Below are positions 1 through 64,000 of a DNA stretch of 64,000 nt, piece by piece; position 1 is the stretch's first letter, and every line of letters starts with the position of its first letter. The notes beneath the pieces were generated by a model. That model ran no database searches. It saw only the letters and a program-made list of their open reading frames with translations, and was not told the DNA's origin. Origin of the DNA: Caulobacter sp. 32-67-35 (lineage in GTDB: Bacteria; Pseudomonadota; Alphaproteobacteria; Caulobacterales; Caulobacteraceae); contig NCEV01000001.1 in the NCBI GenBank assembly GCA_002280875.1, forward strand, positions 1 through 64,000, written 5' to 3'. The translations under genes and the position numbers were made by a program.

Positions 1-1
1 G

Positions 2-808
2 GGCGCTTCGTGCTTCGGGCCCGCCTACGAATTCGCCCTGATCCTCGACACCGAGCTGCGTCGCCGCAAGGTGCGCGACCGCGTGCCGATGACCTTCGTG
101 ACCTCCGAGCCCTATGTCGGCCATCTGGGTCTGGACGGGGTGGGCGACACCAAGGGCCTGCTGGAAAGCGAGATGCGCCAGCGTCACATCAAGTGGATCA
201 CCAGCGCCAAGGTGGCCTCGGTCGAAGCCGGGGTGATGCACGTCGAGGAGATCGCCGACGACGGCGCCGTCAAGGCGACACACGACCTGCCGTTCTCCTA
301 TTCCATGATGCTGCCGGCCTTCCGGGGCGTCGCCGCCGTGCGCGGGATCGAGGGTCTGACCAATCCGCGCGGCTTCATCCTGGTCGACAAGCACCAGCGC
401 AATCCGACCTACCAGAACGTCATGGCCCTGGGGGTCTGCGTCGCCATCGCGCCGACCGGCAAGACTCCGGTGCCGGTGGGTGTGCCCAAGACCGGCTTCA
501 TGATCGAGAGCATGGTCACAGCCATCGCCCACAATTTCAAAGAGATCCTGGACGGCAAGCCGGCCATCCACGAGGCGACCTGGAACGCCATCTGCCTGGC
601 CGACTTCGGCGACGGCGGCGTGGCCTTTGTCGCCCAGCCCCAGATCCCGCCCCGCAACGTCAACTGGTCGGCCAGCGGCAAGTGGGTGCATCTGGCCAAG
701 GTCGGGTTCGAGAAATATTTCCTCTCGAAGGTCCGGCGCGGCGAGAGCGAACCGTTCTACGAGAAGCTGGCCCTCGACATCATGGGCATCCACAAGATCA
801 AGCCCTGA
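2..808 (+). CDS. Sulfide:quinone oxidoreductase-like FAD protein (5' partial)
   Basis: The reading frame is open from the window edge, so the N-terminus and the first FAD-binding motif lie outside. The visible part starts with GASCFGPAYEFA, a segment typical of SQR-type flavoproteins, with a Cys that may be part of the redox centre. It continues with a Rossmann-like stretch and ends with the region KTGFMIESMVTAIAHNF that packs near the quinone site in this family. SQR enzymes oxidise sulfide at the membrane and pass electrons to quinone. The next genes (thioredoxin 2, DUF2892) fit sulfur or thiol-stress handling. It could also be another NAD(P)/FAD oxidoreductase, because the diagnostic N-terminus is not visible. 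Confidence 0.72.
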   Translation, partial: GASCFGPAYEFALILDTELRRRKVRDRVPMTFVTSEPYVGHLGLDGVGDTKGLLESEMRQRHIKWITSAKVASVEAGVMHVEEIADDGAVKATHDLPFSYSMMLPAFRGVAAVRGIEGLTNPRGFILVDKHQRNPTYQNVMALGVCVAIAPTGKTPVPVGVPKTGFMIESMVTAIAHNFKEILDGKPAIHEATWNAICLADFGDGGVAFVAQPQIPPRNVNWSASGKWVHLAKVGFEKYFLSKVRRGESEPFYEKLALDIMGIHKIKP

Positions 809-825
809 GGGCGAAAGGCATTGTG

Positions 826-1287
826 ATGCGGCAGCTTGTTTGCCCCGCCTGCGGCGCGACCAATCGCGCGCCAGAGGACAGAAACGCCCTGGCGGCCAAG
901 TGCGGCCGCTGCGGCGAGCGCCTGTTTTCCGGCGTTCCGACCGAGGTGAGCGGCGCGCAACTGGCCGCTCACTCCGGCAAGAGCCGGGGCGTCGCCGTGC
1001 TGGTCGATGTGTGGGCGCCTTGGTGCGGACCCTGCCGGTCCATGGCCCCGCAGTTTGCGGCCGCGGCGGGACGGCTCGAACCGGACGTCAGGCTGCTGAA
1101 ACTCAATTCCGAGGCCGAACCACAGGCCGCCGGGGCGCTGGGCGTCTCGGGCATTCCGGCTCTGCTGCTCTATCGGGACGGCGCCATCATTGCGCGGTCC
1201 GCCGGGTTGATGAGCACGGCCCAGATCGTTGCCTGGACGCACCAGGCCCTGGCCCAGGCGAACGCCTCGGCTCCTAAAGGAGGTTGA
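826..1287 (+). CDS. trxC: Thioredoxin 2 (zinc-binding thioredoxin)
   Basis: The protein has 153 residues. It begins with a zinc-ribbon of two CxxC pairs (Cys6/Cys9 and Cys26/Cys29), as in thioredoxin 2, followed by a thioredoxin fold with the active site WCGPC (Cys67/Cys70) and the cis-proline segment GIPAL. It reduces protein disulfides in the cytoplasm and is tied to oxidative or thiol stress in the family. The ATG lies 17 bases after the preceding stop. The same frame is open far upstream, but only this start gives the zinc-ribbon N-terminus. The gene overlaps the Shine-Dalgarno of the next gene and probably belongs to the same transcript as the SQR-like gene. Confidence 0.93.
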   Translation: MRQLVCPACGATNRAPEDRNALAAKCGRCGERLFSGVPTEVSGAQLAAHSGKSRGVAVLVDVWAPWCGPCRSMAPQFAAAAGRLEPDVRLLKLNSEAEPQAAGALGVSGIPALLLYRDGAIIARSAGLMSTAQIVAWTHQALAQANASAPKGG

Positions 1288-1289
1288 TC

Positions 1290-1493
1290 ATGACTGTCGA
1301 CCGTATGGTTCTGGCCTTTGCCGGATTTGTCGTTCTGCTGGGCATTGGCCTGGCCCACTATGTCCATCCCTGGTGGATCGGCCTGTCGATTTTCGCGGGC
1401 CTCAACATGATCCAGGCGGCGTTTACCGGGTTCTGTCCCGCCGCGATGATCTTCAGGAAGCTCGGCGTCAGGCCGGGCGCTGCGTTCCGGTGA
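1290..1493 (+). CDS. DUF2892 small inner-membrane protein (YgaP-like)
   Basis: This 67-residue protein has two hydrophobic helices (about residues 6-26 and 28-46) and the short motif GFCPAAMIFRKLG, which is characteristic of DUF2892 proteins and of the membrane tail of the rhodanese YgaP. A perfect AAAGGAGG Shine-Dalgarno at 1276-1283 lies 6 bases before the ATG at 1290, which decides this start over the in-frame TTG at 1284. DUF2892 genes often sit beside rhodaneses, SQR and thioredoxins, matching the neighbours here. The exact biochemical role is unknown. The stop overlaps the GTG of the next gene (GTGA), so translation is probably coupled. Confidence 0.85.
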   Translation: MTVDRMVLAFAGFVVLLGIGLAHYVHPWWIGLSIFAGLNMIQAAFTGFCPAAMIFRKLGVRPGAAFR

Positions 1494-2770
1494 GCCCGTT
1501 GCGCGCCGTCCTCGCCCTGGCCCTGCTGGTCAGCGCCGCCGCGCCCCTGGGCGCTTCGGCCATGACCTTGCCCGAGGCCATCGCCCTGGCGCGGCGCGCC
1601 AATCCCGGTCTGGCCGAGGCCCGGGCCCAGTCGGATGCGGCCTCGGCGCGCCTGGCCCAGGCCCGCGCCGGCCGCCTGCCCAGCCTGACCCTGTCGGGCG
1701 AAAGCGCCAGCGGGACAACCGACCTTGGCGGCTTCTTCGGCTTTGGCCAGAGCGACGTGTCGCCCCGTGGGGCGTCGCTACAACTTCGCCAGCCCCTGTT
1801 TTCCGGCGGCGGCGTCAGCGCCGCCATAGACCAGGCCGGCGAGGGCAGGGCGGCGGCGCTGGCGCAGGTCGGCGGCGCGACGGCCCAGTTGAGCGCCGAC
1901 GTGGCCGCGGCCTATGTCGGCGTCCTCAGCGCCCAGGACATGTTGGCTTTGGCCAAGGCGCTGGTCGGTCAGATGGAGACCATCACGGCGCAGGCCGAGC
2001 TGCGCTTCAAGGGCGGCGAGATTCCCCGCACCGACCTTGACCAGGCCCGGGCCCGTCAGGCCGAGGCCCGTGCGGGTCTGGCGCGCGCCGAAGGTCAACT
2101 GGCCAGTCGCCGCGCCCATTTCGTCGCCGTCGTCGGCGCTGAGCCCAACGCGCTGGAGAGCCCAGACGTCGTAGCGTCAGGCCTGCCATCTTCCCTTGAT
2201 GAGGCGATCGCCCTGGCCGCCCAGTCCAGCCCGCTGTTGTTGGCTGCCCAGGCCACTGAACGCGCGGCGCAGGCGGGCGTCCGCTACGCGCGGGCCGAAC
2301 GACTGCCCAGTCTTGCCTTGACCGCCACCGCCAGCACGGCGCGCGACCAGTTTTTCCCCGGCTACAGCGCCGATGGCGTAACGGTCGGCGTCCAGGGGCG
2401 CTGGACCCTGTTCTCGGGTGGGGCGGTGACCGGACGTATCGACGAGGCCGGGGCCATGCTTCGGATCGCCCAGTCCCGTGTTGACGCGGCTCAAGCCCAG
2501 GTGCGCGAAGCCGTTATCAGGGCGTGGGGCGATCTGGCCACTTCGCGTGCGGTCCTGCTTGCCGCCACCGACCAGGCCAGCGCGGCGGGCAGCGCGCTCA
2601 ACAGCGTGCGCAATGAAGTCCGGGTCGGCCAGAAGCCCATCCTGGATCTGCTGGACGCCGAGCGAGAGGCCCTCTCAGCGCAAGGCGGCCTCGTCGCCGC
2701 GCGCGGAGACGTGACCGTTTCGACCTATCGGCTCAAGGCGCTGTTGGGCGGCCCAGCGTTGACCCCGTGA
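1490..2770 (+). CDS. TolC-family outer-membrane channel protein
   Basis: The protein has 426 residues with an N-terminal signal peptide (hydrophobic stretch ending near ASAM). Two similar halves follow, each starting with an EAIALA-type motif (residues about 27 and 235) and rich in alanine/glutamine coiled coil, the internal duplication typical of TolC/OprM-type channels. Such proteins form trimeric outer-membrane ducts for type I secretion or RND efflux. No membrane-fusion or pump gene follows, so the partners may be encoded upstream of the window or elsewhere. The GTG start overlaps the stop of the DUF2892 gene and gives an intact signal peptide, while the frame open upstream has none. Confidence 0.87.
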   Translation: MSPLRAVLALALLVSAAAPLGASAMTLPEAIALARRANPGLAEARAQSDAASARLAQARAGRLPSLTLSGESASGTTDLGGFFGFGQSDVSPRGASLQLRQPLFSGGGVSAAIDQAGEGRAAALAQVGGATAQLSADVAAAYVGVLSAQDMLALAKALVGQMETITAQAELRFKGGEIPRTDLDQARARQAEARAGLARAEGQLASRRAHFVAVVGAEPNALESPDVVASGLPSSLDEAIALAAQSSPLLLAAQATERAAQAGVRYARAERLPSLALTATASTARDQFFPGYSADGVTVGVQGRWTLFSGGAVTGRIDEAGAMLRIAQSRVDAAQAQVREAVIRAWGDLATSRAVLLAATDQASAAGSALNSVRNEVRVGQKPILDLLDAEREALSAQGGLVAARGDVTVSTYRLKALLGGPALTP

Positions 2771-2834
2771 AGCCAGGCCTTGACGCAAGCGGACGGGCTC
2801 CTACGACTTGCAGAGCGCCCGGAGAATCCGCAGC

Positions 2835-3458
2835 ATGACGTCCTTTTATGATCGCCATATCCTGCCCCGCCTGATCGGCTGCGCCTGCGGCGCTGGCGCG
2901 ATCGCCAAACAGCGCGCCAGGGTCGTTCCGCAGGCTGAGGGCCGGGTTCTGGAGCTGGGGATCGGCGGCGGGCTCAATCTGCCCTTCTATGACCCGGCGC
3001 GAGTGGCCAGCGTCACGGGCGTTGACCCCTCGGAGGGGCTGCGGGATCGGGCGCTGGCGGCGCCGCGCCCTGAAGGTCTCAAGGTTGAGGTCCTGGCCGG
3101 TGAGGCCGAGCATCTGGATTTCGCCGATCAGAGCTTCGACACCGTTGTCTGCACCTTCACGCTCTGCTCGGTGCACACGCCAGAGGCCGTCCTTGCCGAG
3201 GCGCGTCGGGTCCTAAAGCCAGAGGGCCGGTTTCTCTTTTGCGAGCATGGCCTGGCGCCGGACCCCAAGGTCGCGGCCTGGCAGAAACGTATCGAGCCTT
3301 TCTGGACGCCCTTGGCGGGTGGCTGCCACTTGACCCGCCCCGTCGGCGCGTCAATCGCCAGCGCGGGTTTCACGATCGACGCCCACCAGGCGTTCTACAT
3401 GCCCAAGGCGCCCAGGCCCCTGGGCTGGTGCGAGCTTGGTGCGGCAAGGATCGCTTGA
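2835..3458 (+). CDS. Class I SAM-dependent methyltransferase (METTL7-like)
   Basis: This 207-residue Rossmann methyltransferase shows motif I as VLELGIGGGLNLPFY (about residues 39-53), an acidic motif GVDPS, the post-I segment FDTVVCTF and LKPEGRFLFCEHG. The spacing and the HGLAPDP segment match UbiE/METTL7-type small-molecule methyltransferases; METTL7 proteins act on thiols in animals, which would fit the thiol context, but this is only suggestive. The ATG at 2835 is preceded by GGAGAA. A TTG further upstream in the frame (2808) has no ribosome site. The gene lies 64 bases after the TolC gene and may be cotranscribed. Confidence 0.85.
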   Translation: MTSFYDRHILPRLIGCACGAGAIAKQRARVVPQAEGRVLELGIGGGLNLPFYDPARVASVTGVDPSEGLRDRALAAPRPEGLKVEVLAGEAEHLDFADQSFDTVVCTFTLCSVHTPEAVLAEARRVLKPEGRFLFCEHGLAPDPKVAAWQKRIEPFWTPLAGGCHLTRPVGASIASAGFTIDAHQAFYMPKAPRPLGWCELGAARIA

Positions 3459-3564
3459 AGGCGCTCAGGACGGATGGGCGTCGTCACGAGCTAAGCTGCG
3501 CTGGCCGGCTGATCGCAGCAGACCTGCAATGGTAGTGTCGCAATACATCGCTAGGGGGCTGGCC

Positions 3565-5031
3565 ATGCAAAAGCCTCTCCCCAAAATGCTCGCCGGCGCG
3601 ACCTCAGTCGTTGTTCTGGGCCTTCTTGCGGTTCCGCCATCGCCGGCGGAGGCCCATCCGGGCCACGCCGTTCGGCCCGTGGCGCCTGAGAAGCGCTCCA
3701 GCCGTCCTGTCGACCCTCGAGAGCGGCGCTGGCTCGCGGGCGATCATCACGTCCACAGCTGGTTCAGCGTGGGGGTTGAACCCGCGGCCGATTCGTCCAA
3801 ACCGCCGGTCCTGATCAAGGCCGGAGACTCCAACAACCCGATCACGACCAATGCCAGCAAGGCCGAAAAGCACGGTCTGTCCTGGATGGTGGCGACCGAT
3901 CACGGTGGTCCCAACCACTCGAAGCTGAATCGCGACGAGGCCTATCCGGAACTGCTCCGCGCCCGCCGCGCGACACCCGGCGTGCTGCAGTTCTGGGGCA
4001 TGGAGCTCGATACGCCCGCGGCCGAGCATTCCAGCGTCATCCTTCCCAGGTCCGCGTCCGAGCGCGACGCGTTGTTTGGCATCGAGAGCCAGTACAACCG
4101 GCGCGAACCCTGGCCGGCGGATCCGGCGCGCGATACGGAGGCGTTCATGCTGGACGCCCTGCGTCACATGCAGGCCCTGCCTCAGCCGCCAGTCATCATC
4201 GCCAACCATCCGGCCCGTACCGCGACCGAGGTTGGTCGCTATGGGCTGCTCACCCCCTCGGAACTGCGCGCCTGGAACGACACTGCGCCAAAGGTCGCCG
4301 TCGGAATGGAGGGCGCGCCCGGCCACCAGGCCTCCGCGCTGAAGCCGGATGGCTCCCTTGATCCCAAGGGCGATCGGGGCGGCTATTCGCGCGCGCCGAC
4401 CATGGGGGGCTTCGACCAGATGACGGCGCGACTGGGCGGCTTCTGGGACTCGATGCTGGGCGAGGGGCGTCGCTGGTGGATTACGTCCACCTCGGACTCC
4501 CACCGCCACTATACCACCGGCGGCAGCGACTTCTGGCCGGGCGAATATTCCAAGACCTATGTGAAGGCCGCGCGCACCTATGACGACGTGCTGGATGGCC
4601 TGCGTCACGGCCGGGTGTTCGTGACCCTGGGCGACCTGGTCTCCGAGGTGGAGGTGACGGCCATGACCACCGACGGTTCGCGGCGGGCGGATATCGGCGG
4701 CGAGCTGGAGGTTGCGGCCGGCGGCGACGTCACGGTCGTCATTCGCGTGCGCGATCCGGCGGGCAAGAACTTTGGCGGCCGCTCGCCTGACGTCTCGCGG
4801 ATCGATCTGATCCAGGGCGATGTGATGGGACCGACGGCGGACCGTCATCTGGACTCAAACCCCACCACGCGGGTCGTCCGCAGCTTCTCGCCCGGGGGCT
4901 GGGTGCGCGAGGGCGAGCAGATCTCCATGACCAACGGGGCGGAAACCGAACCGCAGCCGGATCCTCTGGGTGAGGACCCCTGGTCGGACCTCTGGTTCTA
5001 CGCGAACCCGGTTTTCATCACTGTCCGGTGA
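3565..5031 (+). CDS. Exported PHP-domain phosphoesterase-like protein
   Basis: The protein has 488 residues with a signal peptide of about 26 residues ending near AEA. The mature part carries PHP-superfamily metal ligands in order: GDHHVHSWF, VATDHGGPNH, WGMELD, IIANHPAR and TSDSHRH, followed by a C-terminal beta-rich domain. PHP proteins are metal-dependent phosphoesterases, and export places this one in the periplasm or outside, where a role in phosphate or nucleotide scavenging is conceivable. The start was chosen because it gives the signal peptide and follows AGGGGG at 3553-3558. It stands alone, with no clear operon partner. The substrate is unknown. Confidence 0.82.
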   Translation: MQKPLPKMLAGATSVVVLGLLAVPPSPAEAHPGHAVRPVAPEKRSSRPVDPRERRWLAGDHHVHSWFSVGVEPAADSSKPPVLIKAGDSNNPITTNASKAEKHGLSWMVATDHGGPNHSKLNRDEAYPELLRARRATPGVLQFWGMELDTPAAEHSSVILPRSASERDALFGIESQYNRREPWPADPARDTEAFMLDALRHMQALPQPPVIIANHPARTATEVGRYGLLTPSELRAWNDTAPKVAVGMEGAPGHQASALKPDGSLDPKGDRGGYSRAPTMGGFDQMTARLGGFWDSMLGEGRRWWITSTSDSHRHYTTGGSDFWPGEYSKTYVKAARTYDDVLDGLRHGRVFVTLGDLVSEVEVTAMTTDGSRRADIGGELEVAAGGDVTVVIRVRDPAGKNFGGRSPDVSRIDLIQGDVMGPTADRHLDSNPTTRVVRSFSPGGWVREGEQISMTNGAETEPQPDPLGEDPWSDLWFYANPVFITVR

Positions 5032-5235
5032 GCGATACGCGGACCCCGACGCGGGTCATCCGCCCCTTTGACCCGGCGCCAAGGATTCTCTGACCAATGA
5101 TCGATCCCAGTCACGCCAAGCGACGGGATGCGGATATCCGACAACGGTCACGGGGGCTTTGAAGCCGCCAGAAGCATGAAAGGAATTGCTCAGCCGTCGG
5201 ATTGAAATCGGCTGTGTCATTCTGTCGCCGAAAAG

Positions 5236-5244
5236 TTATCCACA
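5236..5244 (+). promoter_or_regulatory. Single perfect DnaA box
   Basis: TTATCCACA matches the classical DnaA-binding consensus exactly. It lies in the 296-base gene-free stretch 5032-5327, about 85 bases upstream of the small secreted-protein gene. The rest of that stretch shows no gene. A single box is no origin, but DnaA also acts as a transcription factor in Caulobacter. Chance occurrence is possible. Confidence 0.35.
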
Positions 5245-5327
5245 GGCTTGTCAAAATACCTTCACATTTCCAAAAGTGGGCCTAAGCTCTCTTTCAAGCT
5301 CGGACCAATCGAGCAAGGAGGAGAGAA

Positions 5328-5648
5328 ATGCTTACCGTTTTTGCTGGGTTTGCGGCGGCTGCCGCCCTGTCTGCTGGTGGCGCGGGCGCGGATTTCGTGC
5401 AGGCCAAGAGTCTTGCGTCACAGGCGCCTGCCGCCAAGACCCTGTATATTTGCGAACGCGACGCGGCTTCCAAGCGAACTTTCAAGCGACTGCATGGCGA
5501 AGTCAGGTTTGTGACCGCCAAGTCTTTGCTCGCCCGTCGGGGTGATGGCGATCAATGGTCAGCGCCGCGCTGTATTACGGGCGCCGAGCTGCGTCGGCTG
5601 GAGTCGTCGTCCGGCAATCTCATCCAGATCAGACACCAGACCCGCTAA
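5328..5648 (+). CDS. Small secreted hypothetical protein
   Basis: This 106-residue protein starts at an ATG preceded by AAGGAGGAGAGAA, a strong ribosome site, so the short gene is probably real. Residues 1-22 form a signal peptide (hydrophobic FAGFAAAAALSAGGAGA). The mature part is small, basic and has two cysteines (in YICERD and PRCITG) that could form a disulfide. I do not recognise a family. It is flanked by a gene-free stretch with a DnaA box on one side and by a strong hairpin (5659-5694) on the other, so it looks monocistronic. Confidence 0.6.
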   Translation: MLTVFAGFAAAAALSAGGAGADFVQAKSLASQAPAAKTLYICERDAASKRTFKRLHGEVRFVTAKSLLARRGDGDQWSAPRCITGAELRRLESSSGNLIQIRHQTR

Positions 5649-5658
5649 CCTCAGCACG

Positions 5659-5694
5659 TCCAGGCGCGTGAGCGTTCAAGTTCACGCGCCTGGA
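5659..5694 (+). terminator. Hairpin after the small secreted gene
   Basis: A perfect 13-bp inverted repeat (TCCAGGCGCGTGA at 5659-5671 and its complement at 5682-5694) encloses a 10-base loop, beginning 10 bases after the stop codon. No T-tract follows, so it could be a weak terminator or an RNA-stabilising 3' hairpin. Confidence 0.5.
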
Positions 5695-6019
5695 GCTTGA
5701 TCCCCGGCGGATCGACGGTTGGCCCACAACCCTGCGCGCTGTTCTGCGCGCCCTGGGCGACCGCGGCCCCTGATCGTGTCGCGGACACCGGCGCCAAGCC
5801 ACTCGGATGTGCCGCCGCGCACGGCTAGCAGGCGCTGAACAACAGCAGGCCTGGCCGGCGTGATGCGCAGACAGCAGGCCCGCAGGGCCTTAAGTCGGCC
5901 GCTAGATAACATCCATGTTCAGACTGGAATTCGGCCTGGTCATTTCTGACCCTGTCGTCAGATTTGTCTGGCGACGCTGGAGGCCCCGAGGCGTGGCCTT
6001 TGTGCGTGGCTGAAATGGC

Positions 6020-6064
6020 ACGTCGTCAAACCGTCGTAAAATTGTAAGTCGAATGTCGTGCAAG
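6020..6064 (+). promoter_or_regulatory. PhoB-box-like array upstream of elpS
   Basis: Four consecutive 11-base units are visible: CGTCGTCAAAC (6021-6031), CGTCGTAAAAT (6032-6042), TGTAAGTCGAA (6043-6053) and TGTCGTGCAAG (6054-6064). The 11-bp period and GTCRT cores match the known Pho box, whose consensus is direct repeats of CTGTCAT with 4-base spacers. It ends about 106 bases before the lipoprotein start. No convincing -10 element is seen; TGTAGC at 6069 is the nearest candidate. The remainder of the 522-base stretch 5649-6170 shows the hairpin at 5659 and a weaker repeat at 5952-5973, but no supported gene. Confidence 0.6.
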
Positions 6065-6170
6065 CTCTGTAGCCCATCCTCAGGGGTGAGGAAGGGCGAG
6101 GCTTTTCCATAGGCGCTGACCATCGGTCTTCGCTGCCCTGTTTGCGGCTGCTCGCCACTGGAGAAACCTG

Positions 6171-7628
6171 ATGATCCGCCTCGGAAATGTTAGTTTGATC
6201 GCGCTTGCCATGGGCGCCTCTCTGGCTCTCGCCGGTTGCGGTGGCGCCGATAGCGTCGCCTCGCCGGGTGAAGGCTCCTTCGCTGGTGGCGGCACGCCGA
6301 CCACCCCCACCACCCCGACGACCCCGGCGCCCGGCACGCCCGCCACCGATTGCCCCACCGGCTTTGCGAATGTCGGCACGGTCGCCAACGGCACGCTGCG
6401 CAACTGCCAGCTGCCCCAGTCGATCACCGGCAACCTGGTGGTTCCGCTCCGTGACGGCACCGTGTATTCGGTCAGCGGCCGCGTCGATGTTGGTCAAGAT
6501 CAGGGCGGCGATCCCAACGCGCCCATCGCCGGTCGCACCAAGGGTGTGCTGACCGTTGAGCCGGGCGTTAAGATCTTTGGCTCGGCCGGTCTGGACTACA
6601 TCGTGGTCAACCGCGGCTCGCAGATCTTCGCTGAAGGCACCGCGACCAAGCCCATCATCTTCACCAGCAAGCAAAGCGTTGAAGGCACCACCGGCATTGA
6701 CTCGATCGGTCAATGGGGCGGTCTGGTCATCCTCGGCCGCGCGCCGACCAGCAACTGCTCGGGCTCGGGCGCTACGCCGGGCACCGCCAACTGCGAAGCC
6801 CAGGTTGAAGGCACCAACGCGTTCTACGGCGGCAGCTCCAAGCAGGACAACAGCGGCGTGATGCGCTACCTGCGCGTCCAGCACTCGGGCTTCGTAATCG
6901 TTGCCAACAACGAACTGAACGGCATCACCATGGCCGGCGTCGGTTCGGGCACCACCTTCGACCACATCCAGGTCCACAACAGCTCGGATGACGGCATCGA
7001 GTTCTTCGGCGGCAACGTCAACGCCAAGTATCTGGTGCTGACCGGCAACGACGACGACAACATCGACACCGACACCGGCTATAACGGCGCCATCCAGTTC
7101 GCCATCGTCGTGCAGCGCGCCAACGGCGGCAACCACGGCGTGGAAATGAGCAGCGCCGGCACTGCCCCGCGTTCGAACCCCAAGCTGGCGAACTTCACCT
7201 TCGTCGGTCGCGGCGGCTCGGGCAACGACATGCTGAAGATGAACAGCTCGACCAACAGCGTGTTCGCCAACGGCGTCGTGGTCAGCGCCACTGGTGCTTG
7301 CGTCGATATCGATGACGCCACCACGATTGCGACGTTCCACTCGGTCAACCTCGCCTGCCAGACCAAGTTCACTGAAGACACCAACGTGAACGCCGCCGGC
7401 AATGAGGCCTTCTTCACCGCTGGCACGAACAACAACACGGCCTTCACGTCGTCGCTGACGGGCACGTTCATCAACGGCGCCAACGAAACGGCTCGCCCGT
7501 CGTACGCCAACCTGACGACCCTGAGCTCCTTCTTCACGCAGACGACCTATGTCGGTGCGGTGAAGGACGCCAACGACACGTGGTGGCAGGGCTGGACCTG
7601 CGGTCTGACCTCCGGTTCGACCTGCTGA
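6171..7628 (+). CDS. elpS: ElpS-like extracellular lipoprotein
   Basis: The protein has 485 residues with a lipoprotein signal peptide ending in the lipobox LALAGC, so Cys23 should be lipidated. A Thr/Pro linker (TPTTPTTPTTP, about residues 43-55) leads to a long beta-helix-like domain rich in Gly, Asn and Asp. In Caulobacter crescentus, phosphate starvation induces the lipoprotein ElpS, encoded beside a 12-gene T2SS and released from the surface in a T2SS-dependent way. Position, class and the Pho-like repeats upstream all agree. Identity is inferred from context and lipoprotein features. A GC hairpin (7636-7659) separates it from the TonB receptor, with which it may be cotranscribed. Confidence 0.75.
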   Translation: MIRLGNVSLIALAMGASLALAGCGGADSVASPGEGSFAGGGTPTTPTTPTTPAPGTPATDCPTGFANVGTVANGTLRNCQLPQSITGNLVVPLRDGTVYSVSGRVDVGQDQGGDPNAPIAGRTKGVLTVEPGVKIFGSAGLDYIVVNRGSQIFAEGTATKPIIFTSKQSVEGTTGIDSIGQWGGLVILGRAPTSNCSGSGATPGTANCEAQVEGTNAFYGGSSKQDNSGVMRYLRVQHSGFVIVANNELNGITMAGVGSGTTFDHIQVHNSSDDGIEFFGGNVNAKYLVLTGNDDDNIDTDTGYNGAIQFAIVVQRANGGNHGVEMSSAGTAPRSNPKLANFTFVGRGGSGNDMLKMNSSTNSVFANGVVVSATGACVDIDDATTIATFHSVNLACQTKFTEDTNVNAAGNEAFFTAGTNNNTAFTSSLTGTFINGANETARPSYANLTTLSSFFTQTTYVGAVKDANDTWWQGWTCGLTSGSTC

Positions 7629-7635
7629 TCTGGAC

Positions 7636-7659
7636 GGGGGCGGCGCTTGCGCCGCCCCC
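7636..7659 (+). terminator. GC-rich hairpin between elpS and TonB receptor
   Basis: GGGGGCGGCG and its exact complement are separated by a 4-base loop, starting 8 bases after the stop. No T-run follows. It may attenuate read-through or stabilise the abundant upstream message. Confidence 0.5.
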
Positions 7660-7695
7660 GATCCCTTCGCTCACGCCCAATTCAAGGTTCCCGAC

Positions 7696-10320
7696 ATGAA
7701 CAAGTTGTTCCTGCCCCTGAGCGGCTTCCTGCTCGCGACATCAGCGCTCGTCGCGCCGCAGTTCGCCCTGGCTCAAACGCCCGCGGCCGCCCAGACGCAG
7801 TCGGGCGCCGCTCCCCAAGAAGACTCTACCGAAGTCGAGGAAATCCTGATCCTCGGCAAGAACATCCCCGAGCCGATGCGGACCACCTCAGAGGTCGCCA
7901 GCTTCCTGACCCAGGAAGACCTGAAGCGCCAGGGTGACAGCACCGCCGCCGAAGCCCTGACGCGCGTCAGCGGCCTGAGCCTGGTGTCCGGCCGGTTTGT
8001 CTATGTTCGCGGCCTGGGCGAGCGCTACTCGTCGGCCCTGCTGAACGGCTCGCCGCTGCCCAGCCCCGAGCCGCTGCAGCGCGTTGTTCCGCTTGACCTG
8101 TTCCCGTCCAGCATCCTGGCTGGCGCAACGGTCCAGAAGAGCTACTCGCCCAACTATCCGGGCGAATTCGGCGGCGGTCTCATCGACCTGCAGACGATCG
8201 CCGTGCCGGACAAGGCCTTCTTCAGCTTTGAGATCGGCACTGGCGGCAACACCGAGACGACCCTGAACAAGGGCCTGACCTACTACGGTTCGGACACCGA
8301 CTTCCTGGGTTATGACGACGGCACCCGCAAGAAGCCTCCAGAACTGCGCGCGGCGCTGGCCACCGGCAAGCGTATCAGCTCGGGCAACTTCACCACGGCC
8401 GAACTGACCCGCGTCGGTCAGAGCCTGGTCAATGCGCCGCTGAACGTGATCCAGGTCAAAGACAAGATCCCCCTGAACTTCTCCACCGACATCAGCGCCG
8501 GCCAGTCCTATGATCTGGGCTGGGGCCACCTGGGCGTGGTCGCCATCGGCGGCTTCGAAAACAGCTGGCGCACGCGTCAGGGCAAGCAGCAGGAAGGCCT
8601 GGAACAGAACGGCGTTCTTGAGACTCGCACCGACTACGACTTCATGGCCACCAGCAACAACGTGGTGGTGAACGGTCTGTTCGGTCTGGGCCTTGAATGG
8701 GGTGAAAACCAGATCAAGTGGACCAACCTCTACATCCACAGCACCACCAAGTCGGCGCGTCAGCGCCAGGGCTTTGACGAGCTGGCCGGGCAGCAGGTTC
8801 TGGACTCCTACACCGAGTGGTTCGAGCGCTCGCTGCTCGACACGCAGATCGCCGGCAAGCACGAGTTTGGCGCCTGGAACTTTGACTGGCGCGGTTCATA
8901 CGCCAAGTCCGAGCGCGACGCGCCGTACGAGAAGTTCATCCGCTATCGCGAAGACAATGGCGTTTACTACCACAGCGCCTCGCAGGAGCAGAACTCGACC
9001 AGCTTCAGCGAACTGGACGACACCGTCGCCAGCGCCGGCTTCGACGTTCAGTACACCCTGCCGCTGTCCTCGGGCCGGGACGCCATCTTCAGCGGCGGCT
9101 ACGCCTATATGGACAACCAGCGCGACGCTGAACGTCGTGACTTCCGCTTCCAGGGCGGTGCCATTCCGGCGACTGTTCAGCAGGAGCGTGTCGACTTCCT
9201 GCTGTCGGACTACAACATCGCCCAGGGCTTCCTGACCTTCACCGAAACCACCGGTGGCGACGGCGCGGCGGCCTATGAGGCCTCGCTGAAGGTCCATGCG
9301 GCCTATGCCCAGGTCGATGCCGAGTTCCTGCCGCGTTTGCGCACCTCGTTCGGTCTTCGTCTGGAAGACGCCGAGCAGGAAGTGCAGGTCGTGGATCTGT
9401 TCGGCGGCGTGCCGGCGGCGCCGACCTCGCTGACGGAAACCTATGTGCTTCCGGCGGCGACGCTGACCTACAATTTCTATGAAGACATGCAGTTCCGTCT
9501 TGGCGCCTCCAAGACCATCGCCCGCCCGCAGTTCCGCGAACTGGCGCCGCAGCAGTACTTCGATCCGGACAGCGACCGCCTGTTCATCGGCAACCCGTAC
9601 CTGAAGGACACCGAGCTGGTGAACCTCGACGCTCGCGTCGAGTGGTACTTCAATGCCGGCCAGTATCTGTCGGGCGGCCTGTTCTACAAGGATATCGACA
9701 GCCCGGTTGAAGCCGTGGTCAGCGAGCAGGGCGCTACCATCGTCCAGACCTATGTGAACGCTCCCAAGGCGACGCTGTATGGCCTGGAAGTGGACGCCAA
9801 GAAGTACGTCGACCTTCCCTTCGAAGGCTTCCTGTTCGACGGCAAGCGTTGGCTGATCGGCGCCAACTACACCTACTCGAAGTCCGAGGTGAAGGTGTCG
9901 AATGGCGATGTGGTCTTCCCGCTGGCCGGCGCCGGGGCTTCGCGTCCCGCCACCGACTATGTCAAGGACGGCAGCCAACTGCAGGGTCTGTCCGAGCATC
10001 TGGCCAACATCCAGTTCGGCTACGAAAACGCCGAGGCGCGGTCGCAGGCCACCGTGCTGGCCACCTATGTCAGCGAGCGCATCTCGGCGCGCGGTCGTCC
10101 GGGTCAGCCTGACCTGATCCAGGATCCGGGCGTGTCCGTCGACTTCACCTATCGTCGCGCCTTTGATCTGATGGAGCGCGAAGTCGAGTTCACCTTCAAG
10201 GCTCGTAACATCCTCGGTGAGGACTACGAGGAATATCAAGAACTTGGCGGCGGTCGCGTCGACAACAATTCCTACGACCTGGGGCAGAGCTTTACGGTCA
10301 GCCTCTCGGCCAAGTTCTAG
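7696..10320 (+). CDS. TonB-dependent outer-membrane receptor
   Basis: The protein has 874 residues: signal peptide (about 1-26), TonB box EEILILG (about residues 49-55), a plug domain with TAAEALTRVSGLSLVSGRFVYVRGLGERY and GGGLIDLQT, then a 22-strand type barrel ending in the aromatic terminus SLSAKF. Such receptors import scarce solutes across the outer membrane using TonB energy. Its place between a Pho-like regulated lipoprotein and the T2SS suggests uptake of a phosphorus-containing product released outside the cell, but the ligand cannot be read from sequence. A terminator (10362-10394) follows. Confidence 0.9.
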   Translation: MNKLFLPLSGFLLATSALVAPQFALAQTPAAAQTQSGAAPQEDSTEVEEILILGKNIPEPMRTTSEVASFLTQEDLKRQGDSTAAEALTRVSGLSLVSGRFVYVRGLGERYSSALLNGSPLPSPEPLQRVVPLDLFPSSILAGATVQKSYSPNYPGEFGGGLIDLQTIAVPDKAFFSFEIGTGGNTETTLNKGLTYYGSDTDFLGYDDGTRKKPPELRAALATGKRISSGNFTTAELTRVGQSLVNAPLNVIQVKDKIPLNFSTDISAGQSYDLGWGHLGVVAIGGFENSWRTRQGKQQEGLEQNGVLETRTDYDFMATSNNVVVNGLFGLGLEWGENQIKWTNLYIHSTTKSARQRQGFDELAGQQVLDSYTEWFERSLLDTQIAGKHEFGAWNFDWRGSYAKSERDAPYEKFIRYREDNGVYYHSASQEQNSTSFSELDDTVASAGFDVQYTLPLSSGRDAIFSGGYAYMDNQRDAERRDFRFQGGAIPATVQQERVDFLLSDYNIAQGFLTFTETTGGDGAAAYEASLKVHAAYAQVDAEFLPRLRTSFGLRLEDAEQEVQVVDLFGGVPAAPTSLTETYVLPAATLTYNFYEDMQFRLGASKTIARPQFRELAPQQYFDPDSDRLFIGNPYLKDTELVNLDARVEWYFNAGQYLSGGLFYKDIDSPVEAVVSEQGATIVQTYVNAPKATLYGLEVDAKKYVDLPFEGFLFDGKRWLIGANYTYSKSEVKVSNGDVVFPLAGAGASRPATDYVKDGSQLQGLSEHLANIQFGYENAEARSQATVLATYVSERISARGRPGQPDLIQDPGVSVDFTYRRAFDLMEREVEFTFKARNILGEDYEEYQELGGGRVDNNSYDLGQSFTVSLSAKF

Positions 10321-10361
10321 AGAAACTTCAAGGCCCTAAGGGGTCTTATCGTGGCGTCGGC

Positions 10362-10394
10362 AACGCTCCCCATTCGTCCGAGTGGGGAGCGTTT
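10362..10394 (+). terminator. Rho-independent terminator after the TonB receptor
   Basis: AACGCTCCCCA and its exact complement form an 11-bp stem around a 10-base loop and run straight into TTT. The 3' arm overlaps the first half-site of the Pho-like array for gspC, so the end of one unit and the promoter of the next are interlocked. Confidence 0.75.
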
Positions 10395-10446
10395 GTCATC
10401 ATACTGTCGTCAAACTGTCGCCGTTCTGCATCCGCGCCGGGATACT
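10393..10446 (+). promoter_or_regulatory. PhoB-box array and promoter of the gsp operon
   Basis: Half-sites TTGTCAT (10393), CTGTCGT (10404), CTGTCGC (10415) and a degenerate CTGCATC (10426) are spaced exactly 11 bases apart, the Pho-box period. GATACT at 10441-10446 is a plausible -10 element. Transcription would then start near 10453, the chosen ATG of gspC, suggesting a leaderless mRNA. The repeats are seen directly; PhoB binding is inferred. Confidence 0.65.
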
Positions 10447-10452
10447 CCGCCC

Positions 10453-10926
10453 ATGTCGCAAGCGGCGTATCGGCAGGATCCCTTGAACCTCACAGATTAT
10501 CTCCGTGCGCCGAACGCCAGGATCCTTCTGGTGCTTGAGCTGGTCCTGCTGCTGGTCGTCGCCACACAGGGCGCGCGCCTGATCTGGATCGTCGCCGCGC
10601 CTACGGCGCCGGCGGCCGCGCCGGTCGCCATTCAAAAAGCGCGCGCTGACCCCGGCGTGCTGGCCAGCTTCGACGCCTTCGGTGTCTCTGGAGGCGTCAG
10701 CGCCGTCTCTGGCGGCCAGGGCGCGGGCGAGTTCCGGCTTTTCGGCGTGCGCGCCGGCGGCGGTGGGGCGTCGGCGATCATCGCCGGGCCGGACGGCGTC
10801 CAGAAGGCCTATGCGGTCGGCGAACAGGTGGCCGACGGCGTCATTCTGACGAGCGTGGCCGCCGACCACGTCGAACTCTCCCGCAACGGCGCGCGCAGCA
10901 CCCTCTCGTTCCCGGAAATCCAATGA
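10453..10926 (+). CDS. gspC: T2SS inner-membrane clamp protein GspC
   Basis: The protein has 157 residues: a short cytoplasmic N-terminus, one membrane helix (ILLVLELVLLLVVATQGA, about residues 20-37) and a periplasmic homology region FRLFGVRAGGGGASAIIAGPDG with a DGVILTSV segment that contacts the secretin N0 domain in the family. No PDZ domain follows, so it is a short GspC. The ATG at 10453 was preferred over the upstream GTG at 10351 because the extension overlaps the terminator and Pho-like array. It is the first gene of the operon and its stop overlaps the gspD start (ATGA). Confidence 0.83.
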   Translation: MSQAAYRQDPLNLTDYLRAPNARILLVLELVLLLVVATQGARLIWIVAAPTAPAAAPVAIQKARADPGVLASFDAFGVSGGVSAVSGGQGAGEFRLFGVRAGGGGASAIIAGPDGVQKAYAVGEQVADGVILTSVAADHVELSRNGARSTLSFPEIQ

Positions 10927-13049
10927 CCAAGGCTCATTCGCCGCGCGCTTCCGTCCTGGCCATCGCCGCGGCCATCGCACTGGCCGGCGCGTCTTTGCCT
11001 GCAGCGTCGGTTCGCGCCCAGACCCAGGTTCTGAACGTCCAGGACGCCGATATTCGCGTCTTCATCCAGGACGTCGCTAAGAGCACAGGCACGACCTTCA
11101 TCATTGATCCCCGGGTCAAGGGCACAGTGACGGTCGCCAGCAACGGACCGCTCAATCGCCGGGAGCTGTTCGAGGTTTTCCTGGCGACCCTGCGCGCCAA
11201 CAATTTCGTCGCCACGCCGGCGGGGAATGGCGCCTATCGCATCGAACCTTCTGAAAACGCCGCCCGCCAGCCCAGCACGGCGGGAGGGCAGTTCGCCACC
11301 GAAGTCTTCCGCCTGCGGACCATAGACGCCGCCAGCGCCGTGGACATGCTCAAGCCGCTGATCGGTCCGCAGGGCCAGGTGGTGGCCAATCCGCGCGGCG
11401 GGGCCATCGTTGTGGCCGACTACGCCGACAATGTGCGCCGCATCCGCGCGTTGCTGGCCCAGGTCGATCAAGACCGCGCCAGCGTCCACACCGTGACCCT
11501 GACCAACAGCTCAGCGCGTGAAATCGCCCAGGTCATCAACGAGATCATGGCCGCGCCCGGCGCGGACGGAAAGGGCGGTCGCGGCGCGGTGACCGTGGTC
11601 GCCGTCGAGAGCAGCAACTCGGTGCTGCTGCGGGGCGACTCCGACGCCGTGCAGCGTCTGCTCCCGATCATCACCGACCTGGATCGTCGCGCCGAGTCCA
11701 GCGACGACGTCCGGGTGGTGTTCCTGCGCCACGCCAATGCCGAGCAGATGCTGCCGGTCCTGCAGCAACTGGTAGGCCAGAGTTCGACGGCGTCGGCGGG
11801 AACTTCGGCCCGGTCGCTCGGCGCGACCCGTTCGGCGGGAAGCGCCGCGACCGCAAGCTCCGCCAGCGCCGCGCCTGCGGCCTCCTCTTCGCCCGTGGCC
11901 GCCTCGGCCGGGGGCGCCCAGGCCAGTGTCGCGCGCTACCCGGGGGCCAATGCTCTGATCATCAGCGCGCCGCCCGAGACCCAGCGCACGCTGGCCGAGG
12001 TGATCCGCCAGCTCGACATCCGCCGCGAACAGGTGCTGGTCGAGGCTATCGTCGTGGAAGTATCCGACGACGCCGCCAAGCAGCTGGGCGTGCAGTTCCT
12101 GCTGGGCGGCGCCGACGGCACGGTTCCCTTCGCCGCCACCAACTACACCAACGCCTCGCCGAGCCTGCTGCCCCTGGTCGCCGCCGGCGCCGCCGGGGAC
12201 CCCAAGGATACGGACTCTGACGCCCTGGTGTCGCTACGCGATGCGGCGGTCAGTTCGCTGCTGACCGCCTCGGGCATCACCAGCGGCATCGCCGGCCGCA
12301 GCGGCGACACGCTGTTTGGCGCCATCATCAATGCGGTGAAGAAGGACGCGGCGTCGAACCTGCTGTCGACGCCGTCGATCATGACCCTCGACAACGAGGA
12401 AGCCCGTATCCTGGTGGGCCAGGAAGTGCCGATCACCACCGGCGAGGTGCTGGGCGACTCCAACTCCAACCCCTTCCGCACCATCCAGCGCCAGAACGTC
12501 GGCGTTCAGCTGGAGGTCAAGCCGCAGATCAACGCCGGCGGCGGCATCACCCTGTTCCTGCGCCAGGAAGTTTCCAGCGTGGCCGGGCCAGTCAGCGTCG
12601 GCTCCAGCGAGCTGATCATCAACAAGCGCGAGATCGAGACCACGGCTCTGGTCGATGATGGCGACATCGTCGTGCTGGGCGGCCTGCTGGACCAGCAGGA
12701 GACGGTCTCGGTGCAGCGCACGCCGCTGCTCAGCGACATCCCTGGTCTGGGCGCCCTGTTCCGCAGCACGGCGCGGGAACGCGGCAAGACCAACCTGATG
12801 GTTTTCATTCGCCCGCGGATCATTCGCAGCGTCACGGACGCCCGCAATGTCACGGCGCCGCGTTACGACTACATGCGCAATCTGCCGGCCATGACCACGC
12901 CGGATGGCGACAACTCGCTGGACGCGGTGATCCGCGACTATCTGCGAACTGCTCCCCCAACAGCGGTCGCGCCAGCGCCCGTGGCCTCGGGTCCGATCGC
13001 CGCAGTTCCGCCCGCACCCGTCACCACCGCGCCTCTGACGCCGCGATGA
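10923..13049 (+). CDS. gspD: T2SS outer-membrane secretin GspD
   Basis: The protein has 708 residues with a signal peptide (cleavage near VRAQ). The N0 domain starts at LNVQDADIRVFIQDVAK, followed by N1-N3 repeats (for example TVTLTNSSAREIAQVINEI). The third carries a long Ser/Ala linker (about residues 283-330). The secretin core includes SNLLSTPSIMTLDNEEA and the VGQEVPITTGEV motif, ending with GGLLDQQETVSVQRTPLLSD and NLMVFIRPRII. It forms the multimeric outer-membrane gate of the T2SS. A Pro/Ala/Val-rich tail follows, possibly a pilotin or wall-interaction region; no gspS gene is seen. It overlaps gspC and gspE by 4 bases each. Confidence 0.96.
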   Translation: MTKAHSPRASVLAIAAAIALAGASLPAASVRAQTQVLNVQDADIRVFIQDVAKSTGTTFIIDPRVKGTVTVASNGPLNRRELFEVFLATLRANNFVATPAGNGAYRIEPSENAARQPSTAGGQFATEVFRLRTIDAASAVDMLKPLIGPQGQVVANPRGGAIVVADYADNVRRIRALLAQVDQDRASVHTVTLTNSSAREIAQVINEIMAAPGADGKGGRGAVTVVAVESSNSVLLRGDSDAVQRLLPIITDLDRRAESSDDVRVVFLRHANAEQMLPVLQQLVGQSSTASAGTSARSLGATRSAGSAATASSASAAPAASSSPVAASAGGAQASVARYPGANALIISAPPETQRTLAEVIRQLDIRREQVLVEAIVVEVSDDAAKQLGVQFLLGGADGTVPFAATNYTNASPSLLPLVAAGAAGDPKDTDSDALVSLRDAAVSSLLTASGITSGIAGRSGDTLFGAIINAVKKDAASNLLSTPSIMTLDNEEARILVGQEVPITTGEVLGDSNSNPFRTIQRQNVGVQLEVKPQINAGGGITLFLRQEVSSVAGPVSVGSSELIINKREIETTALVDDGDIVVLGGLLDQQETVSVQRTPLLSDIPGLGALFRSTARERGKTNLMVFIRPRIIRSVTDARNVTAPRYDYMRNLPAMTTPDGDNSLDAVIRDYLRTAPPTAVAPAPVASGPIAAVPPAPVTTAPLTPR

Positions 13050-14418
13050 CCGCGAATTTGCTCGCCTACGGCTTCGCCAAACGCCATGGCGTCGTCCTGC
13101 TGTCGCTGGGCGAGCGGGCGGTGATCGGCGTGCGCGAGGGCGCCGATCCCGCCGCGCTCGTTGAGGTTCGCCGCGCCGTGGGGTTGCCCTTGGCGATCGA
13201 ACCCATGGCGCCGGCCGTGTTCGATCGGCGGTTCTCCGAGGTCTATGCCCCCAGGACGACGCGCCGATCATCCGGCTGATCAACGGCCTGATCGCCGAAG
13301 CCGTGCGCCTGGGCGCCTCCGACATCCATATTGAGCCCTTCGAGCAGGCCCTGATCGTGCGCCTGCGCATCGACGGCCTGTTGCGCGAAGTGCTGAGTCT
13401 GTCGCCGCGCATCGCCGCCATGCTGGTGTCGCGCGTCAAGGTGATGGCCAAGCTCGACATCGCCGAGAAGCGCCTGCCCCAGGATGGCCGAATCTCGCTG
13501 GCCCTCGGTGGCAAGAGCCTCGACGTGCGGGTCTCCACCCTGCCGGCCCGCATGGGCGAGCGGGTGGTGATGCGGATCCTCGACAAGGACCAGGCGGGCC
13601 TGCGCCTGGCCGACCTGGGCATGTCGCCCGAGGTTCTGAGCGCTCTGGAGGCCGCTGTGCGCGAGCCTCATGGCATCATCCTGGTCACCGGCCCGACCGG
13701 CTCGGGCAAGACGACGACGCTCTATGCCGCCCTGGCGGTGCTGAACGACAACAGCCGCAACATCCTGACGATCGAAGACCCGGTCGAATACGCCGTGCAT
13801 GGCATCGGCCAGACCCAGGTCAACACCAAGGTTGGCATGACCTTCGCGGCCGGCCTGCGGGCCATCCTGCGCCAGGACCCCGATGTGGTGATGGTCGGTG
13901 AAATCCGCGATTCCGAGACCGCCCAGATCGCGGTCCAGGCCAGCCTGACGGGCCACCTGGTGCTGTCGACCGTCCACACCAACGACGCGGCCGGCGCGGT
14001 CGTGCGTCTGCGCGACATGGGCGTCGAGCCCTTCCTGCTGGCCTCGACCCTGCGGCTGATCATCGCCCAGCGCCTGGTGCGCCGCCTGTGCGAGCATTGC
14101 CGGACGCCCGAGCCTGCGGACGCGGCCGCCGCCGCCCTGGTCGGCATCGAGCCGGGCGAGACCCTCTATCGCCCTGTCGGCTGCTCCCACTGCGCCCATA
14201 CCGGCTATCAGGGCCGGATCGGCATCTACGAGGCCCTGCGCGTCGACGACCGCCTGCGCCGTCTGATCGGCGGCAACGCCACCGAGCAGGAGATCACGGC
14301 CGCTGGCCTGGATCGCGATCTGGGCCAGGAAGCCCGCCGCTACATCCTAGCCGGTCTGACGACGGTCGAGGAGGCGCTTCGGATCACCGGGCAGGGGGCG
14401 CGTGATGGCGACCTTTGA
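13046..14418 (+). pseudogene. gspE: T2SS ATPase GspE, interrupted by a -1 frameshift
   Basis: Two overlapping-in-sense parts make one gene. 13046-13279 encodes the N-terminal 77 residues in frame 2 and runs into a stop. From about 13250 the family sequence [17 protein letters not shown] continues in frame 1 to 14418. The switch lies in a C5 tract (13248-13252), and one added C would read [14 protein letters not shown] without interruption. The second part has Walker [11 protein letters not shown], Walker B with [14 protein letters not shown], and the zinc motif CEHC...CSHC. The restored length is about 457 residues, normal for a short GspE. It powers pseudopilus assembly. A sequencing slip is the simplest cause; otherwise the T2SS is inactive or phase-variable. 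An internal GTG at 13303 could start the C-terminal part. Confidence 0.88.
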
Positions 14419-15616
14419 CTATGTCGCCCTCGATCTGGCGGGACACACCCGTCGCGGCCAGCTGAAGGCCAGCGACGAGACCGCCGCCGTCGGCCAGCTG
14501 GAACGTCGCCGGCTGGCCCTGGTGAAGATCGCGCCCGCCGTCGCCAAGCCGGCGACCCGCGGGGCCAGATCGTTCGGCCAGGGTCTGGGCGCCAAGGACC
14601 GGTCGATGTTCACCCGCCAGCTGGCGACCCTGACCACGGTGTCGACGCTGGAAGAAGCCCTGCGCACCATCGCCCTCCAGGCCGACAAGCCCCGGCTGAA
14701 ACAGGTGATCGGCGAGGTCCACGCCGCTGTGCTGGAAGGCCACCGGCTTTCGGACGCCCTGGCGCGGCCGGCCAAGGCCTTTCCGCCGCTCTACCGGGCC
14801 ATGGTGTCGGCCGGCGAGTCGTCTGGAGCCCTGCCGACGATTCTGGATCGTCTCGCCGACCTGCTGGAGCAACAGCAGCAGGTGCGGGCCAAGATCACCA
14901 CGGCGCTGGTCTATCCGATCGTCCTGGCCATGGTTGCCTGCCTGGTGGTGGCGGCCCTGATGATCTTCGTGATCCCCAAGGTGGTCGAGCAGTTCGATTC
15001 CATGGGCCAGACCCTGCCGCTGCTGACGCGCATCATCATTGGCCTGTCGACGGGTCTGCAGACCTTCGGCTGGCTGATCGCCGCGATCATCGCGATCGGC
15101 GTGATCGCCTTCCTGCGCGGCCTGCGCAGCCCGCCCTTCAAGCTGGCCGTCGATCGCGCCCTGCTACGCGCGCCCCTGCTGGGCCGGCTGATCCGGGATG
15201 TCCACGCCGCCCGTCTGGCGCGGACCCTGGCCACCATGATCGCCAGCGGCCTGCCCATGCTGGAGGGCCTGATGCTGACGGCGGGCACGGTGCGCAACGC
15301 CGTCCTGCGCGGGGCGATGGACGACATGATCGCCGCCATTCGCGAGGGCGGCGCCCTGTCGGTCGCCATGCGGCGGGTCGAGGTATTCCCGCCGGTGCTG
15401 GTCTACATGACCGCCAGCGGCGAGAGCAGCGGCCGGGTCGAGACCATGCTGATGCGCGCCGCCGACTATCTGGAACGCGAGTTCGACACCTTCACCGCGA
15501 TGCTGCTCAGCCTGCTGGAGCCGGCGATCATCGTGCTGCTGGGCGGCGTGGTGGCCACCATCGTCCTGTCGATCCTGTTGCCCATCCTGCAGATCAACAC
15601 CCTGGCCTTGAACTAG
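14405..15616 (+). CDS. gspF: T2SS inner-membrane platform protein GspF
   Basis: The 403-residue protein has the two repeated T2SF domains of GspF/PilC proteins, with [21 protein letters not shown] in the first and the parallel [19 protein letters not shown] in the second. Three membrane segments are visible (about residues 168-195, 218-240 and 370-395). It anchors the ATPase and helps extrude the pseudopilus. The ATG at 14405 lies inside the gspE 3' end, so the two are translationally coupled; a GTG one codon earlier is possible. The C-terminus [13 protein letters not shown] is typical of the family. Confidence 0.95.
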
Positions 15617-15627
15617 GAGGCGTGACC

Positions 15628-16074
15628 ATGCCCAAGCCGGAACACAACAAACGCCGCCGTTCGCGAGAGGCCGGCTTCACCCTGGTCGAGATGATGGTGG
15701 TCATCGTCATCCTGGGCCTGCTGGCTACGGTGGTGGCGATCAACGTCCTGCCCAGCCAGGACAAGGCGATGAAGGAAAAGGCCAGGGCCGACGTGTCGGT
15801 GCTGGAGCAGGCGCTGGAAAGCTATCGCCTCGACATGTTCGCCTTCCCGCCGACCGAGGCTGGCCTTCAGGCCCTGGTGACCCCGCCGGCCGGGGCCCAG
15901 GTCGACCGCTATCGCGAGGGCGGCTATATCCGTCGTCTCCCCAAGGATCCCTGGGGCAACCCCTACCAGTACCGCGCGCCGGGCGTGCGTGGCGCCATCG
16001 ACATCTTCTCCTTCGGCGCCGATGGCCGCGAAGGCGGGGAGGGCAAGGACGCCGACATTGGCAACTGGAGTTGA
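15628..16074 (+). CDS. gspG: T2SS major pseudopilin GspG
   Basis: The protein has 148 residues. A basic leader ends at the prepilin peptidase site G|FTLVEMMVVIVILGLLA, with the conserved Glu at +5 after cleavage. The C-terminal half has the pattern typical of GspG, LPKDPWGNPYQYRAPG, and an acidic calcium-binding loop FGADGREGGEGKDADIGNW. It polymerises into the T2SS pseudopilus. AGGAGG at 15616-15621 lies 6 bases before the ATG at 15628, which decides this start over the GTG at 15622. Confidence 0.96.
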   Translation: MPKPEHNKRRRSREAGFTLVEMMVVIVILGLLATVVAINVLPSQDKAMKEKARADVSVLEQALESYRLDMFAFPPTEAGLQALVTPPAGAQVDRYREGGYIRRLPKDPWGNPYQYRAPGVRGAIDIFSFGADGREGGEGKDADIGNWS

Positions 16075-16546
16075 ACCCCGGCGCCTGACAGCCTCGCGCG
16101 CCAAGCGCGCGGGTTTCACTCTGGTGGAGCTGATGGTCGTTCTGGTGATCATGGGGCTGCTGGCGGGCGCGGTGATCCTGACCCTGCCGGATGGGCGGAT
16201 GTCGCTGGCCCAGGAGAGCGAGCGTTTCGCCGCGCGCCTGCTGCGGGCGCGCGAAGAAGCCTTGCTGGTCAATCGCCAGGTTCGCGTCAGCGTATCGCCC
16301 GCCGACTACCGGTTCGATATCCGCGACGGTCGCGACTGGCGGGCGCTGGATCGCGCGCCGTTCGCGACGACGCCCTGGATCGACGAGACCCGCGTCTCGG
16401 CCGAAGGCACTGAAAGCGCCGTGGTGTTCGAACCCACGGGCCAGGCCAGCGCGGCCGAGTTCATCCTGGGCCGCGCCGCCGTCGGCTATCGGGTCAGCGT
16501 CGACATCGCCGGCAATGTGACCGTCCATGACCCGCGCGCGCTCTGA
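16058..16546 (+). CDS. gspH: T2SS minor pseudopilin GspH
   Basis: This 162-residue protein has the type IV pilin-like N-terminus RAG|FTLVELMVVLVIMGLL, followed by a beta-rich domain with FAARLLRAREEALLVNRQVRVSV, as in GspH. It is a tip-region pseudopilin. The start is uncertain: TTG at 16058 has AAGGA eight bases upstream and overlaps the end of gspG. The ATG at 16022 would add 12 residues but has no ribosome site. The gene overlaps gspI by 20 bases in another frame. Confidence 0.87.
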   Translation: MATGVEPRRLTASRAKRAGFTLVELMVVLVIMGLLAGAVILTLPDGRMSLAQESERFAARLLRAREEALLVNRQVRVSVSPADYRFDIRDGRDWRALDRAPFATTPWIDETRVSAEGTESAVVFEPTGQASAAEFILGRAAVGYRVSVDIAGNVTVHDPRAL

Positions 16547-16898
16547 GGCCGGCTTCACCCTGATCGAGCTGCTGGTCGCCCTGGCGATCTTCAGCCTCGC
16601 CGTGCTGGCCCTGCTGAACCTAGCCGGCGAGAACACCCGCGCGGGCGCTCGATTGCAGGACCGGATCCTGGCCGAGGTTGTCCTCGACAACCGCGCCGTG
16701 GAGACCATTGCCAGCGTGTCTCCCCCCGCGCTGGGCAAGACAGGCGGGCAGGAGGTTGTCGCCGGACGTCCCTGGCTGTGGACGAAGCAGGTCAGCCGCA
16801 CTGCCGATCCCGATATCCTGCGCGTCGACATCGCCGTGGCCCCGCCGCGCTCGCGCCAGCCTGCGGCCATGGCCACCGTGTTCAGGACAGCCCGATGA
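16527..16898 (+). CDS. gspI: T2SS minor pseudopilin GspI
   Basis: The protein has 123 residues with a very short leader and the cleavage site EAG|FTLIELLVALAIFSLAVLAL. The following region LDNRAVETIA and the WLWTKQVSRTADPDILRVDI strand match GspI, which nucleates the GspI-J-K tip complex. It overlaps gspH upstream and gspJ downstream by 4 bases (ATGA), in the standard H-I-J-K order. Confidence 0.93.
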   Translation: MTRARSEAGFTLIELLVALAIFSLAVLALLNLAGENTRAGARLQDRILAEVVLDNRAVETIASVSPPALGKTGGQEVVAGRPWLWTKQVSRTADPDILRVDIAVAPPRSRQPAAMATVFRTAR

Positions 16899-17485
16899 AG
16901 GGCTTCACCCTGATCGAGATGCTGGTGGCGCTGCTGATCTTTGCGCTCATCACCGCCGCCGGCGTGGCGGTGATGAGCACCACCCTGTCCAATCAGGGCG
17001 CTGTGAGGGTCAAGGTCGAGCGCTATGCCGAACTGCAGCGCACCCGGGCCATCCTGAAAGCCGATCTGTCCCAGGCCGCCTCGCGGCGCACGCGGGGCGA
17101 GGACGGAATGCCGGCGATGACGGCCTTCGCCGGCGGCAGTCCGTGGGGCGTGGGCGGGCCGCTGCTGGCCTTCACGCGCCGGGGCTACGAGAATCCCGAC
17201 GCCGCGCCGCGCGCCTCGATGCAGTATGTTGAATATGCCCTCGTCGAGGGGCGGTTGGAACGACGGGCCAGACCCGCGCTGGACGGCGCCCGTCTGGGGC
17301 CGGCCCAGGTTTTGATGACCAATGTCGACAGCGCCCAGACGGCCTTCCTGTTCAACGGCGCCTGGAGCCCGACCTGGAAGGGCAACCCGCAGACCGACAT
17401 TCCCACCGCCGTTCGGGTGAACCTGCGCCTCACTGATATGGGCGTCATCGACCAGTTGTTCCTGACCTCGGGAGAGGGCCGATGA
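16895..17485 (+). CDS. gspJ: T2SS minor pseudopilin GspJ
   Basis: The protein has 196 residues and starts MKG|FTLIEMLVALLIFALITAAG, an unusually short leader with the peptidase site right after residue 3. The pattern RTRAILKADLSQAASRRTRGEDG and the C-terminal VRVNLRLTDMGVIDQLFL agree with GspJ. It is part of the tip trimer with GspI and GspK. A longer in-frame reading from 16778 is rejected because it buries the prepilin site. It overlaps gspK by 4 bases. Confidence 0.93.
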   Translation: MKGFTLIEMLVALLIFALITAAGVAVMSTTLSNQGAVRVKVERYAELQRTRAILKADLSQAASRRTRGEDGMPAMTAFAGGSPWGVGGPLLAFTRRGYENPDAAPRASMQYVEYALVEGRLERRARPALDGARLGPAQVLMTNVDSAQTAFLFNGAWSPTWKGNPQTDIPTAVRVNLRLTDMGVIDQLFLTSGEGR

Positions 17486-18456
17486 GGCCGGAACGCGAAA
17501 AGGGCGCGGCTCTGCTGACGGTGCTGTTGATGGTCGCGGTGATCGCGGTGATCTCGATCGGCGTGCTGGACGATATCCGCTTTGGCATCCGCCGCACCTT
17601 TAACGCGCGCGTCGTCAACCAGGCCCAGTGGTACGCCCTGGGAACCGAACAACTGGCCCGCGCCCGCATCGGCAGCCTGATGGATCGCGACGCCAGCAAG
17701 ACCACGCTTGAGGGCGGCTGGAACGGTCGGGTGATCGCCTTTCCGATCGAGCAGGGCCGCATGGAGGCGACCCTGACCGACGCCACGGGATGCTTCAACC
17801 TCAACAGCGTGGTGGAGGCCAATCAGGGCGAGCCCTTCCGCCGCCGTGACCTGGGCGTTCGCCAGTTTTCGACCCTGCTGTCGCTGGTCGGCGCGCCGAA
17901 CGAGCGCGAGCTGGCCGAGAACCTGGCCGAATGGATGGACAGCAACGACGTCGGCCGCGCCGAAGCCGAGGATCAGGGCTACGTCAATCTGCCCCAGCCC
18001 TACAGAACCGCCGGCGGGCCGCTGGCCGAGGTCAGCGAACTGCGGGCGGTGCGCGGCTTCACGCCAGCGATCTACGCCGCGCTCCGGCCCTATGTCTGTG
18101 CCCTGCCGACGACCGATCTGTCGCCGATCAATGTCAACACCCTGCCGTCCGAGCGCGCCCTTCTGCTGACCGCCCTGACCGAGGGCAAGGTCGCCCGGGA
18201 AACGGCGCGCGGCGTGCTGGATCGTCGGCCGACCCAGGGCTGGCCCGACGCCCAGGCGTTCTGGGGTGAGCAGGCCTTGCTGACCACGCCGCCCGGCGAT
18301 GTGGTGCGCGAGCAGATCCGCTTTCGCACGCGCTTTTTCGCGCTTAACAGTCAGGTTGTCTTCGCCGACATGCCGATCTTCATGAGCTCACTTTTTGAAA
18401 CCCGTTCGGCCAGCACGGTTACGCTGGTCGCGCGACGCTGGACCTCGGACGAATGA
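17482..18456 (+). CDS. gspK: T2SS tip pseudopilin GspK
   Basis: The protein has 324 residues. The N-terminus EKGAALLTVLLMVAVIAVISI is prepilin-like but lacks the Glu at +5, as is normal for GspK. A large alpha domain insert follows, with the conserved TDATGCFNLNSVV and INVNTLPSERALLLTALTEG (SAM-like fold). It caps the pseudopilus with GspI and GspJ. It overlaps gspJ and gspL by 4 bases, so the whole H-to-N stretch is tightly coupled. Confidence 0.94.
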   Translation: MRPEREKGAALLTVLLMVAVIAVISIGVLDDIRFGIRRTFNARVVNQAQWYALGTEQLARARIGSLMDRDASKTTLEGGWNGRVIAFPIEQGRMEATLTDATGCFNLNSVVEANQGEPFRRRDLGVRQFSTLLSLVGAPNERELAENLAEWMDSNDVGRAEAEDQGYVNLPQPYRTAGGPLAEVSELRAVRGFTPAIYAALRPYVCALPTTDLSPINVNTLPSERALLLTALTEGKVARETARGVLDRRPTQGWPDAQAFWGEQALLTTPPGDVVREQIRFRTRFFALNSQVVFADMPIFMSSLFETRSASTVTLVARRWTSDE

Positions 18457-19538
18457 CCGTGCTGCGCTTGCTGATATTGCCGCCACAAAGCGGCGCCCGG
18501 CTTGAGTTGATCGAGGCCGAAGGGGATGTCGTGTCCCGTCGCCCTGTCGAGATCGACGAGCGGCTGGATGTCGGAGCCGTACTGGTCGCGCCCGGCGCCG
18601 ACACCGTCGCCCGCTGGATGGACCTGCCGGTCGGCAGTCCGGCCCAGGCTCGATCCGCAGCCGCGTTTCGCGTCGAGGACGAGATCGCGCTGGCTGGCGA
18701 GGAGCTGCACATCGCTGTCGGCGGTCTGGACGAGGCGGGACGCACGCTGGTGGTCTGGACGGCCCGCGCCAAGCTTAACGCCTGGCTGGATATGGCCTTG
18801 GCCCACGGCGTCACGCCGGAAGCGGTGATCCCCGACTATCTCCTGCTACCGGAAGATCCGGCCGGGCAGTTGATCGTCGCGCCATTCGGGGAGCGTCTGG
18901 GCCTGCGGGAGCCGGGCAGGGCGTTCAATGTCGAGCCCGAGCTGGCCGCGTTGCTCGCCGCAGATCGGCCGCATCGCTACATTCCCGCGGCGGAGCTTGA
19001 TCCGTGGCTGGCGGCGGGGGCGCGGTCGCCGGCGATCAACCTGCTGCAGGGCCAGTTCGCGATCCGCAGCGGCGCGCCGGCCCGGGGGCGAAAGCGACTG
19101 GCCATCCTGGCGGCCGTCGCCGTGATCTCGCCGCTCATCCTGGTTCTGGCCCAGATCGCCCATGACCAGCTGACCGCGCGCGCGCTCGAGCGGCAGGCCC
19201 GAAGCCTGGCGGTGTCGATGGTCCCGCAGGCGTCGCGCTATGAAGATCCGGCCGCCTTCGCCCTGGCCAGGATCACGGCCGCCCAGGGACGTCAGGGCTT
19301 TGGCGATCTGGCGGCCAGTTATCTGGCCATGGTGCGCTCGGCGCCCGGCGTGACGCTGGACACCCTGGTCTATGGCGACGACGGCGCGATCCGCTCGGCG
19401 ATCGCCTATGCCAACTATTCGGACATGGACCAGCTTCGCAATGCAGCGAAGAAGGCAGGGCTCCAGCTGACCGAGCAGAGCACGGTCACCGAAGGCGCCC
19501 GCATCACCAGCGATCTCATCGTCAGGAGACAGCCATGA
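18453..19538 (+). CDS. gspL: T2SS assembly protein GspL
   Basis: The protein has 361 residues: an actin-like cytoplasmic half that binds GspE in the family, one membrane helix (LAILAAVAVISPLILVLAQI, about residues 212-231) and a ferredoxin-like periplasmic domain (GVTLDTLVYGDDGAIRSAIAYA). It links the ATPase to GspM and the pseudopilus. Sequence conservation in this family is low, so the call leans on gene order and architecture. Confidence 0.9.
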   Translation: MTVLRLLILPPQSGARLELIEAEGDVVSRRPVEIDERLDVGAVLVAPGADTVARWMDLPVGSPAQARSAAAFRVEDEIALAGEELHIAVGGLDEAGRTLVVWTARAKLNAWLDMALAHGVTPEAVIPDYLLLPEDPAGQLIVAPFGERLGLREPGRAFNVEPELAALLAADRPHRYIPAAELDPWLAAGARSPAINLLQGQFAIRSGAPARGRKRLAILAAVAVISPLILVLAQIAHDQLTARALERQARSLAVSMVPQASRYEDPAAFALARITAAQGRQGFGDLAASYLAMVRSAPGVTLDTLVYGDDGAIRSAIAYANYSDMDQLRNAAKKAGLQLTEQSTVTEGARITSDLIVRRQP

Positions 19539-20014
19539 TCGAGCGGATCGACGCCGCAAGGCAATGGTGGCTGTCGCGTTCTGACCGGGAGCGGGCGCTG
19601 CTGGCCGTCATGCTGGTCGCCGTGCTTGGCGTCGTGGGGTGGTATGGCGTCATCTCGCCCCTGCGCAGCGCCGCTGAGGATAGCCAGCAGCGGGTCGAGA
19701 CGGCGGCCCGAAAGCTGGCGAGCCTGAAGGCGGCCTCGCGGGAGAACGCGCCTCAGCCGGGCCAGAGCGCCGCAGCGCCCCAGGTTCTGGTCGAGGCCAG
19801 CGCGATCAAGGCCGGCGTGCCGATCGCGCGGCGGCGGCAGGACGCCAACGGCCAGTTCACGATCTGGATCACGGCGATCGACGCGCGGACCCTGCTGCCC
19901 TGGGTGGCGGCGGTTGAGCGGGAGGGCGGCGTCACGGTGGCCGACTTCACCGCCTCGCGGCTGGACGGCGGCGTCATTGAGGCCGAAATCACCTTTGCCG
20001 GGGCCGCGCGATGA
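19535..20014 (+). CDS. gspM: T2SS assembly protein GspM
   Basis: This 159-residue protein has a short cytoplasmic N-terminus with WWLSRSDRERALLAVML, a typical GspM start, one membrane helix (about residues 20-38) and a periplasmic ferredoxin-like domain ending FTASRLDGGVIEAEITFAG. It pairs with GspL in the inner-membrane platform. It overlaps both neighbours by 4 bases. Confidence 0.9.
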   Translation: MIERIDAARQWWLSRSDRERALLAVMLVAVLGVVGWYGVISPLRSAAEDSQQRVETAARKLASLKAASRENAPQPGQSAAAPQVLVEASAIKAGVPIARRRQDANGQFTIWITAIDARTLLPWVAAVEREGGVTVADFTASRLDGGVIEAEITFAGAAR

Positions 20015-20715
20015 GCAACCGAGCTTTTGTCGCGATCCTGATCGCGGCCCTGGTGCTGATGACCGTGATCCTGGCCCCGGTTGGGCTGTTGACGGGCGCC
20101 ATGGCGGGCTCAAGCCGTGTTGGCATGACCAGCGCCAGCGGCACGGTGTGGGCTGGGCGCCTGAATGACGTGGCCATCGCGGGCAATCCGGTCGGAGACC
20201 TGAAGGTGGGCCTCTCGCCCTTTTCTCTTGCAACGGGCCAGATGCGGCTGAGCCTGCGGCGGACGCCACTGGCTGACGCGCGGGTGGTGCTGCTGAAGGG
20301 CGGGCGGGCCACGGGGGTTGAGGGGCTGAACCTGCGGACGCCGATCGACCTGACGGCGGCGGGACTGCCCCTCTCGGGCGTGGTGGGTTTCACGGACGTC
20401 GCTGGCGTGTTCCGCGAGGAGCGATGCCTCCGGGCCAAAGGGCGCGTTCAGCTCATTCTGGCGGGGGATAGCCCCCTCCGCGGCGCCGTGCTCAGCGGCG
20501 AGCCAGTCTGTCGCAGCGGCGTCTGGAGCGCGACCCTGGTCGGGCCCGCCGCAGACGGCAAGGCGACGCTGGCGATCCGGATTGACGGCAAGGGCCGCTA
20601 CCAGTTGGAAATCATGGTCGCGACGGTCAATGAAGTCATGATCCAGGGTCTGCTGGGTTCGGGATTCCTGCGGGATGCGGTCGGCGCGCGACGCACTGTG
20701 GAAGGGCGCCTGTAG
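20011..20715 (+). CDS. gspN: T2SS protein GspN
   Basis: The 234-residue protein has an N-terminal signal anchor (FVAILIAALVLMTVILAPVGLL) and a periplasmic beta domain with SASGTVWAGRLNDVAIAGNPVGDL, the characteristic GspN opening. GspN is present in only some T2SS operons and is often dispensable; its exact role is unclear. It is the last gene of the plus-strand operon and converges on gspO, with 6 bases between the stops. Confidence 0.85.
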   Translation: MSNRAFVAILIAALVLMTVILAPVGLLTGAMAGSSRVGMTSASGTVWAGRLNDVAIAGNPVGDLKVGLSPFSLATGQMRLSLRRTPLADARVVLLKGGRATGVEGLNLRTPIDLTAAGLPLSGVVGFTDVAGVFREERCLRAKGRVQLILAGDSPLRGAVLSGEPVCRSGVWSATLVGPAADGKATLAIRIDGKGRYQLEIMVATVNEVMIQGLLGSGFLRDAVGARRTVEGRL

Positions 20716-20721
20716 GGCGCG

Positions 20722-21495
20722 TCAGGCCAGGCCGTCACGGATCAGCACATGCAGCGGACCCCATAGCCAGGTCAGCCAGGCGCCGATGGCCAGAAACGCG
20801 CCGAACGGCAATTCCTGACCTGGCGCCAGGCGACGGCGCACGATCGCCTTTGAGGCGGCGACGCTGAGGCCGGCGACGCACGCCCAGATCAGCACCGAGG
20901 GCAGGCCCTGCCATCCCACCCAGGCCCCGATGGCCCCCAGAAGCCGGGGATCGCCGCCGCCCATGCCGTCAAACCCCCGGACTCTCTTGTAGAGCCAGGC
21001 GATCGCCGCCAGCCCGCAAAAGCCTGCCGCCGCGCCCAGCAGCGGTGTCCAGGGGGAGGCATTGGCGAACCCGACCGTCAGGAGGGCCCCCACCAGGCCC
21101 AGCGGCAGGGTTAGCCTGTCGGGCAGCCACAGGTGCTCGGCGTCAATGATCGCGATCAGCAGCAGGCCCCACCCCAGGATCGCCGTCACCGGAACCATCA
21201 CGCCGGTCTGGGTGAGCGCGCTCCAGAGGGCTATGAGAAGGCAGCCGCCCTCCAGCAGGAGATAGCGGGGCGGGATCGCGGCATGGCAGGTTCTGCAGCG
21301 TCCCCTCAGAACCAGAAAGCTGAGCAGGGGGATCAGGTCGACAACGCCGAGGGTGCGACCGCAAGCGTCGCACGCCGAACGCGACAACGCCCAGGGACGA
21401 CCCGCCGGCAGGCGCAGCGTCAGCAGGCCGATGAAGCTGCCGATGAAAGGCGCGAAAATCAGGGTCGAAACGGCCCAGAGGTGGTCGATGGTCAA
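20722..21495 (-). CDS. gspO: Prepilin peptidase GspO (A24 family)
   Basis: This is a polytopic 257-residue protein. The zinc-binding tetracysteine motif CDAC...CRTC is present near the N-terminus. The two catalytic aspartates are in IIDAEHLWLPD and GGGDPRLLG. It cleaves and N-methylates the pseudopilins GspG-K at the inner membrane. The frame is open to 21627, but the upstream 44 residues are Arg/Pro-rich and unlike the family. TTG at 21495 (Leu-Thr-Ile-Asp-His) gives the usual length and is the likely start; confidence in the exact start is moderate. Confidence 0.9.
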   Translation of the reverse strand: MTIDHLWAVSTLIFAPFIGSFIGLLTLRLPAGRPWALSRSACDACGRTLGVVDLIPLLSFLVLRGRCRTCHAAIPPRYLLLEGGCLLIALWSALTQTGVMVPVTAILGWGLLLIAIIDAEHLWLPDRLTLPLGLVGALLTVGFANASPWTPLLGAAAGFCGLAAIAWLYKRVRGFDGMGGGDPRLLGAIGAWVGWQGLPSVLIWACVAGLSVAASKAIVRRRLAPGQELPFGAFLAIGAWLTWLWGPLHVLIRDGLA

Positions 21496-21617
21496 GCCTG
21501 TAGTCCCAAATCCGCCGGCAAGCCTTGGCCGAAAGCCGCGTGGACCGCAATCACTCAGGCGGCTCTGCGGCCATTTTCGTGGCAGCATCGACGGCGCGCC
21601 CCGCCGCGCTCCGGACG

Positions 21618-21640
21618 ACGACGTCAAACCGTCATCGGGT
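21618..21640 (+). promoter_or_regulatory. Weak Pho-like repeat before the phospholipase gene
   Basis: CGTCAAACCGTCATC (21622-21636) shares the core CGTCAAACYGTCRYM with the elpS (6024) and gspC (10409) sites. The downstream half-site CCGTCAT fits the Pho consensus at 6 of 7 bases; the upstream half fits poorly. It lies about 40 bases before the start of the exported phospholipase. Confidence 0.42.
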
Positions 21641-21674
21641 CGGGCTAGTCGGACCGTGACCCTTGGAGGATCCC

Positions 21675-22775
21675 ATGCTGAGTTTCGTCGCCGCGCTCCT
21701 GATGGCCGCCAGTCCCGCCGCCGACCCGCGCATGAACGATCTGACGGCGGTGGGCACGCACAACAGCTACAAGCTGGGTGTTCCGCCCGAAGAGATGGCG
21801 ATCATGGTCGCCGCACGCGGCCAGCCGGTTCTGGGACTGGACTATGCTCACCGTCCTCTGGCCGAGCAGTTGGACGCCGGCGCCCGGCAACTGGAGCTGG
21901 ACGTCGTCGCCGACCCACTGGGCGGTCGCTACGCCAAGCCGCTGACCGCCCTCGGTGCGGGTGCGGTCCTGGCTCCGGACCAGACCGCAGCCCTCTCCAG
22001 GCCTGGCTTCAAGACCCTGCACGTGCCCGACGTCGATTTCCGCACCTCGTGCCTGACCTTCATCACCTGCCTGACCCAGGTGAAGGCCTGGTCAAAAGCC
22101 CATCCCGAACATGTGCCGATCCTGATCCTGATCAATGCCAAGGAGGGGCCGGCCAGCCTGCCGGGCGGCGTCACGCCCCTGGCCTTTGACGAGGCGCTCT
22201 TCGACGCCCTGGACGCCGAGATCCGGACGGTGTTCGTAGACAGCGAACTGGTCACCCCTGACCAGGTGCGCGGCAAGCGCGCGACCCTGCGCGAGGCGGT
22301 GCTGGCCGACGGCTGGCCCAGGCTATCGTCGTCGCGCGGCAAGGTGTTTTTCGCCCTTGATGAAAGTCCCGAGAAGGTCGCCCTCTATCGCGGCGCGCGG
22401 CGCTCGCTGGAGGGGCGGGCGATGTTCGTCAATACCGACGAGGCCTCACCGGATGCGGCCTATCTGACCCTCAACGATCCGGTCGCGCAGAAGGACCGTA
22501 TCGCCGCCGCCGTGAAGGCCGGTTTCATGGTGCGCACCCGGGCGGACGCCGACACCTGGGCGGCGCGGGCCAATGACGTCCGCCAGCGGAACGCCGCACT
22601 GGCGAGCGGCGCGCAGTATGTCTCGACCGACTACATGTGGCCGGATGCGCGGTTTGAGGGCGGCTATACGGTGCGGCTACCCGGCAGCGACGCCGCGATC
22701 TGCAACCCCGTCCGCGCCGCCGAGCTGTGCAACGGGGCGGCGCTCGAGCGTGTGGCAGGGCCGACGCCCGACTGA
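21675..22775 (+). CDS. Exported Ca2+-dependent PI-PLC-like phosphodiesterase
   Basis: The protein has 366 residues with a signal peptide (MLSFVAALLMAASPA). The TIM-barrel active-site pattern AVGTHNSYK (His29), QLELDVVADP and KTLHVPDVDFRTSC (second His) corresponds to calcium-dependent phosphoinositide phospholipase C. Four Cys in the mature protein suggest disulfides and export. GGAGGA at 21665-21670 precedes the ATG at 21675. It sits right beside the T2SS cluster, so it is a candidate T2SS substrate and a phosphate scavenger acting on phospholipids or inositol phosphates. The role of the enzyme in this organism is inferred. Confidence 0.8.
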   Translation: MLSFVAALLMAASPAADPRMNDLTAVGTHNSYKLGVPPEEMAIMVAARGQPVLGLDYAHRPLAEQLDAGARQLELDVVADPLGGRYAKPLTALGAGAVLAPDQTAALSRPGFKTLHVPDVDFRTSCLTFITCLTQVKAWSKAHPEHVPILILINAKEGPASLPGGVTPLAFDEALFDALDAEIRTVFVDSELVTPDQVRGKRATLREAVLADGWPRLSSSRGKVFFALDESPEKVALYRGARRSLEGRAMFVNTDEASPDAAYLTLNDPVAQKDRIAAAVKAGFMVRTRADADTWAARANDVRQRNAALASGAQYVSTDYMWPDARFEGGYTVRLPGSDAAICNPVRAAELCNGAALERVAGPTPD

Positions 22776-23238
22776 CCTTCCCGTGGCAGAAGCTTCGAGC
22801 ATTCCGTCGGCTCGCACATAAGAGTGGTCTCGCCTATATAGGCCGCTCGCGCGAACCCTTGCGCCAACCCGTCGAAGGTAGTGTGCAGCCTGCGCTCGTC
22901 CTTCAAGCCATGCTCTGACCCTACGGAAAATGACGCAATTCCAACCGCATAGATTTTCCGTAGCGCCGATGATGGATTGGTCTGAAGTCGCATAAAAATC
23001 AATAAGTTATGATGGTTTGTGTGCAGATTGTGCACACGCGAGTTCGCGTTCTCTTCTGTTTTCGTTCGTGCGACGAGGCGCGCTGCAATCCGCCGTGGCG
23101 GTAAGTTTGACGCCGGAGCAGGAAAGGTGCAGAGGGCGTTCGCCAGGGCTCTTCGATTTCGCCCGCCTGCGAGACAGGTCGAGTGTCAGTTTTTGGCGCA
23201 CAGGAGGTCGGGTTACTCCGGGCTCGGAGCAGTCCGAC
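22776..23238. other. 463-base gene-free stretch with three palindromes
   Basis: No supported gene is seen between the phospholipase and pccR stop codons. Three dyads stand out: GCCTATATAGGC at 22832-22843; CTACGGAAAAT at 22921-22931 with its exact complement at 22953-22963 (21-base spacer); and GTGTGCA at 23019-23025 with TGCACAC at 23031-23037. The part 22920-23030 is distinctly AT-richer than the surroundings. The second dyad could be a terminator for pccR read-through, a small-RNA structure or an operator. Confidence 0.5.
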
Positions 23239-24651
23239 CTAGCGGTCCAGAAAGAAGGGCACCCAGCGCCGTTCGTTCTCAAGCACCTCGAACGGTCGAT
23301 CGACGGGGGGAAAGGCCCGCTGGGAGCAATCATCGCGCTCGCAGATTCGGCAACTGACCCCGATCGGGGCTGACGGCCCGGCCAAGTCCAGTCCCTGAGC
23401 GTAGACCAGGCTGTCGGCATATTCGACCTCGCAGCCCAGCCCCAGGGCGTAGCGACGGCCAGGCCGCAGATAGTCGCCTGACGGCTTCACCAGTCCGCGC
23501 GCGATGCTGACATAGCGCACTCCGTCGGGCATCTCGGCCAACTGGACCAGCCATTGATCAGGCCGCGCGAAGGCGTCGTGGACATTCCACAGCGGACAGG
23601 TCCCGCCGAACCGCGCGAACTGCAGCCGGGTGGCGCTGTGGCGCTTGGTGATGTTGCCCGCCTGGTCGACCCGCACGAAATAGAATGGCACGCCCCGCGC
23701 GCCGGGCCGCTGCAGGGTGCTCAGCCGATGAAACACTTGCTCCAGGCTGGTCTGGAATGTCTGCGCCAGTTGCTCGGTGTCATGCCGCGCCGCGCGCGCC
23801 GCCTCGCGGAAGCGGTCATAGGGCAAGAGCAGCGCGCCGGCCGCGTAGTTCAGCAGGGCTGTACGACAGACCTTGGCCGCCCCTTCGCTGCGGAACCCCG
23901 CCGCCGTCAACTCGCCCTCGACGGTGTCGGATAGCGCGGCGGCCACGATCTGGTAGGCCATCTGGAAGCTTCGTGTGGCCGCGGCCAGGGCCGCGCCCAG
24001 GGTCAGCAGGCCGGCGGCCGGATCGAACCGGCGCAGCAGGTCCGGCTCGGCCGATCGCACCACTCGGATACCCAGTCCGTCCCTGAGCTGGCGCTCCAGC
24101 ACCGTCTCGGTCGCTTCGGCTCCGTCCAAGCCGAGCTCGGCGGCCAGGGCTTCGGACGCCATGTCCAGGCTGTGGATGTAGTTGTTCTTGTAGTGAAAGA
24201 AGTCGCGTACCTCTTCGTAGGGCAGAAGTGCGCTGGCCGCGCCGCGTTCGTCCAGCGACACAGCCTCATCGGTGGTCTTTAGCCGCTCGTCCAGCCGGCG
24301 ATACGCGTGGTGGAGGGCCAGATAGGCCTTGGCGAGGTTGGGCGTGTTGGCCACCGCCGACTTCAGTTCGGAGAGACTGGGGGTCTCGCCGTCCTGGATT
24401 GGATCAGCGGTCGCTTCGCGCAGGTCGGCGATCAGCCTCTGGTCGTCGGCGGCGTCCAACGAGGCGGCGTCGACTTCGAACACCCGCATCACGTCCATCA
24501 GCACCCTTGCCGTCACCGGCCGCTGGTTGGCCTCGATCTGCGACAGATAGCTGGCCGAGACGCCCAGGCGCGCGGCGCACGGCTCCAGCTTCCAACCCTT
24601 GGCCTGACGCAGGAGGCGGACCTTCGGGCCGATGAACAGCTTGTCGCGCAC
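23239..24651 (-). CDS. pccR: ScfR/PccR-type short-chain acyl-CoA-responsive regulator
   Basis: The protein has 470 residues from the GTG at 24651. An XRE helix-turn-helix ([19 protein letters not shown]) is followed by an IrrE-like middle part ([23 protein letters not shown]) and the C-terminal Cys motif [16 protein letters not shown], the layout of short-chain fatty-acyl-CoA regulators (RamB, PrpR, MccR, PccR). In Rhodobacter, PccR activates propionyl-CoA carboxylase genes, and here the gene is divergent from pccB. The frame is open to an ATG at 24741, but that start would leave 48 bases between the divergent genes and bury the operator-like repeats at 24654-24677. The GTG start gives the usual family length. 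Confidence 0.85.
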
Positions 24652-24653
24652 GG

Positions 24654-24677
24654 CTTTACAACTTTGCAGTTTTACAG
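24654..24677. promoter_or_regulatory. Candidate PccR operator
   Basis: Three 8-base direct repeats, CTTTACAA, CTTTGCAG and TTTTACAG, stand head to tail. The centre AACTTTGCAGTT is close to the RamB binding motif AACTTTGCAAA known from Corynebacterium. The site lies between the GTG of pccR and the start of pccB, the expected place for control of the divergent pair. Confidence 0.55.
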
Positions 24678-24789
24678 ATTTAGCCGTCGCAACCCCGCTT
24701 GGCGGCTCGATTTTGCGCATGTTTTTCTTGCGATCAAGCACAATCGGCAGCTTTTGAGGTTCCTACTTTCTTTCACAAGAGCGCATTCC

Positions 24790-26322
24790 GTGCAGCACAT
24801 TCTCGAGGAACTGGATCGTCGTCGCGAGCAGGCGCGCGCGGGTGGCGGCGAGAAGCGGGTCGCGTCGCAGCACGCCAAGGGCAAGCTGACGGCCCGCGAG
24901 CGCATCGACCTGCTGCTGGACGAGGATTCCTTCGAAGAGTTCGACATGTTCGTCGAGCATCGCAGCGCCGACTTCGGCATGCAGGACCAGAAGATCCCCG
25001 GCGACGGCGTGGTCACCGGCTGGGGCACGATCAACGGCAAGGTCGTCTACGTCTTCTCCAAGGATTTCACGGTGTTCGGCGGCTCTCTTTCGGGCGCCCA
25101 CGCGGCCAAGATCGTCAAGGTCCAGCGCCAGGCCATGAAGGTCGGCGCGCCGATCATCGGTCTGTTCGACGCGGGCGGCGCGCGCATCCAGGAGGGCGTC
25201 GACAGCCTGGCCGGCTATGCCGACATCTTCCTCGAAAACGTCATGGCCTCGGGCGTGGTGCCGCAGATCAGCGTGATCATGGGCCCCTGCGCCGGCGGCG
25301 ACGTCTATTCGCCGGCCATGACCGACTTCATCTTCATGGTGAAGGACACCAGCTACATGTTCGTGACCGGTCCCGACGTGGTTAAGACCGTCACCAACGA
25401 GGTGGTCACCGCCGAGGAACTGGGCGGGGCCCGGGTGCATGCGGCCAAGTCGGGCGTGGCCGAAGGCGCGTTCGAGAACGACCTGGAGGCCATGACCCAG
25501 GTGCGCCGCCTGGTCGACTTCCTGCCCTCGTCCAACCGCGAGCCGGCGCCGGAGCGCGCCAGCTTCGATGAAGCCTATCGCGAGGAAGCCAGCCTCGACA
25601 CCCTGATCCCCAGCGATCCGGGCAAGCCCTACGACATGAAGGAACTGATCGCGAAGATCGTCGACGAGGCCGACTTCTTCGAGATCAGCAGCGACTGGGC
25701 CAAGAACATCATCTGCGGCTTTGCCCGCATGGACGGGGAAAGCGTCGGCATCGTCGCCAACCAGCCCCAGGTGCTGGCCGGCGTGCTCGACATCGACTCA
25801 TCGCGCAAGGCCGCGCGCTTCGTGCGGTTCTGCGACGCCTTCAACATCCCGATCATCACGCTCGTGGACGTGCCGGGCTTCATGCCGGGCACCAAGCAGG
25901 AGTATGGCGGCCTGATCAAGCACGGCGCCAAGCTGCTGTTTGCCTATGCCGAGGCCACGGTTCCGAAGATCACGGTGATCACCCGCAAGGCCTATGGCGG
26001 GGCCTATGACGTGATGAGCTCCAAGCACCTGCGCGGCGACCTCAACTATGCCTGGCCGACCGCCGAGATCGCGGTGATGGGCGCCAAGGGGGCCGTCGAG
26101 ATCATCTTCCGCGCCGAGGCCAAGGACCCCGTCGCCCTGGCCGCCCGCGAGGCCGAATACAAGGCCGCCTTCGCCAACCCGTTCGTGGCCGCCTCGCGCG
26201 GTTACATCGACGACGTGATCATGCCGCACGGCACCCGCCGCCGGATCGTGCGGGGGCTCAAGTCCCTCAAGGGCAAGGAACTCTCCAACCCGTGGAAGAA
26301 GCACGACAACATCCCGCTATGA
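24790..26322 (+). CDS. pccB: Propionyl-CoA carboxylase beta (carboxyltransferase) subunit
   Basis: This 510-residue protein has the N- and C-terminal crotonase-like carboxyltransferase halves. Visible signatures include [22 protein letters not shown], the oxyanion [12 protein letters not shown], and [15 protein letters not shown] with [11 protein letters not shown] in the second half. It transfers CO2 from carboxybiotin to propionyl-CoA, giving methylmalonyl-CoA. The GTG at 24790 (Met-Gln-His-Ile-Leu-Glu-Glu) is the family start; the frame is open far upstream only by chance. pccA follows after one small gene, so this is a pccB-X-pccA operon. Confidence 0.95.
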
Positions 26323-26639
26323 GCGACGCGACGGATCATCCCGGGCGTGACGCGCTTGGCTGGGTACAGGCCGGTTATGGCGAGGGCCGTTGGCCAGGGA
26401 TGCTCGACGCGCGGACGGGGCGACTGTTTCGTCTTGGGATCTGGTGGAAACACAGCGGAGCTCCAGCACCCGTCTCCGTCGATGAGATCAGCGACCGCAT
26501 ATTGATGATCGATCATCGCATCCTCGTCACCGACAACTATGGCGACATCGTCATGAACCTCGAAATCAGCAACAGCGGTTCAGACACCCTCCTTTCCGCT
26601 CCCGCCAAGAAGCAACGCCAATGTTCAGCAAGATCCTGA
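26319..26639 (+). CDS. Hypothetical protein between pccB and pccA
   Basis: The protein has 106 residues with an ATGA overlap with pccB and a 19-base overlap with pccA, so it is embedded in the operon. The first part has [21 protein letters not shown] and the middle [24 protein letters not shown], which looks like a small beta fold; no membrane segment is present. I do not recognise the family. Position suggests a role tied to the carboxylase, such as assembly or regulation, but there is no direct sign of it. Confidence 0.65.
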
Positions 26640-28615
26640 TCGCCAACCGTGGCGAGATCGCCGTCCGCGTCATCAAGACGTGTCGCCGGCTGGGGATCGC
26701 GACCGTGGTGGTCTATTCCGACGCCGACGCGGGCAGCATGGCCGTCGAGATGGCCGACGAGGCCGTGCATATCGGCCCGTCGCCGGCCAACCAGTCGTAT
26801 CTCGTCGCCGACAAGATCATCGACGCCTGCAAGCAGACCGGCGCCCAGGCCGTGCACCCGGGTTTTGGCTTCCTGTCGGAAAACGCGGGCTTCGCCCAAC
26901 GCTGCGCCGACGAGGGCATCGCCTTCATCGGCCCCAACCCCGGCGCCATCCGCGCCATGGGCGACAAGATCGAGAGCAAGAAGTTCGCCCAGGCTGCCGG
27001 CGTCTCCTGCGTGCCCGGCCATATCGGCGAGATCGACGACACCGCCCATGCCGTGAAGATCTCCGAGGAGATCGGCTATCCGGTGATGATCAAGGCTTCG
27101 GCCGGCGGCGGCGGCAAGGGCATCCGCGTCGCCTGGACCCGCCAGGACGTCGAGGAGGGCTTCCCGGCCGTCCGCGCCGAGGCCAAGGCCAGCTTCGGCG
27201 ACGACCGCATCTTCATCGAGAAGTTCATCGTCTCGCCGCGCCACATCGAGATCCAGGTGCTGGGCGACAAGCACGGCAACGTCGTCCACCTGTTCGAGCG
27301 CGAATGCTCGATCCAGCGCCGCAACCAGAAGGTCATCGAAGAAGCCCCGAGCCCGCTGCTCGACGAGGCCACCCGCAACGCCATGGGGGCCCAGGCCGTG
27401 GCCCTGTCCAAGGCGGTGAACTACGACAGCGCAGGCACCGTCGAGTTCGTCGCCGGCCAGGACAAGAGCTTCTTCTTCCTGGAGATGAACACCCGCCTGC
27501 AGGTCGAGCATCCGGTCACCGAGCTGATCACGGGCCTGGACCTGGTCGAGCAGATGATCCGCAGCGCCTGGGGCGAGAAGCTGGCCTTCGCGCAGAAGGA
27601 CCTGAAGATCAACGGCTGGGCCATCGAGAGCCGCATCTACGCCGAGGACCCCTACCGCAAGTTCCTGCCCAGCATCGGCCGCCTGGTTCGCTATGCCCCT
27701 CCGGAGGAGGGACAGCATGAAGGCTACGTTGTGCGCAACGACGCCGGGGTGCGCGAGGGCGACGAGATCTCGATGTTCTACGACCCGATGATCTCCAAGC
27801 TCTGCACCTGGGCCCCGACCCGCATCGCGGCGGTCGACGGCATGGGCCGGGCGCTGGAGGACTTCCATATCGAGGGGCTGGGCCAGAACATCCCGTTCCT
27901 GAACGCGGTGATGGACCAGGAGCGCTTCCGCTCGGGCCAGCTGTCGACCAACTACATCAAAGACGAGTTCCCGGACGGCTTCACCGGCACCGAACCCACC
28001 CCGGCTCAGATCGACATCCTGATCGTTGTCGGCGCGGCCATGCAACGGGTCTATGCGGCCCGGGCTCGCTCCAACGCGGTGGTCTTCGGCGGCCCGGTGC
28101 GCGACGAATGGGTGGTGGCCGTCGGCCACGCCAAGCGCCGGGTGAAGCTGGCGGGCCAGGGGACCTTGTCGGTCGAGCTGCTGGACGAGGGCCGGACCTT
28201 GACGTTGTCTGCCATCGATTGGCGGCCGGGCCTGCCGACCTTCCGGGGCGAGCTCGACGGCAAGCCCTTCACGGTCCAGGTTGCTCCGGCAGCCGAGGGC
28301 TTCACCGTCCGCCACCGCGCCGCCAAGGCTCGCGTGCTGGTCCTGACCCCGCGCTCGGCCGAACTGCACGACAAGCTGCCCGAGAAGCAGGCGGCCGACA
28401 CCTCCAAGCTGGTGCTGTCGCCCATGCCGGGCCTGGTGGTGTCGATGGACGTCACGGCCGGTCAGCAGGTCCGCGAAGGCGAGGTGGTCTGCGTGCTCGA
28501 GGCCATGAAGATGCAGAACATCATCCGCGCCGAGCGCGACGGCCTGGTCAAGGCCGTCAACGCCAAGGGTGGCGATCCGGTGGCCGCCGATGAAGTCTTG
28601 GTGGAGTTCGCATGA
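26621..28615 (+). CDS. pccA: Propionyl-CoA carboxylase alpha (biotin) subunit
   Basis: The protein has 664 residues. The biotin carboxylase domain opens with [22 protein letters not shown] and contains the glycine-rich ATP loop KASAGGGGKGIR and [16 protein letters not shown] linker domain follows, then the biotin carrier with EAMKM, the biotinylated Lys being Lys630. It carboxylates biotin with ATP and bicarbonate and works with PccB. The complex feeds propionyl-CoA from Val, Ile, Met and odd-chain acids into methylmalonyl-CoA. The stop overlaps the following MerR-like gene (ATGA). Confidence 0.96.
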   Translation: MFSKILIANRGEIAVRVIKTCRRLGIATVVVYSDADAGSMAVEMADEAVHIGPSPANQSYLVADKIIDACKQTGAQAVHPGFGFLSENAGFAQRCADEGIAFIGPNPGAIRAMGDKIESKKFAQAAGVSCVPGHIGEIDDTAHAVKISEEIGYPVMIKASAGGGGKGIRVAWTRQDVEEGFPAVRAEAKASFGDDRIFIEKFIVSPRHIEIQVLGDKHGNVVHLFERECSIQRRNQKVIEEAPSPLLDEATRNAMGAQAVALSKAVNYDSAGTVEFVAGQDKSFFFLEMNTRLQVEHPVTELITGLDLVEQMIRSAWGEKLAFAQKDLKINGWAIESRIYAEDPYRKFLPSIGRLVRYAPPEEGQHEGYVVRNDAGVREGDEISMFYDPMISKLCTWAPTRIAAVDGMGRALEDFHIEGLGQNIPFLNAVMDQERFRSGQLSTNYIKDEFPDGFTGTEPTPAQIDILIVVGAAMQRVYAARARSNAVVFGGPVRDEWVVAVGHAKRRVKLAGQGTLSVELLDEGRTLTLSAIDWRPGLPTFRGELDGKPFTVQVAPAAEGFTVRHRAAKARVLVLTPRSAELHDKLPEKQAADTSKLVLSPMPGLVVSMDVTAGQQVREGEVVCVLEAMKMQNIIRAERDGLVKAVNAKGGDPVAADEVLVEFA

Positions 28616-29088
28616 TCCCGTCGATTGCCCCGTCACGGCCGATACGGCTTCGTTCCTCCGTCCTGGTGCCGATCAATGTCTTGGCCGCGCGTCTTGGCCT
28701 CTCCCACCGCGCGTTGCGCCACTACGAGGCGCTTGGGCTCGTTCATTCGGAAAGGGATTTTGGCAACACTAGGCACTACGACAGCCAAGCCGTCGCCACG
28801 CTGGAAGTGATCGCCTTTCTCAGAAGAGCCGACATCGCCATCCCAGTAATTCGTTCGATCATCGCCTTGCGCCACGACCGACCTCGATACCTGCAAGCCA
28901 TCCGGGAAGCACTCATCGACGCTGCCGAGCACAAAGAGCGCGATTTGGCGGCGTTGCGCGAGGCGCTTGTCGATCTGGAGAGCGCCTCGGCGGCATTCCA
29001 ACCCCAAGAGGAGGCAGGGAATGATCCTTCGCAGCGACTATGCGGGACCGATGACCAGGTCGGCCCAAGCGATGTTCGCCCGAGCTGA
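28612..29088 (+). CDS. MerR-family regulator
   Basis: This 158-residue protein has a winged helix-turn-helix at residues about 24-90: LAARLGLSHRALRHYEALGLV, then RHYDSQAVATLEVIAFLRRADI. A helical segment with KERDLAALREALVDLESAS follows, the usual MerR dimer coiled coil. No cysteine metal ligands of the metalloregulator type are seen. It overlaps pccA by 4 bases and the next MerR-like gene by 68 bases. It may regulate this operon; the effector is unknown. Confidence 0.78.
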   Translation: MIPSIAPSRPIRLRSSVLVPINVLAARLGLSHRALRHYEALGLVHSERDFGNTRHYDSQAVATLEVIAFLRRADIAIPVIRSIIALRHDRPRYLQAIREALIDAAEHKERDLAALREALVDLESASAAFQPQEEAGNDPSQRLCGTDDQVGPSDVRPS

Positions 29089-29464
29089 ACGTCGGGCCAA
29101 GCGCGCGGGTCCCAAGCCAAGCGGCGAACCGGTCGCACGGCCGCCGTCTCCCTTCAGCCAGGCCCTGCAGCGGTTGGGCCTGACAGCGACGATGGTTCGT
29201 CATTGGGAAGAGGCCGGCATCGTCGAGTTCAAACGCGTGGGCGGTCGCCGGATCATTGATGACAATGCTCTGGAGTGCCTGACGACAATCCTCCAACTGC
29301 GCCGCGCAGGCTTCACCATCCGGCAGATTACCTGGACTAGCGACATCCTGCCGCCGACCGTGTCGGCGATGCGCCACGCTCTGGAAGCGCGCCAGGGTCT
29401 GACGGAAATCGCCCGCGCCACGACCATCGCCCGCGCCATCGTCACGGGCCGGAACGCGACCTAA
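29021..29464 (+). CDS. Second MerR-like helix-turn-helix protein
   Basis: The 147-residue protein has an extended basic N-terminus, then the winged HTH LQRLGLTATMVRHWEEAGIV followed by GGRRIIDDNALECLTTILQLRRAGF. It resembles the preceding MerR protein but is clearly diverged, and the C-terminal helix is short. AAGAGGAGG at 29006-29014 lies six bases before the ATG at 29021, which decides the start. It overlaps the first MerR gene by 68 bases in another frame. The pair may form a heterodimer. Confidence 0.7.
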   Translation: MILRSDYAGPMTRSAQAMFARAERRAKRAGPKPSGEPVARPPSPFSQALQRLGLTATMVRHWEEAGIVEFKRVGGRRIIDDNALECLTTILQLRRAGFTIRQITWTSDILPPTVSAMRHALEARQGLTEIARATTIARAIVTGRNAT

Positions 29465-29530
29465 CCGCCGCCTGCTTCAAGAGGACAAGCCCGATGATCC
29501 GCGATCGCGAGTCCCGCATGTTTGAACCCT

Positions 29531-29623
29531 GATGCAGGTCGAGGCCCTGTTCGAGCCGATGCGATCGCACAGCGCCTTGAACCCGTCGCTCCTCGATCTG
29601 GAACCGGTGACGGGGATCGCCTA
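29531..29623 (+). pseudogene. Possible IS3-family transposase remnant
   Basis: A 30-codon open stretch ends with RSHSALNPSLLDLEP, reminiscent of the RRHSALGYLSP-type C-terminus of IS3/IS481 transposases. No terminal repeats or further transposase sequence are seen. It fills much of the 160-base gap between the MerR-like gene and bkdR. The match is short and may be chance. Confidence 0.22.
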
Positions 29624-29627
29624 GGCG

Positions 29628-30101
29628 CTATCGGATCGGAAGCGCCGTTGTCATTTTGACGGGGCCCAACGACATCGTGGAGTTGATTTCCTGGACGGTG
29701 GGCAGCGTCAAAAGTTTCCCGAACGCCAGGTCGCGATAGTCCTCGACGTCGCGGGTGATGATCCGCAGCAGGAAGTCGAACGGTCCCATCGTCGGATGGA
29801 TTTCCAGCACCTCGGGAATTCGCGACACGGCCTCGATGAACTCGTTGAGATTGCTCTGGCCGTGCGCGGAAAGCTTGACGTTGGCGAAGACGTTGGTGCG
29901 CAGGCCTAGCTTTTCCGCGGAGAGGCGGGTGACTTGGTCGACGATGTAGCCTTCCTCCTTCAGACGGGTGAGGCGGCGCCAGCATGGCGACTGCGACATG
30001 CCCACGCGGTCGGCGAGTTCCGCGGTCGTCATGGGCGCGTTGCGCTGGACGACATCGAGGATTTTGAGGTCGGTTTCGTCGAGATCGGGTGGAGAAGCCA
30101 T
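29628..30101 (-). CDS. bkdR: Lrp/AsnC-family regulator of the bkd operon
   Basis: The protein has 157 residues. The N-terminal HTH is DETDLKILDVVQRNAPMTT...VGMSQSPCWRRLTRLKEEGYI, and the C-terminal RAM ligand domain contains VLEIHPTMGPFDFLLRIITRD. BkdR proteins activate branched-chain keto acid dehydrogenase genes in response to branched-chain amino acids, and this gene is divergent from that operon across a symmetric operator (30239-30270). The ATG at 30101 gives the normal Lrp length; the longer open frame up to 30326 would cover the operator. Confidence 0.87.
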   Translation of the reverse strand: MASPPDLDETDLKILDVVQRNAPMTTAELADRVGMSQSPCWRRLTRLKEEGYIVDQVTRLSAEKLGLRTNVFANVKLSAHGQSNLNEFIEAVSRIPEVLEIHPTMGPFDFLLRIITRDVEDYRDLAFGKLLTLPTVQEINSTMSLGPVKMTTALPIR

Positions 30102-30238
30102 AAAGAATCCTGAGGGCGGCGATGCGCGCTTTGACTGCGCTGATCCAACCTTATGGCGTAGCGCGCAACGCGAAGCGACAATTTTGGCCAGAGGCGCATC
30201 AGCCAATGCGTATGGCTCGGTATATCGTTCCAAATAGA

Positions 30239-30270
30239 CAATTTTATTTCTGATATCAGAAGGCAAATTG
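30239..30270. promoter_or_regulatory. 32-bp dyad operator between bkdR and bkdA1
   Basis: The centre is the perfect 14-base palindrome TTCTGATATCAGAA (30248-30261). It is flanked at equal distance by CAATTT (30239-30244) and its complement AAATTG (30265-30270). This symmetric, AT-rich layout suits an Lrp-type octameric regulator. It lies 27 bases before the bkdA1 start. Confidence 0.68.
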
Positions 30271-30296
30271 GGCCTCCCATCTCGCTGGCCGCTATC

Positions 30297-31526
30297 ATGA
30301 ACAATCGTCCTCCCCTTCGTCTGCACATTCCAGAACCCGACGCGCGCCCGGGCGACACGCCGGCGTTCGATCGCGCCCTGATCCCCGAGCCCGGCGACAC
30401 ACGCCGCCCCGAGGCGTCCACTCTTGAAGCCGAGGTTCGCGATCTGCCCTATGGCCTGATCCGCGTGCTCGACGATTCAGGCGAGGCCAAGGGGCCCTGG
30501 AATCCGAACCTTCCGACCAACACGCTCCTGGCCGGTCTTCGCGCCATGTTGCTGACCCGGGTTTTCGACGAGCGGCTGTTCCGGGCGCATCGTCAGGGCA
30601 AGACCAGCTTCTATATGAAGTCGACCGGCGAGGAGGCGATTGGCGCGGCGCAGTCCTTGTTCCTGGACCGAGACGACATGTGCTTTCCGACCTATCGGGT
30701 GCTCAGCTGGTTGATGGCGCGCAACTATCCGCTGATCGATCTGTGCAACCAGATCTTCTCCAACGAAAAAGATCCGCTCAAGGGGCGGCAACTGCCGATC
30801 CTGTATTCGGCGCGGAAGTACGGCTTCTATTCCCTGTCGGGCAACGTCGGCAGCCGCTTCGGCCATGCGGTCGGCTGGGCCATGGCCTCGGCGTTCAAGG
30901 GCGGCGATTCGATCGCGCTGGCCTATATCGGCGAAGGCACCACGGCCGAGGGCGATTTCCACGAGGCCTTGACCTTCGCCAGCGTCTACAAGGCGCCGGT
31001 CATCCTATGCGTGACCAACAACCAATGGGCCATCTCCAGCTTCTCGGGCATCGCCGGGGCCAACGAAACGACCTTCGCGGCCAAGGCTTTGGCCTATGGG
31101 CTGCCTGGCCTGCGGGTCGACGGCAACGACTTCCTGGCCATTTGGGCCGCGACGGAATGGGCGGCCGAGCGGGCGCGGCAGAACCTCGGCGCTACCCTGA
31201 TCGAACTCTACACCTATCGAGCGTCGGGCCATTCGACCTCTGACGATCCGACCAAATACCGACCGGCGGACGAGGCCGAGGCCTGGCCCCTGGGCGACCC
31301 GGTCGAGCGGTTGAAGACGCATCTGATCGGGCTCGACGCCTGGGACGAGGATCGCCACGCCGCCCTGATCGCCGAGCTCGACGCCGAGGTTCGCGCCGCC
31401 GTCAAGGAGGCCGAGGCGGTCGGCACGCTCGGCAAGTCCAAGCCGAGCGTCAAGGAGATGTTCGAGGGCGTCTTCAAGGACCCCGACTGGCGGGTCACCG
31501 AACAACGCCGCGAACTTGGGATCTGA
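30297..31526 (+). CDS. bkdA1: Branched-chain keto acid dehydrogenase E1 alpha
   Basis: This 409-residue protein contains the thiamine diphosphate-binding pattern GEGTTAEGDFHEALTFASVYKAPVILCVTNNQWAIS (GDG-type motif as GEG...NN) and the phosphorylation-loop analogue YRASGHSTSDDPTKYR. The long N-terminal arm is typical of BkdA1. With E1 beta it decarboxylates the 2-keto acids of Val, Leu and Ile. It is the first gene of a four-gene operon, and its 3' end is 4 bases from the E1 beta start. Confidence 0.95.
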   Translation: MNNRPPLRLHIPEPDARPGDTPAFDRALIPEPGDTRRPEASTLEAEVRDLPYGLIRVLDDSGEAKGPWNPNLPTNTLLAGLRAMLLTRVFDERLFRAHRQGKTSFYMKSTGEEAIGAAQSLFLDRDDMCFPTYRVLSWLMARNYPLIDLCNQIFSNEKDPLKGRQLPILYSARKYGFYSLSGNVGSRFGHAVGWAMASAFKGGDSIALAYIGEGTTAEGDFHEALTFASVYKAPVILCVTNNQWAISSFSGIAGANETTFAAKALAYGLPGLRVDGNDFLAIWAATEWAAERARQNLGATLIELYTYRASGHSTSDDPTKYRPADEAEAWPLGDPVERLKTHLIGLDAWDEDRHAALIAELDAEVRAAVKEAEAVGTLGKSKPSVKEMFEGVFKDPDWRVTEQRRELGI

Positions 31527-31530
31527 CGCC

Positions 31531-32544
31531 ATGCCGACGATGAACATGATCCAGGCGCTGAACTCGGCGCTCGACGTGATGCTGACCGAGGATCCGGACA
31601 CGCTGATCTTCGGCGAGGACGTCGGCTATTTCGGCGGCGTCTTTCGGGTGACGGACGGCCTTCAGAAGAAGCACGGCCTGACGCGCTGCTTCGACGCGCC
31701 GATTTCGGAAGGCGGCATCATCGCCACCGCCATCGGCATGGGCGCGTACGGTCTGAGGCCGATCCCCGAGATCCAGTTCGCCGACTACATCCTGCCGGCG
31801 TTCGACCAACTGGTGTCGGAGGCGGCGCGCCTCAGATATCGGTCGAACGGCGAGTTCTGGGCCCCGATCACGGTGCGCTCGCCCTATGGCGGCGGCATCT
31901 TCGGCGGACAGACCCACAGCCAGTCGCCGGAAGCGATCTTCGCCCATATCACGGGCCTGAAGACCGTTATTCCGTCCAATCCCTATGACGCCAAAGGCCT
32001 GCTGATCGCCTCCATCGAGGACGACGATCCGGTGATCTTTCTGGAGCCCAAGCGGCTCTATAACGGCCCGTTCGACGGACGCCACGAGCAGGCGCTGAAA
32101 ACCTGGGCCGGTGATCCGACGGCGGAGGTTCCGTCCGGGCGCTATACCGTGCCGCTGGGCAAGGCGGCCATCGTGCGCGAGGGCGCCGAGGCGACCGTTC
32201 TCGCCTATGGCACGATGGTCCATGTCGCGCTGGCCGGGATCGAGGATAGCGGCGTGGACGCCGAACTGATCGACCTGCGCTCGATCGTGCCGCTGGACGT
32301 CGAAACGATCGTCGCCTCGGTCAAGAAGACCGGCCGGTGCGTCATCCTGCATGAGGCGTCGCGGTTTGGCGGTTTCGGCGGCGAGCTCTCGGCGCTCGTT
32401 CAGGAACGCTGCTTCTATCACCTGAAGAGCGCGGTGCAGCGGGTCGCCGGTTGGGACACGCCTTACCCACACGCCTTCGAGTGGGACTATTTCCCCGGGC
32501 CCGCAAGGCTTGCGGCGGCGCTCAAGCGCGCGATGGAGGACTAG
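31531..32544 (+). CDS. bkdA2: Branched-chain keto acid dehydrogenase E1 beta
   Basis: The protein has 337 residues and begins MPTMNMIQALNSALDVML, the family start, with EDPDTLIFGEDVGYFGGVFRVT and FDAPISEGGIIATAIGMGAYGLRPI. The second domain has EATVLAYGTMVHVA and IDLRSIVPLD. It completes the E1 active site. The ATG at 31531 is preferred over a TTG at 31516, which overlaps bkdA1. Confidence 0.95.
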   Translation: MPTMNMIQALNSALDVMLTEDPDTLIFGEDVGYFGGVFRVTDGLQKKHGLTRCFDAPISEGGIIATAIGMGAYGLRPIPEIQFADYILPAFDQLVSEAARLRYRSNGEFWAPITVRSPYGGGIFGGQTHSQSPEAIFAHITGLKTVIPSNPYDAKGLLIASIEDDDPVIFLEPKRLYNGPFDGRHEQALKTWAGDPTAEVPSGRYTVPLGKAAIVREGAEATVLAYGTMVHVALAGIEDSGVDAELIDLRSIVPLDVETIVASVKKTGRCVILHEASRFGGFGGELSALVQERCFYHLKSAVQRVAGWDTPYPHAFEWDYFPGPARLAAALKRAMED

Positions 32545-32547
32545 GCG

Positions 32548-33822
32548 ATGGGGCTCTATCTGTTCCGGCTGCCGGACATCGGCGAAGGCGTGGCCGAGGC
32601 TGAGATCGTCGCCTGGCGGGTCAAGGTCGGCGATGTCGTCGCGGAAGACCAGGACTTGGCCGAAGTCATGACCGACAAGGCCACCGTCGAGATCAGTTCG
32701 CCGGTCGCGGGGACCGTGCTGGCGATCCACGGTGAGATCGGCGGCATGCGGCCGGTCGGCGCCGTATTGGTCGAGCTTGAGAGCGACGCCGGGAGCGACG
32801 TGGCCGAGGTCGTGGCCGCACCCGCCGCGCCGGCGCCTGTCCAGCCGCAGGTTCTCGCCCAGCCCTTGGCGACTGCGACGCCGCCAGCGCCCGTGAAGGG
32901 GCCGGCGCCAGCCAGCACGGCTCGACCGAGGACTTCGTCCGGCAGAGGAGCGGGGGAGGCCCCCTTGGCCGCGCCGTCAACCCGGAGGCGCGCGCTGGAC
33001 CTGGGTATATCGCTGGCCCAGGTGCCAGGCAGTGGGCCTGGAGGGCGGATCACGCCCGACGACCTCGACGCCTTCCTGGTCCAGGACGCAAAGGCCGGGG
33101 GCGGATCGTCTCTTGTCGCCCGCGACGGGATCAACGACACGCGCATCATCGGCCTTCGCCGCAAGATCGCCGAGAAGATGCAGGAGGCCAAGCGCCGCAT
33201 CCCGCACATCAACTATGTCGAGGAATGCGATCTGACGGAGCTGGAGGCGCTTCGGCTCGACCTCAATGAACACCGCGCCGACGATCAGCCGAAGCTGACG
33301 TTGTTGCCCTTCATCATGCGGGCCATGGTCAAGGCTCTGCCCGAATTCCCGCAGATCAACGCCCTCTATGACGACGACAACGGCGTGCTGCATGCGCACG
33401 AAGGCGTGCATATCGGCATCGCCACCCAGACGCCGAACGGGCTGATCGTTCCGGTCGTGCGTCACGCCGAAGCGCGAGACATCTGGGATTGCGCCCGCGA
33501 GGTCGCGCGGTTGGCCAAGGCCGTGCGCGACGGCTCGGCGACCAGGGACGAACTGTCCGGCTCGACCATCACCCTGACCAGCATGGGACCCCTAGGCGGC
33601 ATCGTTTCGACGCCGGTCATCAATCACCCCGAGGTCGCCATCCTCAATCCCAACAAGCTGGTGGACCGGCCGATGGTCCAGGGATCGTTCATCACGGTGC
33701 GCAAGATGATGAACCTGTCCTCGGCCTTCGATCACCGCATCGTCGATGGCTACGACGCCGCCCTGTTCGTCCAGCGCGTGAAGCGGCTGCTCGAACACCC
33801 CGCCCTGATCTTCATGGACTGA
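32548..33822 (+). CDS. bkdB: Branched-chain keto acid dehydrogenase E2 (lipoamide acyltransferase)
   Basis: The protein has 424 residues: one lipoyl domain (lipoylated Lys44 in MTDKATVEI), an Ala/Pro-rich linker, a peripheral subunit-binding domain (APSTRRRALDLGISLAQVPGSGPGGRI is spread over about residues 142-169) and the catalytic acyltransferase domain ending with SSAFDHRIVDGYDAA (active-site His and Asp). It transfers the branched acyl group to CoA and forms the core of the complex. Confidence 0.95.
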   Translation: MGLYLFRLPDIGEGVAEAEIVAWRVKVGDVVAEDQDLAEVMTDKATVEISSPVAGTVLAIHGEIGGMRPVGAVLVELESDAGSDVAEVVAAPAAPAPVQPQVLAQPLATATPPAPVKGPAPASTARPRTSSGRGAGEAPLAAPSTRRRALDLGISLAQVPGSGPGGRITPDDLDAFLVQDAKAGGGSSLVARDGINDTRIIGLRRKIAEKMQEAKRRIPHINYVEECDLTELEALRLDLNEHRADDQPKLTLLPFIMRAMVKALPEFPQINALYDDDNGVLHAHEGVHIGIATQTPNGLIVPVVRHAEARDIWDCAREVARLAKAVRDGSATRDELSGSTITLTSMGPLGGIVSTPVINHPEVAILNPNKLVDRPMVQGSFITVRKMMNLSSAFDHRIVDGYDAALFVQRVKRLLEHPALIFMD

Positions 33823-33826
33823 TGCG

Positions 33827-35230
33827 ATGACCGAGACACTGAGACCCAAGGTCCTCGTCATTGGCGGGGGGCCGGGCGGCTACGTGGCCGCCATCCGCGC
33901 CGGGCAACTGGGGCTGGACACCGTGCTGGTCGAGAGTGGGCGGCTGGGCGGCACTTGCCTGACGCGAGGCTGTATTCCGTCCAAGGCCCTGATCCATGCC
34001 GCCGGCCTCTACGAGGAAGCCGTATTGGCGAGCGCCGAGACGGGACGGTTCGGCATTCACCTGACCCAGGCGCCGACCCTACGCTTCGAAGAGACCGTCG
34101 GCTGGAAGGACGCCATCGTCGATCGCCTCAGCGGCGGCGTTGGCGGACTGTTGCGCAAGGCGAAGGTGAAGGTCGTGACCGGCTGGGCGACCTTCTCCGA
34201 CGCCAAGACCTGCATCGTCGAGACCGCGAAAGGCCCCGTCAAAATCCAGCCGGAACATGTGATCCTGGCCACAGGCTCCACCGCCGTCGAACTGCCGTTC
34301 CTGCCGTTCGGAGATCGGGTGATCTCCTCGACCGAGGCGCTGTCCCTGTCAGAAGTTCCGGCGACCTTGGCCGTGGTCGGCGGTGGCTATATCGGCCTGG
34401 AGCTCGGCATCGCCTTCGCCAAGCTGGGGTCGAAGGTGACCATCGTCGAGGCGACTGATCGCCTTCTGCCGCTTTACGACACCCAGCTGACCGCGCCAGT
34501 GTCGCGTTGGCTCGAAAAGCACGGCGTCACGGTCCATCTGGGCGCCAAGGCCCTGGGCCAGGACGACGAAGGCCTGCTGATCCAGACGGCGGGCGGCAAG
34601 AGCCAGCTGGTCGTGCCGGCGGAGCGCATCCTGGTGACGGTCGGCCGCAAGCCGCTGACCGAAGGGTGGGGGCTGGACCAGATGGCGCTGGCGATGGACG
34701 GGCGCTTCGTGAAGGTCGACGACCGCTGCGCGACGTCCACCACCAACGTCTGGGCCATCGGCGATCTGGTCGGTGAACCGATGCTGGCGCACAAGGCGTC
34801 GGCGCAGGGCGAGATGGTCGCCGAGATCATCGCGGGTCGCCGGCGACGATTCGACCCGGTCGCCATCGCCGCCGTCTGTTTCACCGAGCCAGAGATCGTC
34901 AGCGTCGGACTGACGCCCGATCAGGCCCCCGAAGGCGTCGAGACCATCGTGGGTCAGTTCCCTTTCCAGGCCAACGGCCGCGCCCTGTCGATGCAGGCCG
35001 GGGACGACGGCGGGTTCGTGCGCATCCTGGCGCGAAAATCCGACCATCGGATTCTCGGCATCCAGGCGGTCGGACGACACTGCTCGGAGTTCGCGGGCGA
35101 GTTCGCCGCCCTGATGGAGATGGGAGCCGTTCTGGAAGACGTCGCCGGCGTCATCCACGTCCACCCCACTCTGGGCGAAGCCATCCACGAGAGCGCGCTG
35201 AAGGCGCTCGGCCACGCCATTCACATTTGA
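33827..35230 (+). CDS. lpdV: Dihydrolipoamide dehydrogenase E3 of the bkd complex
   Basis: The 467-residue flavoprotein has the FAD motif VIGGGPGGYVAAIRAGQLGL, the redox disulfide GGTCLTRGCIPSKAL (Cys44/Cys49), the NAD motif VVGGGYIGLELGIAFAKLG and, at the C-terminus, the catalytic His-Glu pair in HVHPTLGEAIHESALKA. It reoxidises dihydrolipoyl E2. Its linkage to bkd makes LpdV more likely than the housekeeping Lpd. Confidence 0.95.
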   Translation: MTETLRPKVLVIGGGPGGYVAAIRAGQLGLDTVLVESGRLGGTCLTRGCIPSKALIHAAGLYEEAVLASAETGRFGIHLTQAPTLRFEETVGWKDAIVDRLSGGVGGLLRKAKVKVVTGWATFSDAKTCIVETAKGPVKIQPEHVILATGSTAVELPFLPFGDRVISSTEALSLSEVPATLAVVGGGYIGLELGIAFAKLGSKVTIVEATDRLLPLYDTQLTAPVSRWLEKHGVTVHLGAKALGQDDEGLLIQTAGGKSQLVVPAERILVTVGRKPLTEGWGLDQMALAMDGRFVKVDDRCATSTTNVWAIGDLVGEPMLAHKASAQGEMVAEIIAGRRRRFDPVAIAAVCFTEPEIVSVGLTPDQAPEGVETIVGQFPFQANGRALSMQAGDDGGFVRILARKSDHRILGIQAVGRHCSEFAGEFAALMEMGAVLEDVAGVIHVHPTLGEAIHESALKALGHAIHI

Positions 35231-35247
35231 CGCCCGGACCTCACGCC

Positions 35248-36411
35248 ATGAGCATGCCTTTCACATCTCAATCGATGGACTTTGGCCTCGGCGAGAACGC
35301 CGACGCCATTCGCGAGACGACGGCGAGGTGGGCCCGCGACAAGCTGGCGCCGCGCGCCGCCGAGATCGACGAGACCAACACCTTCGCCCGCGACCTGTGG
35401 CCCGAGATGGGCGAGCTGGGCCTGCACGGCATCACGGTCGAGGAAGAGTTCGGCGGCCTGGGCTTGGGCTATCTGGAGCATGTGGTGGCGATGGAGGAGG
35501 TGTCCCGCGCCTCCGCCTCTATCGGCCTCAGCTACGGCGCCCACTCCAACCTGTGCGTCAACCAGATCCGCCGCTGGGGCACGCCCGAGCAGAAGCGGAA
35601 ATACCTGCCCAAGCTGATCAGCGGCGAGCATCTGGGCTCGCTGGCCATGTCGGAGGCCGGGTCGGGCTCGGACGTCATGTCGATGCGGACGCGCGCCGAG
35701 AAGAAAGGCGATCGCTACGTGCTGAACGGCACGAAGTTCTGGATCACCAACTCGCCCACCGCCGACACCCTGGTCGTCTATGTGAGAACAGGGGAGGGCA
35801 ATGGCGGCGTCACCGCCTTCCTGGTCGAGAAGGGGATGAAGGGCTTCAGCGTCTCAAAGAAGCTCGACAAGATGGGCATGCGCGGCTCCGACACCGCCGA
35901 GCTGGTGTTCGAGGACTGCGAGGTCCCGGAGGACAACATCATGGGCCCGGTCGGCGGCGGCGCGGGGGTGTTGATGAGCGGCCTCGACTACGAACGCACA
36001 GTCCTGTCGGGCGGGCCGCTCGGCATCATGCAGGCGGCCCTGGACGTGGTCCTGCCCTATGTCCGCGAGCGTAAGCAGTTCGGCAAGGCCATCGGCTCGT
36101 TCCAGCTGATGCAGGCCAAGGTGGCCGACATGTACGTCGCCCTCAATTCGGCCCGGGCCTATGTCTATGCGGTGGCGCGGGCCTGTGACGCGGGTAGGAC
36201 CACGCGCTTCGACGCGGCAGGCGCGATCCTGCTGGCCTCGGAGAACGCCGTGAAGGTCAGCCTGGAAGCCGTGCAGGCCCTGGGCGGCGCCGGCTACACC
36301 AAGGAATGGCCGGTCGAACGGCTCGTCCGTGACGCCAAGCTCTATGACATCGGCGCCGGCACCAACGAGATCCGCCGCTTCCTGATCGGTCGCGAGTTGT
36401 TGGGGTCATGA
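35248..36411 (+). CDS. liuA: Isovaleryl-CoA dehydrogenase
   Basis: The protein has 387 residues with acyl-CoA dehydrogenase signatures: [32 protein letters not shown], and [15 protein letters not shown], where the Glu matches the catalytic base position special to isovaleryl-CoA dehydrogenases. It ends [20 protein letters not shown]. It oxidises isovaleryl-CoA, the product of the bkd complex from leucine, to 3-methylcrotonyl-CoA. It overlaps mccB by 4 bases. The ATG at 35248 is preferred over a TTG at 35227. Confidence 0.93.
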
Positions 36412-38318
36412 GCGCGCCGGTCCTGATGTCGTCGCTCTCGACCGAGAGCGATCAGTTCAAGGCCAACGCGCGCCACAACCGCGATCTGGTCGAGACCCTT
36501 CGCGCCGCTGTCGCAAAGGCGAGCCTGGGTGGCGACGACCGGGCTCGGGAGCGGCATGTTTCCCGCGGCAAGCTGCTGCCGCGGGACCGGGTCGACCGGC
36601 TTCTGGATCCCGGCTCACCCTTTTTGGAAATCGGCCAGCTGGCCGCCAACGGCATGTACGGGACCGCCACCGACGTCGATGGCGCGCCGGGCGCCGGGAT
36701 GATCTGCGGGATCGGTCGGGTGTCGGGCCGCCAGGTGATGATCGTCTGCAACGACCCGACCGTTAAGGGCGGGGCCTATTTCCCGATGACGGTGAAGAAG
36801 CACCTGCGCGCTCAGGAGATCGCCGAGCAAAACCATCTGCCTTGCGTCTATTTGGTCGATAGCGGCGGGGCCAACCTGCCGCACCAGGCCGAGGTCTTTC
36901 CCGATCGCGAACACTTTGGCCGGATCTTCTTCAACCAGGCCAACATGTCGGCCAAGGGCATTCCCCAGATCGCCTGCGTCATGGGATCCTGCACGGCGGG
37001 CGGCGCCTATGTGCCTGCGATGTCGGACGAGACGGTGATCGTGCGCAACCAGGGCACCATCTTCCTGGCCGGTCCGCCGCTGGTGAAGGCCGCGACAGGC
37101 GAGGTCATCTCGGCCGAGGATCTGGGCGGCGCCGACACGCATGGCCGCAAGTCGGGGGTCGTCGATCACGTCGCCGACAATGACGAACACGCCCTCACCA
37201 TCGTTCGCGACATCGTTTCGACCTTGCCACCGCAGACGCTGCCGTCACTGAACCTGGCTGCCGTCCAGCCGCCGAAATACGCGCCGGAGGAGCTCTACGG
37301 CGTGACGCCACAGGACGTGCGCGCCCCCTATGACGTTCGCGAGGTCATCGCGCGGCTGGTCGACGGCTCGGAGTTCCACGAGTTCAAGGCCCTCTACGGC
37401 GCGACTCTGGTCTGCGGCTTCGCCCACATCTGGGGCATCCCGGTAGCCATCCTGGCCAACAACGGCGTGCTGTTCTCCGAGAGCGCCCAGAAGGGCGCCC
37501 ACTTCATCGAGCTGGCCTGCCAGCGGAAGATCCCGCTGCTGTTCCTGCAGAACATCTCGGGCTTCATGGTCGGCGGCAAGTACGAGGCCGAGGGCATCGC
37601 CAAGCATGGCGCCAAGCTGGTCACCGCCGTCGCCACCGCCAGCGTGCCGAAAATCACCGTCCTGATCGGCGGCTCCTTCGGGGCCGGCAACTACGGCATG
37701 TGCGGCCGGGCCTACAGCCCGCGCTTCCTGTTCACCTGGCCCAACAGCCGGATCAGCGTCATGGGCGGCGAGCAGGCCGCTTCCGTTCTGGCCACCGTCC
37801 ACCGCGACGCGGAGACCTGGACTCCAGAGCAGGCCGAGGCCTTCAAGGCGCCCGTCCGCCGGAAGTACGAGGACGAGGGCAATCCCTACTACGCGACCGC
37901 CCGGCTGTGGGACGTCCCTGCTCATCGCCAACCGCGGCGAGATCGCCTGTCGCATCATCAAGACCGCCAAGCGGCTCGGCGTGCGCACCGTCGCCGTCTA
38001 TTCCGACGCGGACGCAGCGGCCCTGCATGTCCGGCTCGCCGACGAGGCGGTGCACATCGGCCCGTCGCCGGCTCGGGAATCCTATCTGCTGGGCGACCGC
38101 ATCATCGCCGCCGCCAAGGCGACCGGCGCCGAAGCTATCCACCCCGGCTACGGCTTCCTGTCCGAGAACGCCGACTTCGCCGACGCCGTGACGTCGGCGG
38201 GGCTGGTCTGGGTCGGGGCGCCGGCGTCCTCGATCCGCGCCATGGGACTGAAGGATTCGGCCAAGGCGCTGATGATCGCTGCGGGCGTGCCCGTCACCCC
38301 CGGCTACATGGGCGATAA
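36408..38318 (+). CDS. liuB: Methylcrotonyl-CoA carboxylase beta subunit with damaged C-terminus
   Basis: Residues 1 to about 502 are a normal carboxyltransferase of the MccB type: [53 protein letters not shown] and [21 protein letters not shown]. The expected C-terminal 30-odd residues after ARLWDDG are absent. At 37911-37914 the sequence changes to the start of the alpha-subunit gene in another frame, so the reading continues for 134 Arg-rich junk residues to 38318. The protein would carboxylate 3-methylcrotonyl-CoA with the alpha subunit, but may be unstable. It overlaps liuA by 4 bases. Deletion or assembly collapse is likely. Confidence 0.85.
37908..37920. other. Deletion junction between mccB and mccA
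   Basis: Upstream of about 37913 the sequence reads as MccB (RLWD); from 37912 it reads in frame 1 as [15 protein letters not shown], the N-terminus of an MccA lacking only its first residues. The MccB C-terminus, its stop, any spacer and the mccA start codon are all missing. One or two bases could belong to either side (microhomology). Confidence 0.8.
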
Positions 38319-39771
38319 CCAGGATCCCGATCATCTGAAGATCCAGGCCGACGCCATCGGCTATCCCGTCCTGATCAAGGCTGTCGCGGGCGGCGGCGGC
38401 AAGGGCATGCGCAAGGTCGAGGCCTCCGCCGATTTCCTCGATATGCTCGCCTCGTGCCGACGTGAGGCGGCGTCTTCCTTCGGCGACGATCGGGTCCTGA
38501 TCGAGAAATACATCCTTTCGCCGCGGCACATTGAGGTTCAGGTCTTCGGCGACACGCACGGCGATGTCGTGCATCTGTTCGAACGCGACTGCTCTCTGCA
38601 GCGCCGCCACCAGAAGGTCATCGAGGAAGCGCCGGCTCCCGGCATGACGCCCGAGGTGCGCGAGGCCGTGTGCGCCGCCGCCGTCAAGGCCGCGAAGGCC
38701 GTCGATTATGTTGGCGCTGGCACGATCGAATTCATCGCCGACGCTTCGGAAGGCCTGAAGGCCGATCGCATCTGGTTCATGGAAATGAACACGCGACTGC
38801 AGGTCGAGCATCCGGTGACTGAAGCGATCACCGGCCAGGATCTGGTCGAATGGCAACTGCGCGTCGCTTCTGGCGAGCGCCTGCCCAAGCGCCAGGACGA
38901 GCTCGCGATCAACGGCTGGGCCATGGAGGCGCGCCTCTACGCCGAGAACCCGACCGCCGGCTTCCTGCCGTCCACCGGCCCGCTGGACCGGTTGCGGTTG
39001 CCCAAGGAGGTGCGCGTCGACACCGGCGTCTACGAGGGTGGTGAGGTCACCCCCTTCTACGACCCGATGATCGCCAAGCTGATCGTCCATGCGCCCACAC
39101 GTCAGGCCGCCGCCGCGAAACTAGCCGCGGCCGCCCGCCAGGTTCAGGTCTGGCCCGTCCGCACCAACGCCGCCTTCCTGGCCCGCGCGGCCGCCGACGG
39201 CGATTTCGTGGCCGGCAGGGTGGATACCGGCTTCATCGAGCGCGGCATCGAGGCCCTGGTCCCGACCGCCGAGCCCTCCGCCGCCATCCAGGCGGCCGCC
39301 GCCTTGGCGCTCGTCCCGGCGCAGACGGAGCGCGCTTGGACGGACCTGCCGGGCTTTCGCGCCAACGCTCCGGCGCAGCGCCAGGTCGCCGTCTCTATCG
39401 CCGGTTCCATCCACCTGGCCGAAGCTGCGTCGAGCGCCAAGGGATGCGTCGCTTCGGTCGGCGGACGCGACATCCTGTTCCTCGACGGCGAGGCTTGGCC
39501 GATCGGTCCGGGACGCGTGGACGCCATCAGCGGCGGGGGCGCTTCCGACGGCGCGATCCTCAGTCCCATGCCGGGGAGGGTCATCGCGGTCGATGTTGAA
39601 GAGGGCCAGGCGGTCACACGCGGACAGAAGCTCCTGACGCTGGAGGCCATGAAGATGGAGCACGGCATGGTCGCCCCGTTCGACGGCGTGGTCATGATGT
39701 TATCGGTCAAGGCCGGCGACCAGGTAGGGGAGGGCGCGGTTCTCGCCCGGATCGAGGCGAGGGCGGACTGA
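37981..39771 (+). CDS. liuD: Methylcrotonyl-CoA carboxylase alpha (biotin) subunit, 5' damaged
   Basis: Homology begins at 37912 ([21 protein letters not shown]) without a start codon; the first usable start in frame is the GTG at 37981, which drops about 23 conserved residues of the biotin carboxylase domain. From there the ATP-grasp loop [30 protein letters not shown] and a biotin carrier with EAMKM (Lys558) are intact. With the beta subunit it would carboxylate 3-methylcrotonyl-CoA in leucine breakdown. The stop overlaps the MaoC gene by 1 base. Function is doubtful unless the junction is an assembly error. Confidence 0.85.
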
Positions 39772-40220
39772 TGGCTGGACGCCACTTCGAGGATTGGACG
39801 GTCGGTGATCGGTTGGCGCACGAGATCCGTCGCACCGTGACCGAGACCGACAACCTCCTGTTTTCGGTCATGACCCACAATCCGCAACCGCTGCATCTGG
39901 ACGCCGAGGCGGCCAAGGCCAGCGAGTTCGGTCGCATCCTGGTCAACGGCACCTTCACCTTCGCCCTGATGATCGGCCTTTCGGTGGGCGATACGACGCT
40001 GGGGACTTTGGTCGCTAACCTCGGATACGACACGCTGGTCATGCCGGCGCCGGTCTTTATCGGCGACACCATGCATGCCGAGACGGAGGTGACGGCGCTC
40101 AAGGACAGCCGCTCCCGGCCAACCGCCGGTCTGGTCACCTTCTCGCACAGGCTGTTGAACCAGCGCGACGAGGTGGTCTGTTCGTGCCTTCGGACCGCTC
40201 TGGTGAGCCGCCGGCCATGA
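39771..40220 (+). CDS. MaoC-family (R)-hydratase, Rv2499c-like
   Basis: The 149-residue hot-dog protein has THNPQPLHLDAEAA, where the usual catalytic Asp of R-hydratases is replaced by an Asn/His context seen in itaconyl-CoA and Rv2499c-type hydratases, and GRILVNGTFTFALMIGLSV. Next to a CitE-like lyase and the leucine enzymes it is expected to hydrate 3-methylglutaconyl-CoA to (R)-HMG-CoA. The overlap with liuD is 1 base and with the lyase 4 bases, so it is part of the same operon. No enoyl-CoA hydratase of the AUH type is present in the operon. Confidence 0.82.
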   Translation: MAGRHFEDWTVGDRLAHEIRRTVTETDNLLFSVMTHNPQPLHLDAEAAKASEFGRILVNGTFTFALMIGLSVGDTTLGTLVANLGYDTLVMPAPVFIGDTMHAETEVTALKDSRSRPTAGLVTFSHRLLNQRDEVVCSCLRTALVSRRP

Positions 40221-41047
40221 GGTTGCGATCGCTTCTGTTCGTGCCCGGCGACCGGCCGGAACGGTTCGACAAGGCGGCCGCGTCCGGCGCCGATGCGATC
40301 ATCCTGGACCTGGAGGATTCGGTCGCGCCGACGCGTAAAGCGTTCGCACGCGAGGCGGTCGCGGAATATCTGACCCGTCCTGCCGATCAGGTCGCGCGCT
40401 TGGTCCGCATCAACCCGGTGGATAGTCCGTGGCTCCGAGCCGACCTAGAGACGGCGACGGCGGGTCAAGGTCTGGTCCTGCCCAAGGCGGAAGGCGCCGA
40501 GACCTTTGCACGCCTGGATGCGGGGGCCGTGGATCTGGCCTTGCCGCTGATCCTTCCGATCGCGACGGAAACCCCCACGGCGGTGTTTCGGATGGCGGAG
40601 TACGCCCAGTTCGCCGATCGACTGCTGGGTCTGACCTGGGGCGCCGAGGATCTTCCGGCCGCCATCGGATCCGCGGGCAGCCGACACGCCACCGGTTTGT
40701 TCACCGCTCCCTACGAGATGGTCCGTGGTCTGGCGCTATTTGCGGCTCACGCCGCTCGGGCGCGCGCGATAGAGACCGTCTATCCCGATATTCGAGATCT
40801 GGAAGGCTTGGCCGCCTACGCCGCGAGGGGTGCCTTCGACGGGTTTTCCGGCATGATGGCGATCCATCCGTCGCAGGTGAGCGCGATCAATCTGGCGTAC
40901 ACGCCGTCCGCCGCCGCGCTAGAGCAGGCCAGGGCCGTCGTCGCGGCTTTCGCCCGCGCCCCGGATGTCGGCGCGGTGCAGCTCGACGGGCGCATGCTGG
41001 ACGCGCCGCATCTCAAACAGGCCCTTCGCCTTCTTGGCGAGGCCTGA
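40217..41047 (+). CDS. CitE-like CoA-ester lyase, Rv2498c-like
   Basis: The protein has 276 residues with the HpcH/HpaI TIM-barrel motifs of CitE-like lyases: RSLLFVPGDRPERFDKA, IILDLEDSV, LVRINP, VLPKAEGAE, LTWGAEDLPAAIG and GMMAIHPSQV (metal and CoA sites). M. tuberculosis Rv2498c of this family cleaves (R)-HMG-CoA and related 3-hydroxyacyl-CoA esters. Here it would give acetyl-CoA and acetoacetate at the end of leucine breakdown. The ATG overlaps the MaoC stop. It is the last gene of the operon. Confidence 0.82.
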   Translation: MRLRSLLFVPGDRPERFDKAAASGADAIILDLEDSVAPTRKAFAREAVAEYLTRPADQVARLVRINPVDSPWLRADLETATAGQGLVLPKAEGAETFARLDAGAVDLALPLILPIATETPTAVFRMAEYAQFADRLLGLTWGAEDLPAAIGSAGSRHATGLFTAPYEMVRGLALFAAHAARARAIETVYPDIRDLEGLAAYAARGAFDGFSGMMAIHPSQVSAINLAYTPSAAALEQARAVVAAFARAPDVGAVQLDGRMLDAPHLKQALRLLGEA

Positions 41048-41189
41048 AGATGGGTCCAGATAGGCGTCACGGGGAGCTGGCGGAATTGGGTCAGCTGCGG
41101 CGCGGCTCAAGGCGCATGAAACGATTGGGGCTCGCGCGCCGATCCCCTTTTTGCGCCGTCGTATCGGCGTGGATTGTTGGAGGCGAACC

Positions 41190-42398
41190 ATGAGCACGGT
41201 CATTATCGGGGCCGGGCATGCCGGCGGCACGGTCGCCGCTGTCCTGCGCCAGCTGGGCCACGACAAGCCGATCGTTCTGGTCGGCGAAGAGCCACATCCG
41301 CCCTATCAGCGTCCCCCGCTGTCGAAGGGGTGGCTGAAAGGGGAGGTGGGCGAGGAGGGGCTGCTGCTGCGCCCGCGCTCATGGTACGCCGAGAACAATG
41401 TGGAGCTACGCACATCGAGCCGCGTGGTCGGCATCGATCGGGAGGCGCGGCGGCTTACGCTGTCGACCGACGAAACCCTGGCCTATGACACCCTGGTCCT
41501 GGCGACCGGGGCCCGCGCGCGGAAACTGGTGTTGCCCGGCAGCGACCTGAAGGGCTTCCTTGAGCTTCGCACCATCGAGGATGCGGAAGCCATAAAGGCC
41601 TGGTTCAGGCCAGGGTTCCGGCTAGCGATCATCGGCGGCGGCTATGTCGGCCTGGAGGTGGCGGCGTCGGCGCGCAAGCTGGGTGCCGAGGTCGACGTGC
41701 TGGAGCGCGAGGATCGGTTGCTGGCCCGGGTCGCAGGCCCTGTGCTGTCGTCCTTCTTCCGCGACGTCCACGAGGAGAACGGGGTCCGCTTCCATTTTGG
41801 CGTGGCGGTGGAAGGGTTCGAAGGCCTGGACGGGCAGGTGTCGGGGGTGCGGCTGACAGGACGGCCGACGCTCCATTGCGACGCGGTTCTGGTCGGCGTC
41901 GGCGCCATCCCCAACGACGACCTGGCCAAGGCTGCGGGCCTGGCCTGCGACGACGGGGTGATCGTCGACGCTCAGGCGCGAACCTCGGACCCTCACATCT
42001 TCGCCATCGGCGACGTTACGCGGCGGCCGATGGCGCTCTATGGCAGGACCGTGCGTCTGGAAAGCGTCCCCAACGCCCTGGAGCAGGCGCGCCAGGCCGC
42101 CGCCGCCATTGTCGGCGGGCCCGATCCCAAGCCCGAGACGCCCTGGTTCTGGTCCGATCAATACGACGTCAAGCTCCAGATCGGGGGCATGCCGTTCGAT
42201 GTCGACCAGGTCGTGTTGCGCGGCGATCCCGCGACCCGGAAGTTCGCGCTGTTCCACCTCTCCGAAGGTCGCGTCCAGGCCGTGGAGGCGATCAACAGTC
42301 CGCAGGAGTTCATGATGGGACGCCAATGGCTGGCTTCGCGCCGCGAAGTGGACCCGGGCCGCCTGGCTGACACTTTCGTCCCGATCAAAGAGGTCTGA
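41190..42398 (+). CDS. NADH-dependent ferredoxin reductase (P450/dioxygenase type)
   Basis: This 402-residue FAD/NAD protein shows STVIIGAGHAGGTVAAVLRQLG, the NAD motif LAIIGGGYVGLEVAASARKLG and IFAIGDVTRRP, followed by the reductase C-terminal domain. Such proteins pass electrons from NADH to a [2Fe-2S] ferredoxin serving P450s or ring hydroxylases. No ferredoxin or oxygenase gene lies nearby, so partners must be elsewhere. GGAGGCG at 41179-41185 precedes the ATG at 41190. It opens the catabolic island. Confidence 0.9.
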   Translation: MSTVIIGAGHAGGTVAAVLRQLGHDKPIVLVGEEPHPPYQRPPLSKGWLKGEVGEEGLLLRPRSWYAENNVELRTSSRVVGIDREARRLTLSTDETLAYDTLVLATGARARKLVLPGSDLKGFLELRTIEDAEAIKAWFRPGFRLAIIGGGYVGLEVAASARKLGAEVDVLEREDRLLARVAGPVLSSFFRDVHEENGVRFHFGVAVEGFEGLDGQVSGVRLTGRPTLHCDAVLVGVGAIPNDDLAKAAGLACDDGVIVDAQARTSDPHIFAIGDVTRRPMALYGRTVRLESVPNALEQARQAAAAIVGGPDPKPETPWFWSDQYDVKLQIGGMPFDVDQVVLRGDPATRKFALFHLSEGRVQAVEAINSPQEFMMGRQWLASRREVDPGRLADTFVPIKEV

Positions 42399-42490
42399 CG
42401 CCGCTTCCAGGGCGGGGCGGCGCCTGCCCAATCCATGGATAGCCCTTGTCGACGCGTTCTGACCTGGTCGCCGTGCAGCCTGGCCTGGCG

Positions 42491-42952
42491 CTACGGCGAT
42501 CCGGGGCGATCGCCGGACATCTGAGTTCGATGTCGCGCGAAGTGATCGGGCCTTCTCTCGACCCAGACACCCTCCGCCGTGGCGCGATCTTGGGTCTCGC
42601 CCTCCAATCGCAGGGTCCCCGACATCGTGATCTTGCGCCCCTCGCGCGATACGATCCGTGTTCTCAGAATGAGCGGCCGCTCGACGGGGACAGGCATCAG
42701 GAAGCTCACCGAAAGCGTGGCGGTCACGCTTTTCACGTCTCCATGGCTGAGAAATCGCCCGAGGACATCGTCGAAGACGCCCGCGATCCAACCGCCGTGC
42801 GCCACCTCGGGACCGCCATCGAAGTCGGCTGGACACGTCACGCGCGCGACACCCTCGTTCGCCGAAATGGCGTCGAAGGCGTCAGCGCCAAAGCGGCAAG
42901 GCCGTTCGCCGACCCGACAACCTCTGCAGCGCGCGATCCGATTCTCCACCAA
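42491..42952 (-). CDS. PaaI-like hot-dog thioesterase
   Basis: The 153-residue protein has a PaaI/4HBT-type core: GGPEVAHGGWIAGVFDDVLG (general-base His and Asp region) and TATLSVSFLMPVPVERPLILRTRI. These enzymes hydrolyse acyl- or aryl-CoA thioesters and often act as CoA-freeing safety valves in catabolic clusters. It is divergent from the IclR gene with 161 bases between the two starts. The substrate is unknown. Confidence 0.75.
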   Translation of the reverse strand: MVENRIARCRGCRVGERPCRFGADAFDAISANEGVARVTCPADFDGGPEVAHGGWIAGVFDDVLGRFLSHGDVKSVTATLSVSFLMPVPVERPLILRTRIVSREGRKITMSGTLRLEGETQDRATAEGVWVERRPDHFARHRTQMSGDRPGSP

Positions 42953-43075
42953 GGCTTGCCTCCGACTGTTTGGAAGATCACGCTATGCGGAATGCGATTT
43001 GGGCACCAGAATGAATGGGGCGTTTGGCCAGCGAAGCCCATGTTTCGCTTTCCGCGTGATTCTGATACTAAATCG

Positions 43076-43091
43076 CGTCGTTGTGACGACG
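43076..43091. promoter_or_regulatory. Palindrome in the thioesterase/iclR divergent region
   Basis: CGTCGT and ACGACG form a perfect inverted repeat with TGTG between them, 22 bases before the iclR start. A GATACT -10-like hexamer lies at 43063-43068, next to the palindrome. It is a candidate autoregulatory operator. Confidence 0.4.
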
Positions 43092-43113
43092 GTTCGTCGA
43101 AGGTGGAGTGCGC

Positions 43114-43938
43114 ATGGCGCGATCGGCAATGGGCACGGTGACACGCGATGACGCGGAGGGAGTGGACGCGGCCTCGAACGACGCTTCCGAAAAGACGGTC
43201 ATCGTCAAACCGGCCGCCAATGCGATCCGGATCCTGAAATATCTGGTCGAGGCGGGCGGTCCGACCCGATCGGTGACTATCTCGCGGAGCTTGGCGCTCA
43301 ACGCCAGCACCTGCTTCAACATCCTACGCACCCTCGTGCTGGAGGACGTTGTCGAGTTCGACCCCGTCGCCAAGACTTATTCGGTCGGCGTGGGGTTGAC
43401 GACGCTGGTCGGAAGTCTGCTGACCGAGGGGCAGCGGGTGGCGGCGGCGGCGCCGCAGATGCGCGACATCGCGGCTCGCTACAATATCACGGTGACCCTG
43501 TGGAAACGTCTGGGGCCGGACAAGATTGTCCTGGTCAAGAGCATCCCCAGCCCGGCCAACGTTCGCATCGAAATGGCCGAGGGCCAACGCCTCCCGGTCC
43601 TGATGGCCTCGACCGGCCGGGTTATGGCCCCCCATTTGGGCTGGTCCCGCAAGGATCTCAAGGCGGCGTTCAAGGCTCTGCGTTGGCAGACGCCGCTATC
43701 GTTCGAAGACTATTGGGAACAGGTCGAGGCCGCTGAACAACGGGGCTGGGCCAGCGACCAGGGCTATTTTACCAAAGGGGTTCAGACGATCGCGGCGCCG
43801 GTCTTCGACCGCGCGGGCGACGTGGCGTTCACGATCGTTGGCGTCATGCTGCTGGGACAATACGCGGATGAAGCCCTCGATCAGATCGGCGTAGCCCTGC
43901 GCGATGCGGGCCAACGTCTGACGACAGCCCTGACCTGA
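43114..43938 (+). CDS. IclR-family regulator
   Basis: The protein has 274 residues. A low-complexity N-terminus of about 30 residues precedes the winged HTH (NAIRILKYLVEAGGPTRSVTISRSLALNASTCFNILRTL), and an IclR effector domain follows (PANVRIEMAEGQRLPVLMASTGRVM). AGGTGGAG at 43101-43108 suits the ATG at 43114 better than a GTG two codons before. IclR proteins respond to small aromatic or carboxylic acids; this one probably controls genes of the catabolic island, for instance the amidohydrolase. Confidence 0.85.
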   Translation: MARSAMGTVTRDDAEGVDAASNDASEKTVIVKPAANAIRILKYLVEAGGPTRSVTISRSLALNASTCFNILRTLVLEDVVEFDPVAKTYSVGVGLTTLVGSLLTEGQRVAAAAPQMRDIAARYNITVTLWKRLGPDKIVLVKSIPSPANVRIEMAEGQRLPVLMASTGRVMAPHLGWSRKDLKAAFKALRWQTPLSFEDYWEQVEAAEQRGWASDQGYFTKGVQTIAAPVFDRAGDVAFTIVGVMLLGQYADEALDQIGVALRDAGQRLTTALT

Positions 43939-43951
43939 GCGAGGCCCGCGC

Positions 43952-44365
43952 CTAGCGGGCGCCGAGGCCGGCGTGGGCTTTCCAATCCGGCGGCGGGGTC
44001 TCCTCGGCCGCGAAATCCAATTCGACCTCGACGCCGTTGGGGTCGAACAGAAACATCTGCCACTGGCTGAACGGGCGAGGCGTGCGGATCACGCGGTAGG
44101 TCAGTGAAGCGGCGGTAATCCGCTCGGCCACGGCGGCGAAGCCTTCGGCGAAGAACGCCATGTGATCGAGCGCGCCGCGCCTCGGTTCGGGCATCACCGT
44201 CGTTTCGACGATGTGCAGAACGGGATGCCCGCCCGTGTAGAGCCATGCGCCGTCGATGCCGAAATCCGGCCGGGGGCCGGTGCTGAGCCCCAGCCTCGCA
44301 TAGAAGGCGATCGTCTCTTCCGGCCGGTCGGTCACGACCGTGAAATGGTCCATGCGACGGATCAT
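43952..44365 (-). CDS. VOC-superfamily protein (glyoxalase/dioxygenase-like)
   Basis: The 137-residue protein has two beta-alpha-beta-beta-beta modules. The metal ligands expected for active VOC enzymes are visible: His in MDHFTVVTDRPE, His in ALDHMAFFAEG and Glu in NGVEVELDF. VOC proteins include lyases, epimerases and extradiol dioxygenases. It converges on iclR and is divergent from the amidohydrolase, so it may be part of the same pathway. The reaction is unknown. Confidence 0.8.
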   Translation of the reverse strand: MIRRMDHFTVVTDRPEETIAFYARLGLSTGPRPDFGIDGAWLYTGGHPVLHIVETTVMPEPRRGALDHMAFFAEGFAAVAERITAASLTYRVIRTPRPFSQWQMFLFDPNGVEVELDFAAEETPPPDWKAHAGLGAR

Positions 44366-44421
44366 GTCCTCTCCTTGAGCAAGGTCTGGGGTGGGAGAGT
44401 GGTGCGCCGACCCAGGGATAT

Positions 44422-44455
44422 TTTCTAGACACTTTTGCGATTTTTGTTATAGAAA
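44422..44455. promoter_or_regulatory. Inverted repeat before the amidohydrolase gene
   Basis: TTTCTA (44422-44427) and TAGAAA (44450-44455) are symmetric about a 22-base AT-rich spacer in the 174-base divergent region between the VOC and amidohydrolase genes. TTTGCG/TATAGA-like promoter hexamers overlap it. It may be an operator for the IclR or TetR regulator nearby. Confidence 0.35.
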
Positions 44456-44539
44456 GGAATTCTGAATAGCGGCGGCGCCCAGGGCTCCGCCCAGTCGAGA
44501 GGCGGCGCCAAGCCGCCCTTTGAAAGTGAGGAAGAGCTG

Positions 44540-45874
44540 ATGACTGTCGACGACATGATCCTTGTGAGCGTGGACGACCACGTCATCGAGCCGCCAAATG
44601 CTTTCACTCGACACTGGCCCGAACGTCTGAAGGGGCGCGAGCCGCACATCGAGGAGCGCGACGGTCGCGATGTCTGGATGTTTGAGGACAAGGCCGCCGG
44701 TTATATGGGCCTGAACTCCGTCGTCGGCCGCCCGAAGGAAGAGTACGGCATGGAGCCGCTCAACTACGCGCAGATGCGGCGCGGCACCTGGGACATCAAG
44801 GCGCGCGTCGAGGACATGGACGCCAACGGCATCCTGGGCTCAATCTGCTTTCCGACCTTCCCGGGCTTCGCCGGCGCCCGCTTTCAGACCGCGTCGAAGC
44901 AGGATCCCGATGTCGCCCTGGCGGCGATCCGCGCCTATAACGACTGGCATATCCATGACTGGGCCGGCGCGGCGCCGGGGCGGTTCATTCCGCTCATGCT
45001 GACGCCGTTCTGGGACATGCAGGCGGCCGTCGCTGAAGTGGAGCGGATGGCCAAGCTGGGCGTCCACGCCCTCTCGTTCTCTGACAATCCGGCCCTGGCG
45101 GGATGGCCGTCTCTGCACGATCCCTACTGGGATCCGCTCTGGAAAGCCTGCGCCGACAATCAGGTCGTCATCTGTTGCCATATCGGCACGGGATCGGCCG
45201 CCGCGCACGCCTCGGACCTTTCCCCGATCGACGCCTGGATCACTTCGATGCCGATCTCGATCGCCAATTCGGCGGCCGACTGGATCTGGGCGCCCATGTG
45301 GAAAAAGTACCCCGCCCTGAAGATGGCTCTGTCGGAGGGCGGCATCGGCTGGATTCCGTATCTGCTGGAACGCGCCGACTTCACCCACGGCCACCACAAC
45401 GCCTGGACCAATTCGAACTTCGGCCCCGGCGTGATGCCGAGCGACATCTATAAGAAGCACATCATCAGCTGCTTCATCGAGGACAAGTTCGGCCTCGCCA
45501 ACCTCGACTACATCGGCGAGGACATGGTCATGTACGAATGCGACTATCCGCACTCGGACTCGGTCTGGCCGAACTCGGCCGAGAAGCTGTGGAATGACGT
45601 CCAGCACCTGTCGCGCGAGACGATCGACAAAATCACCCACATCAACGCAATGCGCGAGTTTTCCTACGACCCGTTCTCGGTGCTCAAGAAGGAAGACTGC
45701 ACCGTGGGCGCGCTCAAGGCCGCCGCGGCCGCGGTGCCCGTCCATACCGATCCGCTGCTGAACCTCGGCGGCGCGGCCCCCAAGCGGGAAGCCGGCAAGC
45801 CGGTCACCTCGGGCGACATCAACCGGATGTTCGCGAACGCCTCGGCGGAATCGACGGTTTCGGGCCGCCGCTAG
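44540..45874 (+). CDS. ACMSD-like amidohydrolase-family protein
   Basis: This 444-residue protein begins with ILVSVDDHVIEPPNAF, the DxH metal motif of Amidohydrolase_2 (ACMSD/gamma-resorcylate decarboxylase) proteins. VICCHIGTGS offers the second metal His and YECDYPHSDSVWPN the catalytic Asp/His segment. Members are zinc hydrolases or non-oxidative decarboxylases; this long, GxG-poor subgroup appears in catabolic clusters of sphingomonads and Caulobacterales. The ATG follows the ribosome site GAGGAAGAG. A strong terminator follows. The substrate is not known. Confidence 0.82.
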   Translation: MTVDDMILVSVDDHVIEPPNAFTRHWPERLKGREPHIEERDGRDVWMFEDKAAGYMGLNSVVGRPKEEYGMEPLNYAQMRRGTWDIKARVEDMDANGILGSICFPTFPGFAGARFQTASKQDPDVALAAIRAYNDWHIHDWAGAAPGRFIPLMLTPFWDMQAAVAEVERMAKLGVHALSFSDNPALAGWPSLHDPYWDPLWKACADNQVVICCHIGTGSAAAHASDLSPIDAWITSMPISIANSAADWIWAPMWKKYPALKMALSEGGIGWIPYLLERADFTHGHHNAWTNSNFGPGVMPSDIYKKHIISCFIEDKFGLANLDYIGEDMVMYECDYPHSDSVWPNSAEKLWNDVQHLSRETIDKITHINAMREFSYDPFSVLKKEDCTVGALKAAAAAVPVHTDPLLNLGGAAPKREAGKPVTSGDINRMFANASAESTVSGRR

Positions 45875-45889
45875 AACGACCGAAGACTG

Positions 45890-45924
45890 AAACGCCCGCC
45901 GGCTTAAGTCCCGGCGGGCGTTTT
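45890..45924. terminator. Strong bidirectional terminator
   Basis: AAACGCCCGCCGG and its exact complement make a 13-bp stem with an 8-base loop, flanked by A-tract and TTTT, between the convergent amidohydrolase and APH-kinase genes. It should act in both directions. Confidence 0.9.
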
Positions 45925-46988
45925 CATGTCCGCTTTCCTTCGATCCAACGCCTGGCGCGGCCGAGCAGCCGGACCGCGTTGCCGTGGAGCCGTTCGCCGA
46001 TCTCCATCGGGGCCTTGCCGGCGCAGGCGCGCGCGTAGGAGCCCTCCAAAATCAGGGCCAGCTTGTAGCAGGCGAACACCCTGTACCAGTTCAGGCTCGA
46101 CAGATCCGCGCCGGTCAGGCGGCCATAGACCTCGACCAGTTCCTCGGATTCGGGGAAGCCGTCCCAGGGCTGCACGACGATCGTCGTCTGGCTCATGTCG
46201 CCGCCGGGGCCGGGCCAGGTCGCCAGCAGCCAGCCCAGATCGACAAGCGGGTCGCCGATGGTCGACAGTTCCCAGTCGATGACGGCCTCGACGGTCGGAG
46301 CGTCCTGGGCGAACAGTATGTTCTTGAGGTGGAAGTCGCCGTGCATCAGGCCGGGGCGAAAGGTCTGGGGGCGATGCTGCTCCAGCCAGGCGCCGATGGC
46401 CTGAACGTCGGGCAGACCGCCGGCGCCCGGCCAGCCTTCGAATTCGTCATAGCTATCGAGCTGTTTCATCCAGCGGCGGGCCTGACGTTCCAGGAAGCCA
46501 TCCGGCTTGCCGAAGTCGCCCAAACCGACCGCTTCATAGTCCACCAGGGCAATGCGGGAGAGACCGTCGATGACCGAGAGGCCCATGGCGCGACGCGCTT
46601 GGGGGGATCCTGCGTGCAGAGCGGGCATGCCCACGGCCGCATTGAATCCCTCGAGTGGCTCCATCAGATAGAAGGCCGCCCCTAGCACGGAGGCGTCGTC
46701 GCAAGCGGCGATCAGGCCCGCATGCGGCACGTCCGACCCCCTAAGCGCCTTGAGCACCCGCGCCTCGCGCCGCATCGTGTCGTTGCCGTCGTGACGGGGA
46801 TTGGCGGGCGGGCGACGCAGGACATAGCCCCGACCGTTCCGCTTGAACCGCAGCAACACATTTTGAGAGCCGCCGGTCAGTTGGACGACGTCGACGATGG
46901 GGCCTGATCCGAGCCCTTGGCCGTCCATCCAGGCCGCCAAATCGCGGAGATTGACCAGTTCAAGCCCGTGGGGCTGGTCGATGGTCAT
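45924..46988 (-). CDS. APH-family kinase (ACAD10/11 N-domain and LvaA-like)
   Basis: The 354-residue phosphotransferase has the aminoglycoside-phosphotransferase fold: FKRNGRGYVLRRPP (nucleotide Lys/Arg region), HGDFHLKN with catalytic Asp218 and the metal motif VIDWELSTIGDP (about 236-247). In ACAD10/11 and LvaA this fold phosphorylates the 4-hydroxyl of 4-hydroxyacyl-CoA. It lies in a SDR-ACAD-APH operon (overlap with the dehydrogenase gene 4 bases), the same enzyme set as lvaD-lvaC-lvaA. It is not an antibiotic-resistance gene in this context. Confidence 0.87.
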   Translation of the reverse strand: MTIDQPHGLELVNLRDLAAWMDGQGLGSGPIVDVVQLTGGSQNVLLRFKRNGRGYVLRRPPANPRHDGNDTMRREARVLKALRGSDVPHAGLIAACDDASVLGAAFYLMEPLEGFNAAVGMPALHAGSPQARRAMGLSVIDGLSRIALVDYEAVGLGDFGKPDGFLERQARRWMKQLDSYDEFEGWPGAGGLPDVQAIGAWLEQHRPQTFRPGLMHGDFHLKNILFAQDAPTVEAVIDWELSTIGDPLVDLGWLLATWPGPGGDMSQTTIVVQPWDGFPESEELVEVYGRLTGADLSSLNWYRVFACYKLALILEGSYARACAGKAPMEIGERLHGNAVRLLGRARRWIEGKRT

Positions 46989-48283
46989 GCGACCGCCGCC
47001 TTGAGGCCGGCCTCTTGGCCGGTCAGGCCGTATTTAGCGAGCGCCGCCTGGCGACGCGCCGGGATGTGATAGTCGGGGAACAGGCCCTGCGAGTGTTTGC
47101 GGCCCCGCAGGAGCTGCTTGGCCAAGGTCACCTTGTGGATGTCGGTTGGCCCGTCGGCTAGGCCGACCTGGAAGGAGTCCAGCACCATCGCGGCCAATGG
47201 GGTCTCGTTCGATAGCCCCAGGCATCCATGGACGTAGACGGCCCGCGCGGCGATGTCGTGCAGCACCTTGGGCATGGCCGCCTTGATGGCGGAAATGTCG
47301 CCGCGCACCTTGTTGTAGTCCTGCTCGCGGTCGATCTTCCAGGCGGTGCGCAGGACCAGCAAGCGGAACTGCTCGAGCTCGATCCAGCTGTCGGCGATCT
47401 TCTCCTGGACCAACTGCTTGTCGGCCAGCGGCTCGCTGCGCGTGATGCGCGACAGGGCGCGGTCGCACAGCATGTCGAAGGCCTGGCGCGCCTTGCCGAT
47501 GGTGCGCATGGCGTGGTGAATGCGGCCGCCGCCCAGCCGGACCTGGGCCACGACGAAGCCATCCCCCTGACCGCCCAGCATATGATCCAGCGGCACCCCG
47601 ACATCGGTGAAGCGCAGATAGGCGTGGGCCGGATCGCGGTCGCCATAGCCGACGTTGCGAACGATCTCGAGGCCTGGCGCGCCCTTGGGAATGATGAAGA
47701 CCGACAGTCGGCGATGCGGCGGCGCGTCGGGATCGGTCACGGCCATGACCAGGAAGAAGCTGGCGTAGCGGGCATTGGTGGCGAACCATTTCTCGCCGTT
47801 TAGCACCCATTGTTCGCCCTTCATCACGGCGCGGGCCGAGAAGGTCGTCGGGTCGGCGCCTCCTTGCGGCTCCGTCATCGAGAAGCAGGAGACGATGTCA
47901 TTGGCGAGAAGGGGCTGAAGATAGCGCGCCTTCTGCTCGGCGGTGCCATAGACGGCGAGGATCTCCGCGTTGCCGGAATCGGGCGCCTGGCAGCCGAAGA
48001 CGGTGGGGGCGAAGATCGAGCGGCCGAGGATTTCATTCATCAGGGCCAGCTTGACCTGGCCATAGCCAGGGCCGCCCAGTTGGGGCCCAAGATGGCAGGC
48101 CCAGAGGCCGCGATCCTTGACCTGCTGCTGCAGCGGCCGGACGAACTGTCGGTTCAAGGGATTGTCGACGTCGAACGGGCTCTGCAGGATCAGGTCGAGC
48201 GGCTCGACCTCTTCGCGGACGAAGGTGTCGATCCAGGCCAACTGCTCGGCGAAATCGGGGTCGGTCTCGAAGTCCCAGGCCAT
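46985..48283 (-). CDS. ACAD10/11-type acyl-CoA dehydrogenase (LvaC-like)
   Basis: The protein has 432 residues. The FAD segment CFSMTEPQGGADPTTFSARA and the ACAD10/11 signature LGGGRIHHAMRTIG (about residues 250-263) replace the usual catalytic-Glu region, which fits members that eliminate phosphate from 4-phosphoacyl-CoA instead of just dehydrogenating. Length and the long N-terminal arm also match LvaC. The pairing with the APH-kinase gene downstream supports the role. It is preceded by the SDR gene. Confidence 0.87.
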   Translation of the reverse strand: MAWDFETDPDFAEQLAWIDTFVREEVEPLDLILQSPFDVDNPLNRQFVRPLQQQVKDRGLWACHLGPQLGGPGYGQVKLALMNEILGRSIFAPTVFGCQAPDSGNAEILAVYGTAEQKARYLQPLLANDIVSCFSMTEPQGGADPTTFSARAVMKGEQWVLNGEKWFATNARYASFFLVMAVTDPDAPPHRRLSVFIIPKGAPGLEIVRNVGYGDRDPAHAYLRFTDVGVPLDHMLGGQGDGFVVAQVRLGGGRIHHAMRTIGKARQAFDMLCDRALSRITRSEPLADKQLVQEKIADSWIELEQFRLLVLRTAWKIDREQDYNKVRGDISAIKAAMPKVLHDIAARAVYVHGCLGLSNETPLAAMVLDSFQVGLADGPTDIHKVTLAKQLLRGRKHSQGLFPDYHIPARRQAALAKYGLTGQEAGLKAAVA

Positions 48284-48307
48284 CGGCCGTCTCCGTTCGT
48301 TGTGATC

Positions 48308-49039
48308 TCAGGATAGGGTTCGGCCGCCATCGACGACGATGGTCTCGCCGACGATGTAGGCCGCGAGCGGAGAGGCCAGGAACAACGCCACACCGGCGAC
48401 GTCCTCGGGGTGACCCAACCGATTGAGAGGAATGCCCTTGAGGCGTTCCTGAAGCCGCGCGGGATCGGCGGTCGTGACCGCGGTCATCTTGGTGGCGATC
48501 AGGCCGGGCGCGATGCCGTTGACGCGAATGCCTCGTCCGGCCCAGGCGTCGCCCAGGGTTCGGGTCAGATGGATGGCGCCCGCCTTCGACGCCGAATAGG
48601 CCGGGTTGCCGCGCGTCGCGCGCAGGCCGCCGACCGAGCTGATCACGATCAGGCTTCCGCTTCGAGCCTCGAGCGCGGGCGCCAGTTTCTGGGCGCAGGC
48701 CATCAGGCTGGTCAGATTGACTTCCACCACATGACGAAAGGCGTCCGCCTCGAACTCCTTGCGGCGGTACTCCACCGCGCCCTGGGACAGGATCACGACA
48801 TCAAGGGTCTCGAAGGGCGGGATCCAACGCTCGACCGCGCCGGGTGTGGAGACGTTCAGGGTGGAGAAGGCGAACGGCTCCAGCGCCGAGGCGGCGTCGC
48901 CATAGGCGGTCTTGTTCGCGCGGGTTCCCGTCACGGCGACTTCGGCGCCCCGGGCGGCGAAGCCTTGGGCGCAGGCCAACCCGATCCCGCTCGATCCGCC
49001 GATGATCAGGACGCGCTTTCCGGTGAAGTCGAGGTCCAT
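48308..49039 (-). CDS. Short-chain dehydrogenase/reductase (LvaD-like position)
   Basis: This 243-residue SDR has the NAD motif IGGSSGIG (about 13-20), Ser in VISSVGG and the active site YSASK. The C-terminus GETIVVDGGRTL is typical. As first gene of the SDR-ACAD-APH operon it takes the place of LvaD, which oxidises a hydroxyl after the shift to a 3-hydroxyacyl-CoA. It is divergent from the tetR gene, with 42 bases between starts. Other substrates remain possible. Confidence 0.85.
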   Translation of the reverse strand: MDLDFTGKRVLIIGGSSGIGLACAQGFAARGAEVAVTGTRANKTAYGDAASALEPFAFSTLNVSTPGAVERWIPPFETLDVVILSQGAVEYRRKEFEADAFRHVVEVNLTSLMACAQKLAPALEARSGSLIVISSVGGLRATRGNPAYSASKAGAIHLTRTLGDAWAGRGIRVNGIAPGLIATKMTAVTTADPARLQERLKGIPLNRLGHPEDVAGVALFLASPLAAYIVGETIVVDGGRTLS

Positions 49040-49081
49040 GACGGCCTAAAACGATTGAATGAAACAGTTGCTTTATTTTCC

Positions 49082-49738
49082 ATGCCTAGGTTAAACCGTC
49101 AATCCATGAAAGCCGATATCGCCCGGGACGCGATCAAGCGGGCCGCTCAGAGCCTGTTCGCCGCGCGCGGCGTGGACGCCGTCTCGGTGCGCGACATCCT
49201 GACCGCGACCGGTCAGCGCAACGGCGCCTCGCTGCACTATTATTTCGGATCGAAAGACGACCTGGTCGCCCAGCTCGTCATCGACGGCGCTCGCCTGATC
49301 GACGATCGCCGCAACGCCCGGCTCGATGCGCTCGAGGCCGATGGCGGCCCCCATTCGCTGCGGGAGGTAATGGAGGTGCTGATCCTTCCGTCGACCGATC
49401 TTGGCCGCGACGGAGGCGAGGGGGACTATCTGCGTTTCATCAGCACCTTCAGCCTGCAGAACCGCGCGACCTTCGACGCCATCGTCGGCGAAGGCTGGAA
49501 CCGGGGCTATCAGCGGTGCTTGGACCACATCCGTCGGCTCTCCCCGGCGCCGCCTGAGGTGCTGGAGCGTCGACTGGTGTTCCTCAGCCTGGGGCTGCGC
49601 GCGATCATGACGGCGCGAGAGGCCGCGCTTGCCGTTCATCCGGACCACGCGTTCTGGGGTCCGGCCGCGACGCTGGACGATCTGGTCGAGACTCTCGTGG
49701 GCATGGTCACGCCCGATGAGACTCATCTTCGAGGTTGA
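49082..49738 (+). CDS. TetR-family regulator
   Basis: The protein has 218 residues. The N-terminal HTH is AIKRAAQSLFAARGVDAVSVRDILTATGQRNGASLHYYFGSKDDLVAQLV, a standard TetR motif, followed by a helical ligand domain. It is divergent from the SDR-ACAD-APH operon and upstream of the TonB receptor, so it likely controls one or both. The ATG at 49082 is favoured; an ATG at 49106 is also possible. The much longer open frame upstream is antisense to the SDR gene and not used. Confidence 0.85.
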   Translation: MPRLNRQSMKADIARDAIKRAAQSLFAARGVDAVSVRDILTATGQRNGASLHYYFGSKDDLVAQLVIDGARLIDDRRNARLDALEADGGPHSLREVMEVLILPSTDLGRDGGEGDYLRFISTFSLQNRATFDAIVGEGWNRGYQRCLDHIRRLSPAPPEVLERRLVFLSLGLRAIMTAREAALAVHPDHAFWGPAATLDDLVETLVGMVTPDETHLRG

Positions 49739-49780
49739 CTTGGCTCGGACCGGTTCCGCCAGATGGTTCGGATTTTAGAA

Positions 49781-49796
49781 TGATATTCGCATATCA
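49781..49796. promoter_or_regulatory. Dyad upstream of the second TonB receptor
   Basis: TGATATTCGCATATCA is a perfect inverted repeat with a TCGC centre, overlapping another palindrome GAATGATATTC (49778-49788). It lies in the 189-base gap between tetR and the receptor, inside an AT-rich patch, and is a good candidate for TetR control. Confidence 0.5.
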
Positions 49797-49927
49797 GATT
49801 TTTTGTTGCGACGGCTTCCGTCTCTGACTAGCATCGAGGCAGGTCGGGCCATCAGGGTCGATCCAATTGGCTCCAACGGATTCCGCCGCAGACTCAGACG
49901 CGGGGACGAGGGCAGGGGAGAGATCTG

Positions 49928-52375
49928 ATGACCATCGCGAAGACTGGCGTATCGTACGCGGCTCTGGCCTGGGCGCTGGCGTCACTGCTATCGACGCCGG
50001 CGTTGGCGCAGGCCCGACCGGACCAGGAGGCCGCGACGAATGTCGACGACATCGTCGTCACCGCCCGTCGTCGCGACGAGGCGCCCATCTCGGTGCCGGT
50101 GTCCGTGACCGTTCTGGGTGCGGCGCAGCTCAAGGCGCTCGCGGTGGACAGCTTGCAGGATCTGCGCGCGGTGACCCCCGGCATTTCCGTGGGGGAAGTC
50201 TCCGGCGGCGTGGGCGGCACGGTGGCGCTACGCGGCGTCGGCACGACCGCGGGATCAAATCCGACGTTCGAACAGACGGTGGCGATCAATGTCGACGGCG
50301 TTCAACTGTCGCGCGGCGGAGCGGTGCGCGTCGGTCAGATCGACATGGAAAAGATCGAGGTCCTGCGTGGCCCGCAGGCGCTGTTCTTCGGCAAGAACAG
50401 CCCGGCCGGGGTGATTTCCATCACCACGGCTGACCCGACCGCGACATTCCAATCCGAAGTGCGCGGCGGTTACGAGTTCAACGCCGGGGAACGTCAGATC
50501 GAGGCGACGATCTCCGGGCCCTTGAGCAACACCCTTGGCGCTCGCCTGGTCGTCTATGGCGCGGACATCGACGGCTGGCGCGACAACATCGCCGATACGG
50601 CCGCCGCCGCCGCCAATGCGATCCGGCCAGGCTCGGTGACCGGCTCGACCAAGGGCGGTCCGCAGCAGAAGTTCTTCTTCACACGTGGGACCCTGAAGTG
50701 GCGGCCCAGCGACGGGTTCGACGCGCGGCTCAAGCTCAGCTACGCCGACAACAAGGGCATCGGCTACAATCAGGCCGGCGGGTTCCAAAGGATCTACTGT
50801 CCCAACGGGGCGCCCCAGCTGGCTCCGCAGTCGACGGCCCTGAACGGCGGCGTGGCCAATCCGGCCCTGGCGGCGGCCTTGTCGGTCGACAACTGCCGCG
50901 TTGATGCGACCTACGCCAACGGCAACATCAATCCCGCTTTCTTGGTCGGCTCGCCCGAAGGGTTCACCGATCCGGACGGGGCCGGGAACTACAGCCAGCA
51001 ACTGTATTCGCTGGAAATGAACTATCGGCCGAACGACTGGCTCGCGCTGACCTCGGTCACCGGCTGGGCCCGGAACGAAGATTTCCGGGCCGACACCTAC
51101 GCCGTCGCGCCCTCCGATGCGGTTGGCGCGAACGACTTCACCGGCAACACCGGCTTTACCCAGTTCACCCAAGAGGTGCGGCTCGCCTCGAAGCTTTCCG
51201 GACCGGTCAATTTCCTGGTCGGGGCCTTCTACGAGAAGTCCGACCTGGAGACCTATACCCGCAACATCCTGGCCGGCGCGCCGCTGTTCCTGCACAACAT
51301 AGATGGCACGACGCAGTCGGTGTTCGGCCAGGCGATCTGGGACATCACCGGCACGCTCGAACTGGCTGGCGGTTTGCGCTGGAGCAAGGAATCGAAGGAT
51401 TTCGCGGTCAGCCGACAGGGCGTGCCGCAACCGGTGTCGCCCGGCTCCGCCGATTTCAAGAACACCTCGCCTGAAGTGACTCTGACGTGGCGGCCGACCA
51501 ATCACCTGACCCTGTACGGCGCGTACAAAGAAGGCTTCAAGTCGGGAGGTTTCGCCGCGGCCACCAATACCGGCGCGGCGTTCACGACACCGCTCAACGC
51601 GCTCTACCTGCCCGAGTCGGCCGAAGGGTTCGAGGGCGGCGTGAAAGCGCTGCTGTTCGACGGCGCCCTGCGCATAAACACCGCAGCTTATGACTACGAC
51701 TATACGAACCTGCAGGTGAATTCCCTCGACAATTCAAGCGGCGTGCCCGTGATCCGCGTGAACAACGCTGGCGCGGCGACCGTGAAGGGTGTCGAGACCG
51801 ACTTCATGCTGAAGGTGGCCGGGGCGCCGGGTCTGACGATCCGCGGCGCGGCCAACTACAATGATGCCAAGTATACGAACTTCCTGGCGACCTGTTATAT
51901 CGGTCAGACCCTCGCCGAGGGTTGCACCCTGCTGCTGAACCCGACGACCGGGCGGTATACGGGCCAGCAGCTGGCCGGCCGCCGTCTGGTGAACGCCCCG
52001 GAATGGACCGGTTCGCTGGGAGGCGCCTATACGGGCAAGACCTTCGTCGAAGGGATCGACTGGGGCATGAACGTCGATGGGCTCTACAAGTCGCAATACA
52101 ATCCGCATCCGGAACTGCACCCCGGCGCCCAGCAGGATGGGGTGGTCTTCCTGAACGCCGGCGTTCGCGTGTTCCGCGACGACCATCGCTGGGAACTGGC
52201 GCTGATCGGGCGCAACCTGACCAAGGAATATCGTGTCGACGTGGCGTCCAACGTGCCTCAGACCGGCGTCGCGACCCGCACCGGAACGGCCCTGAGCGGC
52301 GGCCTGGCCGACCTGAGCGGTAACGTCAATCGAGGTCGCGAGATCATGCTGCAGCTTACGTTCCGGCCGTTCTGA
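49928..52375 (+). CDS. TonB-dependent outer-membrane receptor (FyuA/CirA-like)
   Basis: The protein has 815 residues with a signal peptide (about 1-27), TonB box DDIVVTA (about residues 39-45) and a plug domain with LQDLRAVTPGISVG and MEKIEVLRGPQALFFGKNSPAGVISITT. The barrel ends with LQLTFRPF, the aromatic C-terminal terminus. This subclass (often annotated as ferric siderophore-like receptor in alphaproteobacteria) commonly imports hydrophobic or aromatic growth substrates. Its place in the catabolic island suggests uptake of the island's substrate. A terminator follows. Confidence 0.92.
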   Translation: MTIAKTGVSYAALAWALASLLSTPALAQARPDQEAATNVDDIVVTARRRDEAPISVPVSVTVLGAAQLKALAVDSLQDLRAVTPGISVGEVSGGVGGTVALRGVGTTAGSNPTFEQTVAINVDGVQLSRGGAVRVGQIDMEKIEVLRGPQALFFGKNSPAGVISITTADPTATFQSEVRGGYEFNAGERQIEATISGPLSNTLGARLVVYGADIDGWRDNIADTAAAAANAIRPGSVTGSTKGGPQQKFFFTRGTLKWRPSDGFDARLKLSYADNKGIGYNQAGGFQRIYCPNGAPQLAPQSTALNGGVANPALAAALSVDNCRVDATYANGNINPAFLVGSPEGFTDPDGAGNYSQQLYSLEMNYRPNDWLALTSVTGWARNEDFRADTYAVAPSDAVGANDFTGNTGFTQFTQEVRLASKLSGPVNFLVGAFYEKSDLETYTRNILAGAPLFLHNIDGTTQSVFGQAIWDITGTLELAGGLRWSKESKDFAVSRQGVPQPVSPGSADFKNTSPEVTLTWRPTNHLTLYGAYKEGFKSGGFAAATNTGAAFTTPLNALYLPESAEGFEGGVKALLFDGALRINTAAYDYDYTNLQVNSLDNSSGVPVIRVNNAGAATVKGVETDFMLKVAGAPGLTIRGAANYNDAKYTNFLATCYIGQTLAEGCTLLLNPTTGRYTGQQLAGRRLVNAPEWTGSLGGAYTGKTFVEGIDWGMNVDGLYKSQYNPHPELHPGAQQDGVVFLNAGVRVFRDDHRWELALIGRNLTKEYRVDVASNVPQTGVATRTGTALSGGLADLSGNVNRGREIMLQLTFRPF

Positions 52376-52413
52376 TCGCACGGTTCGGGCGCGTTCGCGT
52401 CGCTTGAGTTGAG

Positions 52414-52455
52414 ATCGCCGCGTCCGGCCCAAGGCCGGATCGCGGCGATTGTTTT
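52414..52455 (+). terminator. Terminator after the second TonB receptor
   Basis: A long GC stem (ATCGCCGCG...TCCGGCC with its complement, one bulged base, loop CAA) is followed by TGTTTTG. It is about 39 bases after the receptor stop. Confidence 0.8.
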
Positions 52456-52495
52456 GTGAACCGGCCGAGGATCCGGCCAACAGAGGGTGAAGCCG

Positions 52496-53479
52496 ATGCG
52501 TCTGGTTACATTCGAGTCCGAGGGCCTTCGCCGGGCCGGAGCATTCATCGAGGGGGATGCCCGGATCGTCGATCTGGCCGCCGCGCACCAGCAGCGACAT
52601 GGGGCCCATGCGCCGGAATTGGCCGATATGCTGGCGCTGATCGAAGGGGGTGACGACGCGCTCGACAAGGCGATGGAGGCGGTCAAGTCCGCGCCCGAGA
52701 CGGCGATCCTGAACCGCGCCGACGTCAAGCTGAGGGCGCCGATCCAGCCGCCGCCGCAAATGCGCGATTGCAGCTGCTTCGAGCTGCACCTTCGCCAGTG
52801 CTATGCAGCCGGGCGTGAAATGCGGGCCAAGGCCAAGGGCGTCGAGGTGATCGCCGACACCGGGCCGTCGGCGGCCGAGCAGCGCATCCTCGACCTCTTC
52901 GCCAAGCAGCCTATCTACTACAAGGCAAACCGCTTTTCCGTGATCGGGACCGAAGAGACGGTGATCTGGCCGTCCTATTCGCGCAGCATGGATTTCGAGC
53001 TGGAGTACGGCTGCTACATCAAGAAGGCGGCCAAGGACGTGCCGGTCGAGAAGGCCCGCGACTACATCTTCGGCTATACGATCTACAACGACTTCAGCGC
53101 CCGCGACGCCCAGGCGGTCGAGATGATCGGTCAACTCGGGCCCGCCAAGGGCAAGGATTTCGACACCGGCAACGCGATGGGACCTTGCATCGTCACGGCC
53201 GATGAGATGCCTGATCCCTATGCCCTGACCATGATCGCCCGGGTCAATGGCGAGGAGTGGGGTCGGGGCTCATCCAGCACCATGCACTGGAAATTCGAAG
53301 ACCTGATCGCCTACATCTCGCGGTCCGAGACGCTTTATCCCGGCGAGTTCCTGGGTTCGGGGACGGTCGGCAACGGCTGTGGTCTGGAGGCCCAGCGGTT
53401 CCTCAAGCCCGGCGACGAGGTCGAGCTGGACGTCGAAGGGATCGGCGTGCTGCGCAACCGGATCGTAAGGCCCGCCTAG
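52496..53479 (+). CDS. Fumarylacetoacetate hydrolase-family protein
   Basis: The 327-residue protein has a short N-terminal domain and the FAH fold: metal ligands are expected in MDFELEYGCYI (Glu) and GYTIYNDFSARD (Asp), followed by KGKDFDTGNAMGPCIVTADE and SSSTMHWKFEDLIAYIS. Members cleave carbon-carbon bonds in diketo acids or act as decarboxylases or hydratases. AGAGGG at 52482-52487 suits the ATG at 52496 rather than the overlapping GTG at 52487. It converges on the SDR gene and overlaps it by 4 bases. Confidence 0.87.
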   Translation: MRLVTFESEGLRRAGAFIEGDARIVDLAAAHQQRHGAHAPELADMLALIEGGDDALDKAMEAVKSAPETAILNRADVKLRAPIQPPPQMRDCSCFELHLRQCYAAGREMRAKAKGVEVIADTGPSAAEQRILDLFAKQPIYYKANRFSVIGTEETVIWPSYSRSMDFELEYGCYIKKAAKDVPVEKARDYIFGYTIYNDFSARDAQAVEMIGQLGPAKGKDFDTGNAMGPCIVTADEMPDPYALTMIARVNGEEWGRGSSSTMHWKFEDLIAYISRSETLYPGEFLGSGTVGNGCGLEAQRFLKPGDEVELDVEGIGVLRNRIVRPA

Positions 53480-54255
53480 ATCAGGCCGCCATAGGCGCCG
53501 CCGTCCAGTTGCAGGTTCTGACCGGTGATATAGCCGGCGCGATCCGAACACAGGAAAGCGCAGGCGTCACCGAGCTCCGAAGGACGTCCGAACCGGCCGG
53601 CGGGGATCGAGCCGACCATCTCGGCGCGGGCCGCGGCCTCGTCGATCTGGCGCGCGCGCGCCAGGGATCGGGTCATCTGCGCCAGTCGATCGGTCTCGAT
53701 CTTCTCGGGCAGGATGCAGTTGACCGTGACGCCGTCGCCCGCGACCTCGCCGGCCAGGGCCTTGCAGAAGGCGGTCAGCCCCGCGCGGGGTCCGGTTGAC
53801 AGGGCCATCGGGAATTTCGGGGTCTTGACCATGGCCGAGGTGATGGCGACCACGCGGCCGAAACCCCTCTGGCGCATGCCGCCGATCACCGTCTGGATCA
53901 GCAGGATCGGCGAGATCATCTTGGCGGCGACGACGTCGCTCCAGGCGGTCTCGGTCCAATCCGCCAATCGGCCGGGCTTGGGACCGCCGCTGTTGCAGAC
54001 CAGGATGTCGGGCTCGGGGCAGGCGGCCAAGGCCGTTGCACGTCCTTCGGCGGTGTCGATGTCGGCGACGAACGTGTGGGGTCGTCGCCCGGTCAGGGCC
54101 TCGATCTCGACGGCGGCTGCCTCCAGGCGCTCGGCGTCCCGGCCGTTGATCCACACCTCGACGCCTTCGCCGCTCAGTGAAATGGCGCAGGCCTTTCCAA
54201 GGCCCGACGACGAGGCGCAGACGAGCGCGCGCCTTCCGGCGATGCCGAAATCCAT
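53476..54255 (-). CDS. SDR-family protein with altered active site
   Basis: The protein has 259 residues. The cofactor motif is CASSSGLG (about 13-20), and Ser140 of the catalytic triad is present in AITSAMV. The expected YxxxK is replaced: the aligned segment ALSTGPRAGLTAF puts Ser153 and Arg157 in place of Tyr and Lys. The C-terminus GYITGQNLQLDGGAY is normal. It may be a non-catalytic or unusual reductase. It is the last gene of a minus-strand run with two ACADs and an enoyl-CoA hydratase. Confidence 0.82.
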   Translation of the reverse strand: MDFGIAGRRALVCASSSGLGKACAISLSGEGVEVWINGRDAERLEAAAVEIEALTGRRPHTFVADIDTAEGRATALAACPEPDILVCNSGGPKPGRLADWTETAWSDVVAAKMISPILLIQTVIGGMRQRGFGRVVAITSAMVKTPKFPMALSTGPRAGLTAFCKALAGEVAGDGVTVNCILPEKIETDRLAQMTRSLARARQIDEAAARAEMVGSIPAGRFGRPSELGDACAFLCSDRAGYITGQNLQLDGGAYGGLI

Positions 54256-54275
54256 GAGCCTGCTCCAGATCGCCC

Positions 54276-55412
54276 TCAGAGCGTGCGGGCGATGATTTCC
54301 TTCATGATCTCGGACGTGCCGGCGTAGATGCGGGCGACGCGCGCATCGACCCAGGCGCGTCCGACATCGTATTCGCTCATATAACCGTAGCCCCCGTGAA
54401 GCTGGAGGAGTTCGTCCAGCAACTGGCCGTGCAACTCGGCGCTGGTCAGCTTGGCCATGGCGGCGGTCTCGGGCGTCAGTTCGCCGTCGAACAGCTTCTG
54501 CAGGCAGTCGTCGATGAAGACGCGCAGCATCTGGCTTCGCGCCTTCACTTCGGCCAGCTTGAACCGGGTGTTCTGGAACTCAAAGAGCGGCTTGCCGAAG
54601 ACGATGCGATCCTTGGTGTAGGCGATGGTCTTGTCGAGCATCGACTCCAGCGAGGCGGCGGCGCGGATTCCGATGATCAGTCGCTCTTTGGCGAGTTCCG
54701 TCATCAAGCAGCCGAAGCCCTTGCTTTCCTCGCCCAGCCGATTTTCGACCGGCACCCGCACGTCGGAGAAGAACAGCTCGGAAGTGTCCTGGCCGCGAAG
54801 GCCGACCTTTTCCAGCTTCTTGCCCTTGTCGAAGCCGGGCGTGCCTTCTTCGACGCAGAACAGGGTGATGTCCTTGGGGTTGGCCTGGCCCTCGACCTTG
54901 GCCGCGACGATGGCGAGCCCCGAATTGATGCCATTGGTGATGAAGGTCTTCTGGCCCGACAGGACATAGTGGTCGCCGTCGCGGACCGCCTTGGTCTTCA
55001 TGCCGCGCAGATCGCTGCCGATCTGGGGCTCGGACATGGCGATCACGGCGATCAGGTCGCCGGTGATCAGGCGCGGCAGCCAGCGGGCCTTCTGTTCATC
55101 GGTTCCGTAATTGACCAGATAGGGCACGGCGATGTCGGAGTGGGTGGTGAAGCCGACGGCCGTGGCGTTCACCCGCGCCAGTTCCTCGATCAGGATGGCG
55201 CTGTGGCCGAAGTCGCCGCCGGAGCCGCCGTATTCCTCGGGCGCGGTGACGCACAGCAGACCCTGCTCGCCAGCGCGCAGCCACAGCGATTTGGGCACGA
55301 TGCCGTCGCGTTCCCACTGAGCGTGGTGAGGGACGATCTCAGTCTCGACGAACCGCCGGACCTGGTCGCGGAACATCTCATGGTCGTCGCGGAAAACCTT
55401 GCGCATCGACAT
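54276..55412 (-). CDS. Acyl-CoA dehydrogenase
   Basis: This 378-residue ACAD has IAMSEPQIGSDLRGMKTKAV, YVLSGQKTFITNG and catalytic Glu243 in LAKERLIIGI, as in long-chain-type ACADs, and ends with IYAGTSEIMKEIIARTL. It introduces a C2-C3 double bond into an acyl-CoA and feeds electrons to ETF. It lies 7 bases after the enoyl-CoA hydratase gene in the same operon, which supports a beta-oxidation cycle. Confidence 0.92.
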   Translation of the reverse strand: MSMRKVFRDDHEMFRDQVRRFVETEIVPHHAQWERDGIVPKSLWLRAGEQGLLCVTAPEEYGGSGGDFGHSAILIEELARVNATAVGFTTHSDIAVPYLVNYGTDEQKARWLPRLITGDLIAVIAMSEPQIGSDLRGMKTKAVRDGDHYVLSGQKTFITNGINSGLAIVAAKVEGQANPKDITLFCVEEGTPGFDKGKKLEKVGLRGQDTSELFFSDVRVPVENRLGEESKGFGCLMTELAKERLIIGIRAAASLESMLDKTIAYTKDRIVFGKPLFEFQNTRFKLAEVKARSQMLRVFIDDCLQKLFDGELTPETAAMAKLTSAELHGQLLDELLQLHGGYGYMSEYDVGRAWVDARVARIYAGTSEIMKEIIARTL

Positions 55413-55419
55413 CGCTTCC

Positions 55420-56220
55420 TTAGCTGTCCGTGTACACGGCGGGGCGTTTCTCGATCATCGCCGCGACCGCTTCGGCGTGGTCCGAGGTGTGGTGGGCCAG
55501 GGCCTGATAGGCCGCCGACAGTTCTAGCAGCGATCCCAGCCGCATATGCTGGCCTTCGCGCAACAGGCGCTTGGTGAGGCGCAGGGCGTGACCGGGGCTG
55601 CTGGCGACCCGATGGGCCAGGGCCATCGCCGTGGTGATCAGGGCGTCTGGCTCCGTCAGCTGGGTCACCAGGGTCCAGTCCAGCGCGGTCTGGGCGTTCA
55701 GGGCGTCGCCGGTCAGGGCCATGTGACTGGCCCGCGGCATGCCGACGATCCGGGGCAACAGCCAAGCCCCGCCGTCGCCGGGAACGATGCCCAGCTTGAC
55801 GAAACTCTCGGCGAAGGTCGCGGTCTGCGACGCGATGCGGATGTCGCACATGCAGGCCAGGTCAAGACCGGCGCCGATCGCGTGTCCGTTGACCGCCGCG
55901 ATGACCGGGGTCTCAAGTTCATAGAGCGCCATCGGAATGCGCTGGATCCCGTCGCGATAGCGATTGCGCAGGCGATAGGGCGAGCCCTCGAAAATGCCGG
56001 TCCGGTCGCGCATCGCCTTGATGTCGCCGCCGGCGCAGAAGGAGGCGCCCGCGCCGGTCAAAACCACGACGCGGACCGAAGGGTCGGCGCGGACCTCCTC
56101 GCAGGCGTCCTCGATCTCGAACATGTCCTCGGGCTTGCTGAAGGCGTTGCGCGCCTCGGGCCGATTGAGGGTCCAGATGGCGACTGGGCCGTCGCGGGAC
56201 TTGAGCAGGAAATCAGTCAT
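55420..56220 (-). CDS. Enoyl-CoA hydratase/isomerase-family protein
   Basis: The 266-residue crotonase-fold protein has the oxyanion segments GASFCAGGDIKAM and NGHAIGAGLDLACMCDIRIA. The two catalytic glutamates of classical hydratases are not conserved: the aligned positions carry Asp120 and Phe140 (in FAESFVKLGIVPGDGG). This argues for an isomerase, hydrolase or lyase rather than a normal hydratase. It overlaps the short ACAD gene by 8 bases. Confidence 0.85.
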   Translation of the reverse strand: MTDFLLKSRDGPVAIWTLNRPEARNAFSKPEDMFEIEDACEEVRADPSVRVVVLTGAGASFCAGGDIKAMRDRTGIFEGSPYRLRNRYRDGIQRIPMALYELETPVIAAVNGHAIGAGLDLACMCDIRIASQTATFAESFVKLGIVPGDGGAWLLPRIVGMPRASHMALTGDALNAQTALDWTLVTQLTEPDALITTAMALAHRVASSPGHALRLTKRLLREGQHMRLGSLLELSAAYQALAHHTSDHAEAVAAMIEKRPAVYTDS

Positions 56221-57232
56221 CGGTCTTGGTCTCCGCGAAGGCGGCGGTCACGAGCGGCCATAGGCCCTCGTCGCCCCGCGCCGCAATGGTGCGTCCTAGC
56301 TGCTCGGCCCAGTAGGCGTCGGACCCGTATTCGGCGCGCCAGGCCCATAGGCGGCGCGTCAGGAAATGCAGGCTGTGTTCGTGGGTGAAGCCGATGGCGC
56401 CGAAGACGGCGTGGGCGATGCTCGCGCCCTTGCCGGCCGCTTCGCCGGATACGGCCTTGGCCGAGGCGGTCGTTAGGGCCTCCGTGTTCGGCGTCGCCAT
56501 CAGGAAGGCGGCCTCCGACGCGGCGACGGCCGCCGCTGCCTGGGTCGCCAGGACCGCGAGCTGTTGTTGGACGGCCTGGAACTTGCCGATGGGACGACCG
56601 AACTGGACGCGTTCGTTGGCGTATTCGGCGCTGATCTCGGTCAGTCGACCGAGCGCCCCGGCCATCTGCGCCGACCGCAGCATGGCGCCGCCGAGCATGA
56701 CTGCGTCCGTGGCCGCCGATGTGGCGGCGTCAGCGACCAGCGATCCTGGAGCCAACGTGATCGTATCGCGCGGTTCGCCGGCGACATTGTTATCGAGGAC
56801 GATCCGCGCTTCGGCCAGGGCGTGGAGCGCGATCCTGCCTGTACGGGTGTCATGAAGCGCCAGCCATTTGGCGTGTCGACCCCAAGGGACCTCCGGCAAG
56901 GGCGCGTCGGCGGTGCCGGCGGCGAAGACGATGGCGCCGCTTTCAGGCGGCTCGAGGCCGGCGGCGGCCAGCAGGCTGTTGGCCAGAATGGCTTCGGGCA
57001 GGGGCGCGGGCGCCGCCGCAGCTCCACAGGCGCGAACGACGACGAAGATGTCGGTCCAACTGGCGCCCGCGCCGCCTAGATCTTCGGGAACGGCGGCCAG
57101 CGGCAGGCCCAGTTCCTCGATCTTGCCCCAGAGATCCGCCGGCCACACGCCGGCTTCCGCCGCGCGAAGTACATCTGGCGTGACGGCGTCGGCCAGCAGC
57201 CGCTCGATGCTTTGCTGAAGCAGGGTTCGCAT
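56213..57232 (-). CDS. Short acyl-CoA dehydrogenase-like subunit
   Basis: The protein has 339 residues, shorter than a normal ACAD. The C-terminal FAD half is recognisable (RVQFGRPIGKFQAVQQQLA and FGAIGFTHEHSLHFLTRRLWAW), but the middle beta domain is reduced and no clear catalytic Glu is seen. It shares one base with the adjacent 383-residue ACAD, which has a complete active site. Such long/short pairs form alpha2-beta2 heteromeric ACADs for bulky ring or steroid side-chain substrates in actinobacteria and proteobacteria. Confidence 0.85.
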   Translation of the reverse strand: MRTLLQQSIERLLADAVTPDVLRAAEAGVWPADLWGKIEELGLPLAAVPEDLGGAGASWTDIFVVVRACGAAAAPAPLPEAILANSLLAAAGLEPPESGAIVFAAGTADAPLPEVPWGRHAKWLALHDTRTGRIALHALAEARIVLDNNVAGEPRDTITLAPGSLVADAATSAATDAVMLGGAMLRSAQMAGALGRLTEISAEYANERVQFGRPIGKFQAVQQQLAVLATQAAAAVAASEAAFLMATPNTEALTTASAKAVSGEAAGKGASIAHAVFGAIGFTHEHSLHFLTRRLWAWRAEYGSDAYWAEQLGRTIAARGDEGLWPLVTAAFAETKTDD

Positions 57233-58383
57233 CAGCGCACTCCCAGTCCGCGCGCGAGGATGCCGCGCAGGATTTCTCGCGTGCCGCCACGCAGGGAGAA
57301 GGACGGAGCCATGCTCTGGACGATCGCCAGCACCCGGCGCGTGGTCGTGGCTTGCGCGCCCGGCGGAAGGGAATCGATCAACCGCATCGCCACCTCGACG
57401 GTCTCCTGTTCATAGCCAGTGCCAAGGTCCTTGACGCAGGAAGCGGCCCAGACCGGGTCCTGGCCTGACGCGAGCTGCGCCGTGACCGAGATCGACATCG
57501 ACCGCAATGAAATCAGCCAGGCGACCAGGCGTCCGATCTCGACGGCCTGTCGCGCGTCTGGCGCCGGTCCCACGGCGCCGACCAGGCAGCGGAACAGGGT
57601 CATGGCGCTGAGGAACCGCTCCGGGCCGCTGCGTTCGAACGCCAGTTCCGACGTCGCCTGGGCCCACCCGTCGCCCTCGACTCCGATCAGGGCGTCGGCG
57701 CCCAAACGGACGTCGTCGAAGGTGACCTCGTTGAAGTGCTCGTGGCCGGACAGGTCCTTGATCGGCCGGATCATCACGCCCGGAAGAGTCAGGTCGACGA
57801 GGATCTGGGACAGGCCCGCATGGCGCTCGCTGGCGGGATCGGTGCGGACCAGGGCGATCATCGCCTGGCACCGGTCGGCGTTGGTGGTCCAGACCTTCCG
57901 GCCATTCAGCAACCACGAGCCATCGGTCTGGCGATCGGCTTTCGTTCGCACCGAGGCCAGGTCGGAGCCGGATCCGGGCTCGCTCATGCCAATGCAGAAA
58001 TACATTTCCCCGGCGCAGATGGCCGGCAGGTAACGCTGCTTTTGCGCCTCCGTACCGTGGCGCAAGAGCAGGGGGGCGCTTTGGCGGTCGGCGATCCAGT
58101 GCGCCGTGACGGGGGCGCCGGCGGCCAGAAGTTCCTCATTGACCACGAACCGTTCGAACGGCGAGGCGTCGTGGCCGCCATACTCTCGGGGAATGCTGAG
58201 GCCTAGCCAGCCTTTCGCGCCTAGGGCGCGGCTGAAATCAGCGTCAAAGCCCATCCAGGACAGAGCGCGCTTCTCCGCCGGATAGGCTGAGCCCCAGTCG
58301 GCGAGGAAGGCGCGAACGTCCGCGCGCAACGGCTCGAGGCCTGGCGGCAGGACAGGCGGGCCGAACTGATCGAGCAAGTTCAC
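57232..58383 (-). CDS. Acyl-CoA dehydrogenase, catalytic partner
   Basis: This 383-residue ACAD has CIGMSEPGSGSDLASVRTKA, WLLNGRKVWTTNADR and FERSGPERFLSAMTLF, where the Glu matches the catalytic base of FadE-type alpha subunits. It ends FSLRGGTREILRGILARGLG. It is the first gene of a minus-strand operon (ACAD, short ACAD, crotonase, ACAD, SDR) and shares one base with the short partner. It is divergent from the 3-hydroxyacyl-CoA dehydrogenase gene. Confidence 0.9.
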   Translation of the reverse strand: MNLLDQFGPPVLPPGLEPLRADVRAFLADWGSAYPAEKRALSWMGFDADFSRALGAKGWLGLSIPREYGGHDASPFERFVVNEELLAAGAPVTAHWIADRQSAPLLLRHGTEAQKQRYLPAICAGEMYFCIGMSEPGSGSDLASVRTKADRQTDGSWLLNGRKVWTTNADRCQAMIALVRTDPASERHAGLSQILVDLTLPGVMIRPIKDLSGHEHFNEVTFDDVRLGADALIGVEGDGWAQATSELAFERSGPERFLSAMTLFRCLVGAVGPAPDARQAVEIGRLVAWLISLRSMSISVTAQLASGQDPVWAASCVKDLGTGYEQETVEVAMRLIDSLPPGAQATTTRRVLAIVQSMAPSFSLRGGTREILRGILARGLGVR

Positions 58384-58442
58384 GAAGCTCCCCGGACGTT
58401 TGAAATTGGCTCTCTTCGGAGCGCCACAATCTATTACAAGCT

Positions 58443-58455
58443 AGAATAACGTTCT
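58443..58455. promoter_or_regulatory. Palindromes in the divergent acad/hbd region
   Basis: AGAATAACGTTCT is an inverted repeat (AGAA/TTCT) followed directly by GTTCTGAAC (58451-58459), in the 256-base gap between the two divergent beta-oxidation operons. It resembles AGAAT/ATTC elements before the second TonB receptor (49778). No gene is seen in the gap. Confidence 0.35.
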
Positions 58456-58639
58456 GAACAGAGAATTTTTGTTTGCCGCGACATCCGGTTTCCCGTTAGG
58501 GTTCTCCAACGATGACGACGGTGAGGCCGTTGCGCACGGGGGAGGACCAGCGTCTGGCGCGGCCCGGCGACGCCGGCAGCCGCCGGCGCATCGGCGCTCA
58601 CGACGACGCGGCGATCCGGTTCAGCAAGAGGATAATGCG

Positions 58640-59530
58640 TTGGCCAAGGTTGCAGTGGTGGGTGCCGGCCTGATGGGTGTGGGGATCGCGCATGCGTTCG
58701 CATCCTCGGGCCACGAGGTGCGCCTGATCGACGTTTCGTCCGAACAGCTGGCCAAGGCGCAAAAGACGATCGCGGGGATTCTCGCCGACGGCGTCCGTCT
58801 GGGAAAGGTCGACGAGGCGGCGGCGGCGGCGGCGCTGGCGGGACTGACGACATCGGAGAGTGTCACCGACGGGGCGGCCGGCGCCGATCTACTGGTCGAG
58901 ACCGTCTCGGAAAGTCTCTCGATCAAGATCGATGTGGTGCGCAAGGCCGAAGCCGTGATGGCCCCGACCAGCCTGATCGCGACCAACACCTCGGCGCTGA
59001 GCGTGACCGAAATCGCGGCCGCCTGCCAGGACCCGACCCGGGTCATCGGGATGCACTTCTTCAATCCGGTCCAGAAGATGAAACTGGTCGAACTGGTGCG
59101 CGGCCTGGCCACGACCGACGCGGCGGTGGCGCTCTGTCGCGACTATGTCGCCCAGCTGGGCAAGACAGCGATCGTCGTCAACGAGACACCCGGCCTGACC
59201 ACCAGCCGAATGTCGGCCATGGCCGGCAACGAGGCGATGTGGATGCTACAGGAAGGCGCCGCGACCGCCGAGGATATCGACACCGCCCTGAGGCTGGGTT
59301 TCAATCACCCGATGGGGCCGCTGGAACTGGGCGACCTGACCGGCTGGGATACCCGGCTTTCGGTTCTGCATTATCTGCACTCTACCCTGGGTGACAAGTT
59401 CAGGCCGTGTCCGCTGATCGTCAAGATGGTCAAGGCGGGGCGATATGGCCGCAAGGTCGGCTGGGGCGTCTACAAGTACGAGAACGGCGCCAAGGTGCCC
59501 GGCTCGGGCCTGCGCGGGAGCCAGCTGTGA
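58640..59530 (+). CDS. 3-hydroxyacyl-CoA dehydrogenase
   Basis: The protein has 296 residues. The NAD domain opens AKVAVVGAGLMGVGIAHAFASSG, followed by VSESLSIKIDVV, the catalytic pattern GMHFFNPVQKMKLVEL and the C-terminal domain TAIVVNETPGLTTSRM...GFNHPMGPLELGDLTG. It oxidises 3-hydroxyacyl-CoA to 3-ketoacyl-CoA. The TTG start at 58640 has AAGAGGA upstream (58626-58632) and gives the family N-terminus; the longer frame to 58469 is Arg-rich and not used. The stop overlaps the thiolase start. Confidence 0.92.
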   Translation: MAKVAVVGAGLMGVGIAHAFASSGHEVRLIDVSSEQLAKAQKTIAGILADGVRLGKVDEAAAAAALAGLTTSESVTDGAAGADLLVETVSESLSIKIDVVRKAEAVMAPTSLIATNTSALSVTEIAAACQDPTRVIGMHFFNPVQKMKLVELVRGLATTDAAVALCRDYVAQLGKTAIVVNETPGLTTSRMSAMAGNEAMWMLQEGAATAEDIDTALRLGFNHPMGPLELGDLTGWDTRLSVLHYLHSTLGDKFRPCPLIVKMVKAGRYGRKVGWGVYKYENGAKVPGSGLRGSQL

Positions 59531-60714
59531 TCCCGGTCTATGTGGTCGCGGCCGTCCGCACGCCGATCGGGCGGTTTCGCGGGGCTCTGGCCGGCGTGCG
59601 CGCCGATCATCTCGGCGCCCATGCGCTGAACGAATTGATCGCCCGCGCCGGCGTGGGCGCCCAGCACATCGACGACGTGATCTTCGGCAACGTGACCCAG
59701 ATCGGTGAGCAGTCGGCCAATATCGCGCGGACCTCGCTGCTCGGCGCTGGATGGCCCGAGGCGATCCCCGCCATGACCGTCGATCGCAAATGCGGTTCGT
59801 CCGAAGCGGCGATCCATATCGGCGTCGCCCAGATCGCGGCGGGCCTGAGCGACCTGGTCGTGGCCGGCGGAGCCGAGTCGATGTCTCGCGTGCCGATGGG
59901 GTCCAACCGGGCTATCCATGGCGAGGCGTTTGGCTGGATGGTCTCCGATCGCCATGATCCAACGTCCCAAGGCGAGGCCGCCGAGCGGATCGCCGACAAA
60001 TACGGCTTCGACCGTGAGGCGCTGGACGACTTCGCCGCCGAGTCCCATCGCCGCGCCGCCGCCGCGACCGATGCGGGCTATTTCCGCGCCGAAACCGTCG
60101 CCGTCCCGGTCGCCGATCTGTGCGAAAAGGGCTGGGAAGGGCCGCGAGACAGTCTGGACGGCGATCAGACCATCCGCCGCGACACGAGCCGCGAGAAACT
60201 GTCGACGCTGAAGACCAGCTTCCGCGAAAACGGTCGCATCACCGCCGGCAACGCCTCACAGATTTCCGACGGCGCGGCGGTCGTGCTGCTGGCCTCCGAG
60301 GCGGCGGTCAAGCGGTTTGGCCTTACCCCGCTGGCGCTCGTTCGCTCGGTCGCCGTCGTCGGGTCCGACCCGACCCTGATGCTGGAAGGCCCGATCGCCG
60401 CCAGCCGCAAGGCCGCCGCCTCCGCCGGTCTGTCGTTCGATGACATCGCCCTGTTCGAGATCAACGAAGCCTTCGCCAGCGTGCCGATGATGTGGATGCA
60501 GGCGACCGGGGTCGGGGCGGACCGGCTGAACGTCAACGGCGGCGCCATCGCCCTGGGGCATCCCTTGGGCGCGACCGGCGCGCGCATCGCGACCAGCCTG
60601 ATCCATGAACTGGCCCGCACCGGGCAAAAATACGGGCTCCAGGCGATCTGTTGCGCGGGCGGTCTGGCGACGGCGACGGTGTACGAAAACCTGAAGCCCG
60701 CGCCGGCGGACTGA
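59527..60714 (+). CDS. Acetyl-CoA acyltransferase (thiolase)
   Basis: The 395-residue thiolase has nucleophilic Cys89 in MTVDRKCGSSEAAIHIG, a NEAFASVP segment, GHPLGATGAR and the second active Cys in CCAGGLAT. It cleaves 3-ketoacyl-CoA with CoA, completing the cycle with the dehydrogenase upstream. The GTG at 59527 gives the canonical start (IPVYVVAAVRTPIGRFRGAL); the reading from 59407 would overlap the upstream gene by 124 bases. Confidence 0.94.
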   Translation: MIPVYVVAAVRTPIGRFRGALAGVRADHLGAHALNELIARAGVGAQHIDDVIFGNVTQIGEQSANIARTSLLGAGWPEAIPAMTVDRKCGSSEAAIHIGVAQIAAGLSDLVVAGGAESMSRVPMGSNRAIHGEAFGWMVSDRHDPTSQGEAAERIADKYGFDREALDDFAAESHRRAAAATDAGYFRAETVAVPVADLCEKGWEGPRDSLDGDQTIRRDTSREKLSTLKTSFRENGRITAGNASQISDGAAVVLLASEAAVKRFGLTPLALVRSVAVVGSDPTLMLEGPIAASRKAAASAGLSFDDIALFEINEAFASVPMMWMQATGVGADRLNVNGGAIALGHPLGATGARIATSLIHELARTGQKYGLQAICCAGGLATATVYENLKPAPAD

Positions 60715-60726
60715 TCGGCGGGAAGG

Positions 60727-61368
60727 ATGACCGCGCCCAGGCTGACCTTCTATTATACGCCGACCACCTGTTCTCTGGCGTCGCATGTCGCCCTGGAGGA
60801 ATCGGGGCTGGCGTTCGAGGCCAGCCGGATCCGGCTTCACGATCCCGAGTCGGTCGAGATCTGGCGGCGGACCAATCCCACCGGCGGCGTTCCGGCCCTG
60901 ATGTCTGATGAGCGTCTGCTCACCGAGAACGTGGCCATCCTGAACTATGTCGCGCATCTGGCGCCGGACGCCGGGCTCCTGCCGGACGACGCATTCGAGC
61001 AAGCCAAGGCGCTGTCGCTGACAGCCTGGTTCGCCAGCACCGTTCACATCACCGGTCGGATGGCGCGAGCGCCCTTCCGCTTCACGTCCGATCGGGCGGC
61101 CCACGAGCCCCTGACCCTCGAAGGGCGTCGCCGCTTCGAGGCCAATCTGCGCAGGGTCGACGGACTGCTCGCCGGCCGCGACTGGCTGGTGGGAGATCGC
61201 TTGTCCGTCGCCGACGCCTACGCCCTGGTGTTCTATGCTTGGGGCGTTGTTGGGGACTATCCCATGGCCGAGTTGAGTCACTATTCCGCCCTGGCGCGTC
61301 GCATGGCCGAACGGCCCGGCGTCCAGCGCGCCATGGCGCGCGAGAAGACGCCACCGTTTCCATCCTGA
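60727..61368 (+). CDS. Glutathione S-transferase-family protein
   Basis: The 213-residue protein has the thioredoxin-like N-domain TFYYTPTTCSLASHVALEESGL with a cis-Pro loop GGVPAL and ENVAILNYV (glutathione-binding Glu-Asn), and an all-helical C-domain with a VGDRLSVADAYALVFYAWG segment. Within a beta-oxidation operon it may isomerise or ring-open an intermediate (compare maleylacetoacetate isomerase, with the FAH gene at 52496) or detoxify. The reaction is unknown. Confidence 0.87.
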   Translation: MTAPRLTFYYTPTTCSLASHVALEESGLAFEASRIRLHDPESVEIWRRTNPTGGVPALMSDERLLTENVAILNYVAHLAPDAGLLPDDAFEQAKALSLTAWFASTVHITGRMARAPFRFTSDRAAHEPLTLEGRRRFEANLRRVDGLLAGRDWLVGDRLSVADAYALVFYAWGVVGDYPMAELSHYSALARRMAERPGVQRAMAREKTPPFPS

Positions 61369-61386
61369 GCAACCAAGAGGCCCGCC

Positions 61387-62055
61387 ATGTCCAATGTCGT
61401 GATCGTCACCGGAGCATCCGGGGCCCTGGGTCGGGCCGTGGTCGCACGACTCAAGGCCGACGGCGTCGTCGTGGCGGCCGTGGACGCCGCGCCAGTTGTC
61501 GAGATCGATGCGGACCTTGTGCTGGCGGGCGTGGATCTGGCGGATGCGACGGCGGTCGGCGGCGCCATCGAGGCCGTGGTTTCCGCTTTGGGGGCGGTGA
61601 ACGGGCTGGCGAACGTCGCCGGCGGGTTCGTCTGGGAGCCTGTCGTGGGGGGGGAAGCGGAAACCTGGGACAGGATGTTCCGGACCAACTTGCTGACGGC
61701 CGCTCTGGCCAGTCGGGCCGCGCTGCCCCATCTGCTGAAGCAGGGCGGGGCCATCGTCAATGTAGGGGCGGTCGGCGCCGTTGATCCAGCCGCGGGCATG
61801 GCGCCCTATGCGGCGTCCAAGGCCGGGGTGATGGCCCTGACGCGCAGCCTCGCGGCCGAACTTCGCGGCAGGGGCGTTCGCGTCAATGCGGTCCTGCCGA
61901 CGATCCTCGACACCCCGACCAACCGCCGAGATATGCCCGACGTTGACCCGGCCGAATGGATTCGTCCGACGGACGCCGCCGACGTGATCGCCTTTCTGTT
62001 GTCGGACGCGTCCGTGGCGGTCAACGGCTCCGGGATCACCCTGGCGGCGTCCTGA
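61387..62055 (+). CDS. Short-chain dehydrogenase/reductase
   Basis: This 222-residue SDR, near the short end of the family, has the NAD motif VTGASGALG (about 7-15), NVAGG, Ser/Val-rich VNVGAVGAVDP in place of the usual catalytic Ser region, and YAASK. The usual Ser is not obvious (VNVGA). It ends with SDASVAVNGSGITLAA. It is the last gene of the plus-strand beta-oxidation run and converges on the EamA transporter gene. Confidence 0.87.
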   Translation: MSNVVIVTGASGALGRAVVARLKADGVVVAAVDAAPVVEIDADLVLAGVDLADATAVGGAIEAVVSALGAVNGLANVAGGFVWEPVVGGEAETWDRMFRTNLLTAALASRAALPHLLKQGGAIVNVGAVGAVDPAAGMAPYAASKAGVMALTRSLAAELRGRGVRVNAVLPTILDTPTNRRDMPDVDPAEWIRPTDAADVIAFLLSDASVAVNGSGITLAAS

Positions 62056-62067
62056 TCCTTTCGGCGC

Positions 62068-63042
62068 TCAGCCGGTCCGGTCGGCGTCGCCAGGGACGCC
62101 GAGGCCCAACGGCGTCGAGGCGTCCGGCTGACCGGCGTCGATGGCGAGCGACTTGGCCCGCTTGCTGTGGATCTCGCGGATCGTGATGTAGAGGGTCGAG
62201 ACCACGATCACCCCGGCGCCGATATAGGTGAAGACATCGGGCCATTCGCCGAACACGACCACGCCTGCGATCACCGACAAGACCAGCCGCGCATAGTCGA
62301 TGGGCGCCAGGACGGCGGCTTCGCCGACCGCCATCCCCTTGATGAACAGCACTTGGTTGGCGGCGCTGAGTAGGCCGATCAGGAAGAGTGGAATCAGATC
62401 GCCAGGGTTGGGCCAGCGCCAGTCAGCGAGGGCGAAGGGTAGGGACAGAAGTTCGCCCATGATGCTGGACCAGACCAGGATCGAGCTCGCGGACAGGTCG
62501 CGGGTCAGGGACTTCACGCCCGTGATCGTGCCGGCCAGAAACAGAGCCGAGATCAGCGCGGCCAGGTGCGGCCAGCCGACTGTGACCCCCGCGCCCCATG
62601 GCCGCATGATGATGACGACACCGACAAAGCCGATCACCACCGCCGCGATCCGGCTGGGGCCGATCGTCTCGCGCAGGAACAGCGCCGCCAACAGCACGAC
62701 CCAAAGCGGCCGGGTGAACGACAGGGCGTTGGCCTCGGCCATGGGCATGGCTTCATAGGTGTAGAGCAGCAGGATCATGCCGATGGTCGCCAGAAGCGAG
62801 CGCAGGAACAGGGCGGGCATCGTCGAGCGCGGCACCCACAGAACCTGTCTGGGATTGCGGAGCATGAAGGGTATGGCGACGATCAGCGAACCGGTCTGGC
62901 GATAGAAGTTCTGGAGGTGCGAGGGGTAGTCGCCGCTGAGGTGCTTCACCAGGGTGGTCATGGTGACGAACGTCAAGGCCGAGAGCAGCAGCCAGATCGC
63001 GCCCTGGGCGTTCGGCGCCAGGCGCGAGAGGGGCGTGTTCAC
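62068..63042 (-). CDS. DMT/EamA-family membrane transporter
   Basis: The 324-residue protein has about ten hydrophobic helices in two EamA repeats (each around 130 residues), starting AIWLLLSALTFVTMTTLVKHLSG and with the second repeat from HLAALISALFLAGTITGVKSLT. DMT transporters export or import amino acids, nucleotide sugars or other metabolites. A soluble tail of about 35 residues follows. It overlaps the AhpD-like gene by 4 bases, so it shares that transcript. The substrate is unknown. Confidence 0.87.
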   Translation of the reverse strand: MNTPLSRLAPNAQGAIWLLLSALTFVTMTTLVKHLSGDYPSHLQNFYRQTGSLIVAIPFMLRNPRQVLWVPRSTMPALFLRSLLATIGMILLLYTYEAMPMAEANALSFTRPLWVVLLAALFLRETIGPSRIAAVVIGFVGVVIIMRPWGAGVTVGWPHLAALISALFLAGTITGVKSLTRDLSASSILVWSSIMGELLSLPFALADWRWPNPGDLIPLFLIGLLSAANQVLFIKGMAVGEAAVLAPIDYARLVLSVIAGVVVFGEWPDVFTYIGAGVIVVSTLYITIREIHSKRAKSLAIDAGQPDASTPLGLGVPGDADRTG

Positions 63043-63560
63043 GCGGGGTTGTCCTCATAGCCCTTCAGCACATAGGTCATGCGGCCGCCGGCCAGCATCA
63101 GGCCGCTGAACAGGTGGAGTTCGACGATCTGCGCTTCGCTGAAATGCTCGCGCAGATGATCGTAGACCTCGTCGCCCATGGAGAAATAGTCGCCGGCGAA
63201 CAGTTCGGCGAACCGCAGGGCGGCCTGTTCGGGCGGGCTGAAGCGCGGGTCGGACCAGTCGCTGCAGGCGACGATGTCGGCCTCGCTGACGTCGTCGGAT
63301 TTGCGGGCGATCTGGCACACCGGGCAGGTCGTGATCGAGGCGATCTTGAGCCGCATCAGTTCGCGCAGCCGGTCGGGCAGAACGCCACGCTCGTGAATCT
63401 CGGCCATCACGCCGAGCCAGGCGTTGGCTGCGGCCGGCCGATGCGCCCAGATCTGGACCGGCAGGGTGTTGGATAGCATCCGCGTCGCCTTGCCCCGATC
63501 GATCGAGGCGCGAAGCGGATCGGACAGACCATCGAGGGGCAGGGGGGCGACGCGGGCCAT
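63039..63560 (-). CDS. Carboxymuconolactone decarboxylase/AhpD-like protein
   Basis: The protein has 173 residues. It is all-helical with the AhpD redox motif CPVC in RLKIASITTCPVCQIARKSDD and a downstream FAELFAGDY...HFSEAQIVELHLFSGLMLAGGR segment. Such proteins act as peroxidase adaptors or as decarboxylases. The ATG at 63560 gives the family start; a longer reading to 63785 would overlap the VOC gene. It overlaps the transporter gene by 4 bases and lies 2 bases after the VOC gene. Confidence 0.85.
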   Translation of the reverse strand: MARVAPLPLDGLSDPLRASIDRGKATRMLSNTLPVQIWAHRPAAANAWLGVMAEIHERGVLPDRLRELMRLKIASITTCPVCQIARKSDDVSEADIVACSDWSDPRFSPPEQAALRFAELFAGDYFSMGDEVYDHLREHFSEAQIVELHLFSGLMLAGGRMTYVLKGYEDNPA

Positions 63561-63562
63561 GA

Positions 63563-64000
63563 TCAGCCGCGATCTTCGCAGAACTCGAAGATCGCGCCGC
63601 CCAATTCGGCCGGATCGACACGCAGCAAGGCGCCGCCGACCGCCTCGCAATCCTCGATGCGTTCGAACTTCACGCCCAAGGCGGTCAGGCGATCGGCCTT
63701 GGCGTCCAGACCGTTGACCGAGATGCGGATATAGTGAGGGCCCGGTCCCCAGTTGTGCAGATAGCGGCCCGAGGGGCTGTCCCATTGGGTCGGCTGGATG
63801 ACGTCGAGGGTGGCGCTGGTTCCCAGGTTGAAGCCGATGCGGGCCACCTTGTAGCCTTCGCCCTTCAGCTGTTGGACGGCGCTCGCGGGCTGGAGGTCCA
63901 GATTTCGGTCGAGGCGGCCTAGCACGTCGTCAAGATCGCGCACCAGGAAGCCACGTCCGACGACCCGGACCATGTCGCCGGGCTTGGGATCGCGGGGGCG
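63563..64000 (-). CDS. VOC-family protein (5' partial at window edge)
   Basis: At least 145 residues are visible, and the frame has no stop up to the window edge. A VOC module is recognisable: VRVVGRGFLVRDLDDVLGRL, WGPGPHYIRISVNGLDAKADRLTALG and a C-terminal GGAIFEFCEDRG. The ATG at 63973 may be internal, since the preceding PRDPKPGD looks coding, in which case this is the second domain of a two-module VOC protein. It heads the operon with the AhpD-like protein and the transporter. Function unknown. Confidence 0.72.
   Translation of the reverse strand, partial: RPRDPKPGDMVRVVGRGFLVRDLDDVLGRLDRNLDLQPASAVQQLKGEGYKVARIGFNLGTSATLDVIQPTQWDSPSGRYLHNWGPGPHYIRISVNGLDAKADRLTALGVKFERIEDCEAVGGALLRVDPAELGGAIFEFCEDRG

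Follow-up and report, generated by a model that had tools for sequence, protein, structure and literature searches.

The closest described counterpart of the locus analysed here is 3-methylcrotonyl-CoA carboxylase, which comprises a carboxyltransferase (beta) subunit, represented by chain B of PDB entry 3u9r, and an alpha subunit with biotin carboxylase and biotin carrier domains. A second precedent concerns genes that only seem broken: across 126,564 assemblies, many putative bacterial pseudogenes were attributed to assembly errors, with coverage and the assembler among the causes, according to the portion of that report drawn on here (PMC11017572). The 64,000-nucleotide stretch of DNA that we analysed (the window) comes from a draft assembly of Caulobacter sp. 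32-67-35 (G000, 163 contigs) and resembles both. Its MccB carries the same domain as the described beta subunit up to residue 502, and its MccA has the domains of the alpha subunit. Unlike in the described enzyme, the MccB as printed lacks its last 36 residues, mccA lacks a start codon and the two reading frames differ. The lesions described below resemble spurious assembly pseudogenes in that they break the frame of conserved genes in one draft and are absent from relatives. The pseudogenes covered in that portion of the report are frameshifts and internal stops in general, and blunt losses of 28–148 bp, as seen here, are not among what it describes (PMC11017572). The region around the carboxylase genes reads as follows.

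35227..36411, forward strand: acyl-CoA dehydrogenase gene, upstream; open, with Pfam acyl-CoA dehydrogenase N, M and C domains
36408..37913, forward strand: mccB, putative 3-methylcrotonyl-CoA carboxylase beta (carboxyltransferase) subunit; residues 1–502 of an expected 538
37913..37914, forward strand: junction; 124 bp absent in comparison with relatives, position may shift by 1 base
37914..38318, forward strand: mccB frame continued out of frame; ends with TAA at 38316–38318 after 134 alien codons
37912..39771, forward strand: mccA, putative biotin carboxylase and biotin carrier subunit; no start codon, only about the first three residues absent
39771..40220, forward strand: MaoC-like dehydratase gene, downstream; open, Pfam MaoC_dehydratas (E 2.3e-22)

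From the ATG at 36408, homology to MccB runs up to residue 502, the D of RLWD, and ends at 37913. Homology to MccA begins at 37912–37914 in a different frame, whose translation from 37912 to 39768 yields 619 amino acids. At the junction, the letters CGGCTGTGGGAC are followed directly by GTCCCTGCTCATCGCC. No in-frame ATG, GTG or TTG lies between the TGA at 37663, the nearest in-frame stop upstream of the MccA homology, and the GTG at 37981, and an MccA started at this GTG would be short of its first 23 homologous residues. The initial annotation had placed the end of MccB homology at RLWD (37913) and the beginning of MccA homology, without a start codon, at 37912, and the coordinates, the frames and the codon search all agree with it. 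It had also reported that the last 30-odd residues of MccB, its stop and the mccA start were gone. Compared with three relatives (G016, G059 and G071), the loss amounts to 124 bp, which is not a multiple of three, and removes 36 MccB residues (the MccB of a relative has 538), the mccB stop, and the mccA start with about three MccA residues.

The consequences for domain content differ between the subunits. In the window, MccB matches Pfam Carboxyl_trans (E 1.9e-150) over profile positions 2–457 of 493, compared with positions 2–485 for the intact MccB of G016, so that the printed copy falls short of a full carboxyltransferase domain. The translation of 37912–39768 contains all four domains looked for in an alpha subunit: Biotin_carb_N (from profile position 4), the ATP-grasp domain CPSase_L_D2, Biotin_carb_C and Biotin_lipoyl. 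It also contains EAMKMEH, which we take to be the biotin carrier site motif. Judged from these translations, both subunits look damaged as printed. The junction also forms a 10-bp palindrome, GGGACGTCCC; by eye, nothing similar was seen at the other junctions described below.

The substrate of the encoded enzyme was considered through the intact MccB of G016, residues 5–538 of which (538 in total) matched chain B of 3u9r, the beta subunit of 3-methylcrotonyl-CoA carboxylase, with an E-value of 2.9e-234. Similar values were obtained for AccD1 (4q0g, named as an acetyl-/propionyl-CoA carboxylase; 4.3e-237), for 9yx0 (named only as a carboxyl transferase domain protein; 9.3e-234) and for 9tps (named as a propionyl-CoA carboxylase beta subunit; 4.7e-231), and the match to geranyl-CoA carboxylase was weaker (3.5e-138). 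In NCBIfam, none of the listed MccB or MccA matches reached its cut-off (25 of 54 matches listed for MccA). Assignment of 3-methylcrotonyl-CoA as the substrate is thus putative.

Three relatives have the two genes side by side. The closest relative in this region, contig C472 of G016 (91–93% nucleotide identity), encodes a 538-residue MccB and a stop, followed a few bases on by the mccA start. In G059 (contig C2) and G071 (contig C1), as in G016, mccA directly follows mccB, and each of the three has the 124 bp that are absent from the window; two loci of the more distant G002 have about 123 bp at the corresponding place. In 28 of 29 relative loci the MccB tail is aligned to no more than two residues short of its end, the exception (L028) being a match to mccA only, and the same holds in a second set for 79 of 80 loci among the matches listed, the exception (L159) being aligned to residue 95 of the 98-residue tail. 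The junction pattern itself, searched with up to two mismatches, was found in one of 75 genomes of the genus, that of the window. A junction common to relatives was rejected on its absence from the 74 others. Displacement of the segment was likewise rejected: a search of the rest of the 4.1-Mb assembly did not recover the missing mccBA sequence, the best match over the missing part being a paralogue on contig C101 (79%). Outside the junction, comparison with G016 revealed 95 synonymous and 26 nonsynonymous differing codons among 502 in mccB, and 108 and 39, respectively, among the 585 codons of mccA covered by the G016 contig, with no stop in either. By this measure, both genes look to be under selection.

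The paralogue belongs to a second mcc locus on C101 of the same genome, which lay outside the view of the initial annotation. This locus presumably comprises an acyl-CoA dehydrogenase gene, mccB, a GNAT gene, an enoyl-CoA hydratase gene and mccA, names that, except for the Pfam-scanned mccA, we assigned from the translations. The second mccB (L032:6355-7974) has an open frame throughout. The second mccA has a loss of the same kind as the window junction, 32 bp and out of frame, after the biotin carboxylase domains; it is seen in comparison with three references, and in the alignment scan it was absent against one reference that spans the site (G016). About 5 kb away, a patatin-like gene has lost 148 bp out of frame relative to five of five references. 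As printed, neither mcc locus is predicted to encode a whole MccA. Since this would be surprising biology, the assembly itself was put to the test.

We scanned 491 kb of the assembly, comprising contigs C90, on which the window lies, and C101 in full and parts of C61, C121 and C80, with a codon-usage hidden Markov model (HMM; frameshift penalty 18), and sorted the calls through their translations and comparison with relatives. The 12 frame-break calls consisted of seven clean out-of-frame deletions, four gene overlaps and one call (C61:40187) that fell into neither class. The seven, which include the window junction, measure 28–148 bp in comparison with relatives. Besides the losses in the C101 genes, the following were found.

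Window, 13049..14418 (start approximate), forward strand: gspE, type II secretion ATPase; second clean out-of-frame loss in the window, at about 13248/13249
C121 (16654): metH; 92 bp lost in comparison with nine of nine genomes searched
C61: Gfo/Idh oxidoreductase gene; 121 bp lost, break poorly placed (118–124 bp)
C80: coiled-coil gene; 28 bp lost in comparison with three of three references

We assigned metH, Gfo/Idh, patatin and coiled coil as putative names from the translations. The gspE loss is 103 bp in comparison with G071 and 100 bp with G019 and G014, the other six of the nine genomes searched having no match on both sides; the 5′ piece of the gene matches NCBIfam TIGR02533 weakly (E 6.3e-06, under the cut-off). 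The claim of the initial annotation that the rest of the leucine operon is intact holds for the genes adjoining mccBA, which are open, and proved too wide, given the gspE deletion in the same window. The missing metH segment did not turn up in any other part of the assembly. In the contigs chosen purely for their size (C61, C121 and C80; 320 kb), three of the losses were confirmed. The same kind of lesion recurs in unrelated conserved genes, with six cases in the 491 kb in addition to the window junction. The alignment scan also revealed a 147-bp in-frame loss on C101. The G+C content of the lost segments ranges from 0.61 to 0.79, compared with 0.66–0.67 for the contigs read. None of the 12 calls was traced to a frameshift of 1–2 nt (C61:40187 being unassigned), and the 491 kb contain no N. 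At the placeable junctions, 0–2 bp are common to the two sides, judged from the sequence of relatives. The direct repeats that would mark a natural deletion were not seen there, and slippage between such repeats, considered as a mechanism, is neither supported nor needed. In this placement analysis, L037 was misplaced, the patatin break had many equal placements against G016, and C101:11750 was left unplaced.

The same approaches were applied to other genomes of the genus as controls. In the alignment scan, which counted deletions of one identical size in at least three references, this assembly yielded six (148, 147, 121, 92, 32 and 28 bp) over 80 kb covered by at least three references, and no such deletion was seen in 282 kb of equivalent coverage from six control genomes (G059, G061, G064, G071, G003 and G019); the comparison is biased upward for this assembly, because the stretches of relatives were fetched around lesions already known and C101 was included on account of its mcc genes. 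The full list for this assembly held eight deletions, of which C101:11750 (162–170 bp, intergenic) and C80:20743 (93 and 98 bp, with G061 disagreeing) were not counted as clean. The control lists also held eight, each contradicted by one spanning reference; one of these eight, in G019 (143464), has the same size of 15 bp against two references. The window junction is absent from the list because it failed the two-thirds rule, with 124 bp in three references and not in three others; G064, G003 and G019 align on both sides of the junction and have mcc genes that are not adjacent. The gspE loss is absent because a single reference spans it. Under a stricter, first version of the alignment rule, three deletions were found in this assembly and none in the six controls.

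The raw HMM rates at penalty 18 were similar, at 2.44 calls per 100 kb for this assembly, 2.31 for G019 and 2.86 for G003, and this assembly is set apart from those two by the kind of call, only after sorting, and not by the raw rate. Control calls were classified largely by visual inspection, with alignment used for G003 mccB alone. They numbered six in 260 kb of G019 (five read as gene overlaps, one unassigned), four in 140 kb of G003, one in 360 kb of G059, none in 200 kb of G064, none in 108 kb of G061 and two in 100 kb of G071 (one read as an overlap). The calls in G003 look like small frame errors, that in its own mccB being 2 nt, and this genome appears to have a different fault. A strict setting retained the window junction and C80:24255 in this assembly and one call in G003, and missed the C101 losses. 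At a loose setting (−13), raw unsorted calls per 100 kb rose to 9.37, 5.0 and 7.14 for this assembly, G019 and G003, respectively. Two further approaches were dropped: the use of the small-indel spectrum to test for decay, because many of its 1–2 bp events are neighbouring deletion–insertion pairs that look like alignment noise, and a first tblastn scan, which was noisy because the choice of the longest open reading frame picks antisense frames.

On the strength of these sequence comparisons, the mccB/mccA fusion is very probably an artefact of assembly. A short stretch, 124 bp at mccBA, would have dropped out at the join between two assembled pieces, for instance through blunt closure of a scaffold gap or stripping of its unknown bases. 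We infer both this manner of loss and its origin in the assembly rather than in the cell from the pattern as a whole, since blunt, mid-sized losses scattered over the conserved genes of one draft point to collapsed or stripped gaps; that the mccBA lesion occurs in a single assembly is as expected of an artefact. The absence of traced 1–2 nt frameshifts argues in the same direction, as decaying genes would be expected to collect them. The absence of N counts against an artefact, as any gap must then have been closed or stripped silently. The initial annotation had proposed a deletion that damages the enzyme, with the caveat that the assembly might have collapsed here. Its out-of-frame anatomy was right, and it is the caveat that the six further deletions favour, the damaging deletion being the less likely of the two readings it offered.

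A natural deletion is less likely than an assembly error. One form of it would be a genuine loss of the 124 bp, in the source strain or a fraction of the sampled population, that inactivated this mcc copy and was tolerated through the C101 locus. Such a loss would fit the clean printing of the junction inside a 151-kb contig and the differing sizes of the lesions, and the open second mccB could make the loss of one copy tolerable. We nonetheless consider it unlikely, since the second locus has an out-of-frame loss too, 32 bp in its mccA, and similar blunt losses are seen in metH, gspE and other genes. It would need broad decay by deletions of 28–148 bp, though the two genes tested look selected. 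That the losses are real throughout, many blunt deletions of this size having arisen in conserved genes, both mcc loci and metH among them, by an unusual end-joining-like process, with leucine breakdown and methionine synthesis impaired, seems very unlikely. Finally, both proteins might still be made, with MccA starting from CTG 37918 or ATC 37924 or with a frame change at the junction, and the product would be a fused or coupled enzyme. MccA is short by only about three residues and both codons lie in its frame, but MccB would still lack the C-terminal 36 residues that are kept in 28 of 29 relative loci and in 79 of 80 among the matches listed, and the junction occurs in one of 75 genomes, which makes this reading extremely improbable.

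The mccB/mccA fusion is thus most likely not a real feature of this bacterium; its leucine-degradation cluster would most likely contain mccB and, after it, mccA, both as ordinary genes. Extrapolated to 4.1 Mb, the three losses in the 320 kb taken by size would correspond to about 40 out-of-frame losses, and the seven in all 491 kb to about 60, both figures being estimates and not counts. If the fusion is an artefact, its importance is confined to data quality: metabolic models and pseudogene counts drawn from the assembly would wrongly record a loss of leucine catabolism, and type II secretion and the cobalamin-dependent methionine synthase would also be wrongly scored as lost.

At the mccB/mccA junction, window positions 37910-37919 read GGGACGTCCC, a 10-bp palindrome. 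The segment that the relative G016 carries and the window lacks at this point has GGGAC and GTCCC at its two ends.

Losses of comparable kind were seen elsewhere in the source assembly. Within the window, gspE, which encodes the type II secretion ATPase, shows a clean out-of-frame loss at about 13248/13249, which comparison with relatives sized at 103 bp against G071 and 100 bp against both G019 and G014. On contig C121 (fetched locus L100, position 16654), a gene that we take from its translation to be metH, the cobalamin-dependent methionine synthase, lacks 92 bp present in all nine genomes searched; a search of the rest of the source assembly for these bases found no copy. The densest cluster seen in the alignment scan against relatives lies on contig C101, which also carries the second mcc locus (L032), and comprises four losses inside 10 kb, the smallest of 32 bp and the largest of about 165 bp:

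Losses on contig C101 (alignment scan)
L032:5630, loss
L032:10779, loss
L032:11750, loss, intergenic and of unequal size
L032:14756, loss

A further candidate frame break was called at position 40187 of contig C61 (near position 187 of L093). Among the relatives, G003, whose genome is a single contig, shows a small break of the reading frame inside its own mccB (L081, about 2475; G003:C1, about 3082475), and three more small-looking breaks in 140 kb.

About 10 kb upstream of the junction, the window contains another biotin carboxylase-like gene (26634-27801), which shares about 70% DNA identity with the second-locus mccA. In the near-complete genomes G059 and G071, the cluster in which mccB and mccA are adjacent is found on contigs of 265 kb (G059:C2, L193) and 298 kb (G071:C1, L194), apart from the other mcc locus, and in these two genomes it is perhaps located on a second replicon.
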